From contig NW_027472018.1 of the NCBI RefSeq assembly GCF_965638725.1, positions 434,001 to 498,000 on the forward strand: a stretch of DNA of 64,000 bases, written 5' to 3'. Of this stretch, positions 1 through 64,000 are shown one piece after another. Below the pieces are notes generated by a model. It was not told the origin of the DNA, ran no database searches, and was given only the letters and a program-made list of their open reading frames with translations. The position numbers were made by a program, and so were the translations under genes. Source of the stretch: Aptenodytes patagonicus. Its lineage: Eukaryota > Chordata > Aves > Sphenisciformes > Spheniscidae. How positions within the stretch are numbered: the stretch's first letter is position 1; the number at the start of each line of letters is the position of its first letter.

Positions 1-114
1 TTCATCCGCCACTCTTAGGGGGACCAGGCGCGGGCGATGCTGCTGCCGGTCCTGCCTGCAGGGTCTGTGGTGTGGGGTAACGCTGCCCTCCTTCCCCCGC
101 TCTGTCCTCTGCAG

Positions 115-3100
115 GGTGGTGCTGTCGGTCAATGACAAATGGCATTACTGCCAGAACTCCGACATACTGGTGGGCTCGCGAGCCATGAGGGACAGGCACT
201 TGCGACTGCTGGGCTACTGTCTGGTTCAGGTAAGCGGGGGGCTGCTCCCTTCCCTTCCCCTCCTCCCCCTGGGCAGAAACTGCCCGTGGCTGTGCAGCAA
301 GATGGGCTCCAGGCTGGAGAGCTGGCATCCCCACTGTAAACACTCCCGATGGGAGCTGTCCTTCCACACTTGCTGCTTGTGAGAGGAAGCAGTGACTCAT
401 CCTCACGGCTCCTTTTTGCCCTCCCCCACCCCACCCCAAGACTTCTTCCACACAGCTGGTGGGTGAGACTAGCCCCGGTGCCCTGGCGGAAAGCATGGAC
501 AAGGGGACAGCCCCTCCTGTCCGCTGGTCCTGCAGGAATCCCGTCCTACAGGTCTGCCGCCTGGAGCTGAGACCCGACCCGCGTGCTGGGCAGGGAGGGG
601 AGAAGGGGAAGCTGCTCAGCTTGGACCTGGCAGACACGTTGTCAGTGGCGGTGTCGGCTGCGGGGCCTCAGGGTGGAAATCAAGTGGGGGCATAGCTCAA
701 CCTGATACCCTTTGCTGTAATCCTGGCTGTCGGTTCTGCAGCATGCCTCTTGCCGCTGTGGGCGGAGGTGAGGCGAGCCTCCCTTCAGTGCCTGTTTCGG
801 AGCCCTGGCCTCTTTGGTTGCAGCCTCTGGCTGGTCTGTGGTGAGAGGTGTGAATGGAGAAGCCCTCGAGGCTTCCCACCGCCTTCGCAATTGTCTTCAG
901 TTTTCTTTGGGGACTTCAGATGTTGTTTTAAGGTGTGCAGCTTCTACAAGACTATTTGTGGGGTGATTTTTTAGCTTGAGGATAGATCTTTCTGAGGAAA
1001 ACAACTCAGAAATGCAGGCCTCTTACCCTGTTTACTTCTCCACTTCAGAGGTCACGTGAATTACAGTCATAGATCTACCAAGCAGCCTCATAACCATTTC
1101 TTAAAGCTTCTTACCTCCCCTGCTGCTGATGGTGCAGTGTGCCAACACGAAGCTGCTTCTAACTTCATAATTTGCAACGTACATAGTTCAGAAGCCCTTT
1201 GTTTATGCATAGCTTTGGCAGTCCTGTGACTCGAGTTGTGGTATTTCCTTGGAGATCCCAAATTGCAGAGCAGTGGAGCAGGACCAGCTCTCCTGTGCAG
1301 TGCGCCATGGGTCTCCCTTGTGCTGGCATTCAGGACGGGGTGCCCAGGGCCGGCCGTGTCCCCAGACAGCAGTGGGGCCGAGCAGCTTTGTCACACGGAG
1401 GAGGGCTCGCCAGTACCTGCCACTGGGCTCGAGGCCGGTGCCACAGGCTCTCGCTGTGCGTCTGGGCTCCAGGATGTCCTGGGTCGAGGAGGGCTCTTGG
1501 TACAGCTGCTGCTGCTCCCAGGTTTGTGCCACCATGTCCGAGAGCTGAGGGCTGCCCTTGCCTGCCTGCCCTGTGCCCAACGCACCCATGGCAGCCAGGG
1601 ACTGTGCTCACCCTGCACTTGGCCCAGCTGGGGGGTCCGTGCCCCGTCTCAAACAGTCTCTGGTGACTGTTACTGCTTGGGTCTGCGCCCCTGCTGTGGG
1701 TCAGGGCTGCTGTGGGAGGCTGAGGCTGCTGACCAGCGGCCCAACAGGGTCTCTGAGGAGCAAGGCAGAATGGGCAGGGGTGCAGGCAAGCTAGAGCGTG
1801 CTCTTGCTCCCAGTGTGCACAGGGTCAGGCGCTCTGTCTGGCAGCGTGCGGTTAGGCGTCAGGACCCGCATGACCGAGGCGCAGGAACTCTTCTCTGCTC
1901 AGCATGCCCGATCATCATGCAGCTGCTAGTGCGGTTAGCTCCCTTTGGGTGCATGAGAAGAGGCACTCTGGTCCCATCCCCTCTATTCCCTCTCCAGCAG
2001 CAGACAGTGGCAGATTGTTAGAAAATGAGTCGGAAGTGGATCGTGGATAGTCCAAGGACTCCTGCACCAGAGCATGTGTCTGTACAGCTGTGTTTAATCA
2101 CCCCGATGGACCTCTTCTCCATGAGCGTTTTATTCCTCTGAGCCTGTTCTTTCTTCCACACCTGCAGCGTCCGATGCCAACAAGCTCCAGGCAGTATTAC
2201 CTGCAACAAGCTCTGTTTGTTTTAAACCTGCTGTCTGGTCAGCCGACGTGGTGCTGCCAGGTCTGGTACCGTGAGGGAGTGAAGAGCAGCTCTGCGGTTA
2301 CCTTCTTCTATGCTTGTGGTTCCAGAGGTCGCTTCCCCTTGGCCACCCCTTTGAGATGAAGAACCCCAGGCAGTTCAGCTTCGCTTCACTGCTTGGTTGT
2401 TCTTCTTGCTCTTCTCGTTTGAGGTTTATTTCCTCTTCTTCTGACACCTTTACAGAATCACAGAGTAGTTGAGGTTGGCAGGGGCCTCTGGAGATCATCC
2501 AGTCCAACCCTGGCTCACCTAGAGCAGGTTGCTCAGTACCACGTCCAGTCGAGTTTTGAATGTCTCGGAGATAGGTTGCTTTCTGGGTAACCTGTTCCGG
2601 GCTCAAGGCCAGTGCTGCTTTACCCTCACAGTAGAAGAGGGTTTTTTCTTATGTTTGGGGGTGTGTGTGTAGCTTTTTCTCAAGTTTAAATGGGATTTCC
2701 AATACTTTAGGTTTGTGCCCATTGCCTCACTCTCTGTCACTGGGCACTGCCAAGAGTCTGGCTCTGTTTTCTTTACAACCTCCCGTTGGGTATTTGTACA
2801 TACAGATGAGATGCCCCGATCCTTTTCTTCTCCAGCTCTGTCAACCTCTTCTCACGTATCGCATGCTTTAGTCCCGTAATCATTCTTGTGGCCCTGTACT
2901 GGACCTACTCCAGTATGCCCATGTCTTGTTCTGGGGAGCCCAGCACTGGACACTGCAGATGTGTCTCACCAGTGCTGGGTAGCAGAGAAGGATCGGCTCC
3001 CTCGACCTCCCTGTGGTGCTCTTAGTACAGCCTGGGATGCTGTTGGCCACCTTTGCTGCAAGGGAGCGCTGGTGTTCAACTTGTCCATCAGGACCCTTAG

Positions 3101-6100
3101 TCCCTTTTCTGCAAAGTCACTTTCCAGCTGGTTGGCCCCAGCCTGTCCTGGTGCATGGGGTTATTCCTCCCTAGGCTCAGGACTTGGCCATTCCCTGCCA
3201 GGGGGCCGTTTCTCCAGCCTGTGTAGGTCCTTCTGAATGGCAGCACAACCATCTGGCGTGTCAGCCGCTCCTCCCTGTTGTGTACTGTCTGCAGCCTCGC
3301 TGGGGGGGCACTCGGTCCCATCGTCCAGGTCACTAATGAGGATACTAAACAGTATTGGCCCCAGTACTGACTCCTGGGGTATGCCGCTAGTGACTTGGTC
3401 CAGCTGGACACCGTGCCTCTATTCGCAGCTCTTTGAGCCTGGCAGTTCAGCCCTCCTTACATTTAATTTAAGGCCTTCTCTTGTTGGCTGTTGCATTGCC
3501 ATGTGTGAGCTCGATCGGCGCTGGACTGCCTGTCGTGTCTGGCACACTGCTAAGCTGTCTGGGTATGTCTTTGTGACTGTGCCAGGGCCTTGCTCCTCCT
3601 TGGATGCCATTGATCTGGTAGCAGTCGCAGGTGTGGATTTGTCAGTGCCTCTGAACACGGCTTCCTTCCAAGAGAGCCTGCTCCTTTTGTGGCACAGCGA
3701 GCAGGGGCTGCCCACGGTGACTGCAAAGGACATCGCCAGGTCTTGCACCCGGACCCTTCCTTGCCTCCATCCTCTGGTTGGACCTGCATGTTGCTTCCAC
3801 CCTTCTGACAGGCGGTGGGAGTGCCATTGCAGGGTCACCTACCTCAGATCCTCTACTCTGCCCACAGATGCTCTGGGTCTCAGCCCTTTCCAGGGTAGAT
3901 GTTTTTCTCCCTGGTGGTCCTGACCTTTTATTGACAGCCAGCTCTTTTCCCTCGGAAGGTTCTAGGTAAGGACGGGCTCCTTCCTTCCCAGGATCCTGCC
4001 CTGAATAATGGCCAGATTTGATGTTCCCACAAACCCTGTCCTGGATCAGGCACTATTCACTTCCAGCCTGTTTGGTTGAAGGAGCTTTCTGTGCTGTCGA
4101 TCCTTCCTTAGTGTCGGAAGGGCAAGCCCACTGGGGAGGCAGACCCTGCAGAGCTGGGCAGTGAGGAAAGGAGCTTGAAGCAGTGGAAGGAGATGGCTCT
4201 GTACCAGAACTGCCGGAAACCTTTGATTCAGACCCACTGCAGCCAGAGGACTTGGTTCCTTCTCTCCAGGCAAAGTTAGTAGCCGCCTTCACCCCTGGCC
4301 TGTGTGGGACTGTCGGAGAACAGTGCCTGTCTACAGCCTGTTCACTGTCCTGGGGGCAGTGTGCAGTTTGTCTGTGTTGCCCGTCCCGCTTGCTCTTTTG
4401 TGATGGTCACAAACAAGTCCTGGACCCCCTGTAGCACCCATGTCAGGATCTGGCCGTTCCACGGAGTCCCTTCAAGGAGTGTTTCTGCCCATTCTGCTTT
4501 GTGTTCTTCCACGTTCTCTGCAGCTTGGGAAACTGGTGGGACTTGTGGGAACTGACCTGAAGAATGAAAACCCCCACAGCTGGCTCTCCTGGGCCAAAGG
4601 TTCTGTTCTTGGTCTTAGCATTTGTGCCAAGTTTTCCCACCCTATCCCTTCACAATGCCTACTACTAGCCCTGTTTCTCAGTGAGACGGTGAGAAAAAGC
4701 TTCCTCCTTTGCAGGCAAACTCCTATGTGTCATGATCTGCAACTCCTGAGGGATGGCAATGGCCTCTCCAAGCAGCCTTGGATGCTTCTGGTATAGTAGA
4801 CCACCCCCTTGCTGTGCATGGAGCACTGGGTCCATGCAGGCTCCTCCAGAGGCCAGGCTCCAGCCCTGCTCTGGAGAGGTGTCTTCACCAACGCAGCCCC
4901 TCCAGGGCTCGGGTCTCCTGGTATCTGTGAACAGTGGAGGGCCAGACTAGCGGCATAGAGCCGAGCGCTGTGTCACTTCCCCACAGAGAGGGATGCTTTC
5001 CCCACTGCCATGTCCCCGGCAGCATCTCTCAGAGCAGGCTGAGGTGCACCAAGGTCGCTAGAGCTGCCTCTCTTCAGGTGCAGAGCTCGTCTGCTCAGCC
5101 CCAAGGGCTGGAAAGGGCAGGTGAGGTTCTTGGCCAAGAACTTTCCTGCGTAGCTCCAGCGCCAGCCCCGTGTCGCTGACTCTCAGCAGGATCTCCAAGC
5201 CTGAAGGAGAGCTTTTCTTGTACTTCCTTATTCCCGGGGGGACGGGGCAGGACTCCTCTAGTGCCTGAGTAGCAAAACACACCAGGGGCTGGACTGCAGT
5301 CGGGGTGAACGCACAGGTCCTGTTACCGCAGTGTAATGCCTTTAGCCCACTCCCGTGCTGCCAGACAGGGCTGAGGTATGGGTCACGGTTACCCTTAGTC
5401 CTGCTCCATGAGCACTGGTGGTGCCTTCTGGGATGTTGGACCAGCAGAGCTTCCAGCTACCCCAACAAGTTTTGGCCCCCAGCCCCTGATACCAATGTGG
5501 AGGGAACACTGGTGGTAGCTGGAGTCTCCTCTTGTCCCTATGGATCCGTTCCTGCAAGGCTGCTGCGTGCAGGTTTGCTTGATTCCCCCAACCCTTGGTG
5601 CTCCCAGCCTAGTGTGGGGGTGGATGCACAGCCACACGTGCAAGCTGGAGCTGGGGCTGTCACTATGAGGTGACAAGCCCTGGGTCGGGAGGGCCTTGAA
5701 CTGTGAACGGGTGTTTTTAGAAAAGTGCCTGCCAGGTTGCCCCCAGGCTGGTACTGAGGGGAGGGACAGGGCATGGTCCCAGGCCCATCTCTTCTCCCAC
5801 CCCTGTGGGTGCATCTGTCTCGTGGTCGGGGTGGCCCAGGGCGGCCCAGGGCTCGTGGCCTTTTGGCGGGGTGCTTAGCTCCAGGCTGTATTTGCTGTTC
5901 AGGGGCAGAGAGCACTCCTGACTCCACAGAGTGACATCCAGTCCAGCTTTCCCGGTGGGGTCCCCACTCCCCCTTAGCCCCCCCCTCAGTACCCCATACC
6001 AGTTCCCCTGGGCAAAGGGAGGGGTGTTTCCATTTTTATTAGTCCCGGTGCCTTCTTTCCTTAGCAGACAGCAGTTAAAATGACGTGTTGGGGAAGAAAC

Positions 6101-7236
6101 CGTTACCTGGGCTCGGCTCACTCTCACAGCCCTTTCTTCTGGTGGGAGGCTGATGGGTGCCGTTGCTCTTCCACACGCTGCCCGCTCCCAGGAGCAGTTT
6201 CATGCCACCCCGTCTGCTGGAGAGAGCCTGCAGCAGCTGAGCCAGAGTGCGGGGTCGGCGTGTTCCCCTGCACTTCCTGGGCAGGGCTGATGTCCCTTTC
6301 CAGCCTGCTGAGCGAAGCCCCTGTGGCCCTGCCCTTCCCTCTCTCACGTCTCGCTGCTGCACCTTGGTCTCTGGTGCCGGTTCTTGTTTGAGGGAGGCCA
6401 AAAGCACAGCCAGACCTCTTCAGGGCTGTGCAGTGGGCACCCACTCCATCCTTCTCTGCGGCAGCGGGCCCCTCCTCTCCCTTGCACGGAAAACCACCTT
6501 CCCCTCATCTCCCCTCGCTGCCAGGCGGTGGACGAGCTGCAGGCTTCCCCCACCCTCCATGGCAGGAGGGTGGCTGGGTTTTGCTCTTCATCCCTCCCCG
6601 GAGGTTGGTGACTGGGGTTCAAGGTTGGGGTGAGGCTTGCGAGCTCCCTTGGCCCTGCAGTGCCACGTGTCCTCCCTGTGTGTGCTGGGCCCCGGCCCAG
6701 CCGTGGTGGGGATCGGGGACGGGGGTGCCTGCAGGTGCTCTCTGCTGTCGGCAGCGGGGTCAGGCACCGGAGCGGGCAGCTGGCTTCACGGGGCAGCCAG
6801 GTTTGGGGGTGAAGCCCTGGGAGGGCAGAGCCAGCGCGGGCAGGCACTCAGGGACTCGTCCCCCCCGGGAGGCAGCCCTGTTGCTGTGCCTTGCCCGGGG
6901 CTGAGCTGGAGCAGAGTGAGCTTCCTCTGCCTGGTGGTCAGTGGGACGCTGAGATGGGGCTTGTGTGCTCCTGTGCCCTCCCCCCTCCTTGGAAGGAACA
7001 GCACTGTTGTCCTTCCCCTGGGAAGGGTCCCGAGTCCTGGTTCTTCCCCCTGCTGCCACAGACTACTGTCCCAGGCAGCCTCGGGCTGGGTGTTGATGGT
7101 GGTGCTGGTGGTGGAGCTGCTCTGACGGTTTCTCCCTGTCCCCTTCCAGCTGCCCTACACGGAGCTGGAGAAGGTGAGTGGCATCGAGGAGGCCAAGCAC
7201 TACCTGCGGCAGAAGCTGAGGGAGCTGCGCTTCTGA
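115..7236 (+). CDS. FASTK: FASTK, last two exons (RAP domain end)
   Basis: 3' end of Fas-activated serine/threonine kinase, a FASTK-family mitochondrial RNA-binding protein involved in mitochondrial mRNA maturation. Two exons are visible: 115-229 (acceptor ending gcag, donor gtaagc) and 7150-7236 (acceptor ccttccag, stop TGA at 7234-7236). The first encodes a stretch starting VVLSVNDKWHYCQNSD and ending RLLGYCLVQ; the second starts LPYTELEKVSG and ends LRQKLRELRF. Together these 66 residues have the pattern of the C-terminal RAP domain (…RHLRLLGY…LPY…EL…YLRQKL). Both exons join in phase 0. Identity rests on the RAP pattern plus the position next to SLC4A2, as in human 7q36.1; another FASTK paralogue is possible but unlikely. 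The 5' part lies off the window, and bases 1-114 are the tail of the preceding intron. The intron between the two exons is 6920 bp, far longer than any other here. Confidence 0.85.
230..7149 (+). other. Long last intron of FASTK
   Basis: Gene-free 6.9-kb intron with canonical GT-AG ends. About 900-2450 is visibly less GC-rich than the rest of the window. It holds an old CR1 fragment (2452 to about 3445). Short open frames on both strands in the remaining part show no family similarity, no splice-consistent chains and no known motif, so I call no gene inside it. Confidence 0.7.
2452..3445 (-). mobile_element. CR1 LINE fragment, old, 3' end at 2452
   Basis: About 1 kb of CR1 in inverse orientation. 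The left edge reads agaatcacagagtagttgag followed by the typical CR1 end block (ggttggcaggggcctctgga, gatcatccagtccaaccct). Further right come the recognisable blocks 'gtggccctgtactggaccta', 'tgtctcaccagtgctgggta' and 'gtattggccccagtactgac'. The copy is strongly diverged with no long open frame, so it is 5'-truncated and old. The right boundary is approximate because similarity fades after 'gcctggcagttcagcc'. Confidence 0.85.
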
Positions 7237-7830
7237 GGGATGGATGCCTCGAGTCCCGGGCTCTGGGCGGGGAGGGGGCAGAGCGGGGTGGGCACAGGTG
7301 GGTGCTGCCAGCCCCTTTCCCCTGGGGGTGGGACACGGAGCTGCCACCTGTTCCAGGGGGGCATGGGGCTGGGCCATGGGCACCTGCTCCTCGATGTGGG
7401 GCTGGGGTAGTGTGAGATATTTATTGCCGTTAGCGGGGGGAAGGGGTATGACTTGACTGGTGCATAGGGGAGTATTTGGGTCTCTGCTGCTGGGGGGGCG
7501 GGGAGGGAGGGAAGGTCCTTTGCTGCCCCCCCTGCCCTGGCTCTGTCGCCCCCAGCCTTGTCTGCAAGGGTCACTGCAGGGGGGCCTGGCCTGGCTTCCC
7601 AGCAGCACTGGGGAGGGGGGGGGTGTCCCTGTGCCCCCAACACCGTTGCTGAGAGGGAGGGCTGTGTCTGGCCCCCACCTGCGGGGTCCTGCAGGGTCTG
7701 GGGAGGGGGGGCTGCAGCAGACCCCATGCAGGGCAGGGAGCAGGTTGGGCAGGGCCATCGCTGTTTGCACAGGGGGCTGCTCCCCGAGCTGGGAGGAGGG
7801 GGGTGCTTGGGAAGTGGGGGTTAACTTTAC

Positions 7831-7836
7831 AATAAA
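7831..7836 (+). terminator. FASTK: FASTK polyadenylation signal AATAAA
   Basis: Canonical AATAAA about 595 bp after the FASTK stop codon, giving a 3' UTR near 0.6 kb. A TTTATT at 7867-7872 (AATAAA on the minus strand) follows 31 bp later and could end a longer convergent SLC4A2 transcript. Confidence 0.75.
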
Positions 7837-8197
7837 ACTGGTGAAAAGTGTGCAAAGTCCATTCTGTTTATTAGTACAAGGCAGCGGCTGGCCCACAGCC
7901 CCTGCCCGGCCTGGGCCTGGCACAAGGTGACCCCTGTGCCCCCACCCCGGCAGCCCAGGGCACAGTCTCCCAGCCATCTGCCCTGCGGGGGGACAGGCAG
8001 GCACGGGCCCCCCCCCTTGGCGGCAGCAGGGCCAGCACCCTGCCCTGGCAGCGCACAGTGCACAGATGCTGCTGTCTGCAGCCCTGCCCTCATGCAGCTG
8101 TGGTGCCGGGCAGAGGTGCACGGTGCTCACCCCCCCCAGCGCCTCCAGCCTCAACCACCTGGGCACCCCTCAGCCTGGCGTGCTCATTATAAAGCTG

Positions 8198-8203
8198 TTT
8201 ATT
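8198..8203 (-). terminator. SLC4A2: SLC4A2 polyadenylation signal AATAAA
   Basis: TTTATT on the plus strand reads AATAAA for SLC4A2, about 435 bp beyond its stop codon at 8635, inside a short AT-rich patch. It faces the FASTK end, so the two genes are tail-to-tail. Confidence 0.65.
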
Positions 8204-8634
8204 GCCATTTAAATTACTCTGTTAAATAAAACATGGTGGGATTTAGGAAATGCCCGATTGTCTGGTGGGAGCCCAGGGCCTGGCTGGGGGCTGCAGAGGG
8301 GCTGGGGCAGGGCCAGGACCTGCAGCTCTGCTGGGGGATGACTGGGGGGCTCTGCCCCGTGGTGTGGTCAGGACATGCCCAAGGGGGACCGAAGGCACGG
8401 CCTGTCCCTGTACCGCACGGGAGGGGTGTGGGTGGTCCCCAGCAGGGCAAGGCTGCGGGCCAGCATCTCTTTGGCAGGTGTCCCCCCCCCCAAAGGCACA
8501 GGGAACATGGGGTGCCCATCCCCGGCTGGGCACAGTTGCGCAGCCACTGCCCCCGTCCCCGCGCAGGGCGGCAGCACGGGGGCCTGGCCATGCCCAGCCC
8601 TGCAGCCACGGGCAGCTCGCTGGCTGGCGTACGG

Positions 8635-11600
8635 TCACACCGGCATTGGCATTTCGTTGTACTCGTCCACACCTTCCCGCTCGTCAAAGATGGGCTCGGC
8701 CTCGTCTGCGTCCAGCTGCGGGGAGATGGCAGCTGAGCAGGCAGCGAGGGGCTCCCCCTCAGCCCACCTGCATGGGTCCAGCTGTCATGGCCCATGGCCC
8801 CGAGCACCCACGGGGACGAGGGATGCAGCCGGCCACAGCACACGGAGCAGGTACTTACACACTTCATCTCACGGTCGGTGAAGATGCGGCTGAGCAGGCA
8901 CATGCGGAGTGGCACCGTGAGGATGAGGATGAAGGGGAAGGCCAGGGAGGCCACTGTGGACATGACGGCCCAGAGCACTGCCAGACACGCCAGCTGCAGC
9001 CCGGTGAAGAGGTGCATGCGCAGCGTGCGCACCTGCATGGCGACGGGCATCAGTGCCGGGGGCACACACATGCTGGACCCCTGTGTCACCCTCCCACCTC
9101 AGGCACAGCCTGTCCCCAGCGGTATCCCCCCCCCGCCCAGGGCATGGCTCCCCACAGCCCTGCTGAGGTATGGCCTCCCCAGAGGAACTGCCCTGTCATC
9201 CCCCCAACCCCCTAAACAAAGCTTTGCCAGAGTCTGTCCTGCAGACACCCTGGTGCCCCAAGCCCCAGGGTGCCCCAGGCTGGCTGCTGCCCCAGATGAG
9301 GGTCCCACCCACCCAGGACCCCCCAGGGCCCCCCCCCCACCTTTTTGACATAGGTGACGTCAGGGTGGTGCTTGGGGGGCATCAGCAGCAGCTGCAGGCG
9401 CTCGTAGAACTGGATGCCGTTGAGGGAGGTGACACCCATGTAGAGGAAGATCCCAAAGAGCACGGCCAGCGGGATCTGCCGCAGCAGGTCCCCAATGACG
9501 ATGGACAGGCCTGGGCCAGAGTGGGGTCAGCCGCGGTGCCCAGGGAGGGGGTGCCCGGAGCCCTGGCTGGGTCCAGGGCTCACAACAGCCCCCCAGCCCC
9601 ACTCCTCCCTGCCCGCTCACCCCGCCCACACTTGGGGAGGGTCCTCTGTCACTGGTGTCCATGTGGGACAGGATGGCCGTGCCAATTTGGCCAGGGCTTG
9701 GGGTACCCAAAGCTCTTGTGGGCTCAGCCCCACCCCCACGCTGCTCCCTGCACCACCGCAGCTCCCCGGGGCTGCCCAGCCCCCCCATGCCCATACAGGC
9801 CAGAGCAGGGCTGGCAGGGGACCCACAGCAGGCAGGGCTGGACCTACCGACGAGCACAGCCACCAGCAGCCCAGTGACCCGCTGCTCCTTCACCTCCTGG
9901 ATCTTGGGCTTGTCCCCGGGCGCCACAGCCTTGCTCATGACGGTGAGGGCGTTGGCATGCGTGACGGAGCGCACAGTGGCCGCAGCGAGCCACGGCAGCC
10001 CAAAGAGCGCGAAGAAGCCGCCCATGGCCACGATGAGCAGGAGGTCAAGGTGGAACCCAGAGCCCTTCTGCAACATCCGCTCCTTCTTGCTGATGATCAG
10101 CCTGGGCACAAGGGCAGACCGTCGGCATGGCTTGACAGGGCTTGGCATGGCACGGCACTGCAAAGCTTAGCGTGGCACAGCACGGCACAGCTCAGCATGG
10201 CATAGCACAGCTTGGCATGGCTCAGCCTGGCACAGCATGGCACTGCACAGCTTGGCACAGCTCAGCACGACATGGCAAGCTCAGCACAGCTTGGCACAGC
10301 TCAGCATTGCACGGCATGGTACAGCACAGCTTGACACAGCATGGCACAGCTTGGTACAGCTCGGCATGGCACACCCTGCCCCACTCGTGCCCCGCGCGGC
10401 CCTACTGGGCCCCCAGCCCTGCCCCGCTGCGCTCACGTGGTGATCTGCGTCTCCATGAAGATGAGAATGAAGACGAGGATGGCAGGGAGGCCGCTGGCCA
10501 CCATCATCCAGATGGGGAAGTCATTCTTCTCACCCAGGGGGTTGATCACCCAGCCCCGCTTGTCTGGGGCCGTCACCGAGAACCCGCTGGGCACGCTCAG
10601 CTTCTGCAGGGAGGGGGCGAGAAACGCTGGGGTGGGGGCACTGGCTCTGCCCCCCGGCACGCAGCTTCCCCAGAGTGAGGTGTGCCACGGGGCGTGGGGT
10701 GAGCCGCGGAGACACCAGGACCCGCTGCAGCTGGACTCAAAGGGCTCCTGGCAAAGCGGGGAGAAGAAAGGCGAGATGCTGGGAGCCAGAGGCGGCCGAG
10801 CGCCGCGACAGCCATGGTGGGGACAGACAGTGCCGCACACGCTGGGAGCAGCCGACCTGCAGCCGGGATGGCAGCAGATGCGCGGGACTGGGGCCAGGTG
10901 GCACTGGGGCCCCGCAGGAGGGTGCGGGGCGGGGGGTCCTGCCTGGGGGGGTTGCTTGGGTGCTGACCTGCGTGTAGGTGTCCTGGATGCTGTAGTCCAC
11001 CAGCACCATCACCAGGATGGCAATGGGCACCCCAAAGTCCCCAATGAGCCGCCGGATCTGGGGGAAGAGCAGCGTCAGCCCGGCCCCAGCCCCACCGCCT
11101 GGCCCCCCCCGGCTCAGCCCTGCCCCCGAAAGCTGGGCTCACCCCAGGGCCCCATGCAGCGCCCGCGCCGCTGTCCCGCCTGCCCCACGCACCCGTCCGG
11201 GGAAGAACCGGCTGTTCTTGAACTTGCGCAGGAAGAAGGCAATGAAGAAGGTGCCAGCCATGAGCACCAGTGAGAGCAGCGCTGTGTTGGGCTGCCCCGT
11301 CACCTTGGCTGCGGCGCGGCCGGCTGTGCTGTTGGTTGGGGCTGCACTGGTGTTCCTCCACGCCTCTGCCTCCGCGCCCGTGCCGTTCGCCTGCAGGCAG
11401 CCATGCAGGGGGTGCTCCTGGAAGATCTGTGGCAGCGCGATGCTCAGGTCAGTCCTGCCTGTCCCTGCCCCACAGACGCCCCGGCCCCAGCCCCGCCGGC
11501 TCACCTTGGCCAGCTTGGAGAAGGTCTCGTAGATGAAGATGAGGGAGATGAGGAAGGCGAAGATCTCCTGGGTGAAGCGGGAGACGAAGCGCACCAGGAA

Positions 11601-14600
11601 GCTGCCCTCGAAGGCCACCATGACGAGCACGATGAGGATGAGCCAGAAGCCGATCCAGACACGCCCCACAAGGTACTCCAGCTCATTGGACGTGCAGAAC
11701 TGCCAGTGCCATGCAGACAGACGGACAGGCAGAGAGACAGGCAGGTGTGAGCAAGAGCGATGGCCACAGGGCTGGGGCAGAGCCCCAGGCAGTGGGGCAG
11801 GGAGGGCCCCAGCAGGAGCAGTGGGGCTGGGGGGGGGGATGTCTGCCCCACAGGAATGTCCCCCCACCCTGCTCCTGCCCACAGAGGCTCGCCCCACTCT
11901 CACCGTGAAGAAAGCCTCCTCAAAGACGAGCAGGGGCCCCGAGAAGCCGATGACAAGCAGGGGCTGGGCACCCAGCAGGCAGAAAAGCACACCCTGCAGC
12001 GACGTGGAGATGATCAGCTCAGACACCCCAATCAGGTCCTGCGTCTTCTCCCCTGCGGGCAGGACAGGCTCAGGCACACCTGGCGGGACAGGGGCCTTCG
12101 TCCCCGGCGTCACAGCCAATGGCAGCTCCTACCCTCTCCCTCCTGCAGTGCATGCACGGGGCAGCACACAGCACCCACACTTGCAGTGCCCCCATGCAGT
12201 GCCCCGCTCCAGCCCCCCCGTGCAGTGCCGTGCCCCCCGGCACTCACCCAGCAGTCCTCCGAAGGTGATGGCCGGTGACAGCGCGGCGAAGTAGATGAAG
12301 ATGACGGCCGCAATGCACTGGGGGTTCAGTGCATCCCTGAAGTCGCTCAGGTACTTGGGGTACCGCCGCCGCACGTCCCGGATCAGCCCCCCAAAGGGCC
12401 GGCCCGTGCGCCGCAGGGGGTCATCCTCCTCCTCGCCCTCACCCTCCACCACCTTCAGCTTTAGCAGCGCTGCACCCCGCGGACAGACAGACAGACGGAC
12501 AGTGAGACCCTGCCAGCCGGGTGCTCCCATCCAGACCCTGCCCCAATCCCACCCTGCTCCCAGCCCTGCTGGCACCTTTCTCCTCGGGGGACTTGGGCTC
12601 CAGCAGCAGCCGCCGCTCCTGCTCCTCCCTCTTCTTCAGCATCTCGCGCTGGAAGTGGGCAACACTGCGCAGCAGCTCTTCGCCCTGCACCTCGGAGGGC
12701 GGCAGCACGACGCTGCAGTCCAGGAACTCGTTGATGGCGTTGAGGAGGTCATGGCGGTCATCAGCCAGGTATGCAGCCTCGTGGAATTGCTGGTGGGGTG
12801 ACGGCGGGGTCAGAGCTCCCGTCCAGAGGCACGGCGGGGCCCTAAGCCCAGACGTGGGTGCGTGGCCCTGGCAGGGATGCAGTGCTCACCTTGTCAGACA
12901 TGAGGGTGGAGATGGAGCGCCCGATCTCGTGATAGTCCATGTGGGTGCTGCTGGGCCCCAGCAGCACAAAGAGGAACCGTACAGGGACGGGCACCTCCAG
13001 CACCGAGTCCAGCTCCACCGCCTCCTGCAGCCGCACAAAGGCCATGGTGGGCTGGTCCAGGAACTCCACGCAGCCTGGGGAGGCACAGGGGGTCACCACG
13101 GGAGCCCAGCATGTGACTCCCAACCCCTCCACCCTCTCCAATCCCCCTGCCACCCCTCCATACCCACAAGCACCACCGTCGCCTCGGCATTGTCCGGGAT
13201 CTTCTCCAGCAGCTTCAGCTCGTGCTTGGACTTGGAGCGAGTGATGCCAGCCGGGGGCGTGGGGGTGAGGACCTCCCTCTGCAGGGACAGAGCACGCAGC
13301 AGGGCTGGGGTCAGGGCCTCTCCCGAGGATGAGGAGCGGTGGCAGGCTGGGAGGAAGGCATGGGCAGAGGGCTGCGGATGGTGCGGCACAGCCATGGGAG
13401 CCAGGCTTACCTCCCGCTCCACATCAACCCGCGTGTCGTGCTCCACAGCGTGGCCGGCGATGAGGGGCTCGGTGACAGCCGGCTCACTGCCCTCAGCCAC
13501 GTGGTTGGTGCTGTGGTGGTGCACGAGCAGGGAGCCCAGGCTGCCGGCTGAGATGTTTCGGGGAAAGAAGTCCTTCTCATCGCTTGGGTGGCTGTGGGAC
13601 AAAGCCAGGGCTGTCCGTGGCGGCCCAATGAGAGAGCAGCCGGCAGCCTGGCACAGCCATCCCTGCCGGCACACTGCACACCAGTGGCCCCGGGGACAGC
13701 ACTGTCCCCACAGCTGTGGGGAGCAGAGCCTGGTGGAGGCAGGGGCTGCGGGTCCCTGCCCCCCTGCGCTCACCTGTGCTTGAGCAGCAGTGCCCGCAGC
13801 ACGTTGGCACGGTCCTCGGCCCGGATCTGGTCGGTGATAACCATCTGCTCCACCACCTGGTGAGCCACCCCCGGCAGCGTCTTTTGGTCCAGGTCAAGGA
13901 GCACGGCCCCTGGGCGAGGAAGGGGGGGCTGAGGTGAGCGGGACCAGGACTCCCCCTGCCCAGGCCCTGTGGGGCCAACCCTGCCTCCCTACCGTGGGAG
14001 AGGGTCTTGCGCAGCTCCAGGAGGCTGCGGAAGGACAGGGAGGCCACGTGGGGCTTGCCCCAGCGGTCTGTCTCCTCCTCCACGTCCTCCTCAAACTTGA
14101 TCCAGCGTGCCGTCTCCTTCCACTGCAGCTCCTGGTTCTTGTCCACCACCAGCTCATTCAGCTCCACGAACACCTGCCGGCACAGCCGGGTCAGCGCTGG
14201 GACAGCAAGGACCCCCCCTCGGCAACAGGGCCATGCACAGGCAGCCCCCCTCCACAGCACCCCGGGTGAGACGCGCCCGCCCAGCCGCTCCCCCGGTCCT
14301 GCACCCCACTCTGGCTTCTCTGCTGTGCCGAGACCCCCAGCCCTGCCCAACCCCCTGGGTGCCGGGACCCCACACCTCGTGGGGCTGCCGGTCCTGCTTG
14401 CGGTGCCGCGTGCTGGGCTCCTTGTGGTCCTTGCTGACGTGGACCACCTGCGCCTTGGTGCTCTTCCGGACGAGGTGCCGGCGCACCCCCGGCACGTCCT
14501 CAAAGCGGTGACCTGCCGGAGACAGAGAGGACAGCAATGGTGGCGGGTGGGCGACCTGCGGAGCTCACAGCCCTGCACCCCAAGCTCCGGCCCAGAAGGG

Positions 14601-17568
14601 CCACCAAGCCCTGGCACCGGGAAGCCCGGGGGAGCCGTGAACTGGCAGCCTGCCTGGGGCAGCTTGGAGCAGAGGGACCCGAGCTGGGGCCGGGCAAGGA
14701 CCATCACAGCCCGTGAGCGTGGCAGGGCGGCACTCGGTGTGGTGGGGGGGGACGAGATCTGCATGCTGGCGAGTGCTGCGGCACCGGGGGGTCGCCCATT
14801 GGCTGCTTCTCCAGCACCAGAGCTGGTGGTGACAAGCAGGAGCTGAGGTGGCTCCTCACACCGGGGTCACCCGTGCCCCGCATGCCAAGGGCTGTGCGTG
14901 CCCGTCAGCACACGGGCTCTGCTGCGGGCAGCGCTCCCCAGGGAGCTCTGAGGCAGAAGCGTCACCTGCCGCCCTGGGAGTCCCCGAGCTGTAAATTGCA
15001 TGGGGCTGGCAAGCACCCAAGGGAGACACCACCGCTGCCTCCAGCTCCAGCCACTCTGGGCACTGGCTCCTGGTCGTGCTCCACACGGACGCAGACCTGG
15101 CCCATCCCCGGAGCCCCGGGAAGGGGTCCCCTGCAGCCATACCCAGCGCCTGGAGCAGGGCCAGAGCCTGCACCCAGCCCGGCTCTGCTGCAGCCATGAG
15201 GCAACCCGGCACTGCTGGACTTGCTGGCCCCAGCTCTGCTTGCCCCAGTGCATGGCTCAGCTCCTACTGTGCCGACGGCGTGCTGCCAGCACAGCCCCCG
15301 GGGTGCAGGGTACCCCCCACTCACTTTTCATGTAGTCCAGGTCAGCCGAGGCCAGCGTCTGGGCCTCTGACTCGTCTGTCGGCATCTTCTGGTACCGGGC
15401 CTGCTCTGTGCCCGTCATGCTGCCGATCCGCCGCCGCTCGTGCAGGTTGTAGCTGCGGTGCCCCGGCTGCGACTTGGGAACAGGGCGACCAGGGGAGCCA
15501 GCCTCGGCGGCGGCCGCTCCCTCCACCAAACCTCCCTCCTCCACATCAGGGCTGCAAGGCAGGCGCCTGCCTCAGAGCGGAGCCCCCGCTCTGCCCCCCA
15601 GCCCTGCCGTGGGGCAGCCGGAGGGGGCTGCCTGGTCCCCGAGAGCCCCAGCCCTGTCCAAGCCCCAGGTGAGCCCCAGCGCTGCCCGGCCCCAGCCCCC
15701 GCTCACCTGCCTGCCCGGGTTTCCCTGGGGGACGTGGACTCACGGGGCTCCGGGGGGGAGCTGGGCAGCGCCGCGGGGGCTGCCGGCTCCTCCGCCCGGC
15801 GGTCAGTCACCTCATCTTCCTGCAGGAAGAACTGAGACAGGGCATGGGAGGAACCGGCTGCTGTGGAGCCATGTCCCCTGGCCACAGGCGCCACCGGCTC
15901 CAGCTCCTCTCCAGCTCCGGCTCCCTGGCCGTGCCCAGCCTCCCGCCCCAAGAGCCCCCAGAGCAGGGGGGGGCACAGCACTGCCCCCCACACCTAGCCC
16001 TGCCCTCACCTGCACTGCCTCGGGAGGGCCAGGCTGCAGGAGCTCCTCCACCGATCTCTCCGTCTCTGTGTCGCATGCCTCATCCTCATCCTCTTCGGCC
16101 TCCTCGATGGTGGGGGTCTCGCCAGGGACAGAGGCACGGCGGTGCTTCTTCTTGCCCTTTTTTGGCACCCCCTTCTTGCGGCGGGTGTCGGGGGGCAGGT
16201 GCGTGGAGAGCGGGTGGTGGATGTGGTGGGACGACTGGCGGTGGTCTGCAGAGGGACAGGGGGGGGTTGGCGCCCTGCCTGCCTGCTGCCTACCTGCTGC
16301 CTGCCTGCCCGCTGCCCCCCAGGCCCCACTCACACTCAAAGTCCTCCTCGCCGTAGCTGCGCCCAGCCTCCTCTGCGTTGCGGGGGTGCGTGTCGCACAG
16401 GATCTCCTCGAAGCGCTCCACACCCAGGGCCTTGTTCAGGTCCTTCTCCTCTTCCTCCTCTCCGAACGCAGGCGAGACGGCGCCCAGCGCCTCCTGCTCA
16501 GGCTGCAGGCCGGCAGCAGGGCTGAGCGGGCACTGGGCACTGCCGGCACTGCCGCCAGCCCCCAGCACACCCCAGTCACGCAGTCCCACGTGGTGGGCGC
16601 CCCGGACGGTGGCTCCCCGGGGTCCCCAAAGGCTCTGCACCCAAGGGACGTGCCTGCTGGCACACCGTGGGCCATGCACCCTGCCTGCGCCCCTGGGTTG
16701 GGCGCCCGCCATGCCATTTGCACTCAGTGCACCCTGCGCCCCCCAGCCTCAGTGCTGCGCTCCAGTGCCGCGCTCCCCCCGCATGTACCCCAGCACCCTG
16801 GTGCCCTGCTCCCGGTGCAGCCCGACCCAGTATCCCCAGCGCCGTGCCCTGGTGCCGCACTCTCCCTGTGAACCCCCGGTATCCCCAGTGCCCCGCTCCC
16901 CAGGGCGGCCCCAACCCAGCATCCCTGGTGCCGCACTCCCCCGACATGTACCCCAGCACCCCAGTGCCATGCTCCCCAGTCAGCCCAGACCCCGGACCCA
17001 GCACCCCCAGCACCGTGCCCTGGTGCTGTGTCCCCCCCGTGTACCCCTGGCACCATGCTCTGGTGTCATACCCCGCCCATGTACCCCAGTGCCCTGCTCC
17101 CTGCTCAGCCTGGACCTGGCGCCCTCATTGCCGTGCCCTGGTGCCGTGCCCCCACCACGTACCCAGACCCTGCACCCACGGTGCCCTGGTGCTGCGCCCC
17201 CGTCCCAGCGCTGCTGGGTGCTGCTGGTGCACTCCAGCTGTGGGAGCTGGGGTGCAAGGGAGGGCTGCTGGGCTGGGGGGGGGGGGCGAGGGGGCTGCAG
17301 GCGCAGGAGGTGCGGGGCTGCTGGGGGTGCAGGGAGCGTACACGGGTGCAGGGCTGGGGGGGGGCCGGGGGAAGTAGGGGGTGCAGGGGGGGTGCGGGGG
17401 GGGTGGGGTGCAGGGATGGGGGGGTGCTGAGGGGGGCGAGGGGGTAGGGGGTGCGGGGGGGGTGGGATGCGGGGCTGGGGGGTGCAGGAGGGGGGGGGGG
17501 GGGCTGGGCTGGGGGATGCTGGGGGGGGGGGGGGCGCGTCCCCGCCTGGCCGGTCCTACCTGAGTCAT
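8635..17568 (-). CDS. SLC4A2: Anion exchanger 2 (Cl-/HCO3- exchanger)
   Basis: Electroneutral plasma-membrane Cl-/HCO3- exchanger AE2. I traced 22 coding exons (high to low): 17560-17568, 16334-16502, 16010-16245, 15707-15831, 15325-15551, 14376-14512, 13993-14173, 13774-13909, 13411-13591, 13164-13278, 12890-13074, 12576-12789, 12248-12469, 11904-12052, 11505-11699, 11193-11426, 10968-11057, 10437-10603, 9848-10101, 9341-9510, 8859-9032, 8635-8715. All phases fit and total 3651 nt, 1216 residues (human 1241). The N-terminal cytoplasmic domain shows [28 protein letters not shown] and the dimer-arm region; the membrane domain carries both anion-exchanger signatures, [12 protein letters not shown] and [15 protein letters not shown]. 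The extracellular loop in 11193-11426 has three sequons (NGT, NTS, NST). The tail ends [11 protein letters not shown] and keeps an LDADE motif like the AE1 carbonic-anhydrase site. This form starts MTQ; other first exons are listed separately. Confidence 0.97.
10124..10376. repeat. Minisatellite of TTGGCACAGC/TCAGCATGGC type
   Basis: Irregular tandem array, units of about 10 bp grouped in about 25-bp blocks, filling most of the SLC4A2 intron between 10101 and 10437. It is related in sequence to the GTGCC-rich arrays in ASIC3 and ATG9B introns. Confidence 0.85.
16735..17195. repeat. Degenerate minisatellite in SLC4A2 intron 1
   Basis: Repeated blocks such as 'cagcacc(cc)(t/a)gtgcc' and 'ccctggtgccg(t/c)' recur through the first SLC4A2 intron. 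Open frames here on both strands are by-products of the repeat. From about 17225 to 17535 the same intron turns into an almost pure G-rich strand. Confidence 0.75.
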
Positions 17569-17700
17569 GGCGGAGCCGCGCTCCCGCCGCAGCTCCCGCA
17601 GCGCTTTATCGGGGCGGCGCGGCCCGGCCCGGCCGGGGATGGGGGCGGCGGGGGCGGGGGGGGGGCGGGGGGCGGCGGCTCCTTCCCCGGCCTCACCAAA
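17569..17700 (-). promoter_or_regulatory. SLC4A2: Probable SLC4A2 proximal promoter / 5' UTR (MTQ form)
   Basis: GC-box-rich stretch (several GGGGCGG/CCGCCC motifs, CpG-dense) directly upstream of the MTQ start at 17566-17568, ending near a small AT-rich patch (ccaaatattgacgg, about 17696-17709). No TATA box is obvious. This is inferred from position and composition only. Confidence 0.45.
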
Positions 17701-17809
17701 TATTGACGGAGCCGCCCCGCGCCCGCCTCAAGGTGACAGCGGCCCGCAGAGGGCACCGGCTGCGCCCGCAGCATCGGGCTGCGCCGGGCCCCCCCGGCCG
17801 AGCTCCGAC

Positions 17810-18330
17810 CCCCCCGGGAATGCACCGACCCGCCGGTAATGCACTGACCCCCCGCCACTGCACCGACCCCCCCGGGAACGCACCGACCCCCCCGGCAATG
17901 CACTGATCTCCTCGGGTAATACACGGGCCCCCCCGGCAACCCACCGACGCCCCCGGCAACGCGCGGAACCCCCCCAGGAATGCACTGACCCCTCCCCGGC
18001 CGTGCACTGACCCGCCGGCAACGCACCGACGCCCCCGGCAACGCACGGTCCCCGCCGGGCTGCAGAGCCCCCGGCACACACGGCCGCCCCCCCCGCTCCG
18101 GTGATGCACGGGACTCCGGGAACGCACCGACTCTGCTCGCGGCCGCACAACGACCCCCCCGGTGCGCACTGTCCCGTCCCCCCCGGTGCTGCACGGGTCG
18201 GGCTGCACCATCACCCCCGGGCTGCGCTGCCACCCCCCCGGTAATGCACAGCTTCCCCCCCCCCGCCCCGGTAACGTGCCCCCGCCTCGGTAATGTGCCC
18301 CCCCCGGGCCCCTGCTGGGGCTGCGCTGCC
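17810..18330. repeat. Degenerate about 22-bp minisatellite (GCAC-CGACCCCCCCGG)
   Basis: More than twenty imperfect copies of a unit like 'caatgcactgaccccccc ggg', varying at the middle bases. It lies upstream of the MTQ first exon of SLC4A2 and carries no coding signal. Confidence 0.8.
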
Positions 18331-19624
18331 GACACCCTGTGCACCCCCCCGCCACAGCCCCCCTGACCTGCCCGCAGCACTCAGCTGGGAGGGGGGGGGA
18401 CGGTCCCTGCCATGCCCTGGCTACCCCCCATAACTCTCGGGGATGAGGCAGGTCCCAGACCCCCGGGGTGGGGGGATGTGGGGTTGGGGGCAACGGGAGG
18501 AGGGGGACAGGGAGGACGGTACCGCCCAGGTGTGGCAGGGGGCCAGGGTGGGGACAGGGACACCCTGGGTGCCTTCCCCTGCCGGGGTGGCGGGTGCCGG
18601 GCCATGCCTGCAAGGACACCCCCAGGCAGCGGCGGTGGGGGCTGCCAGCCTCCCTGGGGACAACCCAGCACCCTGAGTTGGTGCCCCATGGCACGTGCCT
18701 GGCCAGGGCTGTGCCACAGCCCCCACCCCCCAGCCTGGCACATCCCAGCCCAGACGTTGTGCCTTCAGGCAGAGCCATGGTCCCCTGTCCCCACCGCACG
18801 GTGACCCCAAAGCCCCCAGGCCCTGCCCAGGACGGGGTACCGCGGTGGGGGTGACAGGGAACAGGCACACCGTGCCGTCCCTTCACACCCACCACCTACG
18901 GCATCAAGGCCACCACGTGACGACAGCAGTGTCAGGCCACATCCTCTGCTCACATCCCCCCCGCTCCCACCACATCCCCTCTGCTGGCCCGTGACCCCCT
19001 TCCGACACCCCACAGCCCTCCCAGACCCTCTGGCCATGGCCCAGTGCCTGCAGCGCTACGCCCGGCGAACCCACCAGTCTCCATCTTCCAGCCCCGGCAG
19101 CGCCCCAGCCGCTCCCACGGCACCCAGCAAGGCAGCCCCCCACCAGCCCCCAAACCTATGTGCCCCGACCCCAGGATCCTGCCAGCCCCAAAATGACCTT
19201 GGACTCCCCATCTGCTGCCCGTGCCAACGCCGGGCAGCACATCCCAACAACCATGCCACACATCCCTGCCTCCCCCACGGCCCGGCTCCTCTGGTCCCTG
19301 GTGCCCACCCACTGACCCTGCCCATGGGGATGCCCAGGACCCCCTCACCGAATCCGCCTTATCCCCGGCCCAGCGTGACCGAGTGCCCATGTCCTCACGG
19401 CCCAGAGAGCCCCGTCAGGGGTCAGTGGGGCTGAGATGCTCCCAAGCCAGTGCCCCATCCCGGGGCGATGCCCCACGTCCCTGCATGCCTTGGCATGTTC
19501 CCTCGCCCGCGGCTCCGCCAGGCCCAGCTTCGGCCCCGGGACAGGTGGGGACGGGTGCCCTCGGCCGGGTGCCGGGGCGATGAGAGACCTGCCAGCCCGG
19601 CAGCCCGGTGAGGCCGCGGCTTAC

Positions 19625-19648
19625 CCAGGAGCCCAGGAGGAAATCCAT
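19625..19648 (-). CDS. SLC4A2: SLC4A2 alternative first exon, AE2b2-like (MDFLLGSW)
   Basis: ATG at 19646-19648 followed by eight codons, MDFLLGSW, and a strong donor (TGG|gtaagc). It ends in phase 0, exactly what SLC4A2 exon 16334-16502 (starting PEQEALG) needs. From memory, mammalian AE2b2 begins with an eight-residue alternative N-terminus starting MDFLLR, so both length and start match; AE2b1 begins with the short MTQ found at 17560-17568. A perfect HNF1 palindrome sits 109 bp upstream. Mammalian AE2b transcripts are liver/kidney-enriched, which fits an HNF1-driven promoter. Confidence 0.75.
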
Positions 19649-19756
19649 GGGTGGTGGAGCGACAGGGAAGGGGCCGCAGGTCCCATCCCCGGTCACGTGC
19701 GTGGCGATGGGGACTTGCCCAATGGCACCAGGCAGTCGCACAGCACGACGCAAAGG

Positions 19757-19769
19757 GTTAATCATTAAC
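19757..19769. promoter_or_regulatory. Perfect HNF1 palindrome GTTAATCATTAAC
   Basis: Exact match to the dimeric HNF1 consensus GTTAATNATTAAC in an otherwise GC-rich region, 109 bp upstream of the MDFLLGSW start codon on the minus strand. Predicted role: liver/kidney/epithelial promoter element of the AE2b2-type transcript. Confidence 0.75.
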
Positions 19770-20189
19770 TCTGCTCCCAGGCAGCCCCAGGAACCCACAC
19801 AAAAGCTGTGCGGTGCTGGCACTGCCGGCACCGTGCACAGCTGGGGCAGGTGAGCGGCACCGGCAGAGCCGGCGGCCCCGGCCCAACGTGCCCCAGCAGC
19901 ACCTGCCTCAAGGGCACCCACCACCCCGGCACAGTCGGCTCAGCCTGCCCCAGGCTGGCTGCTGTGAGGCACAGCCCTGCCCCACGGCCATGCAACGAGG
20001 CGGGTGCCACGCTGCTCTGCCAGCATGCCACAGCCCTGCCCCACAGCCATGCAATGGGGCACCACCCCACGGTGCAGCATGGCAGGAGGGCTGTGCCACG
20101 GCACCCCTCGCCCAGCCGGGCAGTGGCAGGGGGTGCAGCCCCACCATCCCCCTCAGCAGCTGTGGGGCTGTGCCTGCCACGGAACTTAC

Positions 20190-20249
20190 GCTCTGGAAGG
20201 CGGAGGAGACGATGTGGTGGATCTCAGAGGACACCTGGGAGTGGGTCAT
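20190..20249 (-). CDS. Possible third SLC4A2 first exon (20 codons)
   Basis: ATG at 20247-20249 opens 20 codons, MTHSQVSSEIHHIVSSAFQS, ending at a very good donor (AGC|gtaagt) in phase 0. That phase fits the shared SLC4A2 exon beginning PEQEALG. Position 5' of the AE2b2-like exon is where mammals place the AE2a start, but the residues do not resemble the mammalian AE2a N-terminus. It could also begin another, unrecognised minus-strand transcript. No downstream partner exon other than SLC4A2 was found. Confidence 0.5.
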
Positions 20250-20561
20250 GGCGCTGGCACGGCGCCCCGGTACGGCTGGCTTAGCCCTTCTCCTTCTCGC
20301 GGGGGCTCAGGGGATGTTGTCGGGGCAGCATAACCTGGAGGCAGAGAGAGGTGCTCAGGGGCACAGCCAGTGCTCCCCTGGCAGCAGCGATGCCCTGAGG
20401 AGCCGCATGGCTGCCGGCTGTCCCCTTCCCCCAGGCACCGGGTGCCACCGCCAACCCCAGGGCAGAGCCGTGGGCAGGGGGTCAGGGTCTGCCCCTCCTC
20501 AGCTGCCTGGGGGCCAGGGGGAGGCGCGGGCAGGGCTGGCCCCAGGGCCGGCTCCAGGCTG

Positions 20562-20610
20562 GTTTGTCTTGGCCGCCGGTGGGAGCGGGAGAGCAGGGGC
20601 CAAGACAAAC
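20562..20610. repeat. 13-bp perfect inverted repeat with 23-nt loop
   Basis: Left arm GTTTGTCTTGGCC (20562-20574) and right arm GGCCAAGACAAAC (20598-20610) are perfect reverse complements. It could form a hairpin or be a paired protein-binding site. It is not next to a gene end, so a transcription terminator is unlikely. Confidence 0.7.
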
Positions 20611-21934
20611 GCCGGGACGGGAGCAGAGCCGGGGCAGCAGGATGGGACCCAGCCCCCCTCCAGCAGGACCCTGGGCACGCGCCCAGCCCTGCAAGGTGCA
20701 GGCAGGGAGCCAGACCCCAGGGGGCAGCAGCAGTGACTGCCCCTCCCCAGACAGACACCCGGTGACTGACCCCCCCACAGCCCTGTGAGCCCCCCAGCAC
20801 CCCCATCCTGGCCCCCCACACCTGCCCACCGGCCATCTTCGCCCCACACTTGCCCCTCGGCAGCTCCCCGGGCACCAGGCTGACCCCTCCGGCACTGGCG
20901 TGCTGGGTTTATTGCTGCGGGAGGTGGCCCCACGTGACGGCAAGGACCGAGGAGGGTGGTGACGGATGACTGCATCTCACATGGGTGGCTCACCATCCCC
21001 GTCACCATCACCGGCACCCCTCCCGCCACGCTGTCCCACACGGGCACCCTGGGGTGCAAGCACAGTGGCTGTGGTCAGGCTCGAGAAGCCGCGGCCTCAG
21101 CAGATGCCTCCTCAAGCCTGGCCGCAGCACCGGATTGTACCTTCTCCTAGGTTTGGCGCTACCCGGCTCCGGCTGCTCCCTAATCCCCGCTCCCCATCCG
21201 GGGCCAGAGCCAGCACATCCACATTCCAGCCGAGCGAGCGCAGATTAGCCGACCTGCCACGCCGCTCTCCCGGGGCGCCCGCCAAGCCGCAGATGGCAGC
21301 CAAAACTCCCCCCCCTACTCGGGATGGAGACCCCCAACCCGTGCACCCCATAGTGCCGTGCCTGAGGGGGGCTGGCTGCAGCCCCTCCACCGTGGCACGG
21401 GTAGCAGGGAGCCGATCTGGCACAGCTCCAGTCTCACCACTGCACCTGCCCAACCCAGCAGGGCTGGAACTGGGCGGGGAACTAACCGGCACCTCCGTTC
21501 CCCCCCCAAATGGAGCCACGATCCCCAAACTGCCTTTACTGGGTGACTCGAGGGCGGTGCCGAGGGTCCCCTCTCTGCATGGGGCACCCAGCACCCCACG
21601 CTCCTGGGGTCCCATGCAGCTGCGTCCCCCCAGCCCCAAGGACTGGGACCAGCAAGTGGCATGCGGGGGCTCCCCGGTGGCAGCGAGAGCAGCTGCCGGG
21701 AGTGGGGGGCAGAGCCCACAGGGAGGGTCAGCGGCATCAAGCGACCAGCTGGGCACAGCCAGCGCCTTCGCGCCATCCTGGCTGCACTGTGGGGGCCCCG
21801 CCGGCGTCACGCCTGGGCTGGGCTCCCTGCAGGACGGTGCCCCCATCCCACCCATCCCGGGGAGGCGGCGCTGGGCCACCACGGCCGGCAGGTGCCGGGG
21901 CTCTGGCACAGGAAGGCACTCGCCGCTCCCGGCC

Positions 21935-22015
21935 CTAAGCAGCTTTTTGGGTTTAATCCCATTGGCAGCTCGTGGGGATTAGAGACCTGGGAACAAATTT
22001 GGGATTGTTCTCAGG
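21935..22015. promoter_or_regulatory. AT-richer island with TAATCC-type and CCAAT motifs
   Basis: Contains TTTAATCCCATTGG, then GGGGATTAGAGACC and TTGGGATTGTTC: three TAATCC/GGATTA-like homeodomain (OTX/PITX type) cores plus one CCAAT box within 80 bp. Function is inferred from motif clustering against a GC-rich background. Confidence 0.3.
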
Positions 22016-25000
22016 GAACGCTGAGCTGGGAAGCGGCCCCAAGCTGCGCTCTCACCGACTCTCAGCGCGAAGGAGCCGGGTGCTGGCCCCAGCACCACCC
22101 ATGGGCAGCCGGCTGCCTGTCCCTTGCCTGAAACTGGGGGCTCCCCGCAGCCTACCCCACCAGCCCCTTGCCCCAGGCTTTGGCGGTGCCACCGTGGGGA
22201 CCTGGCAGGACGGTGCCAGGGCGGGTGAGCCCGTGGTGCCAGGCCCAGCTGTGCAGGGGACACGCGGTGCCCGGGAGCCTGTGGCCTGACCCTGCTGGAA
22301 AGGGTGACAGGCACCCGGTGGGGGGGGGACTTCTGCTTTCCGTGGTGGCGGCTGAGTCACCCGGCAGGCACGGCTGGGCAGCCGGCCAGGAACGGCTCAG
22401 CGGCTCGTGCCAGCCCTGCAGAGAGGAGCCCACGAGCCAGGAGCTCCCACGGCTGACCCGGACACCACACAGGGTCAGTGCCCACCTGCCCCATGGCTGG
22501 CCCTGCTCTCCAGGGAGCTCCTGCAGCCCGGGATGGGGGGACAGCAGGGGGACGGGTCCGATGAGCCGGGATGCCCAGCGGCCATGGGGTTGCCCCGCTG
22601 CAGCTCTGCTGGTGTCGGTGCTCAGCGCTGTGCTGCTGACACCATGTGGCTCCAGGCACCGGCACGGCTGCGGTGCCACCACTTCGCCCTGCTCCAGGCT
22701 CAGCCGCGGGGCAGGAGGGTCAGGGCCGTATGCTCTGGCTGCGCCACACGGGGCCAAACTGGCAGGTGGGCTGGGGCAGCAGCAGCACCCATGGCAGCAC
22801 CGGCACCAGCCCTGCCGTGCCACGCCGTGCCCCACGTGTGGCCTCCCCGGGCCGGCGGCGCAGCACAATGGCCCCTTGTGCGAGGGAACAGGCCGCTCCG
22901 ATAAGTGGGGCAGGTCCACAGATACGGCCATGGGCTGCCAACGCCGCGCCCGCGCCGCTAATTACCGGCTGGCTCCGATCAGCGCCTGTGCGCAAGCAGG
23001 CTCGGCGGCTCCCGCCGGTGCCGGAGTCGCATTCCTGGGACCAGCCCCCGGCCTGCCCGCCTGATCCGCTGAGACGATTAGAGGGCCTGGCCCCGGCCCC
23101 ACGCCCCACGTCGTGGGGGCTGCCCCACGAGGCCCACGTGCCCCCAGCCCCCTCCTGTGCCCAGCCCCACCACCGGCACCCACTGGCACCACACAGGCCT
23201 GGAGGGGAGGCCGGGCCGGTGGTGGGTTGAGCAAGGCGGGAAGTGAGGCAATACCACCACCAGCCCTTCCATGACCAGGGCAGCCATGTCCCGAGCAGCC
23301 CCGTCCGCAGCACAGACCCAAAACCCCCTGAGTGGGGATGGGACGGGGAGCAGGGGAGCCCCGGGTCAGCGGGGGCTAGCCAGAGCCCAGCTGCCTGCTC
23401 CCCTGTGCCAGTGCTGCTGGCAGGACTGTGCCTCCTCACACCACGTCACCCGGGCTGGGGACGGTCCGGCAGCGGTAGTACCGGGAGCGGGTCCCTGACG
23501 TGGGATCAGCACACACACACACATGCCGCGCACATTTGTGCCCACAGACGGAGGTGAGACTGACGGTCACCACCATGCCATGTCTGGTCAGGAACTGGAG
23601 CCACATCTGCAGTCCCGGCCCCCCCTGTGCACCGCCTGGCTGACACCGCCATGACAGAGAACACGCCGTGTCCCTTGCTGTCTTCCCGCTGGCAGCCACC
23701 CCCCCAGGAACTCCTTGTGCCCAATTTCCATGCAAAATTGCAGCAGTGTGAGCCTGGCACAGGTCAGGCTGTGCCCATCGTGCCGGGCAGACGTGCCCCA
23801 CACTCCCCAGCCTGCCCGGCACGGTGAGGCTGTGCCCCGATCCTGCAGAAGGGGAAGTGAGGGGCCCCAGCCACACAACCCCCCCACCCCACAGCCCAGC
23901 TCAGGGATGGCGACGGCTGCCCCAGGGGGGCTCTGTGCCCCCCAGGCCTGTCCCCCCATTCTCCCGCTGCCATCTCTGCCCGCTGCGAGGTGATGCTGCA
24001 CCAGCTCCTCGACCGGGGCTGGGTACACCAGCACGGGCCACCCTGCCCTGCCCGGGGTGCTCTCCAGAGCCTGTCCCACTGCAGCGTGGGGTCCTGGAGC
24101 ACCCGAGCAGGGGAGGCACACAGCCACGGTGCTCAGCTACCATGGGGTGACACTCGCTGCCCGCAGCCCAGCAGGACGGGCTCCCCCGCCACCCGCTGCC
24201 GTCGGGAGCATGGCCCGCAGATGCTGCCCAGGCACGGAGCCACGGCCAGCACCCACCGTGGCTCCTCGGCCATGGCTGGCCCCCCCAGGCCCGCGCTGCA
24301 GCGGCAGAGGGGAGCAGAGCCCCGTCCCCACATGCCACACAGGCCCACTGCCTGCACAGACCCTCACTGCGGCAGGGACCGCCTGGACCCCGGGCTCCCG
24401 CTGGGATGGCTTCCTCTGGCACACGCCAGTGGAAGGGAGAGGATGATCTGGCACAGCTGCGCTCACCCTGCTGCTCCTCGGGGCACTCGTGTCCCACATT
24501 TGGGAACCACAAGCCAGCCCTGGCAGAGCTGCCCCGGCACCAGCACCGCCCCTGGGGCTGCACCAGCACCCGCTCCTCCACAGACAGCACCCCGAGGCAG
24601 AGCTGCGTCTGCACCCTGATGGTGTACCACCGGGCAGCTCCGGCACACACCGCCAACACCCACGGTGGCTGTGCACCGGCCTCCCACCTGCACGGGCAGG
24701 GCACGAACCCCAGCTCCCTGCACCCCGAAATGGAGAGCAGTGCCGAGGGGGGAGGCCCAGCGGCATGCTCCAGCTCCCCTGCCCACCCCTGAGGACCTGA
24801 GGGCAGGAGACCACCCAGAGCCCCCAGCAGCCCCTCGCTTCCCGGGCAGCACCCGCGCCCCATGCCCAAGGGCCGGAGGCTGCTGAAGGTGGGGGGCTCA
24901 TGGGCAGGCGGTGCAGCCACCCCCCTCACAGCCGGGGAAGCCAGTGCCGGCCCCCACCTGGCTCCATGGGGTCCACATGGCACAGGCCAGCTGCCTCTGC

Positions 25001-28000
25001 TGCCCTGCTCCCTCCTGCCCAGCTCACCTGGCTGCTCCGGGAGACCCTCAGGAGATCCCGCCACCCCGAGCGCCTCCCGGATGCCCACCTGGGGGCCCAC
25101 ACCCCCCCCATCGCCGCAGCGGACGCCGCGGGACAGAGCAGGGCTGGGACAACGCCGCCTGCGGCACAGCTCCCGCCCCAGCAGAGGTTTTCTAGACACT
25201 GCAACTTTAGAAGCCGTCACCAAAAATATCCTTCCCCCCTGCGCACCCCCCCGCCCCGCGACCTCGAAACCGCCGGATCCGGGAGATGAATCACGGCGCT
25301 GCGCGGCTCACGCCCACACCCACGCCGGTGCCACTGCCGTGCCTGGGGACCAGCCCTGGGGTGGGGACGGCAGGCAGGGCAGGCACAGCCGCCGCAGGCA
25401 GGGGCTGCCCCACGGACCCTGCAGGATGCGGCCCAGTGGTGTGCTCCCTCCCACCACGGCTGCCGGTCTCCCACTACCCCGCTGCCACAGCCCCCTCGGC
25501 CCAGCCCTGGAGAGGCCAGGACCCCCCCATGCAGCACCGGACCCTCCATGAGAAGCTCCTGCTGCCCCAACCGGCGGTCCCCACTGCTGTCCCCAGCCCA
25601 GCCCTGGGAAGGGGCAGGTACAGCTGCCTCCCCCGCAGACCACTGCCCCTGTGCCGCGCTCCACGTGCCACCCCAGGACATGCACCGGCACTGACCCCTC
25701 GGTCCCTGGCAGCTGCTGTGGGGGGGCCTGGCTGTGGGGAGGGCTGGGCGCAGCCCTCCACACAATCACCCATGGCAGGGCCGGGGACCGTACACCCACC
25801 CACCCGCAGCTGCCTGGAGGCTGGGGAGGTGTGAGCCCGGCTGTGTCACTCCCTGTCCCCCACCGGCCCCGGCACGGGCAGGCAGTTCTGCCCCACTCAC
25901 CCCATCGCCCGCCAACCCGGCAAGGCTGCGGCTCCGGCCACGATTCCGCTGCTGCCGGCTTCCCGTGGAGGCTGCCGGGCGCCTGCCCAGCCAGCGGGCG
26001 TCCCCCGGGACTGTGACCTGCCCCAGTGGGAGACGAAGCGGGGCCCTCGGCACAGTGGGGCCCTTGGCCGGCGCGGCCCCTCCAGATCCCTCTCCCGCGG
26101 GCCGAGCCCCTGCCCTCCACCACAGGGCCGGTGCGGGGCCCGGGGGCAGCCACGCTCTGCCCCACCACGCTGCGAGCTGCCAAGCGCTGGCCGCCGCCGG
26201 GAGCTTTTATACCAGCGTGAAAGAAAAAAATCAGCAGCAGCGGCGGCAGCAGCGAGAGTCTTTGTTTCGGCAAGCCTGCACCAGGCCACTTTATCCAAAC
26301 AGAGCAGCGGTGCCAAGTCCCGGAACGGCTCCTCGGGCAGCCCCACCTCTGCGCCGCGGCTCCTGCTGGGCATGGGGGCAGCCAGCGGCGAGCGCCGGCG
26401 GCTGGGGATGAGCGAGTGCCGATGGAGAGGCCACACTCCTGCCCCATGGAGCAGCCAGCCTGGGGGTCCAAGGGGGACATGGGGGACATACAATCCCACA
26501 GCCTCAGGAGTGCAGGCAGGAGCGGGCGCTGGGGGCTTTGCCTGCCCAGGCACAGTGCTCGGGGTCCTGCAAGGGGACAGGCACCAGGACACGCTGGGCA
26601 AGGGTTGTGGGGCAGGCAGACATGGGGCAGAGAGTGGGGAGGAGCCGGTAGCAGCCCATACCCCCCCGTCAGCCTCGGCGCCCCTGGCAAACCCCAGCGC
26701 GGCGTCCTCAGGCAGCCAGCCCGGTCCCTGCGGCCACCCGGTCCCCTCTAATGACAGGGCTGTGCTTACAGGGGCCGCGCCAGGGACCATGGCCAGACCC
26801 CCCCCACCCCGCAGCTTGGCACGGGGACCCAGCCAGGTGGTGGCTCCCACGGCCCCCTCCCTTCCGCTGGCCGGGCCGGCATCCCCAGGCAGGGGGTCAC
26901 CGCTACAGGGCTGGGCCACCCCCCATCCTGTCCCTGGGACATTGCAGGGGACGGCGGCAGCAGGAGCGTCCCCCGTCCCGCACCTAGGTGTCCTGCCCGC
27001 CCCGGGGAGCCCCGAGCCCACCCTGCGGCAACTCTCACTGCTCTCGCTGTGGCGCAGAGCAAAGCTGGGCACGGAGAGGCTGTGCAGCCACGGGGTGCCC
27101 CTCACCAGTGTGGGGACCCCCCAGAGCCGGCCCTACCGTGCACCTTCACCTATAGACACCGACAGCAGCGTCCCTTGGGAGGGCACGTGGCTGGGCAGGA
27201 CCCCAGGTACAGGCAGGAGGGCAACGGGCAGCGAGGGAGGGGGCAGCCAGAATCCTCCCACAGCAGCGCGGGGCAGCACCCGGGGGCTAGGGAGCAGTGA
27301 GGGGGTGCGGGGCAGAGCCCACCCAGCGCAGACCCTGCCTGGGCTCGGGGCCAGCCCTGCCCCTGCTCCCGGGAGGAGGCCGGGCCCCGGGCGGGCTGGG
27401 GCGGAAGGGCTGCCTGCAGGGAGGCGCAGGCACCGGTGCCAGGAAGGTTGTTAGGGCGATCAAATCCCACGCTCCTGGCAGCCGCTTGAAGCAGTGCAGC
27501 GAACCCGAAGGGCACGACAGCAGGGCCAGGCGGCCCCCACCGGCCGCAGGGCTGATCCCCCAATGGGACCCCGCAGCCCGTGCCTGGAGCCGCCATGCGG
27601 GGGGGTGGGCTCCTCCCCACAGACCCGGGAACCACCACCGAGCTGCTGACACAGTTCCCCCCCAGGAGCAATCCTGTCTCCTGACACCAGATCAGAGACC
27701 GCTGGGGCCTCTCCGGCAGGAGAAGTGTGGGGCAGCCCCGTCCGCCCCTGGGGACCGACTCTGCCCGCGTCCCTGCCTGCACCAAGCAGCTCAGGGGCAG
27801 CCATAGGCACCGTGTCCCCTGGGACCTGCTGCCCCCCCTGCCCTGGGGACCTGACTCAGAGCAGCACGGTCCCCACTCCGGGGCCATGGGAGCCCACGCC
27901 AGCATGCGAGTGGGAGAGCAGTGGGGCTGGAGCCGTGCCTGGCATTGCTCAACCCCTGGCAGCGTTTCGCAAGCGGGCAGTGCTGCTCATCACCCAGCAC

Positions 28001-28921
28001 GGTGCATGGCGGCTCCTGGCAAGCACCGTGCCGGGTGGGCGCAAACCCCTCAGCGGCAGCTCTGTGCTGCGAGGCAGGGCCACCTGTGGGGCCGCACTGG
28101 GATGGGGCTGAGCCGCAGGACACTCCCTCTGCTTGGAGGGAGCCGGTGGGTGCGGGACGGCTGCGGCCGGCCGGCCGACAGGGCCGCACATGCCAGGTCC
28201 ACTCCCCGGCCCCATGTTTCTCACCTGCCGAGGGTCGCTGTCGGGCTCAGGAGCCAGGAGGGAAGGGCATGGAGCTGCCTCACGTTGCTCTGGCACCCAC
28301 TGGAAAATAAAAAGATGACAAGGGCTGAAGCGCAGCGGCAGCATGATCCTGGCTCTCCCACCTCCCGCGGTGTCCTGGGGCAACTACCGCCCCGAGAGCC
28401 GGGTCCGGCACGGGAACGCTGCCAGGGCCGCACAGGAACACCCTCGCGCATGGATCCAGCCCCAGTGGTGCAGCCGGCAGAGACAGCGGGACGGCGGGAA
28501 GGGGCCAAGGTGCGACGCCACGGCCGGCAGAGCCACGGGACCCGGGTGCAGGTTGGCAGGAGGGGGGTCCGGGCGGGTCGGGGGGGCCCTGGGGAGGTCT
28601 CAGGGGGGATGCCAGCAGGCGGGGTGCTGCTTCCGCCCCGGCCGAAGAAGCTGGGGGACCCAGGAGTGTGTGCTGGGTGGCACGACGCCCCGGGGCCCCC
28701 TGCCCGGGACACGGCGTGCAACCCCCCGGGGCTCCTCCCCCGGGCTCCCCCGTCCCGCGGCCGGGCCCCGCCAGGGGATCGCGGAGGCAGCAGTGGAGGG
28801 AAGCTGCGGCCGGGCCGGGACTCGGTGTCCCGCGAGGAGCCGTCGGGCGGGCACAGCGCCCCGGGATCCCGTCCCGGGCAGGGGGACCGGGGCCGGGGCT
28901 CCCGTGGCGGGTCGGGCCGTG

Positions 28922-28972
28922 CCCGCGCGGGACGGGACGGGACGGGACGGGACGGGACGGGACGAGACGGGA
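28922..28972. repeat. (GGGAC)n pentamer array
   Basis: About nine tandem GGGAC/GGGAG units upstream of CDK5. The same pentamer recurs at 61703-61735 in a NOS3 intron. Confidence 0.85.
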
Positions 28973-29532
28973 GAGGAGAGGGGAGGGGAGGGGAGCGGCG
29001 GGCGGGGGCGCGGGGGGGCGCCGGGAGCAGCGTGCGGGGCACAGCAGGGAGGGAGCCGGGGACAGCGCCGGCGGGGCACGGGCGGTACGGGGCACGGGCG
29101 GGACCGGACGGGCGGGCAGCACCAGCACCGGGACCGGACCGGCTCGGCCCGGCCCGGCCCTGCCGCGCCCCGCCAGCCCCGCCGCCTCCGGCGGGCGCCA
29201 GCGCGGCTCCCGGTCCCGCTCCCGGCCCCGCCGCTTACCGGAGAGTCCCGCCGCGTCGGGCGGGTCTGCGCGGCCCCGCGGGGCGGAGCGACAGCGGGAG
29301 CGCGCCGGGGCGGGGCGGGGCGGGGCGGGGCGGCACCGGGCAGGTCCGCACCGGTCCCGGCACCGTCCCCGGCGGGCGCGGTCACCGTCCGCCCGCGGGC
29401 CCTGCAGGGACACCTCCGCGGCCGGGACTGGTGCCGCGGTGCCCCGGGGAGGGGGGGGGGGGGGGGGGGGGGGCTGACCCGGGGATCGGACCCGGGGATC
29501 GAACCCGGAACTCCGGCGGAGGCGGGAGGGGA

Positions 29533-29805
29533 GGAGGTGTGGCTGGGGGCGTGGCCGGCGCCGGGAGGTGTGGTGGCGGGCGCCGGAGGAGTGGTCGGCG
29601 CGGGGGCTGCCGGGAGGTGTGGCGGGGGGGGGCGTGGCGGTCGCGGGGGCTGCCGGGAGGTGTGGCATCGGAGGGCGTGGCCGGCGCGGGGGCTGCCGGG
29701 GGGTGTGGTATCGGGGGCGTGGCCGGCACGGGGGCTTGCCGGGAGGTGTGGCGGAGGGGGCGTGGCGGTCGCAGGGGCTGCCGGGAGGTGCGGCGGCGGC
29801 GGCGG
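29533..29805 (+). promoter_or_regulatory. CDK5: CDK5 promoter region made of a 43-bp minisatellite
   Basis: Six imperfect copies of a 43-bp unit; the block GCTGCCGGGAGGTG recurs at about 29606, 29649, 29692, 29734 and 29777. Each unit contains a GGGCGTGG or related GC/CACC-box, the target type of Sp1/KLF factors. The array ends about 75 bp before the CDK5 start codon. A run of five GGGGC repeats sits at 29308-29335. TATA-less. Confidence 0.6.
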
Positions 29806-29840
29806 CGGCGGCGGGGCCGAGCCGAGCCGAGCCGAGCCGA
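29790..29840 (+). repeat. CDK5: (CGG)8 and (CCGAG)n repeats in CDK5 5' UTR
   Basis: Eight CGG triplets followed by about five GCCGA pentamers immediately before the start codon at 29881. They are probably transcribed as 5' UTR. Confidence 0.7.
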
Positions 29841-29880
29841 GCCGGGCCGGGGTGGCGGGGCGGGAGCGGAGCGCGGCGCG

Positions 29881-32282
29881 ATGCAGAAGTACGAGAAGCT
29901 GGAGAAGATTGGGGAAGGTGCGGCCGGGCCGGGGCCGTGCGGGAGGGGCCCGGGCGGGTGCGGGGGACGGGGGCGGTGCCGGCGGGCCGGCCGGTCGGTC
30001 GGTCGGTGCGGCAGTGACCCGGCTGCCCGCAGGCACCTACGGGACCGTGTTCAAGGCCAAGAACCGGGAGACGCACGAGATCGTGGCGCTGAAGCGGGTG
30101 CGGCTGGATGATGACGACGAGGTGAGGCGGGGGGGCCGGAGGCCGGGGGCCCGGGGGCCCGGGGGCCGGGGCCGGACCCCCCCCGAGCCCCCCCCCGAGC
30201 GCGCCCCTCTCTCGGCAGGGCGTGCCCAGCTCGGCGCTGCGGGAGATCTGCCTGCTCAAGGAGCTGAAGCACAAGAACATCGTCAGGCAAGGGGGGGGGG
30301 GGGGCTGCGAGGCCGGGGTGGCAGGGGGCTGCCCCCCCCCTCGGGTGCCCCCGGGGCCGGGGGGGAGCCCCGTCCCCCTCTCCGGGGCTGTATTCGCTCC
30401 GTGGGTTCGGCCGGGCGGTGCGGGGCCTCAGGGTCCCCTTCCCCTCGCAGGCTCCACGACGTCCTGCACAGCGACAAGAAGCTGACCCTGGTCTTCGAGT
30501 TCTGCGACCAGGTGAGCGCCGGGGCAGCGCCAAAACCGGGGCAGCGCCAAAACCGGGGCAGCGCCGAGGCCGGGGTCACTGCTCCCGTCCCCTGCCGCTC
30601 CCTGACGTGGCCCCCGCTGGCTTCTCCCCAGGACCTGAAGAAGTATTTCGACAGCTGCAACGGGGACTTGGATCCGGAGATCGTCAAGGTGCGTTTGGGG
30701 GGGGGGGCTCTGGAAGCCCTTGGGGGACCCGGTGCTCGTCCTGCACTGGCTGCCACAAGAACCGGACCGCGGCGTCGAGGGCCTGATGCGTCCCGCTCGG
30801 GCCTGCGCTCTTTTCCACAGTCGTTCATGTACCAGCTGCTGAAGGGCCTTGCCTTCTGCCACAGCCGCAACGTCCTGCACCGAGACCTCAAACCCCAGAA
30901 CCTGCTCATTAACAGGGTGAGAGCCGGGGAGCGGGCGACGGCCGGGGCTGCGTTGCCGGCCTGAGGCGCCCTGGCTGAGCCGGGCGGGGGGTTACGCCGG
31001 GGAGCAGGCGGCTGTCTGTCCACAGCTTGCGGCTCCGTCTCTCCCTTGTGTTTCTGGTCAATGGGAAAGGGCGAAGGGTCCGGAGCAGCGGCTGCCGCCG
31101 GCCCCGAGGCGTGGGGCGGGCAGCAGGACGGGGCGTCTCCTGCGAAGTCCTGCTGACACGGTGCTTTCACTGCAGAACGGGGAACTCAAACTGGCTGACT
31201 TCGGCCTGGCCCGGGCCTTCGGCATCCCCGTGCGCTGTTACTCGGCGGAGGTGAGCTGGGAGGTCTGCGCTTTCGCTGGAGGCCTTCTGGATGGGAGCTT
31301 GGCTGTCCCGTCCCCCGGCGGGCTGAGCGTCTCCCCCATCCCTCTGCGCAGGTCGTCACACTGTGGTATCGGCCCCCAGACGTGCTCTTTGGCGCCAAGC
31401 TCTACTCCACCTCCATCGACATGTGGTCAGCCGGCTGCATCTTCGCAGGTAGTGCCACCGGGGGCTGCCGGCACAGGGGGCTGCCAGCGCGGGGGCTGCC
31501 AGCGCGGGGGCTGCTGGGGCTGGGGCCATGGGGCTCATTCCCTCTCTTCCCTAGAGCTGGCCAACGCGGGGCGGCCCCTGTTCCCGGGGAACGATGTGGA
31601 TGACCAGCTGAAAAGGATTTTCCGATATCCTTCTGGTGCCGTGCGGGGCCTGCGGCGGGAGGGGGGCTGCCCCCCTCTCCTGGGCAGGGGAGCGGGAGGG
31701 GGCTCTGCCCACGTTAGGTGGGGGTGGGCTGGGTGACGGGTGGCTCCACGCTAGCTGCAGTGGTGGCCCTTGACGGCTGCTGTCCCCACGCTGCTGGGAA
31801 CCCCCACGGAGGAGCAGTGGCCGGCCATGGCCAAGCTGCCGGACTACAAGGTGAGGTGTGGGCGGGCGGGAGGGGGAGGCCGGGGCAGGGGGGCAGCCAG
31901 CCAGGGCTCACCTCTCTGTCCCCAGCCCTACCCCATGTACCCTGCCACCACCTCCCTGGTCAATGTGGTGCCCAAGCTGAACGCGACCGGACGGGACCTG
32001 CTGCAGGTGAGCGCTCTGCCCGTTCCTCCTGCCCGTCCCTCCTGCCTGCACCGTGGGGCTTCTCCGGGAGGGAGAGGAGTTTTGGCTTCTTGGGGCGGGC
32101 GCCCTCTCCCCTTGCAGACCCACGCCTGTCTGGGGGGGCGGGGGGGCCGTGGCTCGCCCTGCCTTGGCCTCACCTCCTATCTCTCCCCTCCCCAGAACCT
32201 GCTGAAGTGCAACCCGGTGCAGCGGATATCGGCAGAGGAGGCTCTCCAGCACCCCTACTTCACAGACTTCTGCCCTCCCTAG
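29881..32282 (+). CDS. CDK5: Cyclin-dependent kinase 5
   Basis: Proline-directed Ser/Thr kinase activated by p35/p39, mainly in neurons. Twelve exons: 29881-29917, 30033-30121, 30219-30286, 30451-30511, 30632-30688, 30821-30916, 31176-31250, 31352-31448, 31555-31624, 31790-31850, 31926-32006, 32196-32282. They sum to 879 nt, 292 residues, the human length and exon count. Visible motifs: glycine loop IGEGTYGTVF with Tyr15, ALKRVRL with the catalytic Lys33, the PSSALRE helix, [33 protein letters not shown] with Ser159, and C-terminus DFCPP. Compared with human I see only a few changes, such as [12 protein letters not shown] for SFLFQLLKGLGF and TDFCPP for SDFCPP. Intron 3 has a GC donor and intron 9 is an AT-AC minor-class intron. 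The gene converges on ASIC3. Confidence 0.98.
30287..30450 (+). other. CDK5: GC-AG intron of CDK5
   Basis: Exon 3 ends GTCAG and the intron begins gcaagg; the acceptor is ctcgcag. Codon phase requires this junction (AG|G gives Arg in NIVRLHDV). AG|GCAAG is the usual context of the rare GC donor class. Confidence 0.85.
31625..31789 (+). other. CDK5: U12-type AT-AC intron of CDK5
   Basis: Donor ATATCCTT directly follows ATTTTCCG; branch-point-like CCCTTGAC has its A at 31773, 16 nt before the terminal AC at 31788-31789. Joining restores [15 protein letters not shown] normal GT-AG pair that keeps the frame is not available, so the minor spliceosome must remove this 165-bp intron. Confidence 0.92.
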
Positions 32283-32823
32283 GGACGCCCCTGTGCTGGC
32301 CCGGCCCCGCGCTGAGCCGGGGGGCAGCACCCCAGCTCCTGGCACGCTCCCGGCAGCGGTGGGGAGGGGACAGCCCCCCAGGGCAGCGGGGGGGATGCAA
32401 GGTGAGGAATGAGGTGCCAGCACCCCAGAACCGCAGGCCCCCTGCCCTGTATTTATTAGGTTTTTAACCCAATGCTGCTCCCGGTTCTTGCCCTGCCTGC
32501 GGGGTGCTGGCATGGCCCCCCCTGCCCCTGACCCCCCCCAGCCCTGCAGCAGGGCCGGGGCTGCTCCCAGGGCTGGCCGAGAGCGCACAGAGCCCTCCCT
32601 GGGGCCACGGGGCCACGGTGCTGGTGGAGGGGCAGGACCCTCTGGGACCAGGCACGGGGACCCCAGTGGGGTGGGACCCCCCTCCCCTCCTCTCCCTGCT
32701 CCCCCCTGGCCCCTTCCCCGGCAGGGGAGGGGGTCCCGGGTGCCAGCTCCCCGGGGGGGGTGGCACCCCGTTTCTTTTCTACCGTGCTGCTGTACATGGG
32801 TGAATGTGCGTGTTTGTTACCTC

Positions 32824-32829
32824 CATAAA
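32824..32829 (+). terminator. CDK5: CDK5 polyadenylation signal variant CATAAA
   Basis: CATAAA in an AT-richer patch about 540 bp after the stop codon; no AATAAA is seen on this strand nearby. The ASIC3 end faces it less than 200 bp away. Confidence 0.5.
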
Positions 32830-33008
32830 GAGCTTCCCTCTCCCCAGCACCTGCCTCCTCCTTCCTGGGGCACCAGGGGACCCCCTTATTGCCACGTACC
32901 GGCCCCCCCACCACCCCCAGCCCCCCCAGTGCAGGCCTGCCCTGCTCTGCACAGCCCCTGCCCCTGTCCCCCCACCAGCAGCACAGGAGCCGGGGCCTGG
33001 GGCAGGTC

Positions 33009-33014
33009 TTTAAT
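33009..33014 (-). terminator. ASIC3: ASIC3 polyadenylation signal variant ATTAAA
   Basis: TTTAAT on the plus strand reads ATTAAA for ASIC3, about 300 bp past its stop codon. Confidence 0.55.
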
Positions 33015-33311
33015 GGGGTGGGGGGCCGCAGCGAGCGGGCGTCGCATGTACAGCGCAGCGGGGAGGGGTGCGGGCGCAAGCAGCACATGCAGGTATGCGG
33101 GAGTAGGGCCGGGGGGGCCCCACCACCCACAGCCCCCCGCCGCCCCCTGGGGGGAGACCCAGAGTGGGGCACCTCGGGCCCGGTACCAGCCCTGCAGCCG
33201 CGTGGGGTTCCCCGGTCCAGGCGGGGCAAAGCGGCAGGGGCGCCTGGGTCTGCTGCCAGCGGCCCCCCAGTCCCCCCCCCCGGCCCGGCCGGGGGGCGCA
33301 GGGCTGGGCCC

Positions 33312-36300
33312 TCAGCAGGCGAACTCCTCGAAGGCGCCTAGAGCCGGGTGACGAGGTAGCACGTTCGGGGCGAAGCTGAGACTGTCCGCGTGGCAGCGCA
33401 GGGGGTGACGGGCACTCTGGGGACAGCGGGGGGGGGGGGCGTTTGGGGGCAGCCGGAGACTCTGGGTGGCTGCTCCCCATGCCCCGGCTGCGCTGCAGCC
33501 GCCGTCCTTGCCCCCCTGCGCCTGGCCATGCTGGGGGGCTGTGCCCGCACCCCTCGGTCTGCCCCAGCTTTGCCCCGGGAGCCCCCCCAGCGCCGGGGGG
33601 GGGGGGTGCCCAGCACGCACCTGCTGCAGAGCAAGGCTGTGGCTGTCCCCCTTGTCCCCAAGCAGTGAGCCTCCCCTGGGACTGGGGCTCTCTCCTGCCC
33701 CACAGCGTCCTGGGGGGAGAGGTTGGGGAGGGCCCTGGCCAGTGTGGCCAAGGGGGTGTCGGGGGGCCCTGGGCAGGGGGGACCCGGGGGATGCAGTGCC
33801 AAGGAGAGATGTATGAGGATGGGAGCGGAGCCGGCGGGGGGGCAGCCTCCACGCGCCAGCTCCAGGGATGATGCCAAGAAAAGCCTGGGATGGAGGGAGG
33901 GGGATGCGGAGCCCCGGGGCCTGCCTGCAGGGGAACGGGGGGGGGGGTCACAGCCCCGCTGCGGGGCCACAGCTCCCCGGCAGGGCACGTGGCCGTGTTC
34001 TCCTCACCCCTCACTGTGCCCCCGGCCAGGGACCCCCTTGACCCCCATGGAGGGAGGCAGCCCCGTGGTCCCCCATGCTGGCATTGCCAGGGTGGGGGGT
34101 CTGTGGGTGCTGCCCCCCCCGTCCCCCAGGATCTCTACCTGGGCCCTGGAGGGAGCGGGACAGCGGGACTGCCCGGGACCGCTGGATGCTCCTGGCAGGC
34201 GGCGGGGGCGCAGGACAGACGGACGGACGGACAGAGAGGAGCGAATGAGCGCGCGGGGTCCAAGCGGGAGACGGTGCCGGTCCCGGGGCGGGATGAGGCC
34301 GAGCAGCAGATGGGTGGGATGAGGTGCAAGGTCCCCCCCTTGCCGGCTGTGCCAGGGGAGGGGGGACGGGGCGGGCTGGGTCGCAGCCCGGGGGGGTTGG
34401 GGGGTGCTGAGGGGGGTGCAGCCCCCAGCGGGGCAGGGCTGGGTGGGCTGAGCCGGAGGGGGGCTGTGGGGGGGGTTACCAGGGTGCTGCTGTCGCTCCT
34501 GGGGGTCCTCTTCTTCTCCTTGTAGAAACTGAGGAGTTTGTCCCGGAATACCTGGGGGAGTTGGGTCAGAGCCCCACCGTCGGCCCGAGCACCCCCTGGC
34601 TGTGGGGCAGCATGGGGGGTGGGGGTGGGGGTGGGGCAGGCTGGTGCTCACCTCATACAGGTAGTCAAAGATCTCCAGGATGGTGAGGAGGCTGGCACCA
34701 ATGAAGAGCCCCATCTGCCCCCCGATGTCGCCTGGGCAGAAGGGTGGCATTAGAGGGGGCTGCCCCCCTGGACCCCCCCAATCCCCTCGGGCACTCACCC
34801 AGCAGCCCCGCCACCTCGTACGCCTTCTTCTGCTCGATCATCTCGTAGTTCAGGGCCTCAAAGAAGATGTCCAGGACCAGCACGTTGTCCCTGGGGAGGG
34901 GACAGACATGTCTGGGACGGACAGATGAGCCGCCAGGCAGCATCCCCAGCCTCGGGGGGGGGGCCGGGGGGGGGCTGTTCCGTGCCACGGTGTGCTGATG
35001 GGATGGGACGGGACGGAGGGGTCTGCCCTGTGCTGGGGTGGCACAAGGATGTACTGTGCCGTGCCATGCCACACTGTGCCATGCCATACTGTGCCATGCT
35101 GTGCCATACTGTGCCATGCTGCGTGGTTTTTCCCTGTGCTGGGGCAGATTTGCACAGAGGAGTCAGTGCCGTGCCGTCCCGTGCTGTGCCAGTTCACGTA
35201 TGCTGGAGGATGCCGTGTGTCTGTGCCATGCCAAGTCACACCGTCACACTGTGCCATGCCATGCGCTGGTGGGGCCATGGGTCAGCGCGGTGGTGGCACT
35301 CACGCGATGTACTGCTCCGTCTTGTTGAACTTCTTGGCCAGGTACCTGGCGGAGGCCTTGCTGGGGATCTTCACCATGGAGAGCTCTTTGCCGTAGCGCA
35401 CCATGGCACAGGGCGTACGGCAGGCACAGTACTCGCTGTCCTTCTTCACCAGGAAGTCTGGGAGGGGTGTGGGTGAGATGGGGACCACAGGGATGGCGTG
35501 GCTGTGACCCCCGCCCGCGCTGGGGATCGGGCTGCTCTGAGGATGGAGCCCGGGACCCAGCCAGAGCCTGGGCGGTGGCAGGTGCCGACGGCACGGGATG
35601 AGCGTGCCACGATCGCTGCTGGCAGCACATGACGGGGGGGGGGGGAAGCCCAGACCTGCATGTCTGCGGTCTGAGCAGGCAGGGACAGCAGTGACACCCA
35701 TCCCCCTGCCCTGTGAGGGCATGGGGACACCGGCACCACGTTCACAGTGATGGAGCCTGGGGGGGGGGGGGGGTGGGCAAGGGGTCCTGGGGGCATCTGG
35801 GTTGTCCGGGGATGGTGGCCCCTGGGGTGAGACCCTGGGCTGGGCTGGGGATACCAGAGGTGGCAGCAGGGGGGGGGTTGCCCCCGGTACATACCCAGTG
35901 CAGGGTCAGCACACTCCTTGTACTGCTCCGGGGTGCAGACGTTGGCATTGCCTGTGGGGCAGCGGAGGCAGCAGTCGCAGGGGCAGGAGGGTCTTCCCAC
36001 CGCCCCAGCCCCACAGCAGCTGCCCCCCCATGTCCCCCTCTCACCTGGCATGTGCACCATGCGGCAGTTGCAGTTCTCGGCCAGGTAGCGGGTCTCGCAG
36101 TCCAGGCGGCAGGCGGTGATGCTGTAGTTGGTGAAGAAGTCGGACTCGATGGGGGTGGCCTTGCAGTCCCCCCAGGGTGGGGGCAGGTACACCAGCTGCC
36201 GGCCGCAGGCTAAGGAAAACACGGCGTCCCCAGCATCCCCAGCCCACCGTGGTGCCCTGTCCCTCAGGCAGAGCTCGTCCCATGCAGCTGGTGCTGCGGG

Positions 36301-39058
36301 GGTCATGCCACCCTGGAGACCCCCGCTCCCACCCCTGCCCCTCCTCACCGGGCATGAGGACGGGCGTTGGGGCCGGCATCACCCACAGCCGGTGCAGCAG
36401 TGGGAGGGAATGGGCCAGGCAAGGACCAGCATGCAGCACCAGCCCAGAGCACACGGAAGCCAGACGGAGGGGGGGGGGGTCAGCACGGACCCCCACGCTT
36501 CCTGCAGTGGGCAGCACCCAGATGGGCAGTGTGAGGTCGTGCCATGGCCAGTGCGGGGAGTGTGCTTGGCGAGGGAGCAGTGCGGCCCGGCCAGGCACCC
36601 ATGGGTGCTGAGGGCCACGCTCCCGCTGCCACTGCGCTCCCTGCCACCCGCGCCGCGAGTGCCAGCGCACATGGAGACACCCACTCAAGACACCTAAATT
36701 TAGGTGTCTGGCTGTGCAAGCTGGATGCCGCCCCTGCCGACGGTCTGTTCGGCAGGAGGCTGGGGGGGTCGCTGCCGGGAGCCAGTGCCTGCGGTGGGAC
36801 CGAGTGGTCCTGGCGTGGGGCTGCCCCACACCATGCCGCGGTGCTCCCGGCCATCGCGGTGGCAGAGCTGCTGTACCGATGGTGCGGTACCTGCTGTGTT
36901 GCACAGCTCGACACGGGACCTCCCTGTGGGGACAGCTGCGGCTGTGCCGGGACTGCCCGAGCCCCGGGTGGGGTGGGGGTGGGGGGGGCTGCACCCCTGC
37001 AGACCCTTCCACGCACTGCTCGGGCATTGTGGCTGGATACCCGCTGCTGCTGGCAGGACACGAAGGTCTGGAAGCCGGGTGCCACACCAAAACCCAGCTG
37101 GTCGATGAAGGGGGGCTCCTCCTGGCTGTGGATCTGCACCTTCACCCCTGCCTCGTAGGAGGTCTCGTCTGCAAGGCAGGGAGGGCGTCGGGGGCGCGGG
37201 GCAGCAGCCGTGCCATGAGCAGGGCTGTGGGGGGGCCCTCACCCGTGTCCCCCCAGACGGGCAGGTATTCCTCCTGCTGGACATTGAGCATCAGCTCCAG
37301 GCCATTCCCCGCGCCGCCCTGCAGCGTGGTCAGCACCTCCCGGCCTGGCCCCCCCGAGTTGAAGGTGTAGCACTTGCCGAGGCGGGTGAAGATCTGTGGG
37401 GACAGGGCAGGACCCTCAGCGCCCGCCATGGGGCCGCCCGCCGGATGGCGGCATTTGGGGGACTGGGGGATGGGAGCTGAGCCCCTGCCTGCCCTGCACC
37501 CACTGAGCAGGGCTGGGGGGGCAGCATCTGGGGACCCTGCACAGCCCCAGTGAAGGATCCCAGTGTCCCACAGGACCCCGTGCAGGATCCCAGCAGCCTC
37601 AGTGCAGGATCCCAGCGCCCCATCAGCCCATGCACAAGGGAAGGGGCTGGTGCATCCATCCCTTTCCCTTTGGGACCAGTGTGGGGCTGCGGATGGGGCC
37701 ATGGGGTGGCTGCTGCTGTCCCTGCCCCAGCGTGGTGTCCTTGGTTCTGCCAGGTCCCAACAGCCCAGGCGTCCCAATAGCCCTGCGGGACCCCTGCCCT
37801 GTGTCCTGCCCCGTGTCCTGCCCCGCCGGGCCTCAACGGCAGAGGGTTGGTCCCTCCCCAGCCCTGGCCAGGCAGGACACGGGATCCCAACCCCTGGGAA
37901 GGCACCCACAGCCTCCCCTGCCCGGGGCTGACCCACCTCTTCCTGCAGCCCCCCAGCACGGAGAAGGCCCCCACCAGCCTCTGCGGCTGCTTTGCAGTGA
38001 GCACAGACCTGCAGCTGCAGCCCCACAGCCCCATGTCCCTCCCATGACTCCCCATCTCCACCACGCTTCCCCGCAGCCCCACGTCTCCCCACGGCCCCAT
38101 GGGTGCAGGGTGGGCAAGAGGAGCCATCCCGGGGCAGTGCGGTGGGAGCTTTGCCAAGCGCCTTGGGGCTTGGGGACAGTGGAGTGGGCAGGCGCCGTGC
38201 CCCCACCCCGCCATCACTCCACAGCCTGTGTACCCCATCGCCCCACAGCCTGCACAGACCCCATGGCCCCAAAGACTGTGCACCCCATGGCCCCACAGCC
38301 AGCACCCCGCCATTGCCCCACAGCCTGCACAGAGCCCATCACCCCACAGCCTGTGCACCCCATGGCCCCAAAACCTGCTCAGCCCTGGGGGTCCTGCCCA
38401 AGCCCTGCCCAGGGCAGAGCTAGCCGGGGATGGGGCTGCTGTGGGTCCTGCCCGGGGCAGAGCCAGCCGTGGCCATGGCTGTGGCTGTGGCAGTGGCCAT
38501 GGCGGCGGCACTGGCACTCACGGCAGTGACGTTCTCGGGGCCGCAGTCCCAGCTGCGGAAGCGACAGTGCAGCAGCATCTTGTGGATGGGGTGCCCAGCG
38601 CGCTGGTAGAAGGCGCCCAGGTCGTAGCTCTTGCTGAGGAAGAAGCCGGCGAGGTTGGGGGGCTGCCCCAGCGCCCGCAGGTAGCGGGGGAAGTCCTCCC
38701 TCCCCACCCCCAGCAGCTCCCTGCCCAGCCAGAACAGATCGTTGGGGGTGAGCTGGGAGCGCTGGATGCGGTTGCAGTTGCAGAGGGTGATGGTGGGGAA
38801 GACGAGGACACGGCTCTCCGCCTCGTCCAGCACGGTGACATGGGGGTACGCGGCGTAGTGCCGGACCCGCTCCCCCGCCTGCAGCAGGAAGGCGCCCAGC
38901 GAGGCCAGGAAGGCACCGGCCCAGAGCAGGCGGCACGGCGCCGGCGCCCCGGGCACAAAGATGTGCCCCAGCCCGTGCAGCATGCAGGAGCGGGCGAAGG
39001 CCGCCAGGTCGGCCGCCCCCCGTGCCCCCACGCCTGGCCCCGGCAGCTCGGCAGCCAT
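33312..39058 (-). CDS. ASIC3: Acid-sensing ion channel 3 (first exon 1b form)
   Basis: Proton-gated Na+ channel subunit of the DEG/ENaC family. Exons: 38522-39058, 37243-37393, 37041-37168, 36045-36195, 35895-35951, 35304-35457, 34799-34890, 34652-34731, 34480-34551, 33312-33416; 1527 nt, 508 residues (human 531), all phases consistent. Motifs: LHGLGHIF (re-entrant His-Gly), first membrane helix, [95 protein letters not shown], and the selectivity filter FIGAS in the second helix. Start ATG 39056-39058 is chosen for homology and context (gccATGg). The last exon, read in phase, ends GAFEEFAC as in ASIC1/2/4, not in the mammalian ASIC3 VTxL tail. Exon 36045-36195 uses the ggcag acceptor that gives QQQR|LVYLPPP. 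Confidence 0.95.
35052..35123. repeat. (GTGCCATGCCATACT)n array in ASIC3 intron
   Basis: Tandem GTGCC/ATGCC/ATACT pentamers; scattered further copies extend to about 35270. The motif recurs in SLC4A2 and ATG9B introns. Confidence 0.8.
38215..38390. repeat. Minisatellite in ASIC3 intron (CAGCCTGTGCACCCCATGGCCC)
   Basis: About eight imperfect copies of a roughly 22-bp unit between exon 1b and exon 2 of ASIC3. Confidence 0.75.
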
Positions 39059-40521
39059 GGCAGCCCGTCCTGCCCGGCTCTGCTGCGGCTCTGCAGGGGA
39101 ATTGGGTTTCAGCACGGCTCCGGGGGGACGCAGGGTGGCGGGGGACGTAGGGCCGCGTGGGGACACGTGGGGCTGCGTGGGGACACATGAGCAGGGAGGG
39201 CACGAACCAGGATGGTGATGGGGACCGGGGCTTGGCTTAGCCACGGCGGCAGAGGCTGTCATCTCCACCAGGACCTGGGACCCTGCCCTGTGCCAGCGAC
39301 CCCAGAGCCCCCAGGGACCCCAGCACCCACAGCCAGGGACCCCAGGGCCCCCAATGCCCCCAGAGCCCCCAGGGACCAGCGCCCAGGGGCAGAGACCCTG
39401 CCCAGAGCCCCCAGCGTGACCTGAGCTGAATAACCCTGAGCCACCCCCCAGAGCCCCCCCAGGCCCACAGTCCCCTTCCCTACCAGGTATGCAGCACTTC
39501 CCATACTGCAGCCAAAGCCCCCCCCAGCCCCAACCCCCCCCCAGCCTCAGCCGCAGATACAGAGCAGCCTCCCCAGACTCCCAACCCCCACTCCCCCTGG
39601 CCTACCCCCCGCCGTGCCCCCGGGGCAGAGCCCCATCCCATGCAGGGGCCCATGGCCCCCACCCCATGGAGGGGCTGCCCCAGGCGCAGGGTGAGGGGCA
39701 GCGGGGGCTGCAGCCACGGACCCCCAGTCCCGTCACTGGCCCAAGGGCTGGGGCAGGGTGGTCACCCAGGGGGGCCATAACTGCCCCATGGGGTCAGGGC
39801 CCCCCCTGCTATGGGGTGTCTGCCCCCCGGGTGTGGTGTGTCCCCCTCCTGCCCCACCGGGGGGGCGGGGGGGGGGGGGCGCTGCTGTGGCAACGGGCTG
39901 CTCCCAAAGAGGGGAGCCGTCACCATGGCAACACGCTGCCCAAGGAGGAAGGGGGGGGGTGGCTGCCATGGCAACTGCTGCCCGGCACAGGGATGTGCTG
40001 GGGCCCGGCAGCAGGGGGGGGACTGGGGGGAGGACAGGGACGGGGACACGGCCCTGGCACTGCTAGCCCTCCTGGTCCCCACACTTGGGGTGACCCACCA
40101 TCATCCCCCCCGGGCCCTGCACCCCAGGGACCTGCTGTCCCTGCACCCCAGAGATCTCCTGTCCCTGCTCCCTATGGATCCCCTGTCCCTGCACACAGCA
40201 CCCTCCTGTCCCTGTACCCTGGGGCCGTGCTGGCCCCAAGCACCTCCCATCCCTGCACCCCTGGCTTGCCCCATCCCTGCTGGCCCCGGGGGGGAGGCAA
40301 CTGGGGGGCACAGACCCAGCCCGGATGGCCCTTGCTTTGGACACTCACCACGTGTCCAAGAACGCTGGGGACCCCAGGGACAGGGCTGGGACAAGGCGCC
40401 GTGCACAGCCAGCCTCTCCGTCCCAGGCACAGGATGGGAGCCCCAGCAGCCGCGGAGCCCACGGCCAGCAGATGGGACACGGTGCTGGGAGCTGCTGGCT
40501 CAGCGTCGAGGCCCAGGGCAG

Positions 40522-40585
40522 AGGATTATAATCTGTGACTAAGCCCCGGCATTAGCTCTGTATTTTTAGCCGGCAAAGTTGCAGC
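40522..40585. promoter_or_regulatory. AT-rich island with palindrome and MEF2-like site
   Basis: Contains the palindrome GATTATAATC (two inverted TAATC cores) and CTGTATTTTTAG, close to the MEF2 consensus, within 60 bp of an otherwise GC-rich intron. Candidate enhancer or promoter element of ASIC3; inferred only. Confidence 0.3.
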
Positions 40586-41039
40586 GGGTGCAGCCACGGC
40601 TGCTCAGGCAGAAGTTTCTCGCCGCCAGCCAGAGACGAGGCGGCAGCAGGGCCAGTCGTGCGGCACACGTGGGCAGAGCCCGACGCTCCTGCTGGCGTCC
40701 ACGAGCCCAGGGCCAGCGGGAGCAGCACAGCACGCATGCACCCCCCACGACCCTCGGGCACAGGAACGGAGACGGGTGCCTGTGCACCCCTGCGGCAGGC
40801 ACAGGCCCCGCACGCCGGCGGCACACCAGGGCCCTGGCGGCTCAGCCACGCTCCTCAGAGAGGCGCCGGCTTCCAGGCTGCAGCGAGCCACCACCGTGCA
40901 GCACATGCCACCCGGGGTCCTGCCCCGGGGGCCCTCAACCCTCCTGCCGCACGTCCCAGCCCTCGAACCCGGGGGCTGCCACCGCCGCCTGGCCCTGCTG
41001 CAGGGGCACCAGCAGAGCTGCTCTGGCAAAGGGTGCAGA

Positions 41040-41160
41040 GGGCGCAGAGCTGCCAAAAGGGATTCTGTTCAACTGAACTCCCAAGGAAAGTTAATTTCGC
41101 ACACTAAGAGTCTTAAGCTGACGGTAATTGCTGTTGTGGTAACGCGGCTGAGCCCATGGT
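41040..41160. promoter_or_regulatory. AT-rich island with GTTCAACTGAAC inverted repeat
   Basis: Strikingly AT-rich compared with both flanks. Shows the perfect inverted repeat GTTCA-AC-TGAAC, GTTAATTT and GGTAATTGC cores. It may be a conserved noncoding element between the two ASIC3 first exons. Confidence 0.3.
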
Positions 41161-41264
41161 GACGGTGATGGGGGCCGAGCAGAGCCATGCACGGCGGACA
41201 CAGGCTGCCCAGCTCCCACAGCATGCTGCTCCCCTGACACTGCCATAGCACAAAGGATGCGCCC

Positions 41265-41490
41265 GCCCTGCCTGTGCCACCACCCCTGCCCGTGCCACCG
41301 CCCCTGCCCGTCCTACCCCATGCCACCAGCCCTGCCCGTGCCACCGCCCCTGCCCGTCCTGCCCCATGCCACCAGCCCTGCCCGTGCCACCGCCCCTGCC
41401 CGTCCTGCCCTGTGCCACCACCCCTGCCTGTCCTGCCCTGTGCCACCACCCCTGCCGGTCCTGTCCCATGCCACTGCCCCTGCCTGTCCC
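41265..41490. repeat. Minisatellite (CCCCTGCCCGTGCCACC)n
   Basis: Tandem array with alternating GTGCCACC and GTCCTGCC variants, filling an ASIC3 intron segment. It generates long artificial open frames on both strands. Confidence 0.85.
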
Positions 41491-42521
41491 TCCCCGGCAG
41501 GCACTGCCCCAAGCGGGTCTCGCAGGACCTGGTGCAGGCTGCCTGCAGCCATGGTTTGCTGGAGGGAGACAAGCGCTGGGTTGGGGGTCCACGTGTCCAC
41601 CCGGGGCTGCATAGGGCAGGGAGGGCACCTGCTGCCCTGCTGCCCACAGCAGCCCACATCTGGGAAGGGACGTGGCAGCCCTGCTCCCCCCGCCATGCTC
41701 CAGCAGCTGCCCGCACCCTGCATGTCACCCGGGGCTGAGCCTGCAGCCCAGGGGACGCAGCTTAGCCCCGTGCGGCCCCCCTGGCATGTCACCGGGGCAC
41801 AGCAGGTGTGGTGGAAGCACAAGGGCACCGGCGATTCCCTGGGCCGGGAGCAGAACGGGCACAGCCCCAGGAGCGGTGGAGGGTGCTGGGGGCAGCGCCG
41901 GGGCTGGGCACCCATGGGCTGCGGGGGGACGGCTCCAGCACAGGGGACCCCCACCCACGCTGGGGCAGGCCGTGTGGAAGAGCTGCAGGCATGGGAGCCT
42001 GTGTGCAAACACAGCCCGGGGGAAGCGGCTGCTGCTGCCGGTGCCTGGGCAGCATCTGAGGCCGGCGCAGGGGGAGCGGGGCTGTGGGATGTACCCACCA
42101 GCATCCCGTACTCGTGAGCATCCCGTGCCCAAGTGGCTGCATGCAGGCAGAGCTGCCTGGCCCGGAGCAGGGCCCCTGCCACAGCACAGCTCCAGCCTGG
42201 GCACCATTCCCAGCCGCCTGGCACCCCCACGGCGAGCACAGCGTGGGGGCACCCCAGGCTGGCACCCAGCCTGCTGCAGCACCTGGGATGGTGGGCATGG
42301 GCCAATGTGCTTGTGGGCGGTGGGATGCGCCAGTGGGACGGCTGCGGGTCGGGAAAAGGGGCTCACCCATTGGTGCCACAGCAGCCCCAGCACGCCGGTG
42401 CCCAACCCTGGTGGGACGCCCGCAGCCGTTTGCGGTCCCTGGGGGTGTGCAGCCACCCCGTCCCCGGCGGCACCCTCTCCTCCGTCGGGGCGCCTGCACA
42501 CGCCCCGAGGCCGGCACTCAC

Positions 42522-43076
42522 CACGGTGAAGTTGCGGGCGGTGCAGTTTGCGCCGCGGAAGGAGCACTGCAGCAGCATGTCAGCCAGGTCGTGGCCGGTG
42601 CGGTTGTAGAACTCGGCCATGCTGAAGGGCTTCGCCTTGAAGTTCTTGAAGTTGGCCTTGTCACGCAGGGCGGCCAGGACGTGGGGCTCAGCCAGCTGCG
42701 GGTTGCTGATCTCGTAGCGGTCGTTGAGCAGCGCCAGCAGCTCGCCCACGTGGTACATGTCGTTGCGGGTGATCTTGGAGAATCGGAACTCGTTGAGGTT
42801 GCAGATGGTGATGGCCGGGAAGGTGAGGTTGTGGGCAGCCACCTCGTCCAGCTTGGTGACGTGGGGGTAGGTGAGGAAGTAGGCGATGCGCTCGGCGCAG
42901 ACCAGCAGCAGCAGCCCCAGTGAGCCCAGGAAGAAGGCGCCCCACAGCACGCGGCGCAGCGACACGGCCCCGTAGGCGAAGACGTGGCTGATGCCGTGCA
43001 GCGAGGAGCTGTGGGCGAAAGCCCGCAGGCTGGAGAGCCCCTCGCCCTCCCCGCTGCCCTCCGAGCTCGCCCTCAT
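42522..43076 (-). CDS. ASIC3: ASIC3 alternative first exon 1a (ASIC1/2-like)
   Basis: 185 codons from ATG 43074-43076 to a strong donor (GTG|gtgagt), ending ARNFTV in phase 0, the same phase as exon 1b. The next suitable exon on this strand is ASIC3 exon 2 (37243-37393, [11 protein letters not shown]). Shows LHGISHVF, first membrane helix [66 protein letters not shown] and [19 protein letters not shown]. These resemble ASIC1/ASIC2 exon 1 more than mammalian ASIC3. Spliced to exon 2 it gives 514 residues. ASIC1 and ASIC2 are known to use two alternative first exons; mammalian ASIC3 is not known to. A decayed separate gene is less likely because the frame and donor are intact. Confidence 0.85.
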
Positions 43077-43366
43077 CCTGCCGCCGGGCCCCCGGGCTCC
43101 CCGCCGCCCTCAGCCCCCCCGCGCCCCCGGCCGCTCCCGGCCCATCGCCGCGCCGGGCTCAGGGTGCTGCGGGCAGGCAGGGGAGGGCAGGGAGAGGCAG
43201 GGCTGGGCAGGGCAAGGTGGGCAGGGTAGGGTGGGCAGGGCAGGGCAGGGGAGGGGAGGGGAAGGCAGGGCTAGGCAGGGCGGGCAGGGCAGGCAGGACC
43301 GGCCGCTCCGCCCCCCCGCGCTGCCGGTGCCGCCCGGCCGGTGCCGCGGAGCCGCCGGCCAGCGCA

Positions 43367-43393
43367 GCCCCGGCCCCGGCCCCGGCCCCGGCC

Positions 43394-43426
<33 letters not shown>

Positions 43427-43432
43427 CTCCCG
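43367..43432. repeat. Hexanucleotide GGCCCC and GGCTCC repeats
   Basis: About five GGCCCC units followed by about five GGCTCC units, 290-355 bp upstream of the exon 1a ATG and therefore in its promoter or 5' UTR. On the transcribed minus strand it reads GGAGCC then GGGGCC. Confidence 0.85.
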
Positions 43433-43989
43433 CGGCGCAGTCGCTGCCGGTCTGCGGCCGCCCCCCGCCCCCGCCCCTCCCGCGGCGGCTCCACCCGCCG
43501 CCGCCCCCCGGCGAGCACGGGCGGGGGGTGCGGAGCCGAGGGGCCGGGCAGGGCTGGGGGCTGCCCCGCTGCAGCCCCGCTCCTCTCCCTGCTGCTCCGC
43601 GGCTCCCCCCCCCCTCCGGGCCCTGGGCACGGAGCCCCCGCTGAGCCCGGCGCGGCGGGGCGCGGCTGGGGGCACTGCAGGACCCCCCCCAGGACCGCGC
43701 ACCGGCGGCTGCAGAGCCGGCTCCGGCCCGGAGCCCCTCCCGGGGCAGCGGCGGGGCCGGGGGGGTTGGGGTACGGGGGACAGAGAGCCCGGGGGGGGGG
43801 GGGAGCGGGACTCGGCAGGCAGCAGTGCCGGGGGGGACGACCCCCGCGGGGTCCCCCCTCGGGCCATGACCCCCCAGCCCCACCGTGGTGGCCCCTGGGA
43901 CAGGGGACACGCAGCGAGTGACACCGAGATGGAGACCGGCACAGCACGGCCGGGGCAGAACCACCCGCTCCCCTTCCCCGGGGCGGCCC

Positions 43990-44262
43990 AGGGGACCCCC
44001 ACCCCGGCGGGTGACACAGGAGGTCCCTCCATTCCGGGGGACAACGCAGGGATCCCTCCACCCAGGGGAGCGACGCAGGGGTCCCCCCCATCCCGGGGGG
44101 CGACGCAGGGGGTCCCTCCACCCCGGGGGGTCACGCAGCGGTCCCCCTATCCCGAGGGGTGACGCAGAGGCCCCCCACCCTGGGGTGGGGGAGTGACACA
44201 GGGGACCCCCCACCCCAGGGGGTGATTCAGGGTCCTCCACCCCGGAGGAGCGGGTGACACAG
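43990..44262. repeat. About 30-bp minisatellite (GACGCAGGGGTCCCTCCACCCCGG)
   Basis: Eight to nine copies; the ACGCAG core recurs at 44044, 44073, 44103, 44133 and 44162. It lies between ASIC3 exon 1a and the ABCB8 3' end. A G run of more than 20 follows at about 44488-44509. Confidence 0.85.
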
Positions 44263-44619
44263 GGGTGTGTGTGTCCCCCCCCCTCCACGCAGGACACTGC
44301 CGTCCCCGCGGGCTCCAGAGCTGGCCTGCAGGCAGCTGCCGGGCCCAGGGCATGCGCAGGCAGGGAGAGGCGGGGTCAGCCGCTCCGGCCCCGCCCCTAG
44401 ATCAAACGTCACCCCTCCGCGGCTCCGCCCCCTCCGCGGCGGGGCGGGAGGCTGCGCAGCGACCCCGCCCCCCCCCCCTCGCATCGGGGCGGGGGGGGGG
44501 GGGGGGGGGAGCGGGGCCGGTGCCCACCCCCCCGCCGCCCGGTCCTGTCCCGGCTTGGGCCCGCCCCCCGCAGCACGGCACCACACAGCAGAGCCCCCAC
44601 TGCCGCCTTCCAGCCCTGG

Positions 44620-44625
44620 TTTATT
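44620..44625 (-). terminator. ABCB8: ABCB8 polyadenylation signal AATAAA
   Basis: TTTATT on the plus strand, only 62-67 bp past the ABCB8 stop codon, implying a very short 3' UTR. Confidence 0.75.
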
Positions 44626-44686
44626 GGGGAGCAGCAGGGGGGCAGCCCGGGAGCGGGTTCCCCCCCCCCCCGGGTCTGCCCCACAC

Positions 44687-47600
44687 TCAGGATCGGTCCT
44701 TGGTCTGCCGGCGGATGAGCTCGGCGTACAGACCCCCCCGTCGCACCAGCTCCTCGTGGGTCCCTGCCTGCGGGGGTGGCAGAGACGGTGTCACCCATGT
44801 GGCTGCCCACCCCCTGCCCGCTCCTGCCCACATCTGTGCCCCCCCCCCCCCCCCCCCCCGGCAGTGCTCACCTCGGCCACCCGGCCCTGCGCCAGCACCA
44901 CGATGAGGTCGGCCCCCCGGATGGTGCTGAGGCGGTGGGCGATGAGCAGCACCGTGCGGCCCGAGACGGCACGGTCCAGCGCCTCCTGCACCACCTTCTC
45001 CGACTGGGCGTCCAGCGCACTCGTGGCCTCATCCAGGATCAGGATGGCGGGGTCCTTCAGCAGAGCCCGGGCGATGGCAATGCGCTGCTTCTGACCCCCC
45101 GAGAGCGCCGCACCGCGCTCGCCTGACGGGGACCATAGGGGTGCCGGTGCCGCCCCAGCCCGGGGAGAGACCCCCGGATTGGGAGAGCCCCCCTTCCCGA
45201 GGACGGGAGCGGAGGGGCGCAGCCGTGTTCCCACACCACCTCCCGCACCAGAGCCAGGGAACCCCCAGGAACGCCAGCACCATCCTGCCTGCAGGGAGCC
45301 CAGCGCAGCTGCTGCTCCCTCCTGGCACAGTCTTGCGCCAGCAGTGACCGGCGGCACTTGGGCCACCTTGGCCAGGCGTGCTCGTCCCTCTGTCCCGAGG
45401 GGTGGCTGAGCCGGTTTGGGGATGCCTGCCTGCCTCCCACCCCCGCCGTGCCCCACTCCGTGGCGCACAGCCCGGCTGGAGCCCAGCACATACCCACGAT
45501 GGTGTCGTAGCCCTCAGGGAAGCTGCGGATGAAGCCGTCGGCATTGGCAAGCTGGGCCGCGGCGTACACCTCCGCGTCAGAGGCTCCCGGCTTCCCGAAA
45601 CGGATGTTCTCCATGATGGTTGTTCCAAAGAGCACTGGCTCCTGGGGCAGCGTCCAGCCCCTCAGCACCGAGCCCTGGACAGGGCCACCTCCCTCCCCTC
45701 CCGTGGGGACAGCGTGGCCCCAGGGGATTCCCATCCAGCGCCTAGGGGAAGCGCCCCACGGCAGCCCTGCGCCCCACAGCAGCCCCGAACCTGGCTGATG
45801 AAGCCGATGACCTGCCCTCGCAGCCAAGAGGGGTCCAGGGAGGAGATGTTGTGTCCGTCCAGGGTGATGGTGCCCTGCGTGGGCTCGTAGAACCGCTCCA
45901 GCAGCGCCGCCACTGTCGACTTCCCTGCGGAGGGGAGCCCTCAGCCCCACGGCACCGCCTGGCCGCGCACCCCCGTGCCCCCCGGCTCCGGCTGCGAGCC
46001 CCGGCCTCACAGAGAGCCGCTGGGCGGGCAGGAGGCACAGAGGCCGGTTCCCAGTCCCTGGTGTCCACTGGGCTCACTGGGCAGAGGACTGGGGCGCAGG
46101 AGGATGCACCCAGGGACTGGTGAGGGGCTGAGCTGGCATTCCCGGGGAGGCTGGGCTGGGTCCTGCCCTCCCAGCTGGGATGCACTGGCCAGGGGGTCCC
46201 CTGCCCTGGGGGTGCAGGGAGGGCCGGGGGGCCGGCAGTTGGGCCGGTACCTCCTCCGGACGGTCCCACGATGGCCACCATCTTGCAGGGGGGCAGAGTG
46301 AGGCTGAAGTCCCGCAGGACCGGGTAGCCAGGGCGGGTAGGGTAGCTGCGGGGAGAGGACCGGGGGGCTGCGGGAGCACGGTGCTGGCCCCCAGCCTGTG
46401 GGGCAGCTCAGGGGGCTGGAGGGGGGGGACACTCACCTGAAGGAGACACGGTGGAAGCAGATGCGGCCGAGCAGGGAGTGGCTGGGGATGGAGCCCCCCC
46501 CCCGCAGCGCCACGCTGGGCTCCAGTGTCAGCAACTCGAAGACACGGGCACCGGCACTCAGACCTCGCACCACCTGTGGGGACGGCGGTGGGAGCACCCC
46601 CTAGCCCCCCATCCCCTGCCTCCCAGCCCCGGGGGGCCAGCGGGAGCCCCCGCCCCACCTACCTGCCCAAGCAGGATGGAGATGTTGGCCATGGACCTGC
46701 CGGTGCACAAGGGGAAAGGCCAAGCTCAGGACTGCGCCCCGGGCAGGCTGCGGCATGCCGGGGGTGCCGGGCGAGGCATGGCGCCGAGCCCTGCCCTGAC
46801 CTTTGCACCGTCTGCGAGGCCACCAGGAAGGACATCAGGTCGCCTGGCGAGAGCTCGTCCCCGGCCATCAGGGAGCCGCCCAGGAAGATGGTCCCCAAGA
46901 CGATGCCTGTGGGGCGCAGGGTGGAGGTGGGACCCGGGGCACCCCAGCACTGCGGGGTCCTGCCCCCATGGCAACACCGGGTCCTGCCCTACGGCACCCA
47001 CTCACCATTGAGCGCCAGGTTGGAGAGCCCCTGGAAGGCGGCGATGCCCAGCCCCAGCCGCTCGTTCAGCCAGCCGGCGCGCTCCACCTCGGCGCAGTAC
47101 AGCCTACAGGCAGCAACGGTGCTGATGTCCCCCGGCCCCCCCGCTGCCCCCGCTGGGCGAGAGCCCCCACTGCCCCCTTACCCTGCCTGCCGGTCCTCCA
47201 TGGCAAAGGCGCGCACAGTCCGGACATTTCCCAGCACCTCGTCTGCCACCTCGGTGGCCTTGGCCACCTGCGGGGAGAGGGACAGGGAGGGGGGCCGGTG
47301 TGGGACACCCCCTGTTCCGGCCCCGGGGGGTCGGGGTCCCTCGGGGGGTGGCAGGGCTGGGGCGGGGGGGTGAGCGCGGGGTTACCTGCTCCTGTGCCCG
47401 GCGGGAGAGGCTGCGGAGGATGGCGCCGATGAGTGCCCCGGCGCCCACCAGCACGGGCAGCGCCACAAGCAGGAGGCCGGTCAGCTTGGGCGAGAGCAGG
47501 TAGAGCGAGACGAAGCAGCCCGCTGTCTGGGTGCCACTGCGCAGACCCTGGGGGGGGGGGGGGGCAGGGGTGGGTGCTGGGGGCTGGGGGGGGCCGAGAG

Positions 47601-49263
47601 GGTCCGGTGCCACCAGCCACAGGTCTCACCTGGGAGATGGCGAGCTTGAAGGAGGACTTGAACTCCTGGATGTCAGCTGTCAGCCGGTTCACCAGCTGCC
47701 CCGTCCGGTTGGCGTCGAAGAAGGCCACGTCCTGCCTGCCGGGGGGAGCAGCGATGGGCTGGGGGACCACCATACCCCCACACCCTGTCCCCACGCCCCC
47801 CGTACCCCATCCCCACACGCCCAGACGCTGCCCCACGGGGCATTATACCGGAGCAGGGAGATGAAGAGCGCCTTACGCATGCTGCCCGCCACCTGCTCCC
47901 CGACCCGCGCCAGCAGCGCGATGTACCCAAAGGTCAGCAGCCCCTGCGGAGGAGAGTGGCTCGGAAGGGGCACGGGGCAGGGGCAGCCCCCCGGGACACC
48001 TTGCCCGGCTCGGGGTGCCGGCACCCACCTGCAGGCAGTAGACAGCAAGCAGGCGCAGGGCCGGGCGCCGGGCCTCCTGCAGGTAGCCAGTGATGTGGCC
48101 GCGGGCACAGCGGGCCACCACGTTCACCAGCTGCCCCAGCAGCACCGGGATGTGGACGTTGAGCAGGGCTGCGCCCAGTGCCAGCTGCGGGGACAGCGGG
48201 TGTCACGCCGTGGCACGGGGACGGCAGGGACAGTGGGCGTCACACCACGGCACAGGGACGGTGGGAACAAGGGGAACCGCGGCCACCCACCTGCCCCCAC
48301 TCACCACCACGGCTGCCGACAGGGCCAGGAGCTGCGGGCGCAGGAAGGTCCAGAATGCCGGCCAGTCGAAGGCAGGCTCTGGCCGGGGCTGCGCGGGCTC
48401 AGAGGGGACTGGAATGGCAGGGATGGCGGCCTCCTGGCAGCGCACGGCTGTGCCCAGCAAGCCGAGTGCCACGCAGGCCGTAGCCGGTCCGGCCAGGAGC
48501 AGGCAGTGCCGGGCTGGCAGTGCGGGGCCGGGGCAGAGGCGAGGGGGGCCGGCGAGCCCCAGGCGCCCCCCCCCATACCTGAAACTGGGGAGAGGGGTGA
48601 GCGTGGGGCACCTGAACTGGGGGCCAGCCCCGGGGACATGGGGGGACCCAGTGAGGGCTGTCCCCCCCAGGCACGGCCAGCCTCCCCATGCCACCCCGGG
48701 CGGTCCCGGGGCAGGGGACACTACCGTTTCCCTCCTGGTGCTCCCGGTGTCCCCACTCCCGGACTCCCCCCCGGCTGAGCGCCAGAACCCAGACCCCTCC
48801 GCTCTCCCCCCAGTCCCCCCAGCCCCCCTACCAGCATTTGGGATCCCCCAGCCCCACTGCCCCGTGGTGCCCATGCACCCCTGCCACCCCCCCGGGAGCC
48901 CCAACCCCCCGGCACCCCCCCACTGCACCCCCAACCCCCAGGGACTCCAAAGTCCGGGCTCCCCCCCTCCCCCCAGGGACCCAGAGTTAGGGCTCCCCCC
49001 ACCACACCCACACCCCCCCAAGGGACCCAGGACCCCGGGCTCCCCCCGTCCCCCCAGGGGACCGAAGAGTCCGGGCTCGCCCCACCCCAAGGGACCCAGG
49101 AGTTCGGGTCCCTCCCCCAGGGGAACCCGGTCGCCCCCCGCCCGCAGGGCCCCCGGCCCGGGGCTCCCCGCTACCTGAGCCCCGGGGCGGGGGACGGCCG
49201 CAGCGCAGCGGGGACCGAGCGGAGCCCGGCCCGAGCGCCGAGCGCCCGCAGCAGCAGCAGCAT
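44687..49263 (-). CDS. ABCB8: Mitochondrial ABC half-transporter ABCB8
   Basis: Inner-membrane ABC half-transporter (MITOSUR), the regulatory subunit of the mitochondrial K-ATP channel, also linked to mitochondrial iron export. Sixteen exons: 49175-49263, 48305-48578, 48029-48184, 47849-47943, 47630-47735, 47386-47547, 47182-47267, 47006-47103, 46801-46906, 46663-46696, 46437-46573, 46251-46345, 45791-45924, 45494-45641, 44872-45122, 44687-44767; 2052 nt, 683 residues (human about 735). The N-terminus [17 protein letters not shown] is Arg-rich and non-acidic, as in a mitochondrial presequence. Five to six membrane helices precede one nucleotide-binding domain: Walker A GPSGGGKST, Q-loop FISQEPVLFG, signature LSGGQKQR, Walker [14 protein letters not shown]-loop IAHRLST. 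It ends RQTKDRS. Human has Gly where [11 protein letters not shown] has Cys before Walker A. Exon 46663-46696 is only 34 nt. Confidence 0.97.
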
Positions 49264-49296
49264 GGCGGCCCGCCGAGCCCGGCCACCCCGCGGGGG

Positions 49297-49374
49297 CGGC
49301 ACCGGGGCGGGCAGGGCCGGCACCGGGGCGGGCAGGGGCGGCACCGGGGCGGGCAGGGGCGGCACCGGCTGCGG
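49297..49374 (-). promoter_or_regulatory. ABCB8: ABCB8 upstream GC-box minisatellite
   Basis: Four near-identical 21-bp units each with a GGGGCGGG Sp1-type box, beginning about 35 bp upstream of the ABCB8 ATG. Likely part of the core promoter or 5' UTR. Confidence 0.5.
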
Positions 49375-51264
49375 CGGGCGGAGCCCCAGCACCGCGGCCC
49401 GGGCCCTGCGCCGGCCCCGACCCGCACCGGCCCCGCACCGGCTCCCCCGGGCCCCGCGCCCCGACCCCCCGGCCCCGCACCCCCGTTCCTCCCCGGAGCC
49501 TCCTCCGGCACCCCAGGGCCTCCGGGGCCCTCGCTCCTCCCCGGGCCCCGCTCCGGGAACCCGGGCCCTGCACCGGGTGTCCTGCCCCGGACCCGCACCG
49601 GGGCCCGGGACCCCGCATCCCCGGCCCTCCGGCCTCCGCACCGCGACCCCCAATACCCCCGGACCCCGCACCGGTCCCGCCTTACCCGCGCTCGGACCCC
49701 GCTCCCCACGGCGGGGGACCCCCCCGAGACCCCCGCCCGCCCCCCCCCGGTGCCGGTGCCGGTGCCGGTGCCGCTGCGGCCATGCCCGGCGGCGGGACAC
49801 GGTCCCGGTCCCGGGGCAGGTGCGGGGCTAGGTGAGAGTCCGGCACCTGGGACACCGGCCCCGCGGGGACCGTGCCAGCGCCGAGCCAAGAGGTGAGCTG
49901 CGGCGGGGTACGGGGGCACCGGGGGGCAGTGGGGGCCACCAGGGACGGGGCATGGGGCAGCGGAGATGGGGGCACCGGGGGTCACCAGGGGACGGGGGCA
50001 CTGGGGCCACCGAGCACCGGGGACGGGGGTCACCAGGGGACGGGGACACAGGAGCAGCTGCCCCAATGTGGCCCCAAGCAGTCGCAGTGTGATCACCCTG
50101 CTCCTTCCCAGGGTCCCCTGGCCCGGCCGCTGCAGGGACGCTGCACTTGGGACCCCCCATGCCCGTGCCTGGCCTGGTGGGGGTACACGGGGGCACCAGC
50201 TGCCAGTGCTCGCACAGGGCAGATATGTCCCCACTCCTGTCCCCACGCCTGTCCCCACAGGGTCACTGGGGAGCCCATGTCCCTGCGGGGGGCGCGTGGG
50301 CCCGTGGGGTCCAAGATGACTCCGCGGCACTGTCGAGGTTCTGGTGTCTATCTGTGTGCGGGGCTGTCCCCACAGGAGTGTCCACAAAGAGTGGCTGTGT
50401 CCCCATGGGAGTGTCCCCACAGGGTGGCTGTGTCTCTGTGGGGTGTGTGTCACCACGGTGCTATTGGGGTACGTGTCACTACAGGGTGTGTGTCACCGTG
50501 GGGCCGTCATGTTGACTGTGTCCCCATGGGGCTGCCTGTGTCCCCACCAAGGTGCGTGTGTCCCTGTGGGGTTGTGGGGGTCCCTGTGTGGACACACATC
50601 CCACCGTGGGGACACTGGGGCGCGCGTGTCCTCGCAGGGGTCACCGGGGCCTTTGCCAGGGCGCCTGCCCCTGGGGGGATGGTCTGTCCCCACAGGTGCC
50701 ACGGGGCTATGCTGGGGCACGTGGGGGACCAGCGTGTTGGGGGGGGTGTTCCTGGGCTGCCCTGCCCCAGCACGGGGGTCCCCTCACCGGCTCTCGGCCC
50801 CCCTGGCTGTTTACGCCGCCCGGGCTATTTTCAGGCACCCCAGCCCCGTGGGTATTTTTGGCCGCCCGGTGCGGGGCACATGGGGGAAGGGCCGTGCCGG
50901 CGTCACCAGTGGGCGATGGCTGGGGACACACGATCCCGGGGGACACAGTGGCTCTGTCCCCAACGGGGAGTTGCACAAGGCCGGGGGTCAGCGCAGGGAC
51001 GGTGTGTCCGGCAGTGCCCGGGTCTCTGCCAGCTGCAGCTGCGTCCCTCCTGCTGAATCACCGCCCCAGGGCCTGGGGCTCCCTTGTGCCCGTGGCCTCG
51101 CCGCACCGGCCCGGTGCCGTGAGTCAGGCCCCGGCAGTGCCACGGTGGGGTGGGGCCGGACGGCATCACCTGCGGCCACTGGCCCGGCCGGGCACTGGCA
51201 CTGGCCACGGGAGGGGACACTGGTGGCGTGCGGGGCTGTGGGAGCACTGACCGGCGGCGGTAAG

Positions 51265-51925
51265 GGGAGGGCAGTGGGGCCCAGATGGGGGGGGGGTCCT
51301 GTCCTGCCCCAGGGGGTGGGGGTCCCATCCTGCCCTGAGAGTCCGGGGGTCCCATCCTGTGCCGAGGGGAGGGGGTCCTGTCCTTCCCCAAGGGGCTGAG
51401 GGTCCCATCCTGCCCCCGGGTCCAGGTGTCCTGTCCTGCCCCAAGGGGGTAGGGGTCCTGTCCTGCCCTGAGGGGAGGAGGGTCCTGTCCTTCCCCAGGG
51501 CAGTGGGGGTCCCATCCTGCCACAGGGGCTCGGGGTCCTGCTTTGCCCTGGGTGCTGGGGGTCCTGTCCTGCCCTGAGAGTTCGGGGGTCCCATCCTGCC
51601 CCAGGGCAGTGGGGGTCCCGTGCTTCCCCAAGGGGCTGAGGGTCCCATCCTGCCCCAAGGGTCCAGGGGTCCCCTCCTTCCCCAGGGGCTGGGGGTGCTG
51701 GCCTTCCCCAGGGCAGTGGGGGTCCCATCTGGCCCCAAGGGGTTGGGGGTCCCAAACTGCCCCAAGGGAACTGGGGTCCTGTGTTGCCCCAAGGGGCTGG
51801 GGCTCATGTCCCGAGGGTTTGAGGTCCCTCCTGCCCCAGGGCCCAGGGGTCCTGTCCTGCCCCAAAGGGGTTGCGGTCCTGTCCTCCCCCGGGGCCAGGG
51901 GTCCCCAGGGCATTAAGAGGCCACC
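51265..51925. repeat. Minisatellite (GGGGTCCTGTCCTGCCCCAAGG)
   Basis: About 27 imperfect copies of a unit near 24 bp between the ABCB8 and ATG9B promoters. Spurious long frames occur on both strands. Confidence 0.85.
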
Positions 51926-52583
51926 AGGGCTCCGGAGCTGGCCCTGAGCTCTGTCCTGCGCCCCGGCTGCTGTCCTGACTCTGGGCTGCTCGCTGCCCCA
52001 CAGCTCCGTGGGGACAGGGGTCCATGGGTGGGGGTCTGTGGGGAGGGGGTCCATGGGGAGGGGGCTCCATGGGGATGGGGGTCCACTCCACTCGGATAGG
52101 CAGGGGGACAGCGCAGCATGGCCTGAGGGGCGGATGCGGGGTGAAGCGGGGGTCTCTGCCGGGCCGGGCAGGGGTCTCTCCCCAGGGACCTCTGGCCCCG
52201 CGGGGGCGGGCATGGCCGGGCACTGGCAGTGATCCAGCCGGTGGGACGGGACGGGCGGCGTGCGTGGCGTGGCCCTGCCCGGGGCTGTGGCCATGGCCGC
52301 GGTGCAGGAGGCCAGCTCAGGCCGCCCGAATTCGGGGCATGCGGGCGGCGCTGCGTGACCTCGCCGGCATTTCCGGCTCCTGGCCCTGGGGCAGACAGCT
52401 CAGCCGGGCTCGGCACGGCATCCCCGTGCCCCACGGCTGGGCTCTAGCTGCCCCATGGCCCATGGGGCTGCAGGGGGCCTCCATCCCCCCAGGCACCCCC
52501 CCTGCCAGGGTCTGCCAGGCGGGGGTCCCTGGGCCGCGGCGGCGGGTGCCGACGGGTGTCCCCAGCAGGTGGTGCGGTGGGCG

Positions 52584-55500
52584 ATGGCGGCACAGGGGGA
52601 GTACCAGCGCCTGGAGGACTTCGAGGAGGACTCACCCCCCGGCGAGGAGGAGCTGCTGGTGCATGTCACCGAAGGGCTGCAAGGTAGCGGGGGTCCAGAC
52701 CCTGCCAGGGAGGGGTCCAGGCTGCTGGTGGGAGCAGGTGCTGCCCTGGGGGGTGGAGGGTCACAGTGGGCGGTCTGGGGGTCATGGCCCCCCATGGGGC
52801 TCAGGCTGGGGGGCTCAACCAGAGGGGAGGGAGGGCAGCCTGCCCGGGGTGTGCAGGCAGGGGGGGCACCGTCTGCCCCTCAGCCCTCCAGCTGGTCAGA
52901 GGTGGGGGGATTGTGGGTCCCAGGCAGGGGTGCCCCATGGATGGGGGATGTCGGGGGCCAGGGCGAGCCGGGCCATGGCCCCGGCTCAACCCCTGCTGTT
53001 TTTCTCTCCTCGCCAGACTCCTGGCACCACATCAAGAACCTGGATAATTTCTTCACCAAGATATCCTTGCAGGGCCCCTGCCTGGCTGCTGCCCAGCCCT
53101 GCCTGCGGCAGGCACCGCGGTGGGGGGGGTGGGGGGACCCCGGTGCCGAGGGGGGGCAGGGGGTCCGGCACCACGGGCACATGCTCCTTAACGCACCCCC
53201 AACATCTACCACTTCCACCAGAAGAACGGCTTCGCCTGCATGATGCTCTCTGACCTCTTCGAGCTGGTGTAAGTACCGGTGGTATGCCCACCCCCACCTG
53301 CCATGCTGCACCGTGCTGTGCCGTGCCGTGCCGCGCCGCGCCAGGCGGCCGCGGAGCGAGGAGCTGTGCTGATCCCCCGCCGCCCCCAGGCAGTTCCTGT
53401 TCGTCGTCACCTTCACCACCTTCCTGCTGTGCTGTGTGGAGTACGACGTCCTCTTTGCCAACCGACCGCTCAACCACAGCCACACCGGGGGGGCGGCCCC
53501 CGACCGCAGCAAGGTGACGCTGCCCGACGCCATCCTGCCCGCCCCACAGTGCGCCCAGAGGTGAGGAGGGGGCCGGGAGCCACCGGCACGGCCATGCAAG
53601 GGGTCCCAGCACTGCCGGGTCCCCTCCTGACACGCGTCCCCTGCCAGGATCCGGGCCAGAGGCTGGGTCATCTTCCTGCTGGTGATGGCGGCCGTCTTCT
53701 GGCTGTACCGGCTGGTGAAGGTGCTCTGCAGCCTGCTCAGCTACTGGGAGATCCGCGCCTTCTACATCAAAGCCCTCAATATCCCCTCGGTGAGCGGTGC
53801 CATGGGGAGGGGGCTGGCGGGGCGGGGGCCGGCCATGCTGTGCCGTGCCGTGCCGAGCCATGCTGTGCCGTGCTGGCATAGATTGGCATGTCGTTGGTGC
53901 AGGAGGGGCTGTGCAACTACAGCTGGCAGGAGGTGCAGGCACGGCTGATCTCGCTGCAGCGCCGGCAGCAGATGTGCGTGCACAAGAGGGAGCTGACAGA
54001 GCTGGACATCTACCACCGCATCCTGCGCTTCAAGAACTACACGGTGGCCATGGTCAACAAGTCGCTGCTGCCCGTCCGCTTCCACGTGCCGCTGCTGGGC
54101 CCCACCGTCTTCCTCACCCAGGGCCTCAAGTACAACCTGGAGCTGCTCCTCTTCTGGGGCCCCGGCTCCCTCTTCCAGAACAAGTGGAGCCTGCGGCCGC
54201 AGTGCAAGCGGGCAGGTGCCCGGCGGGAGCTGGCCCGGCGCCTGGCGCGCACCATGGTGCTGCTGGGTCTGGCCAACCTGCTGCTCTGCCCCTGCGTGCT
54301 GGTCTGGCAGCTCCTCTACGCCTTCTTCAGCTACGCCGAGGTGATCAAGCGGGAGCCGGGCAGCCTGGGCGCCCGCCGCTGGTCCCTCTACGGCCGCCAC
54401 TACCTGCGCCACTTCAATGAGCTCAACCACGAGCTGCAGGCGCGGCTGAGCCGTGGCTACAAGCCGGCCACCAAGTACATGAACTCCTTCACCAGCCCGC
54501 TGCTCACCGTGCTGGCCAAGAATGTCGGCTTCTTCGCCGGCTCCATCCTGGCCGTGCTTATCGTCCTGACCGTCTACGACGAGGACGTGCTGACGGTGCA
54601 GCACATCCTCACTGCCATCACACTGCTGGGGCTGGTGGTCACCCTGGCCAGGTGGGTGTGCCGTGCCGTGCCGTGCCGTTGGCTGGCACAGTGGGTGGCG
54701 GGGTGGCTGAGCGGGAGGTGGGACACCTGCCCCCCGCCCGCAGGTCCTTCATCCCCGATGAGCACACGGTGTGGTGCCCGGAGCAGCTGCTGCAGCGTGT
54801 CCTGGCCCACGTCCACTACATGCCCGACCACTGGCAGGGCAACGCCAGCCGGTCGGAGACACGTGGCGAGATGGCGCAGCTCTTCCAGTACAAGGCGGTG
54901 AGCGCGGGCAGGGCCGGGAGGGTGGGTGGTGGGCCCCCCACACACACACACTGACCCCCTGGCCGCCCGCAGGTCTTCATCCTGGAGGAGCTGCTGAGCC
55001 CCATCCTCACCCCCCTCATCCTCATCTTCGCCCTGCCCGCCCGCGCCCTGGACATCGTCGACTTCTTCCGCAACTTCACGGTGGAGGTGGTGGGGGTGGG
55101 CGACATCTGCTCCTTCGCCCAGCTCGACGTCCGCAACCACGGCAATCCCCAGGTGGGGTGTGTCCTGGGGTGTGGGGGGGTCCCGGGGATGGGTCCCGAG
55201 GTAGCAGGGTCCTGCACACGGCAGCCCTGCTCACCCCCCTGCCCCACAGTGGCTGTCGGCCGGGCAGACAGAGGCCTCCGTGTACCAACAAGCAGAGAAC
55301 GGGAAGACAGAGCTGTCGCTGATGCACTTCGCCATCACCAACCCACGCTGGCAGCCGCCGCCGCCGAGCGAGCTCTTCCTCAGCCACCTGAAGGAGAAGG
55401 TGCAGCAGGATGCGGCCGCCGCACCGCCCGCCCAGTGCATCCTGGCCGAGGGGCCGCTGGGCGCCTCCCTCTTCTCCGATGACTCGGCCGTGGCGGTGAG

Positions 55501-56915
55501 CGGGGTGGGTGGTGGGGCCGGGGGGGGTCCGGGGGTCTCTGGCTGGGGCTGCCCTGACGTATGTTTCTGCAGCCGGATGGCTTACTGGCCAGTGTCCTGG
55601 CCCGGCCCATCTTCTCGGCCAGCGGGCTGGTGTCCCGGGACCGGCGCTTCGCCCAGCCCTGCAGCACCGCCAGCGCCGCCGCCAGCGTCCTGGCCTCCCT
55701 GGCGTCCCCCCTGCCCGGGCGGGCGCACGGCCCCTCCACCGACAGCCCTGGCTGCCACAGCGACCGCCCGCTCCCCGAGGAGAGGTCCTGCCGACGCAGA
55801 GGCTGGGGTGCCTGGGGGCTCTGCACCCCCCCGGGCTGGTGCCGGGGGGCTGGGGGGTGATGGAGGGGGCGTGGGGAGGGGGTGTCGTGGCGGGGAGGGG
55901 AGGGGGTGTCATGGCAGGGCCCCGCGTGCCGGCGGGGTGCTCACCGGACTCTGCCCACAGCCTGCTCCTGAGCGAGTCGCGGCTGCGCAGCCTGAGCCAC
56001 TCGGTGCTGCTCTCCGAGGTGGCCTCGGCCGAGATGAGCCTCCACGCCATCTACCTGCATGAGGTGTGTCCCCTGGCGTCCCCCCGCCCTGGCCACGCGT
56101 CCCTCGAGTCCCCTGCCTGCGGGTCCCCTGCCCGCAGGCGTATCCCTGGGGGCGGGGGGCGAGGGCTGGGGGGTGGCTGCGCCCGTCCAGGCACTCTGCC
56201 CTCGCCTCTTGCCCGCCCCCACTCAGGCTGGCCCCCGCGCGGGTCTCGCCTGGCCCTGGCACCAGTCCCCAATCCCCAGTCCCCTGTCCCCTGTCCCATG
56301 CCAGGCTGGCCTCTGCCGGGGACCCTACGGCTGCTGCCAGACAGGGTGCTGGGGGCAAGGCACCATGGCCGGCGTTACTGCAGCCGTGTCCCCCCTTCTG
56401 CCACCCCTTTGGGGGCAGGGGCGGTGTCCCGCGATGGGAGCTGCCCTCCCCGCTGCCCCATGGTGAGGCAGCCTGCCATGATGGGGGGCTGTGACCACCT
56501 CTGGGGGGGGGGATATCTCTGACCGCCACGACGGGGGTCTCTGACCGCCTCTCCCACCCTTCCAGCTTCACCAGCAGCAGCAGCAGGGCCCCGGGCCCCA
56601 GGCCGTGGGGGTGTGGGTGGCCGCGGGGGCACCCAAGCCACCCTCCGTGACCGCAGGTGAGCACTGCGCCGGGGGTCCCGGGGACACGTGCTGGCCCCCA
56701 TCCCCCGTGGGGCCGAGCACAGAGATGGGGCAGCTGGGGGGTCCTGCGGGCCAGGACCCCGGGCCAGGGCTGCGGGGCCGAGGTGGCTCTGACCCCCCTG
56801 CACCCCAGGCTCGGCTGCCAGGGCCTCGCAAGCTCAGCACCGGGAGATGCCGCTGGGCAGCTGGGCCGAGGAAGAGGAGGAGGAAGAGGAGGAGGAAGAG
56901 CAGACAGCAGGCTAG
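52584..56915 (+). CDS. ATG9B: Autophagy protein 9B (lipid scramblase)
   Basis: Multispanning lipid scramblase of ATG9 vesicles that seeds autophagosome membranes. Exons: 52584-52683, 53017-53060, 53204-53268, 53390-53560, 53648-53789, 53903-54651, 54744-54897, 54973-55152, 55250-55495, 55573-55784, 55961-56063, 56566-56656, 56809-56915; 2364 nt, 787 residues (human ATG9B 924, ATG9A 839). Conserved blocks: EYQRLEDFEEDSPPGEEELLVHV, KNGFACMMLSDLFELV, RELTELDIYHRILRF, GLKYNLELLLFWGPGSLF, REPGSLGARRWSLYGRHYLR, LTVYDEDVLTVQHILT, HYMPDHWQGNA, VGVGDICSFAQLDV, WLSAGQTEASVYQQAENGKT and ASAEMSLHAIYLHELHQQQ. ATG9B rather than ATG9A is assigned by its place beside NOS3. Intron 2 is AT-AC. The C-terminus carries eleven consecutive Glu then QTAG. 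Exon 53903 has an in-frame alternative acceptor at about 53880 adding seven codons. Confidence 0.95.
53061..53203 (+). other. ATG9B: U12-type AT-AC intron of ATG9B
   Basis: Donor ATATCCTT after ACCAAG; branch point TCCTTAAC with its A at 53091 plus 100 (53191), 12 nt before the terminal AC at 53202-53203. Joining gives FFTKIYHFHQKNG, matching ATG9A FFSRVYNLHQKNG. No frame-keeping GT-AG alternative is seen. Confidence 0.92.
53836..53880. repeat. (GTGCC)n pentamers in ATG9B intron
   Basis: CTGTGCCGTGCCGTGCCGAG and similar. Related short arrays lie at 53308-53345 and 54655-54690 in neighbouring introns of the same gene. Confidence 0.7.
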
Positions 56916-57563
56916 CCGGCCTCGGCTCCGGTGGGTGAGGGCACGGCCTGGCCAGGCAGCCCCAGCCCGGGGAGGGTCGGTGACTACCGGGGCTGGGGTG
57001 GCCGGTGCGGGACAGGGTGATGGGGCTGGACCCCCACGGGGGCTGGGGCCCAGCAGTGTCCGGCCGGTGTGCATGCCGGCATCCCTGCTGCCGGGGTCCC
57101 CACTGCCGGTGTCCCTGCTGCTGGGGTCCCTCCTGCCGGCGTCCCCGCTGCCAGAGTTGCTGCTGATGGACCCGTTTCCACCGCAGGGTCCTGGGCGTGC
57201 CGAGAGCTCCTGGTGCTGCCGGGCACAGTGCCGGGGGAGCTGCCAGGAGGCGCTGGCTGGGACCGGGCGCAGCTGCCCGCCATGCTGCCCGGGAGCCGGG
57301 ATGCAGGATGGTCTGGCCGGCCCTGCCCGTGTGGGCCCCCTGCTCGGGCACGTGGCCTTGCCGGTGGCCCCGCTGCAGCACGGGGCCGGGAGCGCTGCCG
57401 GGGGCAGCCAGCCCCACGAGGTGCTATATTTATGGGGGTACACAGGGTGCCCGGGCTGCCCCTTCCTGGGGCTGGTGCTGTCCCCACTCCCGCCACCTGC
57501 CTGGGCCTCTGCCCCCACGCGGTGCCCTGCCCCGGGCACCGGCTGCACCGAGCTGCCGCGGGA

Positions 57564-57569
57564 AATAAA
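57564..57569 (+). terminator. ATG9B: ATG9B polyadenylation signal AATAAA
   Basis: Canonical AATAAA about 650 bp after the stop codon. The NOS3 3' end begins about 450 bp further on. Confidence 0.75.
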
Positions 57570-57585
57570 GGTTTACAGAGGGGCT

Positions 57586-58030
57586 GTGCCCAGCGGTGAC
57601 TGCGCCCCGGAGCTGTCAGGGGGCTGGGGGGGCCACACTGTGGGGATGCGGGGCTGTGCAGGGGGATGCCGTGGCGGTGCGGGGGGCAATGCCCTGGACA
57701 GGGCCGTGGTGGTTTGGGGTGTGATGCTGGGGCGCGTGGGCTGATGGCAGCAGTGGTGCCGGGGCGATGCTGTTCGCCGGCAGCCAGGCAGGTTGGAGCT
57801 GCGGGGACCATGGCTGTGTCCCCTCATCCCACCCACCCGCCGTTCCCAGCTGCCCCACACCTGCCCCGTCTGTGGCCGGAGCAGGGCCACGGGTGTGGCC
57901 TTTGCGACCCCACCGCAAAGGGCCTGAAGAGCCCAGCCCACCCGTGCCCACCCCACCATTCCTGGCCATGTGCGGTGCCGGCAGTGCCACCCCAAGGGAG
58001 GCGAAGCGCCGGGCCGGGGTTATCAAAACT
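57586..58030. other. Spacer between ATG9B and NOS3 3' ends
   Basis: GC-rich, no coding or repeat feature recognised. It separates the two convergent genes when the nearest polyadenylation signals are used. Confidence 0.5.
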
Positions 58031-58035
58031 AAACC

Positions 58036-58041
58036 TTTACT
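58036..58041 (-). terminator. NOS3: NOS3 polyadenylation signal variant AGTAAA
   Basis: TTTACT on the plus strand reads AGTAAA for NOS3, about 70 bp past the stop, within the only AT-rich patch there. A weak variant, so usage is uncertain. Confidence 0.4.
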
Positions 58042-58109
58042 GGGGAGGCGGCGCTGCCTGCAGCGGGGCAGGGGGAGCATCCGCGGGGGCCCTTCCTGCC
58101 CCGGCACGC

Positions 58110-61100
58110 TCAGGGGGCCGGGCCCGGCTGCCGGCGCTCCTGCATGGAGAAGGACTGGCTGCGGATGCGGAAGGCCACCTCCTGCGTTCGGAAGGTGAGA
58201 CCGAAGATGTCCTCGTGGTAGCGGTTCTTGTCCTGAGGGAGCAGGCATCAGGGTGGCATGCCGGGCGCGGTGCCGGCGCCGGCGTGCCGCACGTCCCCAG
58301 CCTTACCCGCAGCTCGCTGATGAAGTCCCCCGCCTGGCCCAGCGTCATGCCGGCCTGCTGCACCAGGATGTGCTGCACCGTCTGCAGCACCTCGGTGGCC
58401 ATTGTCACGTCCCCGCAGACGTACATGTGCCCGCCGCTCTGGCACAGCACCTGGTGCACCTCCGCAGCCAGCTGCGTCCGCAGCACGTCCTGCACGTAGG
58501 TCTGGGAACACCACGCCGGGGTGGCCGCTGACACCCAGCACACGGCCCCCACCCCAGCCCCAGCCCTGGCCCCTGCCCCGTGCCCCTGTCCCCAACTCCA
58601 CCCTGCCCCTTTGTACCCTGTCCCTGTCCTTATTTCTGTCCCCATCTTCGTCTGTGTCCCCCTCCCACCCTTGCCTCCATCCCTGTCTTTGTGTCCCCCG
58701 CCCTATCCCTGTCCCCTCCATTTCTGTCCCCACCCTGTCCCCATCGCACCCCTGTCCCCAGCTCCATCCTCATCCCAGTCTGTCTCCATTCTTGTCCCCA
58801 TCCTGTCCCCATCCCATCCTGGCCCCCACCTCCACCCCATCCCTGTCCCCGTCCCGTCCCACCTTGGGGGTCCCCGGCTCGCGGGAGAAGGCGGTGAGGA
58901 CCTGGCTGAGGGCCCCCTGCTCCTGCGCCTCCTGCATCTCCTGCCGGTAGATGTGGTCCAGCGCGGAGGAGCGGCAGCCAAACACCAGCACCATGCTGCC
59001 CAGGGGGCCGCCTGCGGGGGGGCAGCAGCCAGACGGGACCTGTCCCTGTGTACCCACCTCCCTGCGTCCCCGTGCACCGTGTCCCCACGTCCTCATGTCC
59101 CCGTCTCCCCATGCACTGTGTCCCCACGTCCCCATACCCTGCGTCCCCGCTCCCCTGCATCCTGCAGCCCCCCATGTCCCTGTGTCCCCATGCTCCCCTG
59201 TCCCCACGCCCCCGTGCCACGCATCCCCGTGACCCCCATCTCCACGCCGCCCTGCCCCTGTGTCCCCATGTCCCCGGCCTCCATCCCCTTCCCCGTCCCC
59301 ACGGCCCCAACCCCGTGCCCCGCATCCCCGCGTCGCTATGCCCCACGTCCCCGTGACCCCGCATCCTCGTGTCCCCGGCCCCCAATCACAGAACCATAGA
59401 ATCATTGAGGTTGGAAAAGACCTCTAAGACCATCGAGTCCAACTGTCAACCCAACACCCCCATGCCCACTAAACCATGTCCCTCAGCGCCTCATCTACTC
59501 GTCTTTTAAATACCTCCAGGGATGGGGACTCAGCCACTTCCCTGGGCAGCCTCTTCCAATGTTTCACCACTCAATCCTCCATCCCCAGGTGCCCCGTGTC
59601 CCTTGTCCCGCATCCCGGTGCCACCGTCTCCTTGCGTCCCCGGCCACCACCCCTGTCGTCCCCCCCCCCCACCCCCGTCCCCCCGTCCCCGACCTCCGGC
59701 CCGCAGGTGGTGCAGCCGCTGCTGCCAGAAGCTGCGGAAGGGCGCGACGCCGGTGCCGGGTCCCACCAGGACGCAGGGGGCCTCGGGGGCGGGCGGCAGC
59801 CGGAACGAGGGGGCCCTGCGGGCAGCGGGTCAGCGGGGGAGCCCGGGACAGCGCCCGGCGCGGCGGGGGGGGGGGCGGGGGGGGGGAGGCGCAGGGTATG
59901 CCGGGAAATGGAGTCCTGGGCACGGGGAGGCCGCACCGAGGCATGCTGGGAGATGTAGTCCTGTGGGCGCGCGGCGCGGGGGGGGGCACCGAGGCACGCT
60001 GGGACATGCAGTCGGGGGCGGGGGGGGGTCGTTCAGGCAGGGCCGTCCCTTACCCCCGGATGAAGGCAGGCACCGTGTCCCCGGGCTGCAGCCGCGCCAG
60101 CCAGGTGGAGCAGACGCCGTAGTGCAGGGGGCCCTGCCCATCTGCGGGGACCCGAGCAGCTGGAGGGGCCGCGGCTGGCAGCCCCCCGGCTGGCAGCCCC
60201 CCCGGCAGGCAGCCCCCCCGGCAGGGGCTGGGAACACCGCTGTCCCCGGGCAGGGCTGGGGGACGGGGGCCCTGGGGGACCTGGGACAGTGCATGGGGGA
60301 TGGGGGGGTGGCTGGTGCCGGGGGGGGAGGGGGCGGGGGGCACGTCCCTGGGGGCTCCACCACGTCCAACAGCAGCACCCGGGCACTGTGTGACAGGGCT
60401 GGGCTGTGGGGGACCCCGGAGATGCTCTGGGGTCCTGGGGGTGCCCTGGAGACCCTGGAGATGCTCTGGGGACACTGGAGATGCTCTGGGGAGCCCAGAG
60501 ATGCCCTGGGGACCCCAGAGGTGCCCTGGGGACCCTTGAGATGCTCTGGGGATCCTGGAGGTGCTCTGGGGATCCTGGAGGTGCCCTGGGGCCAGGCAAC
60601 ATGGGGGCGCTGGGAGCAGGAGCCACCGTGCTGGTGGCAGGGCAGAAGGTAGCAGCCCCCCACCCGGGGCACCTGCCGGCCCCCCCTGCCCACCCCCCTC
60701 CCCGCTCACTCTCGCTGTGGTAGGTGACGACGGCCACGGTGAGGTGGATCTCCCCGGGGCTGGGGCCGGGCGCGGAGCTGATGGAGTAGTAGCGCGGCTG
60801 GAGCAGTGGCAGCTGGGTGAGCAGCAGGGCGGCCGGCAGCCGCACCGAGGGGAACTCCTCCAGCACCTCCAGCAGCGTGGGGCACCGGAACCACTTCCAG
60901 TCCTCATACAGCCGGGCATCCTGCAAGGCACCCAGCTGGGCCACGGCCACCGCACCCGGCACTCCGGCCCGACAGGGGCCCGGCATCCCAGCCGGGGGGG
61001 GGGGGGGGGGCAGCGTCCCAGCATCCCAGCCAGGGAGGGTTCCAGCATCCCAGTGAGGGAGGGTTCCAGCATTCCAGCATCCCAGCCAGGGAGGGGGCCA

Positions 61101-63789
61101 GTATCCCAGTATCCCAGCCAGGGAGGGGGCCAACATCCCAGCATCCCAGCAGGGAGGGGGCCAACATCCCAGTGTCCCAGCATCCCAGTGAGGGAGGGTT
61201 CCAGCATTCCAGTATCCCAGCCAGGGAGGGGGCCAACATCCCAGCATCCCAGCAGGGAGGGGGCCAGCATCCCAGCCAGGGAGGGGGCCAGCATCCCAGT
61301 ATCCCAGCCAGGGAGGGGGCCAGCATCCCAGCATCCCAGCATTCCAGCCAGGGAGGGGCCCCAGCATCCCAGCACCCCTCCAGGCACCCCAGGCAGGGGA
61401 ACTGCGCTGCCCAGCAGCCCAGCCAGGCAGGGACCCAGCATCCCAATCAGGCAGGGACCCAGCATCCCAGCACCCGCCCCCCAGCCCCTCTCCCCCGGGG
61501 TGGCAGCCCCCCCGCCCCCCACCTGGCTGAGCTGCTGCAGGCGCTGGCGGTCGGCCGGCTCCCGCGCCAGCGCGGCCAGGAGCTGCAGGAAACGGGGGCT
61601 CGGCGGGGCCGCCACGTCCAGGAAGAAGGTGAGCGCCTGGGCCAGGGTGCAGGGGGGCAGGCGGCTCTGCGGCACCCAGGGCAGCGGGGGGGGACACCCG
61701 CCTGCGGGACAGCGGGACGGGACGGGACGGGACGGGATGGGATGGGATGCGACAGGGATGGGATGCGACAGGGATGCCCAGCCCCTTCCCCACTCCCTGC
61801 CCCTTCCCCCTTCCCCACTCCCTGCCCCTTCCCGTTCCCCTGTCCCTGCCCCTTCCCCCTTCCCTTGCCCCTTCCCCACTTCCTTCCCTTGCCCCTGCCC
61901 CAGGCCCTTCCCCTGCCCCAGCCCGTTCCCCAGTCCCCCTTCCCTTGCCCCTTCCCCACTCCCTGCCCCTTCCCTTGCCCCCTCCCCTGCCCCTGCCCCT
62001 TTCCCCTGCCCCTTCCCCAGCCCCCGGTGGTCCCTACCGCTGGGGTCCCCCTCCAGGCTCTCCACCTGGACGGGCTGCTCGGGGGGCGGGGGGTCCTCCA
62101 CCCGCCCCAGCAGCCCCCGCACCAGCTCGGGGCGGTTGGCGGGGAAGACGCCGACGTGGTCCCCGGGCTGGTACCGCAGCTCCGCCTGCCCCGCCGAGCC
62201 CAGCCGCACCAGCAGGGTGGCCCGGCTGCGCCGGGGGGTCAGCGGGGGGGACGCGGGGGTCCCGGGGGCGTGGGGACCCTGGGGGCGGGGGTGTCCCGAG
62301 GGTGGATGGTCCCGGGGATGGGGGGTCCCGGGGGCGTGGGGTTCCAGGGATGGATGGTCCCAGGGGTGGGGGAGTCCCGGGGATGGGGGTGTCCCGAGGG
62401 TGGGGGGTCCCGGGGAGGGGGGGTCCCGGGGGCGTGGGGACCCTGGGGGCGGGGGTGTCCCGAGGGTGGATGGTCCCGGGGATGGGGGGTCCCGGGGGTA
62501 GATGGTCCCGGGGAGGGGGGGTCCCGGGGGTGTGGGGACCCTGGGGGTGGGGGTGTCCCGAGGGTGGATGGTCCCGGGGATGGGGGGTCCCGGGGATGGA
62601 TGGTCCCAGGGGTGGGGGTGTCCCGGGGATGGGGGGTTCCGGGGATGGATGGTCGCAGGGGTGGGGGGGTCCCGGGGATGGGGGGTCCCGGGGATGGATG
62701 GTCCCAGGGGTGGGGGTGTCCCGGGGATGGGGGGTCCCGGGGATGGATGGTCCCAGGGGTGGGGGGGTCCCGGGGATGGGGGGTTCCGGGGATGGATGGT
62801 CCCAGGGGTGGGGGGGTCCCGGGGATGGGGGTGTCCCGAGGGTAGATGGTCCCGGGGAGGGGGGGTCCCGGGGATGGGGGGTTCCGGGGATGGATGGTCC
62901 CAGGGGTGGGGGGGTCCCGGGGATGGGGGTGTCCCGAGGGTAGATGGTCCCGGGGAGGGGGGGTCCCGGGGGTGTGGGGACCCTGGGGGTGGGGGTGTCC
63001 CGAGGGTGGATGGTCCCGGGGATGGGGGGTCCCGGGGATGGATAGTCCCAGGGGTGGGGGTGTCCCGGGGATGGGGGGTTCCGGGGATGGATGGTCCCAG
63101 GGGTGGGGGGGTCCCGGGGATGGGGGTTCCGGGGATGGATGGTCCCAGGGGTGGGGGGGTCCCGGGGATGGGGGTGTCCTGAGGGTGGATGGTCCCGGGG
63201 ATGGGGGGTCCTGGGGGTGTGGGGACTCTGGGGGTGGGGGTGTCCCGAGGGTGGATCGTCCCGGGGATGGATGGTCCCAGGGGTGGGGGGATCCCGGGGA
63301 TGGGGGGTCCTGGGAGTGTGGGGACCCTGGGGGTGGGGGTGTCCCGAGGGTGGATGGTCCCGAGGATGGATGGTCCCAGGGGTGGGGGGGTCCCGGGGAT
63401 GGGGGTGTCCCGGGAATGGGGGGTCCCGGGGGTGTGGGGACCCTGGGGGTGGGGGTGTCCCGAGGGTGGATGGTCCCGAGGATGGGGGGTCCCGGGGGTG
63501 TGGGGACTCTGGGGGTGGGGGTGTCCCGAGGGTGGATGGTCCCGGGGATGGATGGTCCCAGGGGTGGGGGGGTCCCGGGGATGGGGGTGTCCCGGGAATG
63601 GGGGGTCCCAGGGGTGTGGGTACCCTGGGGGTGGGGGTGTCCCGGGGGTGGATGGTCGCAGGGGTGGGGGGGTCCTGGGGATGGGGGGTCCCGGGGTGGG
63701 GGGAGCTCACCTGGACTCCTCGCTCTGCAGGTTCTCCACGGAAAGCACTGTGCAGGGGAACACCCGGCGCTTGTGCAGGTGGGACAGCC
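58110..63789 (-). CDS. NOS3: Endothelial nitric oxide synthase, C-terminal part
   Basis: NO synthase reductase half (FAD and NADPH lobes). Nine exons: 63711-63789, 62038-62225, 61523-61701, 60710-60920, 60054-60141, 59694-59815, 58863-59011, 58307-58501, 58110-58232; 1334 nt. The 5' part lies beyond the window. Motifs in order: [79 protein letters not shown]-binding [24 protein letters not shown]-binding [58 protein letters not shown] and [16 protein letters not shown]. The tail [12 protein letters not shown] keeps the RxRxxS Akt site equivalent to human Ser1177 but ends QPGPAP, about 13 residues shorter than human. NOS3 rather than NOS1/2 rests on the RLPPCTL segment, the tail and synteny with ATG9B. 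Confidence 0.95.
58540..58860. repeat. (CTGTCCCCAT)n minisatellite in NOS3 intron
   Basis: Degenerate TGTCCCC-type repeat; a second block of the same kind lies at 59040-59383 and continues after the CR1 fragment to about 59690. Confidence 0.8.
59384..59574 (-). mobile_element. CR1 LINE 3'-end fragment
   Basis: About 190 bp in inverse orientation, starting aatcacagaaccatagaatc (the inverse of the CR1 terminal repeats), then 'gaggttggaaaagacctcta', 'ccatcgagtccaactgtcaa' and 'tttaaatacctccagggatg'. Well preserved, so younger than the copy in FASTK. It sits inside a NOS3 intron and splits a TGTCCCC minisatellite. 5'-truncated. Confidence 0.93.
60421..60592. repeat. 20-bp minisatellite (GCTCTGGGGACCCTGGAGAT)
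   Basis: Eight to nine copies with an almost constant 20-bp period in the NOS3 intron between 60141 and 60710. Confidence 0.88.
61005..61480. repeat. Minisatellite (CAGCATCCCAGCCAGGGAGGGGGC)
   Basis: About 20 copies of a composite unit made of CAGCATCC blocks (8-10 bp) and AGCCAGGGAGGGGGC blocks, within the NOS3 intron 60921-61522. Confidence 0.88.
61780..62035. repeat. Pyrimidine-only tract (CCCTTCCCC)n
   Basis: About 250 bp of nearly pure C/T on the plus strand (purine on the NOS3 transcript strand's complement), adjacent to exon 62038-62225, for which it forms the following intron. A GGGAC/GGGAT array lies just left, at 61703-61770. Confidence 0.85.
62250..63700. repeat. Large 16-17-bp minisatellite in NOS3 intron
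   Basis: About 1.45 kb, roughly 85 copies of GTCCCGGGGATGGGGG-type units with variants (GGATG, CCAGGGGTG, GAGGGTGG) arranged in higher-order blocks of about three units. It fills almost the entire intron 62226-63710. Open frames of 350-600 codons with Gly-Pro or Pro-Gly patterns here are repeat artefacts. Confidence 0.95.
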
Positions 63790-64000
63790 CTGGGGGGCAC
63801 AGTGGGGCTGGGGGGCATGGGGGGGCACGGGGGGGCTGGGGGGGTCGCTGGGGGGGTCACAGGAGGTCCTGGGCGGTTTCATGGGGGGGGGACATCACGG
63901 GGAGGGGCTGGGAGGAGATGGGGGGTGACGGGGAGTTGGGGGGTGTCATGAGGGGGGGCTGGGGGAGACTCTCGGCAGGGTGCCGTGGGGATCCCACATT

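Follow-up and report, generated by a model that had tools for sequence, protein, structure and literature searches.

The last coding exon of ASIC3 in Aptenodytes patagonicus is probably a two-frame (overprinted) terminal exon, in which inclusion or skipping of a 3n+2 cassette exon, most likely the one at 33709-33621, picks a tail that ends in EFAC or a tail that ends in VTRL, an arrangement that was probably already present in the ancestor of birds and mammals. The gene runs from 43076 down to 33312 on the minus strand of the window, which is the whole 64,000-nucleotide stretch analyzed and corresponds to positions 434001-498000 of contig C57 in the organism's own genome (1.35 Gb, 618 contigs). 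ASIC3 senses pain and acid, and its tail governs both surface level and current by way of PDZ partners and stomatin, as described in passages of PMC8555555 and PMC3562204. All positions given below are those of the window.

Locus and gene identity

The gene is ASIC3, an ASC-domain channel located beside CDK5. The directly spliced form matches the Pfam family PF00858 (ASC, DEG/ENaC) over residues 21-447 with an E value of 4.7e-107. The assignment follows from the CDK5 neighbourhood together with the finding of ASIC1, ASIC2 and ASIC4 at distinct loci of the same genome, on contigs C27, C20 and C6, respectively. The locus on C27 is named ASIC1 for its near identity to chicken ASIC1 (33/34 residues of the last exon and 50/50 of exon 2), the locus on C20 is called ASIC2 from its EIAC ending and the locus on C6 is presumably ASIC4, judged by its tail. 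The following neighbours are found in the window:

115-229, plus strand, RAP peptide, Pfam match
13909-13774, minus strand, Band_3_cyto peptide, Pfam match
29881-32279, plus strand, CDK5, homology match lying tail to tail with ASIC3
47267-47182, minus strand, ABC_membrane peptide, Pfam score 22.0, below the cut-off of 28

The Band_3_cyto, RAP and ABC_membrane peptides are taken to represent SLC4A2, FASTK and ABCB8, and the bird neighbourhood agrees with the human gene order, which is assumed to be ABCB8-ASIC3-CDK5-SLC4A2-FASTK. All five mammalian ASIC genes are reported for chicken and zebra finch in a passage of PMC6679542, which also calls the Ensembl ASIC3 model of the zebra finch very partial.

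Two reading frames of the last exon

The coding exons downstream of the first one, with the signals at the 3' end of the gene, are as follows:

37393-37243, 37168-37041, 36195-36045, 35951-35895, 35457-35304, 34890-34799 and 34731-34652, minus strand, exons 2-8
34480..34551, minus strand, exon 9 (penultimate in the direct form), with a phase 0 end at ...STL and donor gtaacc
33312..33416, minus strand, last coding exon, 105 nt, with acceptor ctgtccccag just before it
33338..33415, minus strand, frame B reading, the +1 frame of the same exon
33312..33337, minus strand, frame-A-only segment beyond the frame-B stop, which becomes 3'UTR when frame B is read
33009..33014, minus strand, polyadenylation-like hexamer ATTAAA downstream of the last exon

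When exon 9 is spliced straight to the last exon, the latter is read in phase 0 (frame A) and the tail ends in GAFEEFAC followed by the TGA at 33314-33312. The +1 frame (frame B) has 25 open codons and ends in TCYLVTRL followed by the TAG at 33340-33338, and the third frame runs through the exon without a stop. A preliminary description of this DNA had placed the frame-B stop at 33338 and had stated that splicing 34480-34551 to 33312-33416 gives a tail like those of ASIC1, ASIC2 and ASIC4; both points hold. The exon therefore has two open frames with stops of their own (33338 and 33312), each specifying a plausible C-terminus. The type I PDZ ligand VTRL is encoded by frame B only and would be reached through a candidate cassette exon.

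Candidate exons that switch the frame

Reading frame B requires a +1 shift relative to direct splicing, which a cassette exon of length 3n+2 supplies. The 1063-nt last intron was searched for exons of 15-300 nt that score more than 3 bits at both ends with splice matrices. The search yields 20 candidates, six of which are 3n+2 in length and open into frame B. Two of these are considered in what follows:

33621..33709, minus strand, best candidate cassette exon, 89 nt (3n+2), acceptor 10.7 and donor 9.2 bits, opening into ...VTRL and stop
34139..34191, minus strand, weaker candidate cassette exon, 53 nt (3n+2), acceptor 5.4 and donor 5.0 bits, opening into ...VTRL and stop

The exon at 33709-33621 is the strongest of the six 3n+2 candidates and is level with the top of all 20. 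Splice pairs spaced 40-150 nt apart were also collected from the whole window at thresholds of 10, 9 and 19.5, which gives five pairs on the minus strand (33709-33621 counted) and four on the plus strand, or 0.08 and 0.07 per 1063 nt. A looser cut gives 23 pairs on both strands, among which five are established exons (exons 2 and 7 of ASIC3 and three exons of CDK5) and three more hold the band-3, RAP and ABC-like peptides. Judged by splice-signal strength, 33709-33621 is thus a good candidate exon, though not a certain one. Its codon log-odds of -0.43, set against an intron mean of -0.63 with a standard deviation of 0.34, are not clearly exon-like; for comparison, exon 9 scores 0.92 and the last exon -0.18. 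Similarity to the human exon-10 peptide is weak for both candidates (P 0.024 for the 89-nt exon and 0.20 for the 53-nt exon).

The presence of a strong 3n+2 candidate in the last intron bears out the earlier proposal that an alternative splice could still make the mammalian-type tail in a bird. That proposal had named either a shifted junction or an extra exon as the route; an extra cassette exon would suffice, and a new junction at the last exon would be unneeded.

Other ways into frame B were also considered. Within exon 9 or the 200 nt beyond it there is no alternative donor that gives frame B. In the 500 nt before the last exon, nine alternative acceptors keep frame B open, with a strong score at 33709 only. 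A slip of two bases at the AG|AG of the last acceptor gives the third frame instead, as does inclusion of the 89-nt and 53-nt exons together. The 53-nt exon at 34191-34139 was entertained as the counterpart of human exon 10, which presumably ends in GPR as this exon does, and was demoted on account of its weak and common sites and the far greater strength of the 89-nt exon; pairs as strong as its own occur about 3.4 times per 1063 nt, which is not significant. The 204 nt between the 89-nt candidate and the last exon (33620-33417, minus strand) are a multiple of three in length and contain no frame-B stops, and their retention from the acceptor at 33709 would likewise end in VTRL.

It is accordingly conceivable, though rather unlikely, that both tails are made and that frame B is reached by one of these other routes, namely the 53-nt exon, some other exon of length 3n+2 or use of the acceptor at 33709 with 33620-33417 retained. 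All of these forms open into frame B, and the ...GPR ending of the 53-nt exon resembles that of human exon 10. Against this stand the weakness of the 53-nt sites, at a density that would place several such pairs in an intron of this length, and the long proline- and arginine-rich stretch that the retention form adds to the protein. The 89-nt exon at 33709-33621 is preferred as the candidate switch.

Frame B and the mammalian ASIC3 tail

Human ASIC3 ends in TCYLVTQL as printed in PMC8555555, the same peptide is listed as a human mass-spectrometry peptide in part of PMC9576141 and a passage of PMC3562204 gives the published ASIC3 terminus as VTRL, a type I PDZ ligand. Frame B shares 7/8 of the last residues with the human TCYLVTQL and is identical at 16/23 positions to a 23-residue stretch of the human tail. 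The earlier wording 'almost identical' is therefore slightly strong.

When frame A is recoded synonymously according to the gene's own codon usage, none of 200,000 recodings reaches 16/23, and the computed probability of TCYLVTRL and its stop given frame A is 6e-9. As a control, the last exon of ASIC1 read in +1 matches the same tail at 6/23 positions (5/8 of the last residues) and has an internal stop. This presumably unused +1 frame of ASIC1 (on C27) contains TSYLITQP, which amounts to a latent ASIC3-like tail, and the rare codons CTA CCT are common to the last exons of ASIC3 and ASIC1. With these two codons held fixed, 106 of 150,000 recodings reach 16/23, and in none of the 106 is the frame also open with its stop at the right position. 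When codons are instead retained at rates of 0.30, 0.45, 0.60 and 0.75, the numbers that reach 16/23 are 97, 496, 1,797 and 5,755 per 40,000, with 20, 229, 1,018 and 4,232 of these having the open frame and the stop in place. The synonymous test weakens as ancestral codons persist, so that the frame-B result is a strong one only where synonymous turnover has taken place since birds and mammals diverged.

Codon composition was examined as a further sign of constraint. Codons that end in A or T make up 8/27 in the overlap against 47/659 elsewhere in the gene (Fisher P 0.0007), and the eight observed compare with 2.7 expected from the same residues (P 0.003). The GC3 of the last exon dips relative to the rest in ASIC3 (26/34 versus 267/295, P 0.02); it dips as well in ASIC1 (23/34 versus 274/337, P 0.07), moves in the opposite direction in ASIC2 (26/33 versus 170/289, P 0.04) and shows no change in ASIC4 (34/39 versus 281/330), where the paralogue counts derive from tblastn matches that include intron read-through in one ASIC1 match and one ASIC4 exon counted twice. 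The GC3 dip is weakened as an ASIC3-specific sign by the dip in the ASIC1 last exon. Taken on the sequence of this single genome, and dependent on the ancestral persistence that is assumed, both frames look selected.

A different account is that this bird uses frame A alone, that frame B survives from an alternative tail of the ancestor or just shadows the conserved frame A, and that the intron holds no real exon; it is unlikely, and somewhat more so than another route into frame B. It gains from the fact that direct splicing works without any extra exon, from the TSYLITQP in ASIC1, which already matches 5/8 of the last residues in a frame that is presumably unused, and from the codon log-odds of the candidate exons, which are not clearly exon-like. 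It has to accommodate a frame B that stays open for 25 codons and stops at the mammalian position, a likeness of 16/23 that synonymous recoding reaches in 0/200,000 trials (97 and 496 per 40,000 at 30% and 45% retention), and the strong 3n+2 candidate in the last intron. The reading in which both frames are used remains the preferred one.

Pattern scans for relatives matched eight stretches of viral contigs and 24 stretches of genome contigs, with no relatives in either set. A PDB sequence search with the frame-B tail, built with the 53-nt exon, gives one chance match only, with an E value of 7.6.

Frame A and the family tail

The last exons of ASIC1, ASIC2 (...LGTLEEIAC) and ASIC4 (...QGVFEDFAC) from the same genome can be aligned with frame A, and each of them starts right after a splice acceptor. 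The ASIC1 last exon is also 105 nt in length and has the same phase, the preceding exon ending in ...DDVKRH. In comparison with chicken ASIC1, 15/29 residues of frame A are identical (E 1.3e-5). The codon-aligned 27 nt beyond the frame-B stop (33338-33312, encoding GAFEEFAC and the stop) match ASIC1 of the same genome at 22/27 positions, for which the binomial P is 5e-8 at a neutral identity of 0.30 and 1e-4 at 0.45. Because this segment would be 3'UTR if frame B were read, yet matches the paralogue with its ending and stop intact, selection on frame A is suggested. When frame B is recoded synonymously, the likeness of frame A to a 12-residue stretch of ASIC1 is reached in 17/200,000 recodings by BLOSUM score and in 447/200,000 by identity. 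That only frame B is used, with frame A a leftover of the ancestral tail, is quite improbable: frame B is the known mammalian state and the direct junction of exon 9 with the last exon could go unused, but the exon 9 donor and the last acceptor yield frame A directly, and the would-be 3'UTR retains its likeness to ASIC1 together with an intact GAFEEFAC and stop.

Proposed mechanism and PDZ partners

Under the preferred reading, in which the cassette selects the frame, skipping the cassette would keep phase 0 and give an ASIC1/2/4-type tail ending in EFAC, an end near to the DFTC of ASIC1 and the EIAC of ASIC2 that resembles a type II (PICK1-type) PDZ ligand. Inclusion of the 3n+2 cassette would shift the frame by +1 and give the mammalian-type tail ending in VTRL, a type I PDZ ligand, with partners of the PSD-95, Lin-7b, NHERF and CIPP type and a stomatin site as well. 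The splice choice would thereby change the type of PDZ ligand and, presumably in the bird too, the trafficking partners of the channel while leaving the pore untouched. A serine ahead of [HP]RTCYLVT is present in the bird frame B. This serine is probably S523, the PKC site of PMC3562204.

The partner assignments derive from mammalian channels. According to passages of PMC8555555 and PMC3562204, the VTRL end is the site of PSD-95, Lin-7b, NHERF and CIPP, and stomatin binding needs TCYLVTQL. PICK1 is described as binding ASIC1 and ASIC2 and not ASIC3 (PMC8555555), and the DFTC and EIAC ends of ASIC1 and ASIC2 are described as closer to type II motifs (PMC3562204). The division of partners is unclean in mammals, where PSD-95 binds ASIC2a also and Lin-7b modestly raises the ASIC1a current, as stated in parts of the same two articles (PMC8555555, PMC3562204). 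The contrast drawn in the preliminary description between an ancestral tail and a PDZ-ligand tail has to be given up, since ASIC1 DFTC and ASIC2 EIAC are PDZ ligands too (PMC3562204), so that the switch would alter the type of ligand.

Origin of the mammalian tail

Frame A is the older of the two because it is common to ASIC1, ASIC2 and ASIC4. Frame B most likely predates the split between birds and mammals because it is common to this bird and to mammals. Mammals appear to have lost frame A; under the proposed scheme they would have fixed frame B while frame A decayed. The exon is homologous to the last exon of ASIC1/2/4 and the mammalian ending is its +1 frame, which suggests, as far as sequence comparison goes, that the mammalian ASIC3 ending most naturally came about through a frame change in an exon that already existed. 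This part of the earlier proposal, that the mammalian C-terminus arose by a change of reading frame in an existing exon, stands on the exon homology (acceptor, 105 nt and phase) and the +1 frame match; frame B is not confined to mammals, being present in the bird and probably predating the split.

The change needed may have been little. Because ASIC1 carries a latent TSYLITQ, a small step would be enough: read in +1, the motif N[IV]LP[HR]HPA can give YL[IV]T as it stands, and adding a leucine codon and a TAG completes the type I ligand. A fuller scenario, which is given an even chance of being right, holds that the PDZ ligand of the family was replaced by overprinting. The +1 frame of N[IV]LP[HR]HPA would have been latent in the ancestral exon, as it still is in the TSYLITQ of ASIC1, and would have become a type I ligand on gaining the leucine and the stop; both tails would have been splice forms in early amniotes, with birds keeping both on one exon and mammals only the new frame.

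Relation to known systems

Two-frame terminal exons that choose PDZ endings are already known from SYNGAP1 and, in related form, from ITGA6. Exon 21 of SYNGAP1 (alpha1/alpha2), as described in part of PMC9064290, is likewise a two-frame terminal exon chosen by splicing, in which one isoform only has a PDZ-binding end. Both SYNGAP1 frames are used in one species, the mouse (PMC9064290), whereas the second frame of the bird ASIC3 exon corresponds to the tail that the orthologue has in another vertebrate class, and both ends look like PDZ ligands of different types. In the A/B tails of ITGA6, removal of 130 nt shifts the frame and swaps the PDZ-binding endings of a membrane protein, as in the scheme proposed for ASIC3, although the removed stretch of ITGA6 carries the first stop, whereas ASIC3 has both stops in the last exon (passages of PMC5930856). 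Penultimate-exon skipping with a frameshift that reads past the usual stop into the 3'UTR is described as common (Preussner et al. 2020, PMC7392665, in part). The new tails of that study are UTR-encoded and proline-enriched, whereas the skipped form of ASIC3 gives an old tail conserved in the family. Human ASIC3 itself has C-terminal splice variants a, b and c, and the passages of PMC7801124, PMC9612379 and PMC8484650 that mention them do not state which exon or frame each uses. Among the matches listed in the open-licence literature, none is by its title or the start of its abstract an account of an ASIC3 frame switch, and passages of PMC5798305 and PMC6790391 contain nothing on the bird ASIC3 tail. 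What appears to be new is that two frames of one exon are the tails used by different members or lineages of one family.

If the proposal is true, one frame switch in a shared exon would explain the difference in tail between ASIC3 and the PICK1-binding ASIC1 and ASIC2, and birds would provide a natural setting where the same channel can bear either tail and the function of the switch can be tested. Antibody, transcript and annotation work that assumes a single ASIC3 C-terminus in birds could overlook a form.

Alternative first exons

The 5' end of the gene also offers a choice, with two first coding exons:

42522..43076, minus strand, first coding exon 1a (alternative), 62% identity to chicken ASIC1
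38522..39058, minus strand, first coding exon 1b, 39% identity to chicken ASIC1

Exon 1b is taken to resemble the first exon of mammalian ASIC3. Exon models joined in phase give 508 and 514 residues for the directly spliced channels and 517 and 523 residues for those that include the 53-nt exon. All four isoform models are open; the inclusion models were built with the 53-nt exon, and the 89-nt form was checked separately. The donors of exons 1a and 1b are both in phase with exon 2, and two first exons combined with two tails would permit four isoforms, one of them an entirely ASIC1-like channel made from the ASIC3 gene.
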